From: Gemmatimonadaceae bacterium
Lineage (GTDB): Bacteria; Gemmatimonadota; Gemmatimonadetes; Gemmatimonadales; Gemmatimonadaceae
Direction of reading: 5' to 3'
Assembly: GCA_013813715.1 (NCBI GenBank)
Contig: JACCRF010000045.1
Coordinates: 1-46,806 of the forward strand
DNA length: 46,806 bases
Shown here: positions 1 to 46,806 of the stretch, piece by piece
Layout of the letters: each line of letters opens with the position of its first letter
Position numbering within the stretch: the stretch's first letter is position 1
Notes under the pieces: model-generated
Database searches by the model: none
Told to the model about the DNA's origin: nothing
What the model saw: only the letters and a program-made list of their open reading frames with translations
Made by a program: the position numbers and the translations under genes

Positions 1-494
1 AAGATCGCGGCCGCCGCTATCCAATGCGTATAGGTAGAGTAGGGCGCGATCGACGGATCGTTGCCGGTGAGTCGCAGAAAGTACTCGGCGAAGGTGGTGG
101 AGATCGCTCCGAGCGCGGCCGCGCGGATCATCACGAGCTCCGCCCATCCGAAGAGAAACGCGGGAAGCCTGCCCCAAGCTTCGCGAATGAAGGCGAACAC
201 GCCACCCGTACGCGGGTACGCGCCCGCTACCTCGGCGAGCGTCAGTGCCCCGCAGAGCGCGAACAGACCGCCGGTCACCCAGATGAGAAGCAGCGGCAAA
301 GGTCCCGGAAGCTTGTCCGCAATGCCGGCCGGGGACCTGAAAATTCCGGATCCGATGGTGCTGCCGACGAGAATCGCCACGGCAGTCCATAACCCGATAC
401 GTCTGGTCAGGCCATCGGCGCCCGCCGGCTTCTCCAACGCGGGAATCAGGATCGTGCCGTCCTGCGGCGACGGAGGCTGCACTTGGTTTGGCAT
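1..494 (-). CDS. Amino-acid permease, APC superfamily (5' part only)
   Basis: Reading the minus strand from the ATG at 494 gives 164 codons with no stop before the window edge, so only the N-terminal part is present. After a cytoplasmic tail of about 30 residues comes the first helix of the APC fold with its glycine-rich break (VGSTIGSGIFRSP, about residues 45-57), then TM2 and TM3 with the usual family texture (LAEVAGAYPRTGGVFAFIREAWG). This is typical of secondary amino-acid transporters or exchangers of the inner membrane, often of 430-480 residues. The substrate cannot be told from this fragment. It is divergent from the small gene at 586, so the 91-bp gap should hold promoters for both directions. 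Confidence 0.85.
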   Translation of the reverse strand, partial: MPNQVQPPSPQDGTILIPALEKPAGADGLTRRIGLWTAVAILVGSTIGSGIFRSPAGIADKLPGPLPLLLIWVTGGLFALCGALTLAEVAGAYPRTGGVFAFIREAWGRLPAFLFGWAELVMIRAAALGAISTTFAEYFLRLTGNDPSIAPYSTYTHWIAAAAI

Positions 495-585
495 GCGCAA
501 ACGGTACTGTAAAGCACGGAGCCGCGCGAGTAGCTTTAGGCGTCATGCGCACACCCGCGCTCGACGAAAGCATTCCGCCGAGCAT

Positions 586-801
586 ATGACCCTGTCGCTG
601 GCCGAAATCGTCTTCTGGATTGCGGCCGCCCTGTGCGTCGTTGCCGAGGTCGCAATTCTTCGCGCAGCATTGAGACCGGCCGTTGACCCGCCGCCAGCGT
701 CGATCCCGCACTCGTCACGCGGCTCCGATCTGCTGTGGTCAATAATACCGGCCGTCGGACTCGGTTTTGTGCTCGCCGCTACGTGGCGGGCGCTTCACTG
801 A
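586..801 (+). CDS. Small two-helix membrane protein, COX subunit II membrane-hairpin-like
   Basis: A 71-residue protein starting at ATG 586, just ahead of ctaA. It has two hydrophobic helices (about residues 5-27 and 48-67) joined by a proline-rich loop. The second, with DLLWSIIPAVGLGFVL followed by ATWRAL, resembles the second transmembrane helix of cytochrome c oxidase subunit II, which typically reads E-x-x-W-T-x-x-P. The CuA-binding periplasmic domain that would follow in a real subunit II is absent. Its place upstream of the heme A genes fits a role around the terminal oxidase, but this is inference from a short, low-complexity sequence. No strong Shine-Dalgarno is visible. Confidence 0.6.
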   Translation: MTLSLAEIVFWIAAALCVVAEVAILRAALRPAVDPPPASIPHSSRGSDLLWSIIPAVGLGFVLAATWRALH

Positions 802-814
802 TACGCGCGATTCG

Positions 815-1768
815 ATGACGGCTGTCAGGCGGCTCGCCTACGCGGCGCTCGGTCTCGCGTTTGTGCAGATCGTCTTCGGTGCGATCGTGAGGATAACCGG
901 ATCCGGAATGGGCTGCGGCGACCAGTGGCCGAAGTGCAACGGCGAATGGTTCCCGCCGCACCATCGGATCGATCTAATCATCGAGATCAGTCACCGGTAC
1001 ATCGCGCTCGCGCTTTCGATCACGGTGGTCGCGCTCGTCATTCTGGCGCTGTCACGGCGGAGATCGCCCGAGGTCAGCGGATCGGGCGGCGTGCTGCGCC
1101 CCTCGGCGCTCTCCGGCTTGCTGGTAGTCACCGCTGCGTTGCTGGGTGCGGTCACGGTGAAGCTCGGGCTCAATCCTTTCGTGATCGCCGCGCACCTAAC
1201 GGTCGCCATGGCGCTTCTCGCGTCACTCGCGGTCGCGACGTTCAGAGCGGGGGGCCTCGGAGGACGCCGAGACGCCGCGGGGCTCCGCCCGGTCATGGAC
1301 GCGGCCGGACTCAAGACTCATCGTGCGGCACGAATAGCCGTCGGACTCGCGCTTGTGACGCTCGTGATGGGAGCGCTTACGGCGAACCTTCCTGACGCCG
1401 CATCGTCTTGCGGTGGCTTCCCGTGGTGCCGTACGATCAACAGCGGCGGCACTGGGCTCGGAGTCCAGATAGCGCATCGCGTTGTGGCGTTCCTTCTCTT
1501 CGGTCATTTGTGGGGGATGGCGGCGGCGATTCCGCGACGCGGGGAGCCACCGGCGATCGTGATGGCGGCCAGAGTGGCGTTCGGAGCGGCCGTAGTGCAG
1601 GTGCTCGTGGCGGCGGCGATGCTCGAGATGCAGTTCCCGCCGGTGGTTCGCTCGCTTCACCAGGCGGTGGGCACCTTCGTCTGGCTGGCGATCGTCGTGC
1701 TGGCGCTGCACGCATCGCGGGCAGCGCGGTCGGCTGCCATGGTGGTGCAGCAGCGAGTGGCCGCGTGA
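815..1768 (+). CDS. ctaA: Heme A synthase (CtaA/COX15)
   Basis: A 317-residue inner-membrane protein of the COX15/CtaA family, which oxidises the C8 methyl of heme O to give heme A for aa3-type oxidases. The first helix ends in the family motif TGSGMGCGDQWPKCNG, with the first cysteine pair in the periplasmic loop. ISHRY carries the conserved Glu-x-x-His of the next helix. AAHLTVA, IAHRVVAF and LHQAVGT give the other heme-ligand histidines, and SCGGFPWC supplies the second cysteine pair. ATG 815 is chosen because the predicted helix starts directly after it; the open frame upstream overlaps the previous gene. It is followed by ctaB, which makes its substrate heme O. Confidence 0.93.
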   Translation: MTAVRRLAYAALGLAFVQIVFGAIVRITGSGMGCGDQWPKCNGEWFPPHHRIDLIIEISHRYIALALSITVVALVILALSRRRSPEVSGSGGVLRPSALSGLLVVTAALLGAVTVKLGLNPFVIAAHLTVAMALLASLAVATFRAGGLGGRRDAAGLRPVMDAAGLKTHRAARIAVGLALVTLVMGALTANLPDAASSCGGFPWCRTINSGGTGLGVQIAHRVVAFLLFGHLWGMAAAIPRRGEPPAIVMAARVAFGAAVVQVLVAAAMLEMQFPPVVRSLHQAVGTFVWLAIVVLALHASRAARSAAMVVQQRVAA

Positions 1769-1782
1769 GTGGCACGCAGGCG

Positions 1783-2652
1783 ATGCCGAAGCGAACGCTC
1801 CTTCAGGACATGGTTATGCTCACCAAGCCACGGATCATCTCCCTCCTGCTTGTAACGACCATCGCTCCGATGTTCGTGGCGGGAAACCCCGGCTGGCTGA
1901 TCGTGCTGATCGTGCTCGCCGGCGGCTACCTGATGGCAGGCGGGGCGAACGCCGTCAATATGTTTATGGATCGCGACATCGACGACCGGATGGCGCGCAC
2001 GCGGCTGCGCCCGATTCCCGGTGGCAGGATGAGCGGGATTTCGGTGCTCGCGTTCGGCATCGCGCTGGCGACGGCGGCAACGTTTCTCTTCGCGGTCTTC
2101 GTCAACGTCCTGTCGGCAATGCTCGCGCTCGGCGGCTTCTACTTCTATGTATTCGTGTACACGCGGTGGCTCAAGCGTACGACGCCGCACAACATCGTAA
2201 TCGGCGGCGCTGCCGGCGCTTTCCCTCCGCTTGTCGGATGGGCGGCGATGACGGGCACGATCGACCTACTCGCGATATATCTATTCCTGATGATTTTCTA
2301 CTGGACGCCGCCGCACTTCTGGGCGCTCGCACTCCTCAAGCAGAATGACTACACGAGGGCGGGCGTGCCGATGGCGCCGCTGGTCTGGGGGGAGCGTGAG
2401 ACGATGAGGCAGATGCTCTGGTACACGATGATCCTGATCGCACTCACAGTGTTGCCAGTCACGTTCGGCGCGTTTGGCCTTATCTACCTCGTTGCAGCGG
2501 TGGCGCTCGGCCTCATCCTGCTGGGCGGAGTGATCCGGACGTTGCGAGCGAAGGAGTGGACCGCGCCCGCGTGGTGGGTGTACAAGTACTCGCTGCTGTA
2601 CCTCGCGCTTCTCTTCGTCGCGATGGTCGCCGACCGAAAGATCACCTTCTAA
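1783..2652 (+). CDS. ctaB: Protoheme IX farnesyltransferase (heme O synthase)
   Basis: 289 residues from ATG 1783; a GTG at 1765 overlapping the ctaA stop is an alternative start. The enzyme attaches a farnesyl chain to protoheme to make heme O. It belongs to the UbiA prenyltransferase superfamily, with about nine helices. Diagnostic motifs are NMFMDRDIDDRMARTRLRP, the first Asp-rich prenyl-diphosphate site (NxxxDxxxD), and the family segment YTRWLKRTTPHNIVIGGAAG with the adjoining PPLVGW. Together with ctaA upstream this gives a complete heme B to heme A route. The ABC exporter downstream overlaps its stop codon by one base, which suggests co-translation. Confidence 0.94.
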   Translation: MPKRTLLQDMVMLTKPRIISLLLVTTIAPMFVAGNPGWLIVLIVLAGGYLMAGGANAVNMFMDRDIDDRMARTRLRPIPGGRMSGISVLAFGIALATAATFLFAVFVNVLSAMLALGGFYFYVFVYTRWLKRTTPHNIVIGGAAGAFPPLVGWAAMTGTIDLLAIYLFLMIFYWTPPHFWALALLKQNDYTRAGVPMAPLVWGERETMRQMLWYTMILIALTVLPVTFGAFGLIYLVAAVALGLILLGGVIRTLRAKEWTAPAWWVYKYSLLYLALLFVAMVADRKITF

Positions 2653-4481
2653 TGGCAGGGGCACCGCTGACCAAGAGGCTTCCGTCGCCGCGACCGCTCG
2701 GTGAACTGGTGCCGCGCGTATTGCCGCATGCGTGGCAGCTCGCGACAGCGCTGACTTGCCTTCTCGTAAGCGTTGCGATAGCGCTCGCGTTCCCGCAGAT
2801 CGTCCGCCATCTCCTGGACGCGGCCTTTGTGTCGTCGGACGAGCAGCTGCTCAACCGGATAGCGATCGGGCTCGTCGTGCTGTTTGCGATACAGGCCATG
2901 CTCAACTTCGCGCAGGTGTACCTGCTGACGGTAACGTCCGAGCGGGTGATCGCCACGCTGCGTCGCGATCTGTTCGCCCGCCTGATCTATCTGTCGCCGG
3001 GGTTTTTCACAGAGCGCAGAACGGGTGAGCTGACGAGCAGGCTGTCGGCGGACACGACAGTGCTCCAGACGGTGGTCGGCTACAACCTGTCCGAGTTTGC
3101 CCGGCAGTCGCTTTTCCTCATCGGCGGAATCGTGCTTCTTACGATGACACATCCGCGGCTTGCGGCGACGACGTTGGCCGTTGTTCCGGTGGTCATAGGT
3201 TCCGCCTTCTTCTTCGGCCGGCAACTGCGCCGCGCGAGCACCGGCGTGCAGGACAGGATTGCCGAGGCGACAGGGACAGCTGACGAAGCGTTCTCACAGA
3301 TTCGCACCGTGCAGAGCTTTACTCGCGAAGCGGAGGAGTCGCGGCGATACACCGCGCACATGGCGCACGTGATCGCGGCCGCGATGGACCGCTCGCGGAT
3401 CCGCGCGACGTTTTTCGGGATCCTCACCTTCTGTGCGTTCGGCGGCGTGGTGGCTGTTCTCTGGCAGGGTGGAAGGCTCGTGCTCGATGGAACGCTCACC
3501 GCCGGCGCGCTCGTGTCGTTCCTGCTTTACGCGCTCTATGTCGCAGGCGCGGTCGGATCGCTCGGGTCGCTGTTCGGCGCGTATCAGGAAGCAGTCGGCG
3601 CGGCGCGGCGGACCTTTGACCTGCTGGCCGCCGAGTCCGACATCGCGAGCCCGTCGTTACCAGAGCCGCTCGCGAAGCCGGTGAGGGGTGAGGTCGAGCT
3701 GCGTGAAGTGACCTTCCGTTACGCGCCTTCGCTGCCCGATGTGCTTTGCGACGTGTCGCTCCGCATCGCGCCGGGCGAAGTGGTGGCTCTCGTCGGTCGG
3801 AGCGGCGCTGGGAAAACCACGATCGCCTCGCTGATTCCCCGCTTCTGGGACGTGACGAGCGGGACAATCCGCATTGACGGCCTCGACGTGCGAATGCTTT
3901 CATTGGCCGATCTCCGCGGGTCAATCGGGCTCGTGCCGCAGGAGCCTTCGTTGTTCAGCGGCACGGTGAGAGAGAACATCGCGTACGGGCTCATCGAGGA
4001 CGGCGTGATGCCGCCCGATTCCGAAATCCTTCGCGCGGCGCGGGCAGCGCACGCGACAGAATTCATTGACCGGCTGCGGGAAGGACTTGACACTATGGTC
4101 GGCGAGAGGGGCGTCAAGCTTTCAGGAGGCCAGCGCCAGCGGCTGGCGATCGCGCGCGTGTTTCTCAAGAATCCGGCAATCGTAATACTCGACGAAGCGA
4201 CGTCGAGCCTTGACAGCGAGAGCGAGTGGCTGGTGGAGAAGGCGATGCAGGAGCTTCTGCGCGGACGATCCACGTTGATCATCGCCCACCGACTGAGCAC
4301 TGTGCTGAGGGCCGACCGGGTCGTTGTTCTCGACCGCGGAAGGGTTGTCGAGGAGGGACGCCACGCCGATCTGTTGGCGGGCGAAGGAGTGTATGCGCGA
4401 CTTTACCGCGGGCAACTCCGCTCGAGGGACGAGTTCGTTGCAACTCCCCGAAGTCCTGCACCGCAGCCGTCCAGACACTGA
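2652..4481 (+). CDS. ABC transporter, fused permease and ATPase (MsbA-like half exporter)
   Basis: 609 residues; the ATG at 2652 overlaps the ctaB stop by one base. The N-terminal about 340 residues form a six-helix type I exporter domain. The C-terminal nucleotide-binding domain has Walker A (GRSGAGKTT, about 382-390), a Q-loop (GLVPQEPSLFSGTV), the signature LSGGQRQRLAIARV, Walker B (AIVILDEATSSLD) and the switch His in IIAHRLST. It should work as a homodimer in the inner membrane exporting a lipid, peptide or other hydrophobic molecule. The substrate is not evident. Its position in the heme A operon allows a cytochrome-related cargo, but MsbA-type half transporters sit in many contexts and I would not assign one. 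Confidence 0.93.
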   Translation: MAGAPLTKRLPSPRPLGELVPRVLPHAWQLATALTCLLVSVAIALAFPQIVRHLLDAAFVSSDEQLLNRIAIGLVVLFAIQAMLNFAQVYLLTVTSERVIATLRRDLFARLIYLSPGFFTERRTGELTSRLSADTTVLQTVVGYNLSEFARQSLFLIGGIVLLTMTHPRLAATTLAVVPVVIGSAFFFGRQLRRASTGVQDRIAEATGTADEAFSQIRTVQSFTREAEESRRYTAHMAHVIAAAMDRSRIRATFFGILTFCAFGGVVAVLWQGGRLVLDGTLTAGALVSFLLYALYVAGAVGSLGSLFGAYQEAVGAARRTFDLLAAESDIASPSLPEPLAKPVRGEVELREVTFRYAPSLPDVLCDVSLRIAPGEVVALVGRSGAGKTTIASLIPRFWDVTSGTIRIDGLDVRMLSLADLRGSIGLVPQEPSLFSGTVRENIAYGLIEDGVMPPDSEILRAARAAHATEFIDRLREGLDTMVGERGVKLSGGQRQRLAIARVFLKNPAIVILDEATSSLDSESEWLVEKAMQELLRGRSTLIIAHRLSTVLRADRVVVLDRGRVVEEGRHADLLAGEGVYARLYRGQLRSRDEFVATPRSPAPQPSRH

Positions 4482-4563
4482 CGGGTAGGCTTTCCCCGAA
4501 CCGGGAATGTATCTTGTCGCTGCAGCCATTGACCAACAAACAGACCCCAATCCAGAGGACACC

Positions 4564-5082
4564 ATGACCAAAGGCCTTACGACAGCACTTGCCGCCCTCT
4601 CCCTTTCGGCGTCAGTCGCCGCCGCCCAGACGTCGAATCCGCTGGAACTCGGAATCGATGCCGGTGTCACCATCGGTCTCGGTGACAATTCGGTGACCGA
4701 AGTCAACATCCCGGCGCAGGCATTCCGCGTGGGTTTCGTAATGAGCCCGCGGGTATCCATCGAGCCCAAGCTCGGACTGACGATCATCAGCGGCGACGGT
4801 GACACCTTCTCGTCGTACCGAGGAGAAGTCGGCCTTCTCTATCATCTCGCCAGAACGGGCATGCGTTCCGGCACCTATGTGCGTCCGTTCGTTGGGCTCA
4901 CCGGCTTCAGTGGCGGCACCGCGGACGAGACGCATGGCTTGATCGGCGCGGGTGTCGGATTGAAAGTGCCGCTGCGGGATCGCATTGGCAGCCGGTTCGA
5001 GGCCAACTTCGCGCACACGTTTGGCGATGGCAGCTTCAATCAGATAGGGTTGCTCGCCGGGCTGTCGTTCTTCACTCGATAG
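4564..5082 (+). CDS. Small exported outer-membrane beta-barrel-like protein
   Basis: 172 residues from ATG 4564. It has a clear Sec signal peptide (MTKGLTTALAALSLSASVAAAQ, cleavage near residue 22), then alternating short amphipathic strands rich in Gly, Val and aromatics, ending in a terminal Phe-x-Arg (LLAGLSFFTR), the pattern of a small outer-membrane barrel. Strand-like segments include LELGIDAGVTIGLG, VSIEPKLGLTII and FEANFAHTFG. No known enzyme motif is visible, so the function is unknown. It lies 82 bp downstream of the ABC exporter on the same strand and may have its own promoter. The signal peptide makes the chosen start firm. Confidence 0.75.
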   Translation: MTKGLTTALAALSLSASVAAAQTSNPLELGIDAGVTIGLGDNSVTEVNIPAQAFRVGFVMSPRVSIEPKLGLTIISGDGDTFSSYRGEVGLLYHLARTGMRSGTYVRPFVGLTGFSGGTADETHGLIGAGVGLKVPLRDRIGSRFEANFAHTFGDGSFNQIGLLAGLSFFTR

Positions 5083-5246
5083 AGAAACGGAACTTAGAAA
5101 CTAGCGGGCTGCCGGCGGTCGGCTCGGTATGGCGCTGCCGGCCGCGGGCGCAATCGGAACTGCGCCAAAACTCGAACATCCGCAGTTCTGATCGCGCCGG
5201 TAGCCGGGAGCGCCCTTTGTGGCCGGTAGCCGGTAGCGGGGTAGTT

Positions 5247-6071
5247 CTAGGTTCCGCCCTTTTTTGGCTCGCCCAGGCGTAGAGCAATCGTCGCCGGCTG
5301 TCCGGCCACAACCGTCACGGTTTGCTCGGCAACGCCAAGCACCGGGTGCCATGCCTTTACGCGGTACGTGCCCGGCGGAACATCGCCGATGTCGAACGCG
5401 CCGGCCTTCGAAGAAACCGCATGGTACGGATGATCGAAAGCCAGTATCCAGGCATTCGACCATGGATGGATGTCGCATATTATCTCCAGCTGCTCGGGCT
5501 TGTCGAGAAGCCGGTCGAACGGCACCAGCTCGCCGTTGTCGTTGAAAGGCGCGATACCCTCGAGCTCGCCCGTTGCGACGTTGATGATCCGGTGCCTGTG
5601 CGCCGCCACGTCCTCGCTGGAGAAGTTGAGCGTGGCGGGGGCGTGCACTGCCTGCACGTGAGGGGAGAGGACGCAGTCTTCGTTGACGAGCTCGAATCGT
5701 CGCTCGATCGGCAGCGGCTTGCCCGTCCGGATATCCGACAGCCACACGACCACGCCGCCGATTCGTGCTCCCGTACGCTCGATTGGCCGCACGGTCACAG
5801 TCTGGCCGCATCCTGGCTGGTCTGCTGTGGGGCGGATTACGGAATCCGGCGGGATCACGCCGTCGAAATCCACGGTGCCAGTGAGTCGCGATCCACCAAC
5901 GACCGTGATCGGCCGGTAAGGCGACGCGAGAGCTGACACTGCCGCGGCCCGCGGCGCAACGCTGCCTTCCTTCACGGCAGCCGGCTGCGCCGCCGAGGCT
6001 TTCTTTTCTCCCGAACAACCGCTGAGTGCTGAAACTGTCACAAAAGCCAGGCCGACAATGCTACGGAGCAT
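5247..6071 (-). CDS. Lipoprotein with cupredoxin-like and carboxypeptidase-regulatory-like domains
   Basis: 274 residues. The N-terminus has a lipoprotein signal with lipobox LSGC (Cys19). Residues 60-200 resemble the exported cupredoxin-fold proteins sometimes called methylamine-utilisation-like. PHVQAV at 138-143 is followed by a His cluster (AHRHRI, 157-162) and CDIHPW (Cys199, His202), which would supply the Cys and His ligands of a type 1 copper site. Residues 215-265 (AFDIGDVPPGTYRVKAWHP) look like a carboxypeptidase regulatory-like beta sandwich. The position where relatives often carry a Met ligand (HPxM) is Ser here. Copper binding is therefore only suggested. It lies 70 bp downstream of the amidohydrolase on the same strand. 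Confidence 0.7.
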   Translation of the reverse strand: MLRSIVGLAFVTVSALSGCSGEKKASAAQPAAVKEGSVAPRAAAVSALASPYRPITVVGGSRLTGTVDFDGVIPPDSVIRPTADQPGCGQTVTVRPIERTGARIGGVVVWLSDIRTGKPLPIERRFELVNEDCVLSPHVQAVHAPATLNFSSEDVAAHRHRIINVATGELEGIAPFNDNGELVPFDRLLDKPEQLEIICDIHPWSNAWILAFDHPYHAVSSKAGAFDIGDVPPGTYRVKAWHPVLGVAEQTVTVVAGQPATIALRLGEPKKGGT

Positions 6072-6141
6072 TCGTTATTTCGCTTGCAATGTGATTTCGT
6101 AACCGGGCAACGGACGTGCCACGGTAGCATACACCGCGCAT

Positions 6142-7821
6142 CTAGCGGCGTTCGTAGACGGTTCGTCCTGCAATCCACGTGGAGACGACACGGGTCTTGA
6201 GTATGTCACTGGCCGGAATCGTCATGATGTCACGGTCGAGTATCACGAAGTCGGCGTATTTGCCTGGGGCCAGCGATCCCATCAGGTTCTCCTGGAACGC
6301 GGCGAACGCCGGCCAGATCGTGATGGATTTGAGCGCTTCGGTGCGAGTCATTATCTGGCGCGGATACCAACCCCCCGAAGGCCAGTTTGTCCCGTCCTGT
6401 CGCGAGACGGCAGCGTGGAATGAGATCAGCGGATTCACTTCTTCCACCGGAAAATCGCTCCCGTTCGGAATTACGACGCCGGTTTCGAGGAGCGACCGCC
6501 ATGCATATGCACCCTTGATACGCTCGGGTCCAACGCGCGCCTCGGCCCATCTCATGTCGCTCGTCTGATGGCTCGCCTGCATCGAGGGTATGACGCCGAG
6601 CACACTGAAGCGCGGAATGTCGGAGGGTGATATGACCTGTGCGTGCTCGATGCGGAATCGATGGTCAGCCCGCGGCACCTTCCGGAACGCGGCGTCGAAC
6701 GCGTCGAGCACGATGCGATTGCCACGGTCTCCGATCGCATGAACGTTCACTTGGAACCCGCGGCGGAGCGCGGCGGTTGCGACCTGCTCGATGTGCGCGG
6801 GCGCAGAGACAAGCAGGCCTGTATTTCCCGGCTCGTCGCTGTACGGAGCGAGCAGCGCCGCACCGCGCGAGCCGAGGGCGCCATCGGAGTACAACTTGAT
6901 GCTCTTCACCCAGAGCCGGCCGTCGTACAGTGCGCTTAGTGGCCCTCGCGACATGTAGTGTCTGATTGCGGCGCTATCGTCGGAGATCATGACGTAGTTG
7001 CGAAGACTGAAGCGCCCTTCGCGCGCAAGCGCCTCGTAGATGTCGATGGTTTCGGGGCCGACCCCGGCATCGTGAATCCCTATGAGACCCCACTTGTTGG
7101 CTTCCGCGATTGCGGCGATGATCGCATCTCGCGCCTGCTGTCGGGTGAGCGGGGGAACGGCGCGGTCGATGAACGCCGACGCGTTGTCCACGAAGACGCC
7201 GCTGGGCGAGCCGTCACTCAGCCGAATCAGGCGCCCGCCGTCGGGGTCTTTTGTCGATGCATCGACGCGAGCGGTGCGCATCGCCATCGCGTTGGCGAGC
7301 GTCGCGTGCCCATCGATGCGCTCCAGCGCGACGGGGTTGTTCGGAAGCGCGCGCGACAGCGCTTCGTGCGTCGGGAAATTCCTGTCGGGCCAGAGATTCT
7401 GATCCCAGCCGCGGCCGACAATCCATTCACCCGGCTTCACATCCCGCGCGCGGGCGACCACCCTGGTGATCACTTCGTCGTAAGACCTGGCCCCGGCGAG
7501 CTGTACATTGCGAAGCGAATTGCCCAGGCCGAAGAGGTGGGCATGGGCATCCACCATGCCGGGGATTACCGTCTGACCTCGGGCATCAACGATTCGGGTT
7601 TGCGGGCCGGCGAGCGCTCTCGCCTCGCGCTCGGAGCCGGCGAACAGCACGCGTCCATTGCGGACGGCGATAGCCGCAACCAGCGGGCGGGCGGCGTCCA
7701 CGGTGTATACGCGGCCGTTCACGAGGATAAGATCGGCCCGGACGGTCTGTGCTGCGGAAGCGGCTGGCAGCGCCATGGACGCCACGCAAGCCATGAAGGT
7801 CAAAATCTTGTTGCATCGCAT
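6142..7821 (-). CDS. Exported amidohydrolase, YtcJ-like (amidohydrolase_3)
   Basis: 559 residues beginning with a signal peptide (MRCNKILTFMACVASM, then ALPAASAAQ), so it acts outside the cytoplasm. It has the composite-domain start seen in these enzymes (ADLILVNGRVYTVD), then the metal site of the TIM barrel, GMVDAHAHLFGLG (His93 and His95). Further ligand regions are VNVHAIGDRGN and FRIEHAQV, and the C-terminus returns to the beta sandwich with GKYADFVILDRDI. Relatives are metal-dependent hydrolases of uncertain substrate, often N-substituted formamides, amino-acid derivatives or cyclic amides. The gene is divergent from the GH18-like gene and is followed on its own strand by the lipoprotein at 5247. 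Confidence 0.92.
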   Translation of the reverse strand: MRCNKILTFMACVASMALPAASAAQTVRADLILVNGRVYTVDAARPLVAAIAVRNGRVLFAGSEREARALAGPQTRIVDARGQTVIPGMVDAHAHLFGLGNSLRNVQLAGARSYDEVITRVVARARDVKPGEWIVGRGWDQNLWPDRNFPTHEALSRALPNNPVALERIDGHATLANAMAMRTARVDASTKDPDGGRLIRLSDGSPSGVFVDNASAFIDRAVPPLTRQQARDAIIAAIAEANKWGLIGIHDAGVGPETIDIYEALAREGRFSLRNYVMISDDSAAIRHYMSRGPLSALYDGRLWVKSIKLYSDGALGSRGAALLAPYSDEPGNTGLLVSAPAHIEQVATAALRRGFQVNVHAIGDRGNRIVLDAFDAAFRKVPRADHRFRIEHAQVISPSDIPRFSVLGVIPSMQASHQTSDMRWAEARVGPERIKGAYAWRSLLETGVVIPNGSDFPVEEVNPLISFHAAVSRQDGTNWPSGGWYPRQIMTRTEALKSITIWPAFAAFQENLMGSLAPGKYADFVILDRDIMTIPASDILKTRVVSTWIAGRTVYERR

Positions 7822-7945
7822 CCCGTCATTTTGACCTGATGCGTTTCGAATCGCCAGACCGCCGGGTCAGGTGATCCAGCCACACGGGGGGGCACCGCTA
7901 CAGTACTTTCAAACGGTGACCACACCTATCGGCAGCATCGGCCGC

Positions 7946-8926
7946 ATGGCACGGGCTCTTGCGCTCGCCGGCACCGTGGCCTGTGGGCGCTTTCCCGGCC
8001 AGCTCCGCTCACCCTCCGAGATCTGGCTCGTTCCAGCGCCCGGTGAAATCGCGGACGCGGGTGACCGTGATTCGTTCGCGCCGCCGGGAACAATCCGGAT
8101 CGTCATCGACAGCCTCGGCCTTCGCCCGTCGGTCGAATACCGAGCGTCAATCACCACCAGTCCGCGCGCGCTGGGGGCGCTCACGCGCTCGGTCGCCGTT
8201 GTCACGACATTTCAGAATGGCCGATATCACCCCGAGACGATCCGCGCGCTCGGAGAGAATTCCGGCGTCGCCGCAGCGTCCGCTGGTGCGTCAATGCGCC
8301 TGGCTTCTGCGGACTCGCCCGCCGCTGTGATTCTCGATTTTCTGGGAGCGACGCATGAGGACCTCGCTGCGCTAATGAACGTGACCAGAGCGTTCGCGGA
8401 CTCCGCTCGCGGAAGGTCACTTGGCCCGTTAGGAATCGTGGTGCCCGCCGGCGATACCGTCAGCTATCCTGGGCACGTACTCGCGCGCTCTGCCGACCTC
8501 ATCGTCATTCGGCTGTATGACGAACACCGGCCCGGAACACCGCCCGGGCCGCTTGCCTCTCCAGACTGGCTTTCGCGGCACGTCGGCATGCGCGCCGCGC
8601 GAATCGGCGCCAGCCGAATCGTCGCCGAGCTGCCGCTGTTCGGCTATCGGTGGGAACGCGATGGAACGGCGCGCCGCATTACTTACTCGGACGCCATCGC
8701 GCTGGTCGCGCGGGACGCCGGTGCGCTCCGCCGTGACGAAGCTTCGGGATTTCTCACTGCCTCGTCGGCCCGTGACGGCTGGGAGATCTGGATCGGTGAT
8801 TTGACGACCGTCGAGCGACTGATCGCGAGCGCACGGAAGGTCGGAGTGACCCGCTTCGCGCTGGCGGGGCTCAGCGGGGCCGATCCCGCACTGTTGAGCC
8901 GCGTCGCCGTGATGATGGGGCGATGA
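7946..8926 (+). CDS. Probable exported GH18-like TIM-barrel protein, catalytic motif degenerate
   Basis: 326 residues from ATG 7946; a GTG at 7871 would add 25 residues. The N-terminus (ARALALAGTVACGRFPGQ) looks like a signal or weak lipoprotein signal, which favours the ATG. The body suggests the GH18/YaaH-type barrel: a strand and loop RSVAVVTTFQNGRYHPETIRAL, a central strand AAVILDFLGATHEDL, then LGIVVPAGDTVSYPG, ADLIVIRLYDEHRPG and ELPLFGYRWERDG. In active GH18 enzymes the central strand carries D-x-x-D-x-D-x-E; here it reads LDFLGA and lacks the catalytic Glu. It may therefore bind glycans without cleaving them. The family assignment comes from fold-level resemblance only. Confidence 0.55.
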   Translation: MARALALAGTVACGRFPGQLRSPSEIWLVPAPGEIADAGDRDSFAPPGTIRIVIDSLGLRPSVEYRASITTSPRALGALTRSVAVVTTFQNGRYHPETIRALGENSGVAAASAGASMRLASADSPAAVILDFLGATHEDLAALMNVTRAFADSARGRSLGPLGIVVPAGDTVSYPGHVLARSADLIVIRLYDEHRPGTPPGPLASPDWLSRHVGMRAARIGASRIVAELPLFGYRWERDGTARRITYSDAIALVARDAGALRRDEASGFLTASSARDGWEIWIGDLTTVERLIASARKVGVTRFALAGLSGADPALLSRVAVMMGR

Positions 8927-8995
8927 TAGCCGGCAAGATTAACCGAGAAAGACGCAGGTGCAGTCTCGCTCTCCCTCCGGATCTATTGAAACTCT

Positions 8996-10174
8996 TCAAA
9001 CGATGATCAGGTCCCGCTGATACTCCCGAGGCGTGACAATGACCTTCTTGTCGCCGACATACGCGTTGACCTCGCTTCGCATGCCAACTTCGCCCGCCAG
9101 GTAGATGCCCGGCTCGATGGAGAATCCAACGCCGGCGACGAGCAGTCTCTCCTCGCGTGTCTCGAGATTGTCGATGTGCGGCCCCGATCCGTGGAGGTCA
9201 CGCGGATCTATCGAATGGCCCGTGCGGTGAATGAACGCTTCGCCGTATCCCGCGGACGTGATGACTTGGCGTGCGGCGTCATCCACTTCGCCGCCCCTGA
9301 TGCCCTCCGACCTTTCGACACGGCCCCGAACGATGCCAATCGCAGCGTCACGCGCGTCGCGAACCGCCGTCCAGATCTTCATGTCGCGGTCGCCGGGCGG
9401 GCCGATTGAGCCCATCCATGTCTGATCGGCGAACACTCCGTTCGCTTCGCGCGCCCACAGATCGATCAGCAGCACGTCCCCGCGACGAATGGGGGCCGCG
9501 CGATCGGAAGTCGGCTCGTAGTGAGGATCCGCGGCATTCGATCCGATCGCGACGATTGGCCCGTGGTCGGTCGAGATGCCCTGAATCGCGAACTGCTCCA
9601 GTATCCACTGCTGCAGCTGGTATTCGGTGAGCGGTCGATCTCCGTGCGCCGCTTCACCAGCGCGGCGCATCGCGTCTCTCGCGATCGCCGCAATCTTTTC
9701 TGCGGCGCGCTCATGCGACGCCAGGTTTTCCTCGCTCCAGACCGCGTAGAATCGAGTCACGAGGTCTGCGCTCGAGACCACCGTCGCGCCAGCGGCGCGC
9801 ACCATTTCGAGCACTCCTGCCGGGACGCGATCGAGATAGGGAACCGCATCGCCGGGCGAGTACTCCATGGCCAGCCGCTTGCCCGCGACGAGTTCATTCA
9901 GGTGCGCGTCGAGCGTCCGCCATCCGCTGTATATCCTCTTTTGCCATTCAGATGGCCAATCCCGCCATGGCCCCTGCTCTATCGCATGAGTTATCGCGAC
10001 GGGCGCGCCCTCGCGCGGGATGAGCACGAAAATGCGGCGGGTCGCCATGCCCTCGAGCTCGAGCAACCCGGTTGCGATTGGATTCAGTCCGTGGAAGTCG
10101 TACAGCAGCCAGCCGTCGAGTCCGGCGTCGGTGAGCGCTTCCTGAACCGGCTGAAGGGTCTCGAGCGTGAGCAT
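8996..10174 (-). CDS. M24 metallopeptidase, Xaa-Pro aminopeptidase-like
   Basis: 392 residues from the ATG at 10174, which lies one base after the stop of the upstream gene, so translational coupling is likely. The N-terminal creatinase-like domain (about 1-150) is followed by the pita-bread catalytic domain. All five metal ligands are present: Asp238 (LLIDLW), Asp250 (FADQTW), His320 (TGHSID), Glu354 (SIEPGIYL) and Glu368 (RSEVNAY). It should bind two divalent metals and cleave Xaa-Pro or related peptides in the cytoplasm, as there is no signal peptide. The exact peptide preference cannot be read from the sequence. Confidence 0.9.
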   Translation of the reverse strand: MLTLETLQPVQEALTDAGLDGWLLYDFHGLNPIATGLLELEGMATRRIFVLIPREGAPVAITHAIEQGPWRDWPSEWQKRIYSGWRTLDAHLNELVAGKRLAMEYSPGDAVPYLDRVPAGVLEMVRAAGATVVSSADLVTRFYAVWSEENLASHERAAEKIAAIARDAMRRAGEAAHGDRPLTEYQLQQWILEQFAIQGISTDHGPIVAIGSNAADPHYEPTSDRAAPIRRGDVLLIDLWAREANGVFADQTWMGSIGPPGDRDMKIWTAVRDARDAAIGIVRGRVERSEGIRGGEVDDAARQVITSAGYGEAFIHRTGHSIDPRDLHGSGPHIDNLETREERLLVAGVGFSIEPGIYLAGEVGMRSEVNAYVGDKKVIVTPREYQRDLIIV

Positions 10175-10175
10175 G

Positions 10176-10808
10176 TCAGGTTCGCTGAGGCGTGAGATGT
10201 CTCCATTCGGCGCGCCACTCACATTTGCCAGCACCACTCTGCGAGCACTGCACGTGATCCACGTGCGCGCTGCTGCCAACGAGCAGGCGGAGAAGCTCCC
10301 GCAGCGCCGATTCGTAAAAAACGCAGCCGCCGGACCTCGGAGCACCCGCCACAGTGACCGACTCGGGGATCTGAAGAGTGAGGAAACCTCCGGTGCGGTG
10401 CAGCGTGCCGCCGAGGTAACGGACGGCGATCGTCTCGAGCTGTCGGACAGCGAGAGGACGAGCCAGCATTCCGGGCACGCTTCTTATGACTGCGCGAACC
10501 GGACTGGATATTGACTCGTACACGTCCTTGGCGAAAATGCTTCCCGCACTTTCGAACAAGGCATCGGCATCGGTTCGACGCCCGATCAGCGTGCCGAGGG
10601 CCGATGCTTCGGCAAACGGTATCTGGTGCCCGCGCTTGACGGCATCGGAGTAGCGGCGAATCTGCTCGTAAACGGTATCGCTGAGCCCGAGTCGCTTGTT
10701 CCTCAGCTCCTGGACATATTCGGTTTCGGCCTCGTCCGCCGGAGTATCTATTCGCCGAATTGCTTCCAGCAGGCTGAGTGGAATGCGAGCGTGAACGGGT
10801 TGGGGCAT
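10176..10808 (-). CDS. V4R-like ligand-binding domain protein (tentative)
   Basis: 210 residues. The N-terminal half is helical and charged (IPLSLLEAIRRI...VYEQIRRYSDAVKRG). The C-terminal half ends in a pattern like the small-molecule-binding V4R (4-vinyl reductase) domain: a strand pair GGFLTLQIPESVTV, a helix YESALRELLRLLVG, then H-V-x-x-V-Q-C and G-x-G-K-C-E-W near the end, with two cysteines that could bind a metal. Similar uncharacterised proteins occur in Myxobacteria and other soil bacteria. I infer a sensory or adaptor role; the domain call is moderate. It is followed after one base by the M24 peptidase and is divergent from the DUF92 gene. Confidence 0.55.
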   Translation of the reverse strand: MPQPVHARIPLSLLEAIRRIDTPADEAETEYVQELRNKRLGLSDTVYEQIRRYSDAVKRGHQIPFAEASALGTLIGRRTDADALFESAGSIFAKDVYESISSPVRAVIRSVPGMLARPLAVRQLETIAVRYLGGTLHRTGGFLTLQIPESVTVAGAPRSGGCVFYESALRELLRLLVGSSAHVDHVQCSQSGAGKCEWRAEWRHLTPQRT

Positions 10809-10894
10809 TTGCGCGGGTCGGGATCGGATGAGGCCGGCAGAATGCAGCTGGCGTGCAGTAAACTTAATTGCAACGCGCGCGCGGTTGAGCGCGG

Positions 10895-11791
10895 ATGCCT
10901 TCGCACCAAGTCAGTTTGTCTGATCGCGCTCCGATTGCCCTGATCCGCAGTTTACTGGAAAGCCCACGGCAGCTCTCCAAACGAGGACCTTCGATCTTTC
11001 CAGAGGAACTAGCCGCCCGCGCCGGCATCGGGCTGGTGCTCGCGGCCGCGATTTCGCTCGTGGCTATGCGGGCCCGGGATCTGTCGCCGGACGGCGCCGC
11101 CGCGGCAATTGTGCTCGGCACCGTGTGCGCCGCGGCCGGTTGGGACTGGGCGTTTCTTCTCCTCGTGATGTTCCTTGCCGGAACCGCGGTGTCGCGGTTT
11201 CGCTCCCCGTCAAAAAACGTCCGCGTGGCGAACATGATGGAGAAAGGAGGGCACCGGGATGCCGCTCAGGTGCTCGCGAATGGAGGTCTGCTGGCCCTCG
11301 CCGCCGCCGGGTCGATTGTGGATCCATCCCCGTACTGGTTCGGAATCGGCGCCGGCGCGATAGCAGCCTCCGCGGCTGACACTTTCGCGACCGAAATCGG
11401 GACGCTTGTCACTTCCCTGCCCCGCTCGATAGTTTCCGGGCAGCCGGTCGCCACCGGAGAATCCGGCGGCGTGACGTGGCAGGGGACGTGCGCTGCACTT
11501 GGAGGAGCGACCGTCATCGCGGCTGCTGCTCTCATCGCGCAGTGGCCCCACGAGGCGATTGTTGGTGCGGTTGCCGGGGGATTCAGCGGCGCGATGATCG
11601 ATTCCGTACTCGGGGCAACCGTGCAGATGCGACGGTGGTGCAGCCGTTGCGGGAGAGAAACCGAGCGGCGGGTGCACGGTTGTGGCGCCAACACGCTCCA
11701 TTCGCGCGGATTCGCATGGCTCGACAACGATGGGGTCAACGCATTGAGCTCACTTGGAGGCGGCATCATCGGAATGCTGTTTCTTCTCTGA
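10895..11791 (+). CDS. DUF92 membrane protein (phytyl-phosphate kinase VTE6/TMEM19 family)
   Basis: 298 residues with about seven helices. The family texture is clear: LSPDGAAAAIVLGTVCAAAG near the start, SPSKNVRVANMMEKGGHRDAAQVLANGG in the middle, then ADTFATEIGTL, ATGESGGVTWQGT and GFSGAMIDSVLGATVQ, and the C-terminal HGCGANTLHSRGFAWLDNDGVN. The plant member VTE6 phosphorylates phytyl phosphate to phytyl diphosphate, and bacterial members are often annotated only as DUF92. A prenyl or phytyl phosphate kinase role here is inference, helped by the geranylgeranyl-reductase-like gene two positions downstream. It is the first gene of a seven-gene run. Confidence 0.88.
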   Translation: MPSHQVSLSDRAPIALIRSLLESPRQLSKRGPSIFPEELAARAGIGLVLAAAISLVAMRARDLSPDGAAAAIVLGTVCAAAGWDWAFLLLVMFLAGTAVSRFRSPSKNVRVANMMEKGGHRDAAQVLANGGLLALAAAGSIVDPSPYWFGIGAGAIAASAADTFATEIGTLVTSLPRSIVSGQPVATGESGGVTWQGTCAALGGATVIAAAALIAQWPHEAIVGAVAGGFSGAMIDSVLGATVQMRRWCSRCGRETERRVHGCGANTLHSRGFAWLDNDGVNALSSLGGGIIGMLFLL

Positions 11792-11802
11792 ACGCCACGC
11801 GC

Positions 11803-13245
11803 GTGCTGCTGGTGAGCACGAATCGCGAGCGGCAGCCGTATCCGGTGGTGCCGAACGGACTCGCGTGCGTCGCGTCTGCACTCACCGCGGCGGGACATGA
11901 CGTCCGGTTCCTCGACCTTTGCTTCGAGCGTGATCCGGCCAATGCCGCACGCCGCGCGGCGGCCGATATGCAGCCGACGGTCATCGGTGTTTCGATTCGC
12001 AACATCGACAACAGCGATGCTATCGCGCTTCGCCATTACACGCCGGAGGCGCGGCTCATTGTCGCCGCTCTCCGCGAGGGCGCTCCCGCCGCGAAGATCA
12101 TCGCGGGGGGCGCCGCATTCGGCGTGGCGCCGGAAGCGCTCTTCAAGGATTTCGGAGTGGACTTCGCGGTTGCCGGCGACGGAGAGCGCGCCAGTGTGGC
12201 CCTGATCGACGCGCTGGCGGCGGGAGCCGGGGTGGGCGCGATTCCGGGAATCGTGCGCTCGATCGACGGCCGCGTACACTTCACGCCACCTGGAGAGGAT
12301 GCCGATCTCGACTCCCTGGCTCCGCCTTCACTCCACCGCTGGATCGATCTCCGGCGCTATGAGCGACACGGCGCGACAGTGCCCATCCAGACGAAACGCG
12401 GCTGCGTCTACAAGTGCGTGTACTGCACATATCGCAACGTGGAAGGATGGGGATACCGGACGCGCGATCCCGAGCGCGTGGCGGGCGAGATCGAGGAGCT
12501 TCACCGCGAGGCCGGAGTCCGAAACTTCGATTTCGTGGATTCGACTTTCAACTCGCCGCCGGGACACGCGCTCGAAGTCTGCGAAGCGATCACCCGCCGC
12601 CGGCTCCCCATACATCTGGATACGGCGAACTTCACTCCTGCTGCCGCATCGGTGGAGCTTCTGGCGGCCATGCGGCGCGCGGGCTTCCGCACGCTCGGCA
12701 TCACCGCTGAAAGCGCAAGCGATCCAGTGCTCGACCGCCTCGAGAAAGGATTCAGCGCCGCCAAGGTGCGTGAAGTTGCAGATCGTGTTGAGCGTTCCGG
12801 GATCCGCACGCTCTGGATTTTCCTCGTCGGCGGGCCGGGGGAGACCCCGGCGACACTCGAGGATACGCTTCGATTCGCTGAGTGGCGCCTCGATCGGGGT
12901 GATGCCGTGTATACGACCGTCGGGCTGCGGATATATCCGGGCACCACATTGCACCGCATCGCGATCGGCGAAGGAATCGTCGACGAGAATGACACACTTC
13001 TCGACCCGACGTTCTACTTCAGCCCCGACATCCGCTTCGACGACGCAGTTGCTCGACTGCAGCGATTCGCGGCTAGTCGCCCGCGGTTCATGTTCTCGGC
13101 TGACTCACGGTCGCCTATCCTGCCTTTCCTCACTCGCACCGCGGCCTTGTTGAGGCTGCCGAAGCCGCACTGGCAGTACATGGGCCTCTTTCAGCGCATC
13201 GCGCGCGCCGCGCCGGGCCGCCGCACCGCGGCCGTGAATGCCTGA
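11803..13245 (+). CDS. B12-binding-domain radical SAM protein
   Basis: About 480 residues. Residues 1-150 have the Rossmann-like cobalamin-binding fold (VLLVSTNRER...NGLACVASALTAAGHDVRFLDL), but the DxHxxG motif for base-off B12 is not seen, as in many BchE-type relatives. The radical SAM core has CVYKCVYC (Cys201, Cys205, Cys208), which holds the 4Fe-4S cluster, followed by the SAM-binding region (FDFVDSTFNSPPGHALEVC) and LGITAESASDPVLDRL. No ATG lies near the start. I use GTG 11803, but CTG 11788 overlaps the DUF92 stop in a CTGA arrangement and is plausible. The reaction could be methylation, cyclisation or rearrangement of a hydrophobic substrate; the neighbours suggest lipid or isoprenoid chemistry. 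Confidence 0.85.
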   Translation: MLLVSTNRERQPYPVVPNGLACVASALTAAGHDVRFLDLCFERDPANAARRAAADMQPTVIGVSIRNIDNSDAIALRHYTPEARLIVAALREGAPAAKIIAGGAAFGVAPEALFKDFGVDFAVAGDGERASVALIDALAAGAGVGAIPGIVRSIDGRVHFTPPGEDADLDSLAPPSLHRWIDLRRYERHGATVPIQTKRGCVYKCVYCTYRNVEGWGYRTRDPERVAGEIEELHREAGVRNFDFVDSTFNSPPGHALEVCEAITRRRLPIHLDTANFTPAAASVELLAAMRRAGFRTLGITAESASDPVLDRLEKGFSAAKVREVADRVERSGIRTLWIFLVGGPGETPATLEDTLRFAEWRLDRGDAVYTTVGLRIYPGTTLHRIAIGEGIVDENDTLLDPTFYFSPDIRFDDAVARLQRFAASRPRFMFSADSRSPILPFLTRTAALLRLPKPHWQYMGLFQRIARAAPGRRTAAVNA

Positions 13246-13277
13246 CGCTCTTGCCTGACGCTCTTGCCTGACGCTCA
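13239..13277. repeat. Three tandem copies of a 13-bp unit at a gene junction
   Basis: The unit TGCCTGACGCTCT occurs at 13239-13251 and 13252-13264, and with a final A instead of T at 13265-13277. The first copy contains the stop codon of the radical SAM gene (13243-13245). The third copy begins the coding sequence of the next gene. The two extra units add 26 bp, which is not a multiple of three. Confidence 0.95.
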
Positions 13278-14499
13278 GGTCATCATCGTCGGCGGCGGTC
13301 CCGCCGGCGCATCAACGGCCTTCTTCCTTGCGAAGGCGGGACACGATGTGCGCGTGCTCGACCGCGCTCGTTTCCCGCGCGACAAGACCTGCTCGGAGTA
13401 CATGAGCCCGCAGGCATCGCGAATCCTCGCGGCAATGGGCGCACTCGACGAGGTCGAAGCGTCGGGCGCCGCACAACTCGCGGGAATGCGCGTGCACGCC
13501 CCCAACGGGCGGATAATTCACGGAGAGTTTTCCGCGACGCACGGCTTCAAGGGTTACCGCGACCGGGGTCTCGCCGTTCGCCGCACAGTGCTCGACCGAA
13601 TCCTGCTGGATCGCGCGCGGGCGGCCGGGGCGCGCGTCGAAGAAGGCCGCCGAGTCACCGATGTGGTGCGCGACTCGCGAGGGAGAGTGACGGGTGTGAT
13701 GGTCGCGAGAGGTTCGGGCGCAGCACACGCTCTGCCGGCCGCCGTCGTGGTAGGTGCGGACGGACTTCGATCGGTTGTCGGGCGCCGGCTGGGCCTGATA
13801 CGCACGAGTGCATGGCCGCGTCGAATAGCGCTCGTGACGCATTACTCCGGAGTCGGTGGGTTGCGCGACTTTGGCGAGATGCATGTTGACCGGGAGGGCT
13901 ACTGCGGCCTCGCGAATGTCGGCGGTGGACTTACGAACGTCGCCGTTGTCGTTCCCGTATCGCGGGCGGCGGATGTAGCGATTGACCGCACCGAGTTTCT
14001 CGAGAGTTGGATTGCGGAGCGCCCGCGCATCGCCGCCATGTTCGCGGAAGCGACGAGGGTGGATGCAGTTCGGGCGACCGGCCCTTTTGCGTCGTCTGCG
14101 CGGCGCGCGTGGGCGCCGGGGGCCGCGCTCGCCGGCGACGCGGCCGACTTCTTCGATCCTTTCACCGGCGAAGGCATCTACGCCGCCCTGCGCGGAGGAG
14201 AGCTGCTCGCCCCGTTCATCGGCGAGGCCCTTGCTGACCCGCGCAACGCCGACACAGCGTTCCACGCATATGAGAAGACCCGTCGCGCGGAATTCTCCGG
14301 GAAGTGGAAGGTCGAGCGGCTCGTCGGCGCCGCCGTTGCGTTCCCCGCGTTGATCAATCGCGCCGCGACTGTTCTGTCGCGCCGCCGGGACATGGCCGAT
14401 CTGCTCGTGGGTGTAGTGGGAGATTTCGTTCCTGCGGGCGAAGTGCTCAAACCGGGATATCTCCTGAAGCTCCTCTTCTCGCTTCCCGCTCGCGCATGA
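13264..14499 (+). CDS. FAD-dependent oxidoreductase, geranylgeranyl-reductase-like
   Basis: 411 residues. N-terminal FAD-binding motif VIIVGGGPAGASTAFFLAKAG (Gly10-Gly15), then the group-specific segment RFPRDKTCSEYMSPQA, the second FAD motif AAVVVGADGLRSVVGRRLG, and the ribityl-binding GDAADFFDPFTGEGIY near residue 291. This is the p-hydroxybenzoate-hydroxylase-like superfamily that includes geranylgeranyl reductases (BchP/ChlP, archaeal lipid saturases) and some polyketide-tailoring monooxygenases. The best usable start is TTG 13264 inside the 13-bp repeat. The ATG at 13238 now runs into a stop after six codons. Its stop overlaps the flavin reductase ATG by four bases. Substrate unknown; reduction of isoprenoid double bonds is the family-based guess. 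Confidence 0.85.
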   Translation: MPDAQVIIVGGGPAGASTAFFLAKAGHDVRVLDRARFPRDKTCSEYMSPQASRILAAMGALDEVEASGAAQLAGMRVHAPNGRIIHGEFSATHGFKGYRDRGLAVRRTVLDRILLDRARAAGARVEEGRRVTDVVRDSRGRVTGVMVARGSGAAHALPAAVVVGADGLRSVVGRRLGLIRTSAWPRRIALVTHYSGVGGLRDFGEMHVDREGYCGLANVGGGLTNVAVVVPVSRAADVAIDRTEFLESWIAERPRIAAMFAEATRVDAVRATGPFASSARRAWAPGAALAGDAADFFDPFTGEGIYAALRGGELLAPFIGEALADPRNADTAFHAYEKTRRAEFSGKWKVERLVGAAVAFPALINRAATVLSRRRDMADLLVGVVGDFVPAGEVLKPGYLLKLLFSLPARA

Positions 14500-14972
14500 C
14501 CGTGGATCATCACGCATTCCGGGCCGTGCTTGGGCGTTTCGCCAGCGGCGTGACTGTCGTGACGGCGTTTGACTCGGAAGGCCACGATCAGGGGATGACC
14601 ATCAGTGCGTTCTGCTCGGTGAGCCTTGAGCCGCCGCTCGTGCTGATGTGCGTCGACCATTCAGCGTCCATTTACGCGACACTTTCCGCCGCCTCGCATT
14701 TTGTCGTCAATATTCTGAGTGAAGGCCAGGAGGCGATCGCGCGGCGATTCGCCGGACAGGACCCCAACCGGTTCGATGGCATCGGCTACACCCGCGGCAT
14801 TATTGGGCTCCCGGTGCTCGATGAAGTGCTGGGATATGTCGAGTGCCGCACTGTCGCGCGGAATAATGCCGGCGACCATGACGTCATAGTGGGACAGGTG
14901 GAGGTGGCGGAGTCGCGGGACGGCAAACCGCTGTTGTACTATCGCGGGGGTTACGCCCAGCTCGAGCGATAG
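14496..14972 (+). CDS. Flavin reductase-like FMN-binding protein
   Basis: 158 residues from ATG 14496, overlapping the previous stop (ATGA). Family features of the flavin reductase-like split barrel are plain: FRAVLGRFASGVTVVTAFD at the start, GMTISAFCSVSLEPPLVLMCV for the flavin-phosphate and ring contacts, then SASHFVVNILSEGQEAIARRF, and the C-terminal HDVIVGQVEVAE and LLYYRGGYAQL. Such proteins reduce FMN or FAD with NAD(P)H and hand the reduced flavin to a partner. Its coupling to the upstream flavoprotein suggests, but does not prove, that it supplies that enzyme with electrons. Confidence 0.9.
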   Translation: MTVDHHAFRAVLGRFASGVTVVTAFDSEGHDQGMTISAFCSVSLEPPLVLMCVDHSASIYATLSAASHFVVNILSEGQEAIARRFAGQDPNRFDGIGYTRGIIGLPVLDEVLGYVECRTVARNNAGDHDVIVGQVEVAESRDGKPLLYYRGGYAQLER

Positions 14973-14974
14973 CA

Positions 14975-15673
14975 GTGGCATCACTGCTCGCCCCGCCTCG
15001 CCGGCGCGGCACGGAAATACTCGATGATCCGTCGGTGTCGCCCGAGCTGATGACACGGTCGATGTCGGACGTCGCGCGCTCCAACGCTCTGCTCGGCGGA
15101 ACGAGAGCGGCAATGGCTGAGCTCAACCCGGTTTTCCCGGCGATGGGAGTTGAGGGCTCGTTGCTCGATGTCGGTACGGGCTGGGGCGACATTGCGGCGA
15201 CCGCACGCAGCGTGGCCGGACGATTGGGTGTGCGCCTCTGGACTGTCGGGCTGGACACGTCTGAGCGGCTTGTGACCGAGCGGCGCGCAAGCAACAGCGT
15301 GGTTACACGGGGAGATGCGCTCCGACTTCCCTTTCGCGATCGCAGTGTGGACGTCGTACTCTGCTCGCAGATCCTTCATCACTTCGAGGCGGCCGATGCG
15401 CAAGCGCTCGTGCGGGAGATGAACCGGGTGGCCCGCAGGCGCGCGATCATCGCCGATCTCAGGCGGAGCCGGATCGCGATGTCCGGACTCTGGCTGGCCT
15501 CGTTTGCGCTCGGTTTCCATCCCGTAAGCCGTCACGATGGAATGGTCTCCGTCATGCGTGGCTTTCTGCCTGACGAGCTGGCTGACATCGTGCAAGGAGC
15601 TACCGGGCAGCGGCCCACGGTCAAGCGCCGCCTCGGTTTTCGTCTCACCGCCAGCTGGACACCTCAAACATGA
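14975..15673 (+). CDS. Class I SAM-dependent methyltransferase
   Basis: 232 residues from GTG 14975, two bases after the flavin reductase stop. Motif I (LLDVGTGWGDIA, residues 63-74) binds S-adenosylmethionine. GLDTSERLV follows with the acidic ribose-binding residue (Asp94), then RGDALRLPFRDRSVDVVLCS and a helix LVREMNRVARRRAIIADL. The C-terminal 60 residues (SGLWLASFALGFHPVSRHDG...) are more hydrophobic, as in methyltransferases acting on lipids, quinones or polyketides (UbiE-like arrangement). The substrate is unknown. Its stop overlaps the START-domain gene by four bases, so it belongs to the same translational unit. Confidence 0.85.
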   Translation: MASLLAPPRRRGTEILDDPSVSPELMTRSMSDVARSNALLGGTRAAMAELNPVFPAMGVEGSLLDVGTGWGDIAATARSVAGRLGVRLWTVGLDTSERLVTERRASNSVVTRGDALRLPFRDRSVDVVLCSQILHHFEAADAQALVREMNRVARRRAIIADLRRSRIAMSGLWLASFALGFHPVSRHDGMVSVMRGFLPDELADIVQGATGQRPTVKRRLGFRLTASWTPQT

Positions 15674-16254
15674 CAACAGCGCTCCGTGAGCCGCTCGAGC
15701 TCGGTCCGATGCCGCTCGGGCGCCCGATGGAGACGGTAGACGAGAGACTCGTGCGCGCCCCTTGGCGGACGATCTTCGACATCGCGAAGCGCGTTGAAGA
15801 GTGGCCGGCGCATCTCGACCACTACCGATTCGTGCGGTTTCGCGAGCGGGCATCCGACGGGGGCGGCATCGTGGAGATGGCGGCGTACCGGCCCTTCGGG
15901 TTTGCCGGCTGGCCGACGTGGTGGCTCTCCGAGATGGCGATTGACGAAGGGGCACCGGCGATCCGATTCAGGCACATCGGTGGTATTACCAGAGGGATGG
16001 ACGTGGAGTGGAGCTTTCGCGCTGTGTCGGGCGGAACGCAGGTGAGGATTCTCCACGTGTGGGACGGACCGCCGATTCCGTTTCTTGGTATTCCGGTTGC
16101 CACGCTGGTGATCGGGCCGGTGTTCATCCATGGAATTGCATCGCGCACGCTCGCTGGACTGGCATCGACGGCGGAGCGCGAAACGGCACGACTGCTCGGC
16201 GAGCGCGCCGCGCCTGAAACGGGAGAGATACGGTGGCGAAGCGCAGAGTCGTGA
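15670..16254 (+). CDS. SRPBCC/START-domain protein (polyketide cyclase/dehydrase-like)
   Basis: 194 residues from ATG 15670, overlapping the methyltransferase stop (ATGA). The sequence has the helix-grip pattern: a first strand METVDERLVRAP, the WRTIFDIAKRVEEWPAHLDHYRFVRF helix and strand typical of SRPBCC proteins, strands GIVEMAAYRPFG and MDVEWSFRAVSGGTQVRILHVW, and a long C-terminal helix (FIHGIASRTLAGLASTAERE). Members bind hydrophobic ligands; some are aromatase/cyclases of type II polyketide pathways and others are CoQ10-binding proteins. Its position directly before a ketoacyl synthase favours a role on a polyketide- or fatty-acyl-like chain, as inference. Confidence 0.8.
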   Translation: MTTALREPLELGPMPLGRPMETVDERLVRAPWRTIFDIAKRVEEWPAHLDHYRFVRFRERASDGGGIVEMAAYRPFGFAGWPTWWLSEMAIDEGAPAIRFRHIGGITRGMDVEWSFRAVSGGTQVRILHVWDGPPIPFLGIPVATLVIGPVFIHGIASRTLAGLASTAERETARLLGERAAPETGEIRWRSAES

Positions 16255-17471
16255 TAACGGGTATCGGCGCGGTGACGCCGATCGGCACCACGAAGGACGG
16301 CCTGTGGGAGGGCCTGCGCCGCGAGCGATCGGCGGTCGGGTCGCTGACCGCATTCGATCCCTCCCCGTTCCGCAGTCACAACGCGGCCGAGGTGCGCGAT
16401 TTCGTGCCGACTGATCATCTCGAGTACAAGCGGGCGAAACGGCTCGACCGCTTCGGCCAGTTCGCTGTCACGTCCGCGAGGATGGCGATCGATGACGCCG
16501 GCCTTCGGCTCGAAGGTGAGGACCGCGATCTTATCGGCTCGATGATGGGCACGGCCCTCGGCGGCGTTGGCTACGCCGAATCGCAGCTCGGCGCTTTTCT
16601 CCAGAAGGGAGTCCGCGGCGTTGATCCGCTCCTTGCCCTGACCGTGTTCGGCGGTGCCGCGAGCTGCAACATCGCGATCGAGCTCGACGTTCGCGGCCCG
16701 AACTCGACGAACGCGATGAGTTGCGCTTCGGGCACAATCGCGATTGGCGACGGCTTCCGGTTGGTTCGCGACGGTTACGCCGACGTGATGATCTGCGGCG
16801 GTTCCGAGGCGCCGCTCGCGCCGCTTTGCTTCGGAGCGTTCGCGATCATCCGTGCGATGTCCACGCGCAATGACGATCCGGCGAGCTCGTCGCGACCATT
16901 CGACAGAGACCGCGACGGATTCGTGATGGGCGAAGGCGCGGCGGTCGTGATCGTCGAGGAGTACGACCGCGCAGTGGCGAGGGGCGCCAGAATTTACGCC
17001 GAAGTTGCCGGTTATGGCATCACGAACGACGCGTATCACATGACGGCTCCGCGGCCCGATGGATCGCAGGCTGCACGTGCGATGCGACTCGCCCTCGCCG
17101 ACGCGCACGTGAGTCCGGACGAGATCGGTTATATCAATGCACATGGAAGCTCGACGCCGCTCAACGATCCGACGGAGACGAGCGCGATCAAAGAGGTGCT
17201 TGGCGAGCGCGCGTACGCGCTCCCGATGAGTGGCACCAAGGGCTACTACGGCCACGCGCTCGGCGCATCGGGCGCCATCGAGACAGCGATCTGCGCGCTC
17301 GCGATAGAGAACGAATGGCTTCCGCCGACGGTCAATCTTACAGTTGCGGACGAGGCGTGCGATCTTAACTTCCTGCCCTGCAGCGGCCGGAGCGAGCGAG
17401 TGGAGCACGTACTGACGAACTCTTTCGGGTTCGGCGGCATCAATGCGGCGCTCGTGCTTAGACGCGTGTAA
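16233..17471 (+). CDS. Beta-ketoacyl-ACP synthase II-type (FabF-like)
   Basis: 412 residues from GTG 16233, overlapping the START gene by 22 bases. It has the full thiolase-fold condensing enzyme signature: nucleophile Cys164 in NAMSCASGTI, His304 in YINAHGSSTPLND, Lys336 and His341 in SGTKGYYGHALGASGA, and the C-terminal glycine loop NSFGFGGINAALV. It should elongate an ACP-bound chain with malonyl-ACP by decarboxylative condensation. It may be the housekeeping FabF or a pathway-specific synthase; the neighbours (cyclase-like, methyltransferase, flavoprotein) and the absence of acpP, fabG and fabD nearby favour the latter. No chain-length-factor partner is present. Confidence 0.92.
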   Translation: MAKRRVVITGIGAVTPIGTTKDGLWEGLRRERSAVGSLTAFDPSPFRSHNAAEVRDFVPTDHLEYKRAKRLDRFGQFAVTSARMAIDDAGLRLEGEDRDLIGSMMGTALGGVGYAESQLGAFLQKGVRGVDPLLALTVFGGAASCNIAIELDVRGPNSTNAMSCASGTIAIGDGFRLVRDGYADVMICGGSEAPLAPLCFGAFAIIRAMSTRNDDPASSSRPFDRDRDGFVMGEGAAVVIVEEYDRAVARGARIYAEVAGYGITNDAYHMTAPRPDGSQAARAMRLALADAHVSPDEIGYINAHGSSTPLNDPTETSAIKEVLGERAYALPMSGTKGYYGHALGASGAIETAICALAIENEWLPPTVNLTVADEACDLNFLPCSGRSERVEHVLTNSFGFGGINAALVLRRV

Positions 17472-17537
17472 CGGCGCTGTGGCGCGGAGGTAGCGACGCA
17501 GAGTCCGCGCTCACACACGAACCAAGGGAGCCGATCC

Positions 17538-18278
17538 ATGCGCGATTCAGTGCGCCACTTCGTGGCGGAGTTCATCGGCACGTTCGCGCTCGTGTTCGTG
17601 GGCGGCGCGGCGATCATGATCGCGAAGGACACGAACAGCCCTGCGGGCCTCATCGGCATCGCCCTCGCGCACGGACTCATTCTGGCCGTGATGGTGAGCG
17701 CGCTGATGCGAATCTCCGGCCATTTCAACCCGGCCGTCACACTCGGATTCCTGGCAACAAGACGCATCGATACGTCGATGGCGGGCGTCTACATCCTGGG
17801 CCAGCTCATCGGCGGCATCGTCGGCGCATACGCGCTGAAGATGACTTTTCCCTTCACGCTCTTCGAGGTTACGCGCGGCGGCGGCCAGGCGATCGCTCTC
17901 CAGGTAACCGGCGGACAGGCGTTCGTGCTCGAGGCAATCGCAACTTTCTTTCTGGCGATCGTGATCTTCGGAACGGCGGTCGACCCCAAGGCTCCAAAGC
18001 TCGGAGGGCTGGCGATCGGGTTCGTGGTGGCGGCCGACATTCTTGCGATCGGACCGCTCACCGGCGCCTCAATGAACCCAGCGCGGTCGTTCGGGCCTGC
18101 CGTGGCCAGCGGAATATTCGAGGCGCAGCTGATATACTGGATCGCGCCAATCACCGGTGCGGTGCTGGCTTCCCTGATATACGAGCATCTCTTCCTTCCG
18201 CGCGAAGTGGAGCCGGTCACGCATGGCACGCTGCGCCCGGCGGCGACGAAGCGCGACAGATCACTCGACGACCACTAG
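17538..18278 (+). CDS. Aquaporin / MIP-family channel
   Basis: 246 residues, six helices and two half-helices with both NPA boxes intact: HFNPAVT (Asn64) and SMNPARS (Asn180). A good Shine-Dalgarno (AAGGGAG) precedes ATG 17538. Aligning from memory with E. coli AqpZ, the selectivity-filter positions are His45 (AqpZ Phe43), Ile168 (AqpZ His174), Ala177 (AqpZ Thr183) and Arg183 (AqpZ Arg189). This His-Ile-Ala-Arg set is unlike the usual bacterial water channel or glycerol facilitator. The final 25 residues are polar. It lies 66 bp after the ketoacyl synthase, with a GC-rich inverted repeat in between, so it may be a separate unit. Confidence 0.93.
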   Translation: MRDSVRHFVAEFIGTFALVFVGGAAIMIAKDTNSPAGLIGIALAHGLILAVMVSALMRISGHFNPAVTLGFLATRRIDTSMAGVYILGQLIGGIVGAYALKMTFPFTLFEVTRGGGQAIALQVTGGQAFVLEAIATFFLAIVIFGTAVDPKAPKLGGLAIGFVVAADILAIGPLTGASMNPARSFGPAVASGIFEAQLIYWIAPITGAVLASLIYEHLFLPREVEPVTHGTLRPAATKRDRSLDDH

Positions 18279-18311
18279 AAACGTTTGAGAGGATTGGACG
18301 GCCCACCCGCG

Positions 18312-19514
18312 CTAGCCGTCGGTCGCTGCCCCCACCGGCGGCAGGGCGTAATCCTCCATCGACAGCGTAAGCAGCAGCGTAGCGACGACCATCGCCCCGG
18401 CGACGAGAAACGGTATTCCCTTTCCAAGCACGTCCATCCCGTAACCCGCCAGCAGCGGGAACGCGACACGCGAGACGCCGCCGAAAGCGTGCTGAACGCC
18501 CATGTAGAGTCCGCGCTCCCGGTGGGGGACGACTCGCGACAGCATCGCCGTGATGCAGGGGAAGATGAACGCCGTTCCCAGGGGCATGAGCGTAAAGGAG
18601 ATCGCCACCATCGGGTAGGAGCCGATGAACGCGACGAGGGCGAGCCCGGCGCCCAGCAGCACGAGACCCAGCCGCGCGAGCTTCGCTTCACCCAGCCATT
18701 CGATCATTCGGCCAAGGATGCCCGTTCTCACGAGCACGCCGATGCCGCCGAGGTACATGATGAAGTAGCCGATGTTCTGCTCGTTTACCTCGAGCCGTTC
18801 GGCGAGGATGAGCGGAAGCATAGCGCCGGTTCCGTAGAACGCGCCGATCGCGATCGCGTAGATCCAGATGAGTCGCGCGGCCGGTTCCTTTGGCCGCGTG
18901 ATGACGCTCCGGATCGCGCCCGAGCTGGTCGTGCTTTTCGGGATCGCACGCTCGAGAGTGGATTCCAGCGCCCGCGACTCACGCAGGAACTTCCACGCGA
19001 AGATGCTGACGAGCAGGCAAAGGGCCGCTGATCCGAGTCCGGGCGCGGTGCGACCACCGAGACTCACGAGCAGGGATCCGATTGCCGGCCCGATCACCGC
19101 GCCGAGGCTGGTGACAGCGGAGAGCCAGCCGAGCGATTTAGCCCGGTCCTTTCCGTCGGTGATGTCGGTGACGTATGCCTGAACGACCGCGATCGTTCCT
19201 CCACCGAGCCCCTGGACAATGCGCGATAGAAAGAGCAGCCAGATCGTGCCGGCGAACGCGAAGACTATGTAGGCGGCAGCCGAGACGAGCAGTCCCGTGA
19301 GGATCGCGGGGCGTCGGCCATAACGGTCGGAGAGTCTTCCCCACGCGGGTGCGCTGGCGAGCTGGGCGACGGAGAATGCGGCGATGAGCGCGCCGACCAT
19401 GGCGGCGCTGGCTCCCATTCGTGTGGCGTAGAAAGGAAGGAGGGGATAGACAATGATAAAACCCATCATGTCCACGAACGCGGTGACCATGAGGACCGCG
19501 AGCTTTCGGTTCAC
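18312..19514 (-). CDS. MFS transporter, TetA-like drug-efflux type
   Basis: 400 residues with 12 predicted helices. The GTG start at 19514 gives the expected short N-terminus before helix 1 (TAFVDMMGFIIVYPLLPFYA). Motif A between TM2 and TM3 reads GRLSDRYGRRPAIL. TM4 has LSRIVQGLGGGTIAVVQAYV, and motif C of proton antiporters is suggested by LGAVIGPAIGSLL in TM5. This arrangement is that of the 12-TMS H+/drug antiporters around TetA. Substrate unknown; such genes are frequently annotated as tetracycline resistance without evidence. It converges on the aquaporin gene with only 33 bp between the stops. Confidence 0.9.
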   Translation of the reverse strand: MNRKLAVLMVTAFVDMMGFIIVYPLLPFYATRMGASAAMVGALIAAFSVAQLASAPAWGRLSDRYGRRPAILTGLLVSAAAYIVFAFAGTIWLLFLSRIVQGLGGGTIAVVQAYVTDITDGKDRAKSLGWLSAVTSLGAVIGPAIGSLLVSLGGRTAPGLGSAALCLLVSIFAWKFLRESRALESTLERAIPKSTTSSGAIRSVITRPKEPAARLIWIYAIAIGAFYGTGAMLPLILAERLEVNEQNIGYFIMYLGGIGVLVRTGILGRMIEWLGEAKLARLGLVLLGAGLALVAFIGSYPMVAISFTLMPLGTAFIFPCITAMLSRVVPHRERGLYMGVQHAFGGVSRVAFPLLAGYGMDVLGKGIPFLVAGAMVVATLLLTLSMEDYALPPVGAATDG

Positions 19515-19570
19515 AGAGACGCAGAGGGCTTCGCCACGCAGAGGCGCAGAGACACAGAGTCAGAGAGACA
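19511..19570. repeat. Purine-rich CAGAGA repeat tract
   Basis: About 60 bp made of imperfect short units of the type CACAGAGACGCAGAG (for example 19512-19526, and CACGCAGAGGCGCAGAGACACAGAG split over 19535-19559). It lies between the divergent MFS transporter and the small lipoprotein and includes the GTG start of the transporter. Similar degenerate tracts are common in intergenic regions of some soil bacteria. No coding or promoter function is evident. Confidence 0.6.
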
Positions 19571-19656
19571 AACCATTGGGATAGTCATAGTGCCGAAGCT
19601 TCATGGAACGCAACCTGCCGGGCGGGTACGACAGCTACGACCCTCAGGAGGGCGAG

Positions 19657-20007
19657 TTGACGAATATCCGACGAATTCTGGTCGGGGGCCTGTGTATCTT
19701 TCTCGCCGCGTGCGCCTCTGGTGGCCAGCGCGCAGGCGGCGCGAGCTCGGACGCCACGACGGTGGTCGTGGACAACATGGCCCTCCTCGACATGAACATC
19801 TATGTGGTTCGGGGCGGCCAGCGAGTAAGGCTTGGAACGGCAACCGGCCTGTCGAAGACAGTGTTCACCATTCCGCGCGGAATCGTGTTTGGCGCGACGT
19901 CAGTTCAATTCATCGCCGACCCGATTGGCGCCGGGCGGTTGCCGATCAGCGAGACCATCACCGTGATCGAAGGGGATGAAGTGGGACTCAGGATACCGCC
20001 GCGATAG
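19657..20007 (+). CDS. Small lipoprotein of unknown function
   Basis: 116 residues from TTG 19657. The start is fixed by a perfect AGGAGG at 19646-19651 with five-base spacing; an in-frame ATG at 19603 would bury the signal peptide. The N-terminus is a lipoprotein signal (TNIRRILVGGLCIFLAACASGG, lipobox LAAC). The mature part is about 95 residues and looks like a single small beta domain: VVVDNMALLDMNIYVVRGGQ, then RVRLGTATGLSKTVFTIP and a C-terminal strand SETITVIEGDEVGLRIPP. I do not recognise a family; similar short lipoproteins are frequent and uncharacterised. Likely anchored in an outer or inner membrane leaflet. Confidence 0.72.
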   Translation: MTNIRRILVGGLCIFLAACASGGQRAGGASSDATTVVVDNMALLDMNIYVVRGGQRVRLGTATGLSKTVFTIPRGIVFGATSVQFIADPIGAGRLPISETITVIEGDEVGLRIPPR

Positions 20008-20044
20008 TCACGGAGACACCATCTCACCTGGGTGAGGAGGTTCT

Positions 20045-20239
20045 GTGAAAGCCTACGTCAGCACAACCGGGGTAGTTTTTGCCCTGCTCACTGTCGCGCA
20101 TATCTGGCGCGTTATCGAGGAAGGGCCGCACCTGGCGAAGGATCCCTGGTACGTTCTCATAACCGTTGCCGCCGGCGCGCTCAGTCTTTGGGCTTGGCTC
20201 GTGCTGCGGCACTCGCGACGGAAATCCTCACCTTCCTGA
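20045..20239 (+). CDS. Small two-helix membrane protein
   Basis: 64 residues from GTG 20045, preceded by AGGAGG at 20035-20040. Two hydrophobic segments (STTGVVFALLTVAHIWRVI and WYVLITVAAGALSLWAWLVL) flank a short loop with E-E-G-P-x-L-A-K-D-P-W. Short proteins of this layout are widespread and uncharacterised in Proteobacteria and other soil bacteria. It lies 37 bp after the lipoprotein and is probably co-transcribed. A short hairpin (20023-20036) overlaps its Shine-Dalgarno. Function unknown. Confidence 0.7.
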   Translation: MKAYVSTTGVVFALLTVAHIWRVIEEGPHLAKDPWYVLITVAAGALSLWAWLVLRHSRRKSSPS

Positions 20240-20646
20240 CATCATGCGACCCTCGATCCTGCACCTGCGCGCTTTTCAAAGCGATCGCGCCAATCCTTCA
20301 CCCTGAAGGCACTAGCCATGAACGCCAGTCAGCAATTTGGAGAGAGTATCATTCTCCTGGTGCTAACGGCCGGTGTGACTGGCTTACTCATTCCGTGGCG
20401 AAGAGGCTGGCGGGGCGAATCATGGGATCATCTCCTTGCGTAAGGGAAACGAACACGGATGCGTCCGACGCGGCGCTCCCCAAAGGGCAGAGCCGCCGGG
20501 CGAACCATTCGCAGCAGGAACAAGCCGAGGGCGTCGTTTGTGACAGAGCACGACCGCGCACGTGCTGCCCGTCCGGATACTGACTTGTAGTCCTTCCCCA
20601 GTGGCAAGCCGGCGATTTTCGATGGGTCGCGCAGTATTTTTTTAGA
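20240..20646. other. Sparse region between small membrane protein and cation-efflux gene
   Basis: About 400 bases without a gene of normal size. The only candidate I can support is the 41-codon frame at 20318-20443, listed separately. The rest (20444-20646) is GC-rich, with no convincing ribosome-binding site, tRNA or long hairpin. An AT-rich run just before 20647 (TATTTTTTTAGA) may be part of the promoter or leader of the downstream gene. Confidence 0.5.
20318..20443 (+). CDS. Very short membrane protein or gene remnant
   Basis: A 41-codon frame from ATG 20318 to TAA 20441, with GAAGG about ten bases upstream. It encodes a single hydrophobic helix (GESIILLVLTAGVTGLLIPW) followed by a charged tail (RRGWRGESWDH). 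The helix, ending in TGLLIP, resembles the N-terminal anchor of longer membrane-tethered bacterial proteins, in which a coiled coil follows. The sequence after the stop does not continue that pattern convincingly in another frame. It is therefore either a genuine micro-protein or the 5' remnant of a decayed gene. Confidence 0.35.
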   Translation: MNASQQFGESIILLVLTAGVTGLLIPWRRGWRGESWDHLLA

Positions 20647-21288
20647 ATGGCATCTGCTCTTGCGACCGAGGTGGAGCGTCCAGCCCTTGTCCGGCGTGGG
20701 CGCGTACTGAGCATCGTAACGCTGCTGTACAACAGCCTGGAGGGGATCATTGCCGTGATCGCAGGCTTCGCCGCGGGCAGCGTGGCACTGGTAGGATTCG
20801 GCGTCGATAGTGGAATTGAGGTCAGTGCGAGCGCGGTTGCGCTCTGGCGGCTGGCGGCCGACACTGACGTCGCGCGTCGCGCTCGAGCCGAGCGGCTTGG
20901 CTATCGCTTGATTGGAGTATTGTTTTTCGCGCTCGCGGTGTACGTGGCGGCCGACGCCACCGCTTCTCTCATCGGTCGCGACGAACCCGAAGCCAGTCCG
21001 CTTGGCATTGCACTCGCGGCCTTATCGCTCGTGGTCATGCCTTACCTGGCCAGCAACAAGCGTCGAGTTGGCGTCGCCCTGGGCAGTCTGGCGCTGACAG
21101 CAGAGTCAAGGCAGACATCGCTCTGCATGTACCTGTCTGCAATCCTGCTTTGCGGCCTGGTTCTCAACGCGGCGCTTGGCTGGTGGTGGGCAGACCCTGT
21201 TGCCGCGCTGCTGATGGTGCCGATAATCGTCCGCGAAGGCATTGAAGGGGTCCGCGGGGAGCCGCCGTGCGCGGACGCATGTCACTAG
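20647..21288 (+). CDS. Cation efflux (CDF) family transporter, short form
   Basis: 213 residues, six predicted helices with no cytoplasmic C-terminal domain. Helix 2 carries VGFGVDSGIEVSAS, where Asp and Glu spaced by three residues take the place of the D-x-x-x-D metal site of YiiP-like CDF proteins. Helix 5 reads AESRQTSLCMYLSAILL and is followed by GWWWADPVAALLMVPIIVREG, a pattern I associate with the short CDF/TMEM163-like group. The C-terminus has two cysteines and a histidine (PPCADACH) that may bind metal. It likely exports a divalent metal such as zinc from the cytoplasm; metal identity is not certain. Flanked by unrelated small genes. Confidence 0.82.
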   Translation: MASALATEVERPALVRRGRVLSIVTLLYNSLEGIIAVIAGFAAGSVALVGFGVDSGIEVSASAVALWRLAADTDVARRARAERLGYRLIGVLFFALAVYVAADATASLIGRDEPEASPLGIALAALSLVVMPYLASNKRRVGVALGSLALTAESRQTSLCMYLSAILLCGLVLNAALGWWWADPVAALLMVPIIVREGIEGVRGEPPCADACH

Positions 21289-21422
21289 CCTTGCCGTCCA
21301 GCGACTGTTAGAATGGGAACGCGCGCCGTTGCACGAACTGCAGCCTGACGATCGATAGAAACGTCCACGAAGGGAGGGAGGCGTTCGAGGGGAGGAATTT
21401 CGGAACAGCCCGGACTTGGCAG

Positions 21423-21827
21423 CTACGTTCGGCGCCTCGAGAACCGTAGCCCGCTCCACGTCGCATTGATCGCGCAGATCTTGGTGTCCACCAAGCCAGC
21501 ATCGAGTCCGAGCTTCTGCACCACATCGAATGAAAGGTCGGTAGCCGTTGCCGACCCTTTCTTTGGCCACGCGACCCACAGCATGCCCCCACCGCCAGGC
21601 ATCCTCGCCGCGGCTGCCGGAAACGCATCGAGAAGCGCCGCGACCCGCGTGACGAACAAGAGAATCACATCCGCTTCTCCGGAGCCGCTGCGCGTCACCT
21701 TCGCGCGAAGAGGCAGCGCGCCAAGCAGGTCGCTAAATCCCTTGGGCGCCGCGACAAGCGCGACCCGTGTGCCTTCTCTGATTCCGAGCTTCTTCGGGAG
21801 AGGGGTACCCGAATATCCGCTGTCCAA
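21423..21827 (-). CDS. DUF3052-like protein
   Basis: 134 residues from a TTG at 21827, which sits 20 bases after the ppa stop with GAGG seven bases before it. The start is chosen because the protein then begins with the family's usual DSGYSGTPLPKKLGIREG. The remainder (VALVAAPKGFSDLLGALP; ADVILLFVTRVAALLDAFP; MLWVAWPKKGSATATDLS) is a compact alpha/beta domain of about 130 residues found in many bacteria. Its function is unknown; the W-x-x-W-P-K-K segment is typical. It is probably co-transcribed with ppa. Confidence 0.8.
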   Translation of the reverse strand: MDSGYSGTPLPKKLGIREGTRVALVAAPKGFSDLLGALPLRAKVTRSGSGEADVILLFVTRVAALLDAFPAAAARMPGGGGMLWVAWPKKGSATATDLSFDVVQKLGLDAGLVDTKICAINATWSGLRFSRRRT

Positions 21828-21847
21828 CGTTCCGCCTCGCTGCGGCG

Positions 21848-22387
21848 CTACGGTCCGACGCGCAGGTACTTCTCCTCGTACCTGACGATCGAGTCCTGTA
21901 TCACTTTCGCCGCCACCGCGCACTGCTCCCACCCGACAATCTCGACCCGCCGTCCTTCCAGATCCTTATAGATGCTGAAGAAGTGCTCCACTTCCTTCAG
22001 GTAGTGCTGCGACAGATCGGCGATGTCGAAGGTATCGTTGTAGAACGGGTCGTGCGCCGGCACCGCAATGATCTTGTCGTCGGGCTCCCCGCGATCGAGC
22101 ATCTTGAGCACGCCCAGTGGCCGGCAGTCAATCTGACACCCGGGAAACGTCGGCTCATTGATGCTCACGATGATGTCGAGCGGGTCATTGTCCTCGTGCA
22201 GCGTGCGCGGTATGAAGCCGTAGTCGCCCGGGTAGTGCACCGCAGAGAAGAGAACACGGTCGAGACGGAACTGGCCGCTCACCTTGTCGAGCTCGTACTT
22301 GTTGCGGCTGCCGCGCGGGATCTCGATCACGGCGGTGACGAGCTCGGGCGGATTCGACCCAACCGGAAAATCGTGCCAGGGATTCAC
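21848..22387 (-). CDS. ppa: Inorganic pyrophosphatase (family I)
   Basis: 179 residues from GTG 22387. It hydrolyses pyrophosphate to phosphate in the cytoplasm and drives biosynthetic reactions. Family I features: IEIPRGSRNKYELDK (substrate Lys and Arg), YPGDYGFIPRTLHEDNDPLDIIV with the D-x-D-P-L-D metal-binding motif, GCQIDCRPLGVLKMLDRGEPDDKIIAVP, and the helix YLKEVEHFFSIYKDLEG followed by VEIVGW. Length fits hexameric bacterial enzymes. It lies 101 bp downstream of hemC and upstream of the DUF3052 gene, all on the minus strand. Pyrophosphate is also released by acetyl-CoA synthetase encoded nearby, but ppa is a housekeeping gene and the proximity may be chance. Confidence 0.96.
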   Translation of the reverse strand: MNPWHDFPVGSNPPELVTAVIEIPRGSRNKYELDKVSGQFRLDRVLFSAVHYPGDYGFIPRTLHEDNDPLDIIVSINEPTFPGCQIDCRPLGVLKMLDRGEPDDKIIAVPAHDPFYNDTFDIADLSQHYLKEVEHFFSIYKDLEGRRVEIVGWEQCAVAAKVIQDSIVRYEEKYLRVGP

Positions 22388-22488
22388 GATGGTAAACCTA
22401 TCGGGGGCCGAAGTGACGTGACAGCCGAAATAATCGGCATGTCTTGTGTCCGAATCAGCAGGAAGCGAGACGACTGTGGCCCGATGGG

Positions 22489-23427
22489 CTAAGGCGTGTT
22501 TCTCAACTCGATCAGCAGACTGGTGGCGCCGCGCGTCCGGAGGTCGGCGGCCAGCGCACGCCCCGATTCCTCAGGTAACGATGAATCGACGGAAACCGCT
22601 CCGCGCACGAAGTCGCGTCCCTCGAGATCACTTACGAAACCGTGAAGCACGAGTCGGCCCTCTGCGTCCACCATGGCCAGCGCCCCGATTGGAACCTGGC
22701 CACCGCCGTCGAGCGCGGCGAGAAACGCACGCTCGGCGCGAGTCGCGATCGCCGTCGGAGTGTGGTCGAGCGGAGCAAGGACGGCTCTCATCGCGTCGTC
22801 TTCGCGTCGCATCTGGATCGCTATCGCGCCCTGGCCGGCCGCGGGAAGCCAATGCGGCGGCTCGAAATACTCGGTGATGCGCTGCTTCGCGTCGAGCATT
22901 ATCAAATCCGCGGCCGCGAGAATCGCCGCGTGAACCTGACCAGTATCCACCTTTCGCAGCCGTGTCGGAACGTCGCCACGCAACTCCACTATCTCGAGAT
23001 CTCCTCGCGCGGCCGCGAGCTGCGCACGGCGGCGGGGGCTCGACGTGCCCACGCGCGATCCCGCGGGAAGCGATGCGAGGCCGTCGGCCTGGGTCACGGC
23101 GTTCACCACCAGCACGTCCCGCGGATCCTCGCGCTCGAGAACGGCGACGACCTCGAGATCCTCCGAATCATCCACCGGCAGATCCTTCAGCGAGTGCACG
23201 CAGCAATCCACCTTGCCCTTCCGCAGCGCCACCTCGAGCTCATGCGTGAACAATCCCTTTGCTCCGATCTCGCTCAGCGGTTTGACGCGTTTCTTGTCAG
23301 CAGTGGTCTTGAACGGGACCAGCTCACATTCGATACCGCGCTGGCCGAGCCCGGTCTCGACCATTCGCGCCTGCCTCCGCGCGAGCTCAGACGAGCGGGT
23401 CGCGATCCGAACGGTGCGTAGGGTCAT
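22489..23427 (-). CDS. hemC: Porphobilinogen deaminase (hydroxymethylbilane synthase), cofactor Cys replaced by Gly
   Basis: 312 residues from ATG 23427. It joins four porphobilinogen units into hydroxymethylbilane in heme biosynthesis. Nearly all active-site features are present: IATRSSELARRQA, VHSLKDLP with the catalytic Asp, VGTSSPRRRAQL, LRGDVPTRLRKVDTG and PAAGQGAIAIQ. The exception is the loop that anchors the dipyrromethane cofactor: the family sequence LEGGCQVPIG reads LDGGGQVPIG here, so residue 243 (E. coli Cys242) is Gly, codon GGC at 22699-22701. A single base change from TGC explains it. Either the enzyme is unusual, the gene is inactive, or there is a base error. The ccm genes upstream use heme, so context fits. 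Confidence 0.93.
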   Translation of the reverse strand: MTLRTVRIATRSSELARRQARMVETGLGQRGIECELVPFKTTADKKRVKPLSEIGAKGLFTHELEVALRKGKVDCCVHSLKDLPVDDSEDLEVVAVLEREDPRDVLVVNAVTQADGLASLPAGSRVGTSSPRRRAQLAAARGDLEIVELRGDVPTRLRKVDTGQVHAAILAAADLIMLDAKQRITEYFEPPHWLPAAGQGAIAIQMRREDDAMRAVLAPLDHTPTAIATRAERAFLAALDGGGQVPIGALAMVDAEGRLVLHGFVSDLEGRDFVRGAVSVDSSLPEESGRALAADLRTRGATSLLIELRNTP

Positions 23428-23522
23428 CGCGCCCTCATCGCGCTCGAGAGTCCCGGAACCGTGAATTCCCCTGCCTCGCACGACTGCTCGATCCGCGCTG
23501 CCACCGCTTCTGCCTTTGGTCG

Positions 23523-23660
23523 TCACTGCCGATGCGATTCGGGCGCAGCCCCTCGCGGCCGGAGCCGGTTTCGCCTGGCCACAAGCGAAATCGCGTACAG
23601 AACGTAGATGCCCGTGCCGATTGCGTACGCCAGGTAAGAATAGATGGCGTTGTCAGGCAC
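23523..23660 (-). CDS. ccmD: CcmD-like heme exporter small membrane protein
   Basis: 45 residues from GTG 23660, overlapping the ccmC stop by eight bases. One helix (YSYLAYAIGTGIYVLYAISLVA) is followed by a basic tail (RRNRLRPRG), the layout of CcmD, the small protein that helps release holo-CcmE from the CcmABC complex in system I cytochrome c maturation. Sequence conservation in CcmD is low, so the name rests on size, topology and position directly after ccmC. It is too short and its start too poor to be confident without the context. Confidence 0.72.
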   Translation of the reverse strand: MPDNAIYSYLAYAIGTGIYVLYAISLVARRNRLRPRGAAPESHRQ

Positions 23661-24321
23661 CGTACACCTCCGGGGGGCGAGCATCGTCCCGTTCAACCGC
23701 CAACCGGTAGCGGGCACGCAGCAGCGCGGCGTAGAGAAGCGTGAACGACCCGAACGCCAGCAGCAGGGTGGTCAGCATCTCGCTCGGAAGCGACGGTGCG
23801 CTCGGCTTCAGCAGTATCGGCAAGGGATGCAGCGTTCTGAACAGGTATACGCTCAGATGGATGAACGGGATGAGAAGCGCGCCCAGGATTCCGAGAACCG
23901 CACTGTATCTCGCCCGCATCGCCCGGTCGTCGATCGCGCCGCGAAGAACCATGTAGCCGAGATAGATGAACCAGAGGAAGAGCGTCAGCGTGAGACGGGC
24001 ATCCCATGTCCAATACGTCCCCCAAACGGGTTTGCCCCACAGCGGCCCGGTAATCAGAACGACGGTCGTGAACACAACGCCCACCTCGGCTGAAGCCTCA
24101 GCAATCCGGTCGAGTCGTTCCTCGCGAAGCCAGAGGTACAGCGCACTCGAGAGAGCGACGAGACCGAACGCGAGGAAGGCGACCCACGCCGCCGGCGCGT
24201 GCAGGTAGAGAATTTTCTGCGCGGGGCCCTGCGTCGCCTCGAGCGGCGTGAAGAGGATCGCCCGGACGTATGTCGCAGCGACGGCCGCCACGGCGGCGAT
24301 CGACAGGGGGGTCGCTTTCAT
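23653..24321 (-). CDS. ccmC: Heme exporter/handling protein CcmC
   Basis: 222 residues from ATG 24321, overlapping the ccmB stop by four bases. Six helices. The tryptophan-rich heme-handling motif (WWD domain) is WGTYWTWDARLT (residues 100-111). The flanking histidines that ligate heme are His41 (ILYLHAPAAW) and one in IPFIHLSVYLFRTLHP (residues 151-166). CcmC presents heme on the periplasmic side for attachment to CcmE. The longer open frame upstream is ignored because its extra residues lie within ccmB. Confidence 0.95.
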   Translation of the reverse strand: MKATPLSIAAVAAVAATYVRAILFTPLEATQGPAQKILYLHAPAAWVAFLAFGLVALSSALYLWLREERLDRIAEASAEVGVVFTTVVLITGPLWGKPVWGTYWTWDARLTLTLFLWFIYLGYMVLRGAIDDRAMRARYSAVLGILGALLIPFIHLSVYLFRTLHPLPILLKPSAPSLPSEMLTTLLLAFGSFTLLYAALLRARYRLAVERDDARPPEVYGA

Positions 24322-24998
24322 TCCTCGAGTGTGAACGGATAGGCGAGGGTACACGCAATGACGAACACGATGTCGAATGCCAGCAGCAATTTAAGCCACG
24401 ACATGGCATCCCCAACGGGACGCCCGCTCATCAGCTTCGCGGTCGCCTGGGCCGCTGGTATGACGATGGGAACGAAGAATGGAAGTGAGAGCATTGGCAG
24501 TAGCAGCTCGGCGAGCCGGGTGTTAACCACCATCGCGCCGAACAGCGTTCCTACCGCGACGAGTCCGATCGCCGCGAGAAGCGCTATTCCGGCGAGGGGG
24601 AGGATGATCGGCCCTATCGGAAGGTTGTAGAACAGCGCCACGGCGGGAATCGCGATCACCTGAACGGCTGCGACAAACACGAGGCCAGCCAGCGCTTTGC
24701 CCAGGAAGATGGATTCACGCGCGACGGGCGACGCGAGCAGGCCGTCGATTGCCCGGTCGGGTTGCTCTACGCCGAACGACCGATGCATCCCCAGAATGCC
24801 GGAGAACGTGAAGATTACCCAGAGCACGCCGGGGGCGAGATCCATCGCCGGAACCGCCGTGGCGTCCCACGCGAAATAGAAGATGACGATTCCCAGAAGC
24901 GCAAATACGACGGCGGAGAGGAACGCGCTCCGCGTCCGAAATTCTATCGCGAGATCCTTGCGCGCGATGAGCCAGGCGTTGCGAAGCAGGTCAGCCAC
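24318..24998 (-). CDS. ccmB: Heme exporter permease CcmB
   Basis: 226 residues with six helices. N-terminal AWLIARKDLAIEFRTRSAF, then the characteristic LWVIFTFSGILGMHRSFGVEQPDRAIDGLLASPV, VALFYNLP and the helix LLLPMLSLPFFVPIVI match the CcmB family. It forms the membrane part of the CcmAB ABC complex, which uses ATP to release holo-CcmE from CcmC. Stop overlaps ccmC by four bases and its own start overlaps ccmA by eight bases, so the three genes are translationally coupled. Confidence 0.94.
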   Translation of the reverse strand: MADLLRNAWLIARKDLAIEFRTRSAFLSAVVFALLGIVIFYFAWDATAVPAMDLAPGVLWVIFTFSGILGMHRSFGVEQPDRAIDGLLASPVARESIFLGKALAGLVFVAAVQVIAIPAVALFYNLPIGPIILPLAGIALLAAIGLVAVGTLFGAMVVNTRLAELLLPMLSLPFFVPIVIPAAQATAKLMSGRPVGDAMSWLKLLLAFDIVFVIACTLAYPFTLEE

Positions 24999-25713
24999 CG
25001 GCGGTGACGAGGTCGTGATACCGTCTCGCGTAGCCAGCGGCGTCGAGCGATGACCGCGATTCGACCTGGGCGATCCTGCCCCGATGCATCATCGCTGCAT
25101 GTGTCGCCACGCCCAGGCCCTCCTCGATATTGTGCGTGACGAGAATGACCGCTGCCCCGGTTGCCCGCAACGCGAGTATCAGGTCCGACAAGGCGCGAGC
25201 ACCGACCACGTCGAGGCCCGTGAACGGCTCGTCGGCGAGAACGACGGAAGGATCGTGGACCGTTGCGCGGGCCACCGACACGCGCTGCTTCATGCCGCGG
25301 CTGAGCGCACGAACCGGAATATCCGCGTGCTCCATCATGTCCATGCGGGAGAGCGCGCGGCCGGCTGCACCGGCTGCGTCGGGCAGGCTGTACAAGCGCG
25401 CAACGAACTCCACGTTCTCTCGCGCAGTCAAAGCGTCATACAGCATGGTGTGATGCGAGATGAGGCCGACGCGGCGACGAACCTCCGGCCCGCCGGGCAG
25501 CGCCTTTCCACCTATGCGCGCCGAGCCGGCGGTCGGCTTGAGAAGTCCGCCAAGCATCCGCAGGAGAGTCGTCTTGCCGGCTCCATTCGGGCCGAAGAGC
25601 GCGAGCGCCTCCCCGAGGCCGATGCTGAGGCTCACCCCCTCAACGGCCCGTCGCGCGCCGAATGACCGAGTCAGGCTCTCGGTTGAGATTGCCGCGCCGG
25701 TTCCGTCTTGCAT
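24991..25713 (-). CDS. ccmA: Heme exporter ATPase CcmA
   Basis: 240 residues from ATG 25713. ABC ATPase with Walker [16 protein letters not shown]-loop [19 protein letters not shown], Walker [13 protein letters not shown] and switch His in [11 protein letters not shown]. The signature reads [15 protein letters not shown] rather than LSGGQ, which is usual for CcmA and some other ABC-2 partners. It pairs with CcmB in cytochrome c maturation. It is the first gene of the minus-strand run and is divergent from acs, with 80 bp between the two starts to hold both promoters. Confidence 0.93.
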
Positions 25714-25793
25714 TGAGCGAAAGGTGCCACTCTGGCGCGCTGCGTGCAAAACCGGCTAACGTTTGCGGCAATCCTCGCCCTCGACCACCAGCC

Positions 25794-27788
25794 ATGAACG
25801 ACATAGACGTTCTTCTCCAGGAGAACCGCAGCTTTCCGCCCAGCGAGGAATTCAGGCGCGCTGCGCGCGTGTCTTCGGGCCAGCTGCACGAGGAATCGGC
25901 ACGCGATCCCGAAGCGTTCTGGGCGAGGATGGCGGGAGAGCTCCAGTGGGTACGTCCCTGGGACCGCGTCCTCGAGTGGACGCCGCCGTTCGCCAAGTGG
26001 TTCGTCGGCGGGCAGCTCAATGTCTCCGTCAACTGTCTCGACCGGCACCTTGCGGGGCCGCGTCGCGATGCCCCGGCGATCATATGGGAGGGCGAACCGG
26101 GGGATGAGCGAACTCTGACGTACGCGACGCTCCACGCCGAGGTAGCGCGATTCGCCGCGGGACTGAAGTCGCTGGGAGTGAAGCGCGGTGACCGTGTTGC
26201 GATCTATCTCCCCATGATTCCCGAGGCGCCAATCGCAATGCTGGCCTGCGCGCGAATCGGAGCGATCCATTCGGTTGTCTTCGGCGGCTTCTCGCCGGAG
26301 TCACTGCGCGACAGAATCAACGACTCGGCATGCAAGGTGTTGGTGACCGCCGACGGCAGCTACCGCCGCGGCAATGTCGTCCCGCTCAAGGCGAACGCCG
26401 ACGAGGCGCTCGGGGAGACGCCATCGATCGAGAAGGTCGTCGTGGTGCAGCGGAGTCGCGTGTCCGGTACTGGGGCCGCGCCCGTCAGTGCGGTTCGAGC
26501 CCCCGGGATTCAAGCGAGCATGACCGAAGGACGCGACCTATGGTATCACGACCTGATGGCTTCCGCCCCTGCCGAATGCGCGCCCGAGAACATGGACGCG
26601 GAGGATGTGCTGTTCATCCTCTACACGTCGGGTACCACCGGAAAGCCGAAGGGAATCGTTCACACGACGGGCGGCTATCTCACCGGCGTGACGGCGACGA
26701 CGAAGCTCGTGTTCGATCTCCGCGACGACGACGTGTTCTGGTGCACGGCCGACGTCGGCTGGGTGACCGGGCACTCCTATCTGGTTTACGGCCCGCTCGC
26801 CAACGGCGCGTCGTGCATGATGTACGAGGGCGCACCCGACACGCCCGGACGCGACAGATTCTGGGACATCTGCGAGCGCCGTGGCGTGACGATTCTGTAC
26901 ACGGCTCCCACGGCGATTCGCGCGTTCATGAAATGGGGGAAGGATTATCCGGTTAAGCACGATCTGTCGAAGCTGCGGCTGCTCGGCTCGGTCGGTGAGC
27001 CGATTAACCCTGAAGCGTGGATGTGGTACCGGGAACACATCGGCGGTAACCGCTGCCCCATCGTGGACACCTGGTGGCAGACCGAGACTGGCGCGATCGT
27101 GATCTCGCCTGTTCCCGGGGTAACTGCGACAAAGCCGGGCAGTGCCACCACCGCTCTCCCCGGATACTCGGCCGATCTCCTCGACCACAACGCCGAGGTG
27201 ATTCCGGTTGGCGGCGGGCTCCTCGCGCTGACGAAACCGTGGCCCTCGATGCTCCGCACCATCTGGGGAGACGACGAGCGCTACGTAGAGACGTATTTCT
27301 CCAAGTGGCCGGGGCGCCCTGACCTCTATTTTCCGGGCGACGGAGCCAAGCGGGACGACGACGGTTTCTTCTGGATACTCGGTCGCGTTGACGACGTGCT
27401 CAACGTTGCCGGCCACCGCATCGGCACGATGGAGGTGGAGTCGGCACTGGTAGCGCACCCCGCGGTGGCCGAGGCGGCGGTAGTGGGGCGAACGCATGAT
27501 CTGAAGGGGCAGGCGCTGGCCGCCTTCGTTACACTCCGGGACGGGCATGTAAAAACTCCAGAGCTTCGCGAAGAATTGCGCGCGTTCGTGGCGACGAAAA
27601 TAGGTGCGCTGGCAAGGCCGGACGACATCCTTTTCTCCGCCGACCTCCCGAAAACCCGGTCGGGGAAAATCATGCGCAGGCTCCTGCGGGACATTGCCGA
27701 AGGCAGGGTGCTCGGCGATACCACGACGCTCGCCGACCCCGCAATCGTCGCCAGCCTCACCGAACAGTACCAGGAGGGCGAGGGCTGA
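25794..27788 (+). CDS. acs: Acetyl-CoA synthetase
   Basis: 664 residues from ATG 25794; the upstream open frame overlaps ccmA and is not used. It activates acetate with ATP and CoA through acetyl-AMP. Adenylate-forming motifs are all present: [16 protein letters not shown] (about 275-290), the acetate-pocket segment [60 protein letters not shown] in the hinge region, and the C-terminal [11 protein letters not shown] in which Lys625 corresponds to the Lys acetylated by Pat in other bacteria. Length is the family norm. Acetylation control is plausible but no Pat or deacetylase gene is in the window. Confidence 0.96.
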
Positions 27789-27857
27789 GGCGCTCGCTTC
27801 TGACGATGGTACGAACTCTGCCTTAGATTTCGGCATCGGTTCAACCAGGACGGTTTC

Positions 27858-28232
27858 ATGCTGGGTGGTTTGTTTCCTGAATCAATATTCGGCCGAAAGC
27901 TGCACCCCAACGCCGAGAGAAGGCTCAGACTGTCGCAGGCGCGGGCGGAGGAAACGATCATCCGCGCCCACGTCGACAATTCGCTCATGTTCGTCGACAC
28001 ACTGGCCGAGGATCTTTCGTTCGATCGAGCAATCGACACGTACGTCAGGGTGATGGGCATTCCGGAGCCGCTGGCGAGCACCGTTGCAACGCGGGCGCTG
28101 GTGAGCCTGGGCAGAGACCTCGTGCCGTTCCGCCGCCGCGCGCGGGAGGAAGGCCAGGAAGACGAGGACGTGAAGCCGCGTCTTCGGCTCGATGATGCGG
28201 CAGCGCGCCAGCGAAGCATCAAGCGGGCGTAG
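27858..28232 (+). CDS. Small helical protein of unknown function
   Basis: 124 residues from ATG 27858, preceded by AGGACGG. Charged and mainly helical, with no signal peptide or membrane segment: RRLRLSQARAEETIIRAHVDNSLMFVDTLAED, then DRAIDTYVRVMGIPEPLASTVATRALVSLG and a strongly charged C-terminal tail (RRRAREEGQEDEDVK). I do not recognise the family. It lies 69 bp after acs and is followed by a clear terminator, so it probably ends that transcription unit. Confidence 0.6.
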   Translation: MLGGLFPESIFGRKLHPNAERRLRLSQARAEETIIRAHVDNSLMFVDTLAEDLSFDRAIDTYVRVMGIPEPLASTVATRALVSLGRDLVPFRRRAREEGQEDEDVKPRLRLDDAAARQRSIKRA

Positions 28233-28263
28233 GCCCAAGGTCCGGGAGAATACCCGGCAATCG

Positions 28264-28295
28264 CAAAGGGCCCCTGCGCGGGGCCCTTTGGTTTT
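28264..28295 (+). terminator. Rho-independent terminator
   Basis: An 11-bp perfect stem, CAAAGGGCCCC at 28264-28274 and GGGGCCCTTTG at 28280-28290, with a TGCGC loop, followed by GTTTT. The T-run is on the plus-strand side only, so it should end the acs transcript; the opposite direction lacks a U tract. Confidence 0.9.
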
Positions 28296-28329
28296 CTATC
28301 GGCCTCCCCGGCTGAAGCTTTCGGGCGCG

Positions 28330-28770
28330 TCAGGCCGACGACCGCTCGGCCGCCGACTCCCGGCGCTGGTCAACGATGCAGATGACGAAGATCACAGTGA
28401 CGAGAACCGCCGACACCACGCACCACTGGCATATTGCGTGGATGACAAACAGCTCGAGCCAGGTCAGCCACGCGCTGAAGAGCACGCCGACGCCCGAGTA
28501 GTAGACGAGCAGGCTCGACACCGCCCTCGATTGCGAGAATCTCTCCGCCGTGCCCATGAGGGCGAGGGCGAACATGCCGATGTAGAACCCGACGCCCCAG
28601 CCCGCGACTGGCAGACCGAGGAAGGTCGCCCATTTGCTCGTGTTTACAGTCTCGCAGGAGCCCACGCTGCAATTGAGGGCGCCGATCGTTCCGAGCTTGT
28701 ACAGCAGCAGGTACAGCGCGACGAAGATCCCGGCGAGCGCGAGCGCCGCCACGATCATCCGCTTGGTCAT
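28330..28770 (-). CDS. Vitamin K epoxide reductase (VKOR) family protein
   Basis: 146 residues, four to five helices. It carries the two redox pairs of bacterial VKOR: the loop cysteines Cys34 and Cys39 (LNCSVGSCETV) and the membrane CxxC, Cys114-Gln-Trp-Cys117 (HAICQWCVVS), next to the quinone. Ser45 in NTSKWATFLGLP matches the conserved loop Ser/Trp. VKOR replaces DsbB in many bacteria, passing electrons from a DsbA-like partner to quinone. The partner is encoded directly upstream with a four-base overlap, so the assignment is strong. Confidence 0.92.
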   Translation of the reverse strand: MTKRMIVAALALAGIFVALYLLLYKLGTIGALNCSVGSCETVNTSKWATFLGLPVAGWGVGFYIGMFALALMGTAERFSQSRAVSSLLVYYSGVGVLFSAWLTWLELFVIHAICQWCVVSAVLVTVIFVICIVDQRRESAAERSSA

Positions 28771-29480
28771 TTGGCGGCGACTGAGTCCACGATCGCTTTG
28801 ATGGCATCATACGGCAGCGCATTCGGGTACTTCCGGTCACCGATGATAAAGGTCGGCGTCGAGTTGACCTGCCTCCGCTCGCCTTCCGCAAAGTTGGAGA
28901 GAATGCGCTGACGGTGCTTCTGGGAGTCGTAGCAGGCCTCCCAGGCAGGCATGTTAAGGCCGAGATCGCTGGCGTATTTGGCGAAGAAGGGTTTGGGATT
29001 GTCGGTGGCCTGCGTGTTCCACTGGTACTGCGCGAGGAAAATCCGGTCGTGCATCTCCCAGAACTTTCCCTGATCGTTGGCGCACGCGGCGGCCATGGAC
29101 GCCGCCGGGCTATTCTTGTGCTGAGGAAGCGGAAAATCGTAGAACGTGAAGTTGGCAAGCCCGGCCTCGACGATCCGTTTGCGGACATCCGGCTCGGTGA
29201 CGGTGGCGAACTGGGCGCAACCGGGGCATTCGAAGTCGGCGAACTCGACGATTTTTACCGGGGCATCGGGTTTGCCGAGGAGATATCCCTGAGCGGGACC
29301 AAGCGTCGCCGGGTCGACAGTGACAGGAGTGCCGATGGCGCCGCTCGGTTTGCGCAGCACCGAATATCCAAGTATGCTGGCGCCGGTCAGCGCGATCGCG
29401 CCCAGTACGTAATAGAATGTCTTTGGCCGGGCTGATGCATTCTTGACGACTTTCCGGCGATTGTTGGTTTTGCCAGCCAT
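28767..29480 (-). CDS. DsbA-like membrane-anchored thioredoxin-fold protein
   Basis: 237 residues. One N-terminal helix (TFYYVLGAIALTGASILGY, about 21-40) after a basic cytoplasmic tail anchors the protein, leaving the thioredoxin-fold domain outside. The active site is CPGC (Cys85, Cys88) in VEFADFECPGCAQF. The cis-proline loop is VNSTPTFIIGDR, and the DsbA-type helical insertion lies between (FWEMHDRIFLAQYQWN). It should introduce or shuffle disulfides in exported proteins and be reoxidised by VKOR, whose gene overlaps its stop. Related to the thioredoxin_4/BdbD group. Confidence 0.92.
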   Translation of the reverse strand: MAGKTNNRRKVVKNASARPKTFYYVLGAIALTGASILGYSVLRKPSGAIGTPVTVDPATLGPAQGYLLGKPDAPVKIVEFADFECPGCAQFATVTEPDVRKRIVEAGLANFTFYDFPLPQHKNSPAASMAAACANDQGKFWEMHDRIFLAQYQWNTQATDNPKPFFAKYASDLGLNMPAWEACYDSQKHRQRILSNFAEGERRQVNSTPTFIIGDRKYPNALPYDAIKAIVDSVAAK

Positions 29481-29569
29481 TTTCTGCGAACCTTGTTCGG
29501 GAAATGCGATGCGCGCGCATCTTGCGCGGCGCAGCAGCGAACGTGAAAAGCTAGGGGCGAGGTATAGTT

Positions 29570-30415
29570 ATGCAAGCTGATGTCCTTCGCGTTCAGGTTG
29601 GACCGGGCGCGATGCACGTTGAAAGATTCGGTCATGGCGGGACTGCTGTGATCCTGATCCATGGGTTCGGCACCTCGAGTTTTCTCTGGCGGAATGTCGC
29701 GCCGGCGATCACCAATGCCGGCCATACCGGGTACGCCGTCGATTTGCTCGGCCACGGAGAGTCCGACCGCCCGTCGGAGGCGGATTTCGGGATAGCGGCA
29801 CAGGCGGACTATCTGGACGCGGCGATGACCGCGCTCCGCGTCGCGCGCGGGATCATCGTCGGCGTGGACATCGGCGGTGATGTGGCCCTGCGGCTGGCCG
29901 CCAAGCGCCCGGAGCGGGTCGAGAAGCTCGTTCTCATCAACACTCCTGCCTTCGACGAGCTTCCAGGAAAAGACATCACCCAGATGCAGCGCAGCACGGC
30001 AAAGTTCGCGTTCCGGACGACCCGCGGGATCCTCGGCGCAGCACCGCTCATCGAGGGAGTGCTGAAAGGCAGTGTCGCCGATCCAGATTCGCACATGCCG
30101 GTGAAGCTGATCGCGAGGTACCTCGCGCCGTTCGTGGGCAAGGATGGCGTCAATCACCTTCTTTCGCTGGCGAGCTCGATCAGCGCCGATGACATGGATG
30201 AGGTTGATCTCAAATCCATTCACGTCCCGACGCTGGTGCTGTGGGGCGAGCAGGACGGATGGGTGGATTCGAGAGTCGCTGAAAAGCTGACCAACGCGCT
30301 TCCCGACGGACGCCTCGTAAGGATGCCGGGAGTCGGCCGCCTGCTGCCAGAAGAAAATCCCGAACACTTGAGCCAACTGCTGCTCGAGTTCATGAAACGG
30401 CGCGCGGTCGCGTGA
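29570..30415 (+). CDS. Alpha/beta-hydrolase fold protein with altered catalytic residues
   Basis: 281 residues. The fold is clear: VILIHGFGTSSFLWRNV (oxyanion HG at 31-32), AVDLLGHGESDRP, the nucleophile-elbow position IIVGVDIGGDVALRLA, and the acidic strand LVLWGEQDGWVDS (Asp229). Two points are odd. The nucleophile position is Asp100, as in haloalkane dehalogenases and epoxide hydrolases, instead of Ser. The final motif, normally G-x-G-H near the C-terminus, reads GVGRLLPEENPEHL, so the catalytic His position is Arg257. It may be inactive or use another chemistry. No signal peptide. It is divergent from the DsbA-like gene. Confidence 0.8.
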   Translation: MQADVLRVQVGPGAMHVERFGHGGTAVILIHGFGTSSFLWRNVAPAITNAGHTGYAVDLLGHGESDRPSEADFGIAAQADYLDAAMTALRVARGIIVGVDIGGDVALRLAAKRPERVEKLVLINTPAFDELPGKDITQMQRSTAKFAFRTTRGILGAAPLIEGVLKGSVADPDSHMPVKLIARYLAPFVGKDGVNHLLSLASSISADDMDEVDLKSIHVPTLVLWGEQDGWVDSRVAEKLTNALPDGRLVRMPGVGRLLPEENPEHLSQLLLEFMKRRAVA

Positions 30416-30500
30416 ACGGACCCACTAGCCTTTCCGCTATGAGCGCGGGCACTTATCGGTTAGATTTGGAGTATAGACTACCAACCTTTTATCCGGATTA

Positions 30501-30761
30501 ATGAACAAGCAGAAGCCAAGATATACGAGAGGCGCCGCACCAGTTACGAGCCCCTTCGAGGAGGCACGCGACGAGATGTTTCAGCATGTGATGAAATGCG
30601 GTGTGATCGGGGCGGCGCCCGACCACCAGCGCGAGTGGTTCGATGGGACCATGGCCTACCTGGCCGACCGCTACCATGAGCTGACCCCGAAGCAGATCAC
30701 CGAGCTGCGCGTGCTGGGTGAGCGATTCTCTCAGCCCGCGAGGATCAAGACAGCCGTTTGA
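30501..30761 (+). CDS. Small soluble protein of unknown function
   Basis: 86 residues from ATG 30501. Polar, mainly helical, no signal or membrane segment: SPFEEARDEMFQHVMKCGV, then DHQREWFDGTMAYLADRYHELTPKQITELRVLGERF. The last part suggests a helix-turn-helix-like or four-helix small domain, but I do not recognise a family. The AT-rich stretch upstream (CTTTTATCCGGATTAATG) may hold its promoter. It converges on the gene at 30794. Confidence 0.55.
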   Translation: MNKQKPRYTRGAAPVTSPFEEARDEMFQHVMKCGVIGAAPDHQREWFDGTMAYLADRYHELTPKQITELRVLGERFSQPARIKTAV

Positions 30762-30793
30762 GGCAGTAGCTCGACGGATGCGCGGAGCGGACC

Positions 30794-31294
30794 TTACCGT
30801 CGCTCCGCAACGCCGCGGCGGAGCACGATCGCCAGCCTCGCTCCGCCCCCAAGCCCTACCTCGATCGCAGGCGAGAATCCACGGTTCAGGGGCCCTTCGG
30901 CCCCGAAGAAGATGAGCATGAGGGCCCGAGCGGCGCGCCCATCGCCGAAGCGAGTCGAGAGTCCTCCACCGCCATAAGGTCCCCATTTGGTTTCCCTGAA
31001 CGGGTCGAGCAGGAATCGGACGACAGCGTCCACCCGCCCGCTTGGCGAACCGTTGCTGACCCCCGCGGCCCCAACGACGCCGGCGCGTACGTAAGTGCCG
31101 AGTGGTGTCGCGAGCCCGATACCCGCGTGCAACGCCGTCTCGCGCGCAAAAATCGCGTCCACGCGTACTTCGGGAGACAGACCCTGATTCGCCACGGACG
31201 TCGTCTGCGCTCCAACTTCCTTTGCGAAGATGAGGCAAAGCGCGAGCATCACCGGTATCACGGCGACAAACGGCCGTAGGACGCGCCGCCACAT
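30794..31294 (-). CDS. Exported beta-barrel-like protein of unknown function
   Basis: 166 residues from ATG 31294, overlapping the upstream stop by one base (TGATG). A signal peptide (FVAVIPVMLALCLIFAKEVGAQ) precedes a glycine-rich, strand-like body (LHAGIGLATPLGTYVRAGVVGAAGV; DAVVRFLLDP; WGPYGGGGLSTRFG) that ends in a strand ARLAIVLRRG. The pattern fits a small outer-membrane barrel, but no family motif is visible. Coupled to the CDP-alcohol phosphatidyltransferase gene upstream. Confidence 0.65.
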   Translation of the reverse strand: MWRRVLRPFVAVIPVMLALCLIFAKEVGAQTTSVANQGLSPEVRVDAIFARETALHAGIGLATPLGTYVRAGVVGAAGVSNGSPSGRVDAVVRFLLDPFRETKWGPYGGGGLSTRFGDGRAARALMLIFFGAEGPLNRGFSPAIEVGLGGGARLAIVLRRGVAERR

Positions 31295-31839
31295 CAACGC
31301 GGCATGCCGGCTCGTGCGTCCTTTCTTGCTCGCGACAGCGCCAGCGTGTAGTCAACGATCGATACCGCCGACAGAATGCCGATCAGAATGAGAAGGGGCT
31401 GGACGAGTGACGGAACCTGAAGGACGGCGATGAGAAGCGCGAGCTGAAGCACGGTCACCGTTTTTCCGAGCATCCGCGCCTTGAATGCAGAGACCGACAG
31501 CCCCGGAATGAATCGTGCCACCATGAATCCGATCGCCGTCGCGATGTCGCGCGACAGGAAGACGAAATACTGGCCCGTAGTGAGACGGCCGTCGAACAGC
31601 AGCGAAGAGACCGCCGCAAGCACGAACACGCGGTCCGCGAAGGCGTCGATGAGCGCGCCAGCGACGCTCGAGCTGTTGGCACGGCGCGCCAGCCACCCAT
31701 CGAGAAAATCTGTCGCCGCGGCGATACTGATGAGTATCGTGCGTTGCCAGTCGCCATCGGCTACCGCGAAAGCGAACGCGAGAAGGAGGCGGGAAAGGGA
31801 AATGCTGTTGGGGAGAGTGAAGATTGCGCCGCGCTCCAT
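31294..31839 (-). CDS. CDP-alcohol phosphatidyltransferase (PgsA-like)
   Basis: 181 residues, about six helices. The catalytic CDP-AP motif D-x2-D-G-x2-A-R-x8-G-x3-D-x3-D is complete at ATDFLDGWLARRANSSSV and the following AGALIDAFADR. The N-terminus TLPNSISLSRLLLAFAFA is typical of phosphatidylglycerophosphate synthases. It transfers a phosphatidyl group from CDP-diacylglycerol to an alcohol; glycerol 3-phosphate (PgsA) is the likeliest acceptor, but the family also makes other lipids, so no symbol is given. It is divergent from the gene at 31904 by 64 bp and coupled to the small exported protein downstream. Confidence 0.88.
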   Translation of the reverse strand: MERGAIFTLPNSISLSRLLLAFAFAVADGDWQRTILISIAAATDFLDGWLARRANSSSVAGALIDAFADRVFVLAAVSSLLFDGRLTTGQYFVFLSRDIATAIGFMVARFIPGLSVSAFKARMLGKTVTVLQLALLIAVLQVPSLVQPLLILIGILSAVSIVDYTLALSRARKDARAGMPR

Positions 31840-31903
31840 TCGGCAAAGCTAGAGGCGCGCGCTGATGCTTGCCAGCTTGTGCCGTCGCCTCTAGGTTCCG
31901 CCC

Positions 31904-33457
31904 GTGTCAGCAGCCTTGAGCCGGTACCACTTTCTCGCCGCGCTGTACGTCGCTGTCGCGGCGATCATGGTCATGTGGGACATCATCGCCGCGGGAAGGA
32001 TCTCGCAGCTTCGGCGCGCTCCTCGCAGTTTCGCTGCGGTCACGGCGTTCGCCGGGCTGCTGATCGTTCCCGCGCTGCTCATCGCATACGCGTCGCCGAC
32101 GATAGTCTACGGTCGCGCGATCCAGCCAGTCGCATGGGTCTGGCCTCTCACTGCCGTGCTGTTCGCGATCCAGGCGACTTACGCGCTAAGCAGGCGCCTC
32201 GTGACGCCGATGTTCGGCGCCCCGGTATTCGTCTACAACCTCATCATCGCGATTGTCGCCGTGTCGCGGTTCGCAATATCACGCGGCTCGGAGCCGCCCG
32301 GCTTCGGGCTTGCGCTGTCCGCGGCGCAGGCGAGCGCGCTCGGATTTTTTTTCGGAGCACCCGCTCTCTGGGGGTCGGGCTACATCCAGGTTCCCCTGTT
32401 CGCCCCAGCGTTGCCGGCACGGTGGAGATTCAGCGGCTTCTTCCGTGCAGGCATCGCGGTGGCGGCCGCCGCGCTCGCGGGCCTCGTCCTGATCGAGATG
32501 CCCAACGCGTTCGAGACCACCAAGGGCTACGCGCGCTACGCCGACGAGCAGTTGCAGGAGCATCCCGAAGGAGACTTCGACATCGGGCTCAAGATTTTCC
32601 CCGACCTTCGCGGGCCGCCGACCCCTCTCGCGATGGAGCGCGACGTTGCCCTCGCTGACTCGCTGGGAGTGAAAGCGGTGACCATCGTGATCGATCCCGA
32701 GGGCGCCCGGCTGGCCTCGCTCGACTCGATCGCCCGAACGGTGGACGACAGACGCGCCGACAGCACTTTGATTGTGATTGCCCTGGGCTACCCCGAGGAT
32801 GCGGCCCGCCAGTTCGCGCTGTCGCCGTCCGATTACACGCGCAGGCGCATCGCGGACGTCGACCGCATTTCGCGCCGCCTGCGGCCGGACATCCTCATTC
32901 CCGCGATCGATCCGTACGGCGAGGGGATCCGCGCCATTGGCGCCCAGCCTCCGGAGTATTGGATCAATTATCTCACCCGCGCCGCCGACACCGCTCACTA
33001 CGTGAACCGCCGCATAAGAGTAGCGGTCGCCGCGTCGAGCTACGGATCGAGGGACAGCACGCTCTACTTCTGGGCTGCCAGTCGCGGATCACCCATCGAC
33101 ATCGTCGGATTCTCGATGCTGCCCGGCTTTGACGGCGCGACTTCGCTCGATACGCATATGCGCGTGGCGCAGCGCTGGATGCGGGCGCTCCCCTCCCGTC
33201 CGGCGCCGAAACCGCACTGGGTCTTCGCGGCGGGCGGCTATCCGCTCGCGCATGGCGAGCGGAATCAGGAGCTGGCGTTGTGGGGAGTGCTCTCATGGGC
33301 GACGACGCAAACCCCGATCCGGGGCCTCGTCGTGTCAGAAGCGGGCGACTACAACGTGCTCAGGGGACTCCGTGGTGCCAACGGACGCATCAGGTCAATC
33401 GCCGCGGCCGTCATGCGCGCCGAGAAGGGACTGCGAGAGACCGCCGCGCCTCGGTAG
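31904..33457 (+). CDS. Membrane protein with large TIM-barrel-like extracytoplasmic domain, unknown
   Basis: 517 residues from GTG 31904. The N-terminal 200 residues hold about six helices (FLAALYVAVAAIMVMWDII, AFAGLLIVPALLIAYA, VWPLTAVLFAIQATYAL and others). The rest looks like an alpha/beta barrel resembling glycoside-hydrolase domains: DFDIGLKIFPDLRG, then ALADSLGVKAVTIVIDP, STLIVIALGYPE, RPDILIPAIDPYGEG, YVNRRIRVAVAASSYGSRDS, IDIVGFSMLPGFDG, KPHWVFAAGGYPLAHGERNQ and a final GLVVSEAGDYN. I cannot assign a glycoside-hydrolase family or identify catalytic acids with confidence. A role in cell-surface glycan handling is a guess. The gene stands alone between two divergent or convergent units. 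Confidence 0.65.
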   Translation: MSAALSRYHFLAALYVAVAAIMVMWDIIAAGRISQLRRAPRSFAAVTAFAGLLIVPALLIAYASPTIVYGRAIQPVAWVWPLTAVLFAIQATYALSRRLVTPMFGAPVFVYNLIIAIVAVSRFAISRGSEPPGFGLALSAAQASALGFFFGAPALWGSGYIQVPLFAPALPARWRFSGFFRAGIAVAAAALAGLVLIEMPNAFETTKGYARYADEQLQEHPEGDFDIGLKIFPDLRGPPTPLAMERDVALADSLGVKAVTIVIDPEGARLASLDSIARTVDDRRADSTLIVIALGYPEDAARQFALSPSDYTRRRIADVDRISRRLRPDILIPAIDPYGEGIRAIGAQPPEYWINYLTRAADTAHYVNRRIRVAVAASSYGSRDSTLYFWAASRGSPIDIVGFSMLPGFDGATSLDTHMRVAQRWMRALPSRPAPKPHWVFAAGGYPLAHGERNQELALWGVLSWATTQTPIRGLVVSEAGDYNVLRGLRGANGRIRSIAAAVMRAEKGLRETAAPR

Positions 33458-33671
33458 TTCCGATTACGCGGGCTTGCGCTGCATCGCAGCAACGACGGAA
33501 CCAAGAAAGACACAGCAGGTGAGAGAAACCAGAGGCGTAGTTGTTGAGTTTCGAGTTAGTTACACGGGCGGCCTGACTGGAGGTTTTTCCCTCTAGCAAC
33601 TCGCTGACTATGCTACTGGCGTCTCTTACCTGTGTTTCTCGGTTCACCTTGTTCCACCGGCCGAAGCGACG

Positions 33672-36317
33672 CTATACTACGCGCCCCGCCCCGCGCACGA
33701 CTCCCTCCACGCGGCGGGCGGGATCGAAAAAGGTCTGCGCGAGGGCCTGGATCTCGGCCGGTGTCACGGCCTCGAGGCGGCGATCATGCTCTTCCAGCTC
33801 ACGCAGCCCGGAGCCGAACAGCCAGGCGTTCAGCATTTCACCAAGAATCGCGGCGCCGCTTTCCAGGCCGATCGCGTGCGAACCAATTGAGTACCGCTTG
33901 GCTCGATCGAGCTCTTCGTCGGTCACCGGTGCGTCGCGCAGCTTCGCGAATTCCGCGAGCAGTCCCTCACGCGCGATGTCCTCCTTCTCGGGAGACGTCG
34001 CAATGTACGCGAGAAACATCCCCGACAGCTCGTGCTGACTGGTGAAAGCGTGAACGGTATAGGCGAGCGATTGCCGGTCGCGGAGCTCGTCGAAGAAGCG
34101 CCCGCCGAGGCCACTGGCAATCGTCGCGGTGAGGTAAGCAGCAAAGCGGCTGTCGTCACGCCGGCCGGGGCCCCGAAACGCTATCGCCAGCGCGGTCTGC
34201 GCCTTGTCGCGCGAATCCACCAGCACGACCTCCTTCTCAGGCCATTGCGGTCGGGCGAGTGGGAGCGCGGCCGCGGGGCGAAGGCCGGCGAATTCCCGCG
34301 CCACGACTCCCGCGACGTCATCCGGTATCACGTCTCCGACAATTCCGACGACGAGCGGCGCGCTCAGCATCTTCGCGGCGTACCATTCGCGAGCTCGATT
34401 CACATCGAGCGCACGAAGCGACTCCTCGGTTCCGAGCGGCGTTCTCGAATATGGATGTGCCCCATACGCTCCCGTCATCACCAGCCGCATCGGAAACCGG
34501 AACATGTCGTCGCGCAATGCCGCAAGATCGGCGAGCGCCACCGTCCGCTCCGTTTCGAACGAATCAGCCGGTATCGTCGCGTTTTGCACAACGTCGGCGA
34601 GCAGCTCCGCAGCCGCTTCGAGATGCTGAACCGGCACCGATATCGACCAGCCAAAGCTCTCAGCGGTTACACCCGGGCTCACGCTGCCACCGAGCATCTC
34701 GGCGTCCTCCGCGATCTGCGCTGCTGAGCGCGTCGTCGTTCCCTTCGTCATTGTGCGCGCGACAAGAGTCGAGATGCCCGCCATCTCCGCCGGCTCGTCG
34801 CGCGCTCCGCCGACAGCGTGGATGGCGAGGTGTGCTATCGCCGCTCCGGGCTTGGGGCGGACGAGAATCGGCATTCCGTTGACGGTGCGGAACACGGAGA
34901 CACCCGCGGTCTCCTCCTCCAAATCGGGCGAGTGGGCCGCAGTCGCCGGTGCGGGAATGTCGCGCGGAGGAAGGGGATCGAGCGCCGCCGGGCGCCATGA
35001 CTCCATCAACTCGAGAATCACCTGCGCGTCCGTTGCGACCTGCGGAGAGCTCGCCGGACGATAGACGACCATTCCGGCGCTGTCCGGCCCGAGATACCGG
35101 CGCGCAGCCTCGTGCACCTGCTCCGCCGTAACCGACATGAAGCGGGCGAAGTAGTCGTCGCCGAGCTGCCAGCCGCCGAGCGCCTCCCATTCCGTGAGAT
35201 GGTTGGCCTGTCCTTCCATGGACTCGAGCCGGCGAATCCAGCGAGCCTCGAAGATTCTGCGAACGCGCTCCAGATCGAACGGATCGATCGGCTCCTCACG
35301 GAGCGCGCGCATCTGCTCCCACGCCGCGCGTGCCGCCTCTACTGTCTTCTCCGGGCGCATCTCCGCATGGACGACGAAGACACCGAGCTCAGTCGGAGTG
35401 TAATTGTACGCCGTCACCGACGATGCGAGCTGCCGCTCGCGCAATGCGCGGTAGAGACGCGACGCGCGTCCGGCGGCCAGAAGATTGCCGGCGACGTCAA
35501 GCGCCGGAGTGTCCTCGTGCATCGTGGCCGGAGTCCTCCAGCCGAACATCAGTTGCGTCTGCGCGATGTCGCCCGACATCTCGTGATACCGCAGCTCTTC
35601 GCGGTGCGGCTCCGCAGGGCCGGCGCTTCGCTCGGGGGTCGAAGCGGGCAGACTTCCGTAAAGGCGGGCAACACGGGCGATCGCATCGTCCACGTCCACA
35701 TCGCCGACAATAGAGAGAATCGTGTTCGACGGCTGGTAGAAGTTGCGATAGAAGCGCAGCATCGCCGTCCTGTTCAGCGCACGAAGACCGGCTTCGCGGC
35801 CGATCCGCCAGCGCCGCATCCGATGCACGTCGTGAATCAGCTCGTATAGCGTCTCGACTGCGAGCGCGGAGGGATCATCGGCCTTCCGTTTGGCTTCCTG
35901 AATGATGACCTCGAGCTCCTTTGCCAGCTCGTCGCCGTCGATCAGACAGTGCGCATACGCATCCGCCTGTATCTCCAGTCCGGACGTGAATCCGGAGGCG
36001 GGCAGAACCGTGTAGTAGCTAGTGTTGTCGTAGATCGTGTGCGCGTTGAGGTATCCGCCGCTCGCCTTCGTCTGCTTGGCGATCTCGCCGACGCCGCGGC
36101 TGGGGGTGCCCTTGAAGAACATGTGCTCGAGAACGTGAGCGATGCCGGTCACGTCATCAGTCTCGTCGAAATATCCCACCTTGACGTGGGTCACTATCGC
36201 AACGACTGGGGCCGACGCGTCCCGCCGCACGAGCACGGTCAAGCCGTTGGGGAGAACTGTGCGGTGCACCGACGCGGGCTCGATGAACGACGTCACGTCA
36301 GGATAGGTATCCGTCAC
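33672..36317 (-). CDS. M16 metallopeptidase, two-unit (pitrilysin/PqqL-like)
   Basis: 881 residues from GTG 36317, overlapping the permease stop by four bases; longer open frame upstream lies within the permease. The first half has the inverted zinc motif HVLEH (His61, Glu64, His65) in GIAHVLEHMFFKGTPSRG, with the distal Glu in LEVIIQEAKRKADDP. The second half (from about residue 430) repeats the fold without a zinc motif (HLAIHAVGGARDEPAEMAGI), as in other two-unit M16 proteins. No signal peptide is visible, so location is uncertain. It degrades or processes peptides of modest size. Its coupling with an ABC exporter suggests handling of an exported peptide, as inference. Confidence 0.92.
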   Translation of the reverse strand: MTDTYPDVTSFIEPASVHRTVLPNGLTVLVRRDASAPVVAIVTHVKVGYFDETDDVTGIAHVLEHMFFKGTPSRGVGEIAKQTKASGGYLNAHTIYDNTSYYTVLPASGFTSGLEIQADAYAHCLIDGDELAKELEVIIQEAKRKADDPSALAVETLYELIHDVHRMRRWRIGREAGLRALNRTAMLRFYRNFYQPSNTILSIVGDVDVDDAIARVARLYGSLPASTPERSAGPAEPHREELRYHEMSGDIAQTQLMFGWRTPATMHEDTPALDVAGNLLAAGRASRLYRALRERQLASSVTAYNYTPTELGVFVVHAEMRPEKTVEAARAAWEQMRALREEPIDPFDLERVRRIFEARWIRRLESMEGQANHLTEWEALGGWQLGDDYFARFMSVTAEQVHEAARRYLGPDSAGMVVYRPASSPQVATDAQVILELMESWRPAALDPLPPRDIPAPATAAHSPDLEEETAGVSVFRTVNGMPILVRPKPGAAIAHLAIHAVGGARDEPAEMAGISTLVARTMTKGTTTRSAAQIAEDAEMLGGSVSPGVTAESFGWSISVPVQHLEAAAELLADVVQNATIPADSFETERTVALADLAALRDDMFRFPMRLVMTGAYGAHPYSRTPLGTEESLRALDVNRAREWYAAKMLSAPLVVGIVGDVIPDDVAGVVAREFAGLRPAAALPLARPQWPEKEVVLVDSRDKAQTALAIAFRGPGRRDDSRFAAYLTATIASGLGGRFFDELRDRQSLAYTVHAFTSQHELSGMFLAYIATSPEKEDIAREGLLAEFAKLRDAPVTDEELDRAKRYSIGSHAIGLESGAAILGEMLNAWLFGSGLRELEEHDRRLEAVTPAEIQALAQTFFDPARRVEGVVRGAGRVV

Positions 36318-37027
36318 GCGAACGGTCTTCTCCGCAGCACGATGAGACCCGCCACGAAGAAGGTCGCGCTGTACCCAAGAAGCCAGAAAACGTCGGTGGG
36401 GTTTGCCTTTCCTCCGCTCAGGATGTCCGACAACGCCGGAGTGAGCTTGTGCAACGGGGGAAGGATGCTGAGAACCATTCGCCGCCAGCCTTCCCGCGTC
36501 TCCCATATGGAATGAAGGAGTGACGACCCGAGGAGCACGGCGGCGAGAATCGGCCAGTCGTGGCGGAAGAGACTCGAGATGCAAAACGCGATTCCGCCCA
36601 GCGACAGATAGACGAGCGCGCAGTAGGTGAGAGCCGCCACCGGCGATACCGGCCTCACCGCGAGCCCGAAAGCGCCGAGGAGAATGGCGAAAACGACGAG
36701 GAAGCCGGTGAAGTTGACAACAAAGAGCTGCGTATAGAACGAGGGAATGCTGACCGGTTTCGAGAACAGAAAACGGAAGTAGCCCATCTTTCTGTCGTTC
36801 GACACGAGACCGTTGAGCGCGATGACGGCGGCGATGAACACGACCTGCTGCAGCGCGATGCCGAGGATTCGAGTGGCACTGTCAGCGTCGAAGCTCATCC
36901 GCATTATCCGGAACGGTGCAATCGTCATGGAACCGATCAGCAGCCCGATGATCAGCAGCGCGATTCCGCGCTCGCGCGCAAAATCCTTGAACTGCCACGC
37001 CATGTACCGCCTGAGGTTCCCGGCCAT
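36314..37027 (-). CDS. ABC-2 type transporter permease
   Basis: 237 residues, six helices. N-terminal WQFKDFARERGIALLIIGLLIG is typical of ABC-2 permeases (amphipathic helix followed by TM1). Then FRFLFSKPVSIPSFYTQLFVV is the cytoplasmic coupling region, and TM helices continue to FWLLGYSATFFVAGLIVL. There is no enzymatic motif. It partners with the ATPase encoded directly upstream, with which it shares one base, and its stop overlaps the M16 peptidase start. Substrate unknown. Confidence 0.85.
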   Translation of the reverse strand: MAGNLRRYMAWQFKDFARERGIALLIIGLLIGSMTIAPFRIMRMSFDADSATRILGIALQQVVFIAAVIALNGLVSNDRKMGYFRFLFSKPVSIPSFYTQLFVVNFTGFLVVFAILLGAFGLAVRPVSPVAALTYCALVYLSLGGIAFCISSLFRHDWPILAAVLLGSSLLHSIWETREGWRRMVLSILPPLHKLTPALSDILSGGKANPTDVFWLLGYSATFFVAGLIVLRRRPFA

Positions 37028-37938
37028 CAGCCTCGCTCCCCCACCGCTTCGCGGAACTGTTGCTCCAGCACCGACCGGGCAGGAACTACGCTGGCAACGA
37101 GCACGCCCGCAGCGATCGCTTTCGCCAGCGCCGCGTTGAGTTCCGCAACGCTCGTGATCGGGAGTTGAAACTCACCGCCCCCGAGGTCTGTCGCCGCAGG
37201 AAGGATTGCCGCCATACAGTCGGCGCCGCTCACCACCGCCAAGCGATAGACTCCCGCGGTTTCCGTCGCCTGGTCATAGCCTGTCTGGACGAGACGCTGG
37301 AGCCGGCCCCGATCGATGATCGCCACGCGGTCAGCGAGACGCTGCAGCTCGTCAAGGTTATGCGAGGCAATGATGATCGTCCGGCCAGGCCTGCGCAGCG
37401 ACTCGACAATGCCCCGGAATCGCTGAGTCCAGATGGGATCCAGTCCATGCGTCGGCTCATCGAGAATCAGCACCTGCTCGTCGCGCAGCAGTGCCTGCGC
37501 GAGACCGAGACGTTGCAGGTTTCCCTTCGACAGCGCCTTTATTTTCTTCGCGCGGTGCTCGGCGATCCCGAGCTGTTCGATAACGGTGTCCACGCGCCGG
37601 CGGACTTCCTGCCGCGGAACCCCCGCCAGCGTGGCAAACCGCGCGAGTGCGTCTTCGCCAGTCCAGGCCGGGTTGATGGTCATGAGCTCGGATAGATAGC
37701 CGATGCCGTTGCGCTCGACGTACGAGCGCGGCTCGAGACCAGCGATCGAAACGCTTCCAGCGGTGGGTCTGAAATAACCGAGCATTAGCGAGATGAGCGT
37801 GCTCTTCCCCGCGCCGTTGGGACCCGCTATTCCGAACACCTCACCTTCCGCCACCTGCAACGAAAACTCCTCGACCGCAGTAACGGAGCGACCGAGGAGC
37901 GACCGATAGACTTTGGTGGCGGAATTGAATTCGATCAC
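37027..37938 (-). CDS. ABC transporter ATP-binding protein
   Basis: 303 residues from GTG 37938 (GTGA overlap with the TPR gene upstream). Walker A GIAGPNGAGKSTLISLML, Q-loop region GYLSELMTINPAWTGED, signature LSKGNLQRLGLAQALL (an S-K-G-N variant), Walker B VLILDEPTHGLDP and switch His in IIIASHNLDEL. The last 90 residues form an extra domain, as in many ABC-2 ATPases of the NosF/CcmA type. It powers the permease downstream. Confidence 0.92.
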   Translation of the reverse strand: MIEFNSATKVYRSLLGRSVTAVEEFSLQVAEGEVFGIAGPNGAGKSTLISLMLGYFRPTAGSVSIAGLEPRSYVERNGIGYLSELMTINPAWTGEDALARFATLAGVPRQEVRRRVDTVIEQLGIAEHRAKKIKALSKGNLQRLGLAQALLRDEQVLILDEPTHGLDPIWTQRFRGIVESLRRPGRTIIIASHNLDELQRLADRVAIIDRGRLQRLVQTGYDQATETAGVYRLAVVSGADCMAAILPAATDLGGGEFQLPITSVAELNAALAKAIAAGVLVASVVPARSVLEQQFREAVGERG

Positions 37939-39065
37939 AAAGGGCGTTGAGGGAGGCAGGAGCTCCAGCTACCGGGGCCCGCGCGGCTGAGGAACGTCTG
38001 TGCTTCCTGAACGCGGTTCAGCCTGGCGAGTGCGCATCCAAGATAACCCTGCGAAGCCTTGTCGGCAGGATTGCTCTGGATCGCCCGCACGAAGAATCGC
38101 CTCGCCACCTCGTAATTGCCCGCCGAGAAGAGGATTAGGCCCATCTCCCGCAGTGCGATCGCGTTGGTGGGTTCGAGGCGAATGGCTGTCTCGAGCTCGC
38201 GTCGGGCGGTGGCCAGGTCTCCCTCTTCGCGGGCCAGTCGCGACAGGAAAACGTGCGGCGTCGCGAGCTCCGGATTGTCGCGAGCGATCGTTGAGAACTG
38301 CCCCCGGGCCGCTTCGCGACGGCCACCCTGCATCATCGAGACTGCCTCGTTCATCTCGGCGGCTGGATCACTGCGCTGCGAGAACATCCAGAAGCCGGCC
38401 AGTGAGCCGAGCACGAGCAATACAAGGGCTGCGATAAGCCAGCTGTTCGGCGGCAGCCGGCTGGCCCGCGATTCATAGCTCGGGAGAGGCTCGGTTGCGA
38501 TCGCATCAGCGTTCCCAGATCGCTGGGGAGCGCTCTGCGCCATCGGCTGGCTGTACGCCGGTGGTGGCGGAGGCGGAGGCGCGGATCGCATCGCTGCAGC
38601 GCCGAGCGCCGCGCCGCCAGCAGCAGAGGCGGCGGCGCCAGGTGAATAGGGCGGGGGCGCGGCCGCCGCCTCGGCTGGCCGCGGTGGAAGTGGAGGAGCG
38701 GCCGGTTCGGCCACCGCGACGGCGAGCCCCGACTCGAGCTGCCGAAAACCTTCACGGGCGACGACCACGTCATTGTCAGTCGCCCGGTAGGTCGTTCTGT
38801 TCGCGCGATCGCGCGCGCCGAGGAACTCCAGGAGCGCGTATGCCTGGCCGAGCGTGATCATCTCGCGCTGGCGAAGCTCGCGTATCAGGCCCTGTCCGCT
38901 TAGCGAGGATCCGCCTATCAACGCGCGCAGCGCCGTCTCGGTGCCATGCCACAACTCGAGGATGTCAGCGGCACGGTCTTCGCCGTCCCGCGCCCGGTCC
39001 ATGCGCGCCGCGATATGCTCCACTACCTTGAGCGCCGCGACCGCAGACTGCTGATCGCCCGTCAT
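37935..39065 (-). CDS. Membrane-anchored TPR protein with Pro-rich linker
   Basis: 376 residues. A soluble N-terminal helical domain (1-115), then a low-complexity linker rich in Pro and Ala (120-180, with a seven-proline run at 163-169), a single transmembrane helix (about 208-229, WLIAALVLLVLGSLAGFWMF), and three to four TPR-like repeats (235-350; LATPHVFLSRLAREEGDLATARRELETAI and neighbours). So the TPR part lies on the far side of the membrane and the N-terminal domain in the cytoplasm, or the reverse. TPR domains bind proteins. Start overlaps the upstream TPR gene by four bases and the stop overlaps the ATPase gene, so it is likely a partner of this ABC system. Confidence 0.8.
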   Translation of the reverse strand: MTGDQQSAVAALKVVEHIAARMDRARDGEDRAADILELWHGTETALRALIGGSSLSGQGLIRELRQREMITLGQAYALLEFLGARDRANRTTYRATDNDVVVAREGFRQLESGLAVAVAEPAAPPLPPRPAEAAAAPPPYSPGAAASAAGGAALGAAAMRSAPPPPPPPAYSQPMAQSAPQRSGNADAIATEPLPSYESRASRLPPNSWLIAALVLLVLGSLAGFWMFSQRSDPAAEMNEAVSMMQGGRREAARGQFSTIARDNPELATPHVFLSRLAREEGDLATARRELETAIRLEPTNAIALREMGLILFSAGNYEVARRFFVRAIQSNPADKASQGYLGCALARLNRVQEAQTFLSRAGPGSWSSCLPQRPL

Positions 39066-40177
39066 CTTACTATCCGAAGAAGCCCGGCATCGGCGCTTCC
39101 ACGGATGAAGCTCTCGGCATCTTCGGTGGGAATGAGATAGCCGGTCAGAGAAAAGCCGCGACGGGCTTCGGTCATCATGAATTCCTTGATTGATCCCGTA
39201 CCAGCCACACCCCGTGCTTCGCTCATTTTCCGAAGAATCTCCTCCCAGGTGCCTTCGATGGCCTTGTCCTCGTCAATCGTGACACAGTGCTCAGCCGGGG
39301 CCGGTTCCCTGTTCTTCGCAAGGTTGCCGAGAAGGGCGCCGAAAAGCTCGAGCTGACCCCGTGCCTCCCCGTCAGCGGACTCGGCGGCTCTGGCTTCGAT
39401 CTCGGCGAGCATCTCGTCGATGTCGTCCGGCTCGCCGGCAAGCTCCGCGAGACGCTCTTCCCACGGCTTCAGCTCCGGGTCGCTGTCACGCAAACGATAG
39501 ACCATCTTCTTGAGCTCGATGAGTCTCCAGATGCCAAGCTCGTCCCAATGGTCGTCGGGCGCCGAGCGATCCAGATGGTACAGCGCCGCCTCGTAGTCGC
39601 CGCGGTCGTAAAAGATATTCCCGAGGTAGATACGCGCCTCGGTGTGATCCTCGTCGATCTTGAGCGCGCGGCGCAGCGTCGCGATGGCGGCGTCATCTTC
39701 ACCCAGCCGGTGCTGTGCGTATCCAATGCACGACACCGCTTCAGCCGAGTCGGGCGACTGACGGGCGCCGATGTCGAAATACTCGCGCGATTCCTCGATC
39801 AGTCCCTCACGGAAAAGCGCGCGGCCGACCTGGAGCATGAGCTCGATGTCGTCCTCATACCCGAGCTCGAGCGTACGCCGGAAGCTCTTCAGGGCAGCGG
39901 CCTGCTGACCGAATTTGAGAAGGGTCTCGCCGAGACCGGCTAGTGCGTCTTCGTGCTCCGGGTCGAGAACAAGGGCCTCTTCAAAGCTCCTGCGGGCCCA
40001 CGCGAATTCCTCTCGCGCGTGATATGCGTAACCGACGCCAATGTGAAGCTCCACCGCATTTGGGTAGAGTGCAAGTCCCTCGCGAAGTACATCCAACGCC
40101 TCATCGTACTGGCCTTCATTGTACAGTTGATGCGCTCGCTCATCGTACTCCTCGGAACTCAGAAAGGGGGTAGCCAT
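39062..40177 (-). CDS. Soluble TPR-repeat protein
   Basis: 371 residues from ATG 40177, with a GGAGG upstream. Residues 5-225 are consecutive TPRs (for example AHQLYNEGQYDEALDVLREGLALYPNAVELHIG and FAWARRSFEEALVLDPEHEDALAGLGE). There is then an acidic segment (DIDEMLAEIEARAAES) and a C-terminal region of about 110 residues (TWEEILRKMSEARG...ARRGFSLTGYLIPTEDAESFIRG) that I do not recognise. No signal or helix. It is the first gene of the five-gene operon, so it may scaffold or regulate the membrane-bound members. A sigma70-like promoter lies just upstream. Confidence 0.85.
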   Translation of the reverse strand: MATPFLSSEEYDERAHQLYNEGQYDEALDVLREGLALYPNAVELHIGVGYAYHAREEFAWARRSFEEALVLDPEHEDALAGLGETLLKFGQQAAALKSFRRTLELGYEDDIELMLQVGRALFREGLIEESREYFDIGARQSPDSAEAVSCIGYAQHRLGEDDAAIATLRRALKIDEDHTEARIYLGNIFYDRGDYEAALYHLDRSAPDDHWDELGIWRLIELKKMVYRLRDSDPELKPWEERLAELAGEPDDIDEMLAEIEARAAESADGEARGQLELFGALLGNLAKNREPAPAEHCVTIDEDKAIEGTWEEILRKMSEARGVAGTGSIKEFMMTEARRGFSLTGYLIPTEDAESFIRGSADAGLLRIVR

Positions 40178-40212
40178 GGCCGGTCACAACCTCCGACTGA
40201 TCGAGTTGCCAT

Positions 40213-40242
40213 ATTGTACTATTCAAGTACCGATTTGTTCAA
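40213..40242 (-). promoter_or_regulatory. Candidate sigma70-type promoter for the TPR-ABC-M16 operon
   Basis: On the minus strand, TTGAAC (40237-40242) and TACAAT (40213-40218) are separated by 18 bases, close to the TTGACA/TATAAT consensus. The -10 box lies 35 bases before the TPR gene start. Found by eye only; not supported by expression data. Confidence 0.45.
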
Positions 40243-40355
40243 GCGCTACCTGTGTTATTGCGTGCAAATTTCGCCCGGTCACTTGACATCCGAACGACAT
40301 TCGTCCAACGCCCTCCAGTGAAAAAGACGCGCGAACGCCGGACTTGCTGCCGGCC

Positions 40356-41546
40356 TTACGTCACCACCGCGGCACGGTCGCTGAATTTCGCCCAGACGCC
40401 CGACCTCAGCGTCTCCTCGATCACTCCGATTACGTCTTCGATCTCCTCGTCCCGGGTGAAGAAGAAGGGCGCGACCCGAATGCCCGCTCCCACCCGGTAG
40501 TCCACCAGTATCTCGCGAGCGAGCAGGACCTGGGCGACTTCGTATCCGTGGGGAACATCGATCGCGACCGTGCCGCCACGCTTCGCTGCGTCGTGTGGAG
40601 CGTTGACTCGATAGTCGCGATCCCTGGCGAGCGAGATCAGCCTCGACGTCTGTCGAATGCTCTTGGCGCGGATGGCGTCGATGCCGGCCCGCCGCAGAAT
40701 CTTCGGGCCCTCGGCAGCCGCATAAAGCGCGGGGATTACCGGCGTTCCGTTGAGCCAGCGGAAGGGACCGGGCGTGTAGTCCATGCGTTCCTCGAACGCG
40801 AACGGGCGCGCGTGCGCCTGCCAGCCCGTGAGGGCCGGAGCCAGCGAGTCGCGGATGCGGGGCGATACGTACAGGAAACATCCGCCCGGACCCCCGCATA
40901 GCCACTTGAGAACGCCGCCGGTGAGGAAGTCGACTCCGATCTGATGGACATCCACCGGGATTATCCCGACAGAATGAAAAGCGTCCAGAGACACGAACGC
41001 GCCCATCCCATGCGCATGCCGGCAGATGGCTTCGGCATCGTTGATGAATGCAGAGCGGAAGAGGACGTGAGATATCGCCACCAGCCTCGTGCGCTCGTCG
41101 ATTGCGGCGAGGAGGCGCGCCTCATCTATCGTCATCCCGTCATCCGACCGAACGACAACAACTCTCGCGCCGAATCGCTTCGCGAGGGCCTCGTGCGCGT
41201 AGAGGACCGAGGGAAAGTCGAGCTCGGTCATCACGATCGTGTCGCGTCGACCCGTGAAGTCCAGCGCCGACACCACCGCCGACTGGGCGATCGTCACATT
41301 GGGCATCATCACTATTTCGCCGGCGCCCGCGTTCAACAGCGGTGCTATGTCGTTGCCCACGTCGACCGGCATGTCCCACCATCCCCGCGTCCACGCCTTG
41401 ACACCAAGCTCGCCCCAGTCGCGGCCATACTCGGCCAGTTTCTCAGGCACGCTACGCGGCATTGGCCCGAGAGAGTTGGATACCAGGTAGTTCGTTTTCT
41501 CGAGGATCGGGAACTCGTCGCGGAAACGCAGCAGGTCGTCCCTCAC
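40356..41546 (-). CDS. PLP-dependent aminotransferase class V, kynureninase-like
   Basis: 396 residues from ATG 41546. Class V fold features: SNSLGPMP near the N-terminus as in kynureninases, TIAQSAVVSAL and DFPSVL for PLP phosphate contacts, SHVLFRSAFIND with the ring-stacking environment, SLDAFHSVGIIPVD (Asp188 pairs with the pyridine N, His191), and the Schiff-base lysine Lys214 in TGGVLKWLCGGPGG. The C-terminus GAGIRVAPFFFTRDEEIEDVIGVIEE is typical. It could cleave kynurenine to anthranilate, but related enzymes act as desulfurases or other lyases, and no other kynurenine genes are nearby. It stands alone, divergent from hicBA. Confidence 0.82.
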   Translation of the reverse strand: MRDDLLRFRDEFPILEKTNYLVSNSLGPMPRSVPEKLAEYGRDWGELGVKAWTRGWWDMPVDVGNDIAPLLNAGAGEIVMMPNVTIAQSAVVSALDFTGRRDTIVMTELDFPSVLYAHEALAKRFGARVVVVRSDDGMTIDEARLLAAIDERTRLVAISHVLFRSAFINDAEAICRHAHGMGAFVSLDAFHSVGIIPVDVHQIGVDFLTGGVLKWLCGGPGGCFLYVSPRIRDSLAPALTGWQAHARPFAFEERMDYTPGPFRWLNGTPVIPALYAAAEGPKILRRAGIDAIRAKSIRQTSRLISLARDRDYRVNAPHDAAKRGGTVAIDVPHGYEVAQVLLAREILVDYRVGAGIRVAPFFFTRDEEIEDVIGVIEETLRSGVWAKFSDRAAVVT

Positions 41547-41717
41547 CCTGCTACTGTCGCCGCTTGTCGGAACGGAACGAGGAGAGCAGCGAGGAGAAAA
41601 CGGGTATGCTTCATGTCTGCAATGTTATGGTGGTGGTGTGCGTGGTGTATCGTAGATTTTAAACGATGCATCCGATTCGTCCAGGTTGGTATATTCGAAC
41701 GTACGCTTTCGAGGGAG

Positions 41718-41942
41718 ATGATGGAGTACAATCTGACTGCGGTGTATCGCAGGGTTCGTGAAGGCTATATAGGATTCATCGAGGAGCTTCCGGGCGCAAA
41801 CACGCAGGGCGCTACCCTCGATGAAGCGCGCGCCAATCTTCGCGAGGCGGTCGAGCTTGTGATTGAAGCAAACCGTGCGCTCTCAGAGAACGACGTCGCC
41901 GGCGCTGATGTAATTCGAGAGCCCCTGAAAGTCATTGCGTGA
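41718..41942 (+). CDS. hicB: HicB-like antitoxin, short form
   Basis: 74 residues from ATG 41718 (ATG 41721 is equally possible) with GAGGGA just before. The partial RNase H-like HicB fold shows as YNLTAVYRRVREGYIGFIEE, LPGANTQGATLDEARANLREAVELVIEANRAL. Longer HicB proteins end in a ribbon-helix-helix or HTH DNA-binding domain; none is present here. It should neutralise the HicA toxin encoded directly downstream with a four-base overlap. Confidence 0.88.
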   Translation: MMEYNLTAVYRRVREGYIGFIEELPGANTQGATLDEARANLREAVELVIEANRALSENDVAGADVIREPLKVIA

Positions 41943-42124
41943 AGCGGATCGACCTGATCCGGCATCTGGAAGCCCAGGGATGTCGCCTCATGCGCGAAGG
42001 AAGCAATCATGCGGTTTACCTCAATCCGTCGAAACGGAAGGTGTCTACGGTGCCGAGGCACCGAGAGATCAACGACTTCCTCGCTCGAAAGATCTGTCGA
42101 AACCTCGAAGTATCCGAGCCCTGA
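41939..42124 (+). CDS. hicA: HicA toxin (mRNA interferase)
   Basis: 61 residues from GTG 41939, overlapping hicB by four bases. The dsRBD-like HicA fold is visible: KRIDLIRHLEAQGCRLMREGSNHAVYLNP, then STVPRHREINDFLARKICRNLEVS. The catalytic histidine is His24 in GSNHAVY (canonical G-S-H-H). It cleaves mRNA unless bound by HicB. The order antitoxin-toxin is the less common one for this family. Confidence 0.88.
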   Translation: MKRIDLIRHLEAQGCRLMREGSNHAVYLNPSKRKVSTVPRHREINDFLARKICRNLEVSEP

Positions 42125-42164
42125 TCGGTGAAAGGACTCGCGGGAATAGCGGCCACACTGTGGC

Positions 42165-43352
42165 GTGAGTAACGCCGACCGGAATCCCATTCCCGTGAAA
42201 CGCGACAAACCTCTCGCTGCGCTTACACCACGCAAGCCGCGCATCGCCCTCGTGCTGGGCGGTGGCGGACTCAAGGGTTTCGCGCACATCGGCGTGCTGC
42301 GCGCACTGGCCGAGCGCGGCGTGGAGCCGGCGGTATTCGCGGGCACGAGTATCGGCGCACTGATCGCGGCGGCGCACGTTGCGGGCGTTGAGATTCCGGA
42401 GATGGAGGAGCGCGCGCGGGCGCTGCGGCGGCGCGATCTCTTCCGGCTCAACCGTCTGGGGATGCTGCTCGAGCGGACGCACGCACCATCCATCTATCAC
42501 GACGAGCCGCTGAGGCAGGTCTGCGCTGCGTCCGTGCCTGACAAACGGTTTGACGAGCTCGACAAGACACTGCTCGTGAACACCGTAGACCTGCAGCGCG
42601 GTTCGCCCGTGGTGTGGGGACTGCCTGGACTCAGGGACGTGAGCGTGCTCGACGCCGTATACGCGTCGTGCGCGCTGCCGGGCTTTTATCCGCCGGGCGA
42701 CGTGGGCGGCCGAAGCTGCGTGGATGGTGGTGTGGTTGACAATCTTCCGGTGAGCGTCGCGTCACAGGGGATGGATGCGGTGATTGCAGTGGACACGGGC
42801 AGCAGCTCGATCGTCACCCAGAGGGACATCGCGAGGCACGGCTTCAGCGCGATCTACATGCGCGCCGCGACCACGATGATGCACGCGCTTCAGCTCGGTC
42901 CGCTCGAGCGATGGGTCGGGCCGCCGATGATCCTGATCCGTCCGAACGTAGCGCATATCGGATGGTTCAGCTTCACGCAAACCGACGAGCTGATCGAGGC
43001 CGGCTACCGGGCGGGAATTGACGCCCTCGAGCACATGGAGAGCTGCCTCAGCGGAGAAGGCGGAGTTTTTCCGAGACGCCAGATGCGGGTTTCAGTGGAC
43101 CGCGAGAAGTGCATCGGCTGCACGCTGTGCGTCGCGCTCGCGCCGCAGCTTATGGCGATGGACGAGAGTGGTAAGGCGGTCACACGAATTCCAGTGGTGG
43201 AGTGGTCACCCGCCGACGGCGATTTCGTGCATCACTGCCCGACGTATGCGATACTCGCGGAGCCGGTGGAGGCTGCCGAAGGGGAGAATCAACCCGAGGC
43301 GATGGATGTCACGAGCGCGGAGGAGGGGGCGGAGCGGCTGAAGACGGGGTGA
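42165..43352 (+). CDS. Patatin-like phospholipase fused to a 4Fe-4S ferredoxin domain
   Basis: 395 residues from GTG 42165. Residues 25-300 form a patatin domain: oxyanion loop LVLGGGGLKGFAHIGVLRAL, nucleophile Ser62 in GTSIG, and catalytic Asp187 in SCVDGGVVDNLPV, the Ser-Asp dyad of RssA/patatin-type lipases. Residues 308-365 form a one-cluster ferredoxin: VDREKCIGCTLCVALAPQ (Cys316, Cys319, Cys322) and HHCPTYAI (Cys358), enough ligands for a 4Fe-4S cluster. Both parts are in one uninterrupted frame. The tail is acidic and disordered. No signal peptide. Substrate and purpose of the redox module are unknown; acnA lies 94 bp downstream. Confidence 0.85.
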   Translation: MSNADRNPIPVKRDKPLAALTPRKPRIALVLGGGGLKGFAHIGVLRALAERGVEPAVFAGTSIGALIAAAHVAGVEIPEMEERARALRRRDLFRLNRLGMLLERTHAPSIYHDEPLRQVCAASVPDKRFDELDKTLLVNTVDLQRGSPVVWGLPGLRDVSVLDAVYASCALPGFYPPGDVGGRSCVDGGVVDNLPVSVASQGMDAVIAVDTGSSSIVTQRDIARHGFSAIYMRAATTMMHALQLGPLERWVGPPMILIRPNVAHIGWFSFTQTDELIEAGYRAGIDALEHMESCLSGEGGVFPRRQMRVSVDREKCIGCTLCVALAPQLMAMDESGKAVTRIPVVEWSPADGDFVHHCPTYAILAEPVEAAEGENQPEAMDVTSAEEGAERLKTG

Positions 43353-43446
43353 TGCCGTTCGTGGTCGGTGAGGCCAGTCAATAAGTTGAGCTCCTTGTTT
43401 CGGGCTAGATTTAGATCCAGCCTGCCGCCCTTCAGAGAAAGACACC

Positions 43447-46223
<2,777 letters not shown>

Positions 46224-46227
<4 letters not shown>

Positions 46228-46736
46228 AGTTCGTTTTTTTTCCCAAACCTGAGCCTTGGCAGCGCTTCGCTGATCTGCTCCGTCACTTCTCGCTCGATTC
46301 TCGACGGATCGAGAGGGCGCAGCATTTCTTTCAGCTCGGCATCCTCGCCGATCGTGTGGCCGAGCCTCGTATACAGCCCGGCCACGAGGTGGAGCGTCTT
46401 AGTGACTTCCTCCTCGATCCGAAGATTCACCTGAAGGGTGAGCTCTTCGCGCAGCTCCCCGATCTTGGACTCGCGGTTCTGGCTCATCAGGACGAAGATC
46501 GAGAGAAAGATGGCCTCGAGAGAGACGATCATCGTCAGCAGTCCGTAGGGGAACGGATCGAACACGGGCAGCCCGAACGCGCCGACATTCCAGATGATCC
46601 AACCGGAGAAGACGAAGACGTGGGAGACGAAGAACTTCGTGGAGCTCGCGAAGTTCGTCAGCCAGCCGGCGACGATCTCCATGCGTGTCTGCTGAAGCGA
46701 ATGCTGGGCTTTCACGGCGCGAAATGCCGTGTGCAT
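46224..46736 (-). CDS. DUF1003 membrane protein
   Basis: 170 residues from ATG 46736. Two helices form the DUF1003 core: [31 protein letters not shown], then [23 protein letters not shown], followed by a charged coiled-coil-like helix ([30 protein letters not shown]) and an amphipathic tail. Members occur across bacteria and their function is unknown. The convergent stop codon shares bases with the aconitase stop, so the two transcripts overlap at their 3' ends. Confidence 0.9.
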
Positions 46737-46806
46737 GCTCGCGCTTCGGCGCGTGCGCCGGTCGGTCTGGAAAGTTCCCGGGTCGTCTGTCTCGGGCCAG
46801 ACCGCC

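Follow-up and report, generated by a model that had tools for sequence, protein, structure and literature searches.

A hemC-like gene with glycine at the cofactor-anchoring position

The window analysed here, a stretch of 46,806 nucleotides from a Gemmatimonadaceae genome (G000), carries a hemC-like gene situated between cytochrome c maturation (ccm) genes and an inorganic pyrophosphatase gene (Table 1). Read from the ATG at 23427, its product matched the HemC profile TIGR00212 over its full length with 302 bits (curated cut-off 164), and PF01379 and PF03900 were each detected above their cut-offs. The AlphaFold2 model of the protein (mean pLDDT 93.4, pTM 0.91) predicts an intact, three-domain fold.

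Table 1. Features of the hemC locus in the window (positions are those of the whole window).
Feature	Start	End	Strand	Basis or remark
Tet/Bcr-type MFS efflux transporter	18312	19514	-	At this locus in G000 and G015
Inorganic pyrophosphatase-like gene (ppa), on the downstream side of the relatives' heme locus	21848	22387	-	Name from sequence
hemC-like gene, 312 aa, intact reading frame	22489	23427	-	PF01379, PF03900 and TIGR00212 profile matches; AlphaFold2 model
Codon GGC (Gly243), position of the dipyrromethane-anchoring Cys242 of E. coli	22699	22701	-	Alignment
Met177 at the E. coli Arg176 position (Arg in relatives and E. coli)	22897	22899	-	Alignment
Asp174 at the Gly173 position of relatives; same in G015, Ser in L197	22906	22908	-	Alignment
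Asp152 at the Asn151 position of relatives; same in G015	22972	22974	-	Alignment
Scar of a deleted cobA/hemD fusion gene	23424	23522	-	Frame similar to HemD C-terminus of G013 and G003; stop overlaps hemC start
Small ccmD-like reading frame	23523	23660	-	Sequence directly; name inferred
ccmC-like gene for cytochrome c maturation, borders the relatives' heme operon	23653	24354	-	Name from sequence and position
ccmB-like gene	24318	24998	-	Name from sequence and position
ccmA-like ABC ATPase gene	24991	25749	-	Name from sequence and position

The cysteine that anchors the dipyrromethane cofactor is treated as invariant in hydroxymethylbilane synthases, and its human counterpart, Cys261, was intolerant of mutation in a saturation screen (PMC10577081). 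The window protein is a natural, full-length HemC that lacks this residue. The plus-strand letters GCC at the anchoring codon read GGC on the minus strand, residue 243 lies in the loop LDGGGQVPIG, and alignment placed Gly243 onto Cys242 of the E. coli HemC of known structure. The first-pass annotation had reported this substitution, which is borne out by both the codon and the alignment, and the other loop Cys that it had considered was not found when the loop was aligned with that of E. coli HemC. Residue changes are given below in E. coli HemC numbering, and the alignment to PDB 1ah5/1pda shows the correspondence independently.

The same annotation had described all other active-site motifs as intact, a description that held only in part. 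Lys83, Asp84, Arg131, Arg132, Arg149, and Arg155 are kept, but the window protein departs from 20 relatives at 6 of the 108 columns that are invariant among them (G45A, L130P, N151D, G173D, R176M, and C242G), and carries two further changes in the active-site loop (L49R and D50V). Conserved catalytic or substrate-contact residues are altered by N151D, G173D, R176M, and D50V. Four of the six changed invariant columns belong to a published list of polypyrrole contacts (PMC3945110), to which Cys242 was added for this analysis, compared with 1.6 expected (P 0.04). No variation was seen at N151, G173, or R176 across the phylum sample, whereas position 130 varies among Cys-bearing enzymes. Because the Cys-bearing HemC of G020 also has P130, this residue is not diagnostic, and L130P was dropped as a sign of inactivity. 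Among characterized variants, R131L and R132L lose the cofactor, R149H and R176H impair the enzyme, and in E. coli it is elongation that R176H impairs (PMC3945110).

Remnants of a siroheme-dependent heme operon

In four relatives (G003, G012, G001, and G006) the corresponding locus contains, in order, ccm genes, fused ahbAB, a cobA/hemD fusion, hemC with its Cys, hemB, and then ppa, which the stretches retrieved for G001 and G006 do not reach. The locus of G013 is arranged in the same way, except that ahbAB was not seen there. The fused ahbAB encodes siroheme decarboxylase, and the locus of these congeners is a siroheme-dependent (Ahb) heme operon. The window hemC occupies the same position between the ccm genes and ppa, but all pathway genes of the old operon other than hemC are missing from the loci of both the window genome and G015, a second genome of the same genus. 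In the window, ahbAB, cobA/hemD, and hemB are gone, and the sole hemB copy of this genome lies on another contig, C156. What remains of cobA/hemD is the scar that abuts hemC, whose frame resembles the HemD C-terminus of G003 and G013 (matched as well by 0 and 1 of 1000 shuffles, respectively). The deletion junctions in G015 differ from those in the window. The window protein thus resembles members of the TIGR00212 family in its three-domain sequence and predicted fold, in most of its substrate-binding arginines, and in its 61-74% identity to the Cys-bearing HemC proteins of congeners, but differs from them by the missing anchoring Cys, the replacement of N151, G173, and R176, and the absence of an adjoining hemB or hemD.

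Other features of the locus also vary. Among the genomes compared, the Tet/Bcr-type MFS transporter is present at this locus only in the two genomes with Gly-bearing HemC, and it was not seen in the corresponding contexts of G013 and G003. Between a small lipoprotein-like gene and ppa, the window contains a frame of doubtful coding character (20032-20583) and one that, by eye, appears cation-efflux-like (20647-21288); no match to the frames in 20032-21288 was found in the relatives' loci.

The cysteine column among relatives

The position equivalent to Cys242 was examined in 195 HemC loci, some of which are the same gene fetched twice, the compared relatives being Gemmatimonadaceae metagenome assemblies. 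Cys was present in 176 of these. The remainder comprised the window genome and G015, L197 with Pro, G187 with Tyr, short proteins that do not extend to the loop, and a single fragment at a contig edge. Examination of close relatives, proposed in the first-pass annotation, thus yielded the same Gly in a second genome, and the HemC of G015 also shares L130P, N151D, and G173D with the window protein and has further changes of its own (K59T, S81A, K83R, R131A, and R149H). Neither hemB nor hemE was detectable in the G015 assembly, which is ∼95% complete, and therefore its HemC lacks a home-made substrate in that assembly, with the proviso that the missing hem genes could be assembly gaps. A search of this genome for another hemC found none. 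Including G015, hemB was not detectable in four genomes that are 95-100% complete (G015, G022, G028, and G055), hemC was also not detectable in the latter three, and hemE was not found in any of the three genomes searched for it (G015, G022, and G028). The genomes without hemB suggest heme auxotrophy in the family and order.

In the HemC encoded at L197, a lineage closer to another genus, Pro stands in place of the Cys and is accompanied by S129N and G173S, and the neighbouring hemB is gone. L197 was at one stage counted as a case without hemB, which was corrected when hemB and a second, Cys-bearing HemC were found in another cluster of its genome.

A second hem cluster encodes a HemC without domain 3

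Contig C156 carries the gene order hemA-hemC-hemD-hemB-hemQ (chlorite dismutase-like)-hemE-hemH-hemL, located between dtd and maf, which in relatives adjoin each other beside glmS without such an insert. The glmS gene on C156 is single-copy and 93% identical to that of G013, the nearest congener, and therefore C156 most likely belongs to the window genome. Contamination was judged unlikely on the basis of this gene, the conserved dtd and maf flanks, and a similar tetranucleotide profile, leaving a small chance that C156 derives from a mixed congeneric bin. Among the genomes seen, the cluster is closest to those of g36, a different genus of the Gemmatimonadaceae (hemE 74-76%, short hemC 61-64%), a similarity which suggests that it arrived horizontally. 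The search for a second hemC, which the first-pass annotation had recommended, therefore had a positive outcome, and its proposal that the window gene is inactive and the cell relies on another hemC is supported in outline, with a full hem cluster now located; the additional gene, as it happens, is a short form that also lacks the Cys.

The C156 HemC (L002, 1405-2139, minus strand) is a protein of 244 amino acids comprising domains 1 and 2, with a stop codon overlapping the hemD start. It matched PF01379 with 225 bits and had no PF03900, and without domain 3 it is hence also without the anchoring Cys, so that neither HemC of the window genome has this residue. Profile searches detected PF03900 in G000 only in the window gene, and nowhere in three genomes of genus g36 (G071, G072, and G213; loci L123, L124, and L125). 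Each of these has a HemC of ∼236 amino acids, likewise with domains 1 and 2 only, as the sole HemC detected, and also carries hemA, hemD, hemB, hemE, hemH, and hemL in near-complete hem operons. The predicted structure of the C156 protein (pLDDT 92.1) matched E. coli porphobilinogen deaminase (1pda) with an E-value of 1.4e-27. The short proteins keep R11, S13, D46, K83, D84, S128, S129, R131, R132, R149, R155, R176, and Q198 but show no conservation of the active-site loop residues K59, G60, and L61. All four share the motif GQGALAVQCRADD, whose Cys is often present at the same position of ordinary HemC as well.

Selection and shared history of the Gly-bearing genes

Branch-specific omega values in a codon model were 0.039 for the window gene, 0.071 for G015, and 0.074 for L197, with a background of 0.065, and omega = 1 was rejected for each (2dL of 38, 63, and 23.5 for G000, G015, and L197). 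Relaxed selection was accordingly not indicated by any rise of omega, in a test that averages the whole branch, perhaps mostly predating the loss of function, and for which silent sites are near saturation. In simulations of neutral evolution, no stop codon appeared with a probability of 0.64 for the window gene and 0.18 for G015. Therefore, an intact frame does not by itself demonstrate selection in the window genome.

The number of changed invariant columns is 6 in G000 and 24 in G015. Four are shared, all of them changed to the same residue, an outcome that none of 4000 simulations of independent neutral decay produced. Common descent of the Gly in G000 and G015 as sister genomes was rejected, since species data from eleven genomes reject their sisterhood (AU p 0.002). 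The hemC alignment cannot decide this question, being compatible with both the species tree (AU p 0.15-0.17) and a G000 and G015 grouping, and when the eight residues shared only by these two were removed, the hemC tree placed G000 with G003 (support 76). The shared changes would represent either parallel change, and hence probably selected change, or transfer of one altered hemC.

A probable disabled HemC after pathway replacement

The comparisons described above make it probable that the window gene once encoded an active hydroxymethylbilane synthase, has since lost catalytic function, and was left in place after pathway replacement. In the ancestor, HemC would have been part of the siroheme-dependent operon ccm-ahbAB-cobA/hemD-hemC-hemB-ppa. 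A complete classical (coproporphyrin-type) hem cluster would then have entered another part of the chromosome, separating dtd from maf, and the old heme operon would have been deleted except for hemC and the hemD scar. Freed from its duty, HemC would have lost the cofactor-anchoring Cys and substrate-contacting residues while its reading frame and fold were kept, and it would no longer be able to assemble its primer. The protein would now be either a pseudoenzyme kept for another purpose, its two-domain cleft perhaps accommodating a ligand, or a relic not yet broken down, and we hold a new role and a slow relic to be about equal. The lack of activity, the order of events, and the horizontal origin of the new cluster are the parts of this scenario that we infer. 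Weighing against a disabled enzyme are a profile score far over the cut-off and the retained Lys83, Asp84, and four arginines, with which residual activity is possible, as well as an omega test that cannot separate the time before the loss from the time after it, and the possible gaps in the G015 assembly. Cys and other catalytic residues were lost in at least two, probably three, lineages in which all or part of the old heme operon has been taken apart, and these offer an uncommon opportunity to observe how an ancient enzyme becomes a pseudoenzyme or relic once its pathway is replaced.

Of the two forms that a disabled HemC might take, remodelling by selection for a non-catalytic role, for example binding of a less acidic ligand in the periplasmic-binding-protein-like cleft, is a serious possibility that falls somewhat short of likely. 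It would account for the identical replacements at the four columns shared with G015, which neutral simulation did not reproduce, and the rejected sisterhood and differing deletion junctions point to parallel change. In addition, two of the changes place Asp in a pocket that binds acidic pyrroles and would repel them, purifying selection is seen over the whole branch, and the fold is predicted to be intact. On the other hand, the hemC data reject neither tree, and selection need not be invoked for the shared residues if a single altered hemC was transferred between the lineages; moreover, a Cys-bearing HemC tolerates L130P, which is among the four changes in common. A gene recently released into neutral decay, with no stop codon yet, deserves the same tentative standing. 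The pathway partners have been deleted around it, and the small number of changes at invariant sites, along with the absence of stops from most neutral runs, fits a recent release; yet the changes are skewed towards substrate contacts and overlap with those found in G015, in which the frame is still open after four times as many changes, although neutral decay would leave no stop there with a probability of 0.18.

Continued synthesis of hydroxymethylbilane by the window protein, with its primer held non-covalently or anchored differently, is improbable. Many catalytic residues remain, and the other HemC of this genome is also Cys-less, so that heme synthesis, if there is any, needs a Cys-less HemC. 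Against this, R176M, N151D, and G173D come on top of the Cys loss, the window gene seems dispensable in view of the three genomes in which a short HemC is the only one alongside the hem genes, and G015 keeps the Gly form without a detectable hemB. The earlier idea that the enzyme holds its cofactor in another way is therefore disfavoured for the window gene, because R176, N151, and G173 are replaced and the adjoining hemB and hemD are gone. An assembly or base error at 22701, the other reading raised at that stage, is extremely improbable and was rejected. GGC is a single base away from TGC (Cys), but three other catalytic residues are changed as well, and the independent genome G015 shares the Gly along with several of the changes that accompany it, so that errors would be needed at several catalytic positions and once more in another genome. 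Sequence comparison thus confirms that the Gly at the Cys242 position is real, and makes an artefact very unlikely.

Possible tetrapyrrole synthesis with short HemC proteins

The question of other cofactor anchoring becomes live for the domain-3-less HemC of C156, which is a more surprising object than the window protein. We regard the evidence as evenly balanced on whether the window genome and the three g36 genomes make tetrapyrroles with a HemC that has neither domain 3 nor the anchoring Cys. Such an enzyme would need either non-covalent binding of its primer or a different attachment residue, one candidate being the Cys of GQGALAVQCRADD. A functional short HemC would mean that covalent attachment to the domain-3 cysteine can be dispensed with, and a natural HemC without this domain makes the question of whether covalent anchoring is needed at all directly testable.

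A class of short hydroxymethylbilane synthases, which we take to be chlamydial, is already catalogued as the NCBIfam model NF002202 (PRK01066; 241 positions). The C156 protein is of similar length and matches this model significantly, but its score of 119 bits is below the curated cut-off of 251, so that it is not a member of this class; the window HemC is full length. No title or abstract in the open-access literature searched dealt with a Cys-less or domain-3-less HemC in Gemmatimonadota.

Two further observations concern HemC proteins with other residues at the Cys position. L197 (4983-5939) and L286 (9923-10858), both from G315, comprise the old HemC with Pro, which adjoins cobA/hemD, and a second hem cluster of the same genome with a Cys-bearing HemC (GGCTLPFGAW) near response-regulator-like genes. 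The HemC with Tyr at this position (L133 and L287, both from G187) keeps most catalytic residues and has an altered active-site loop, GAPDLF.
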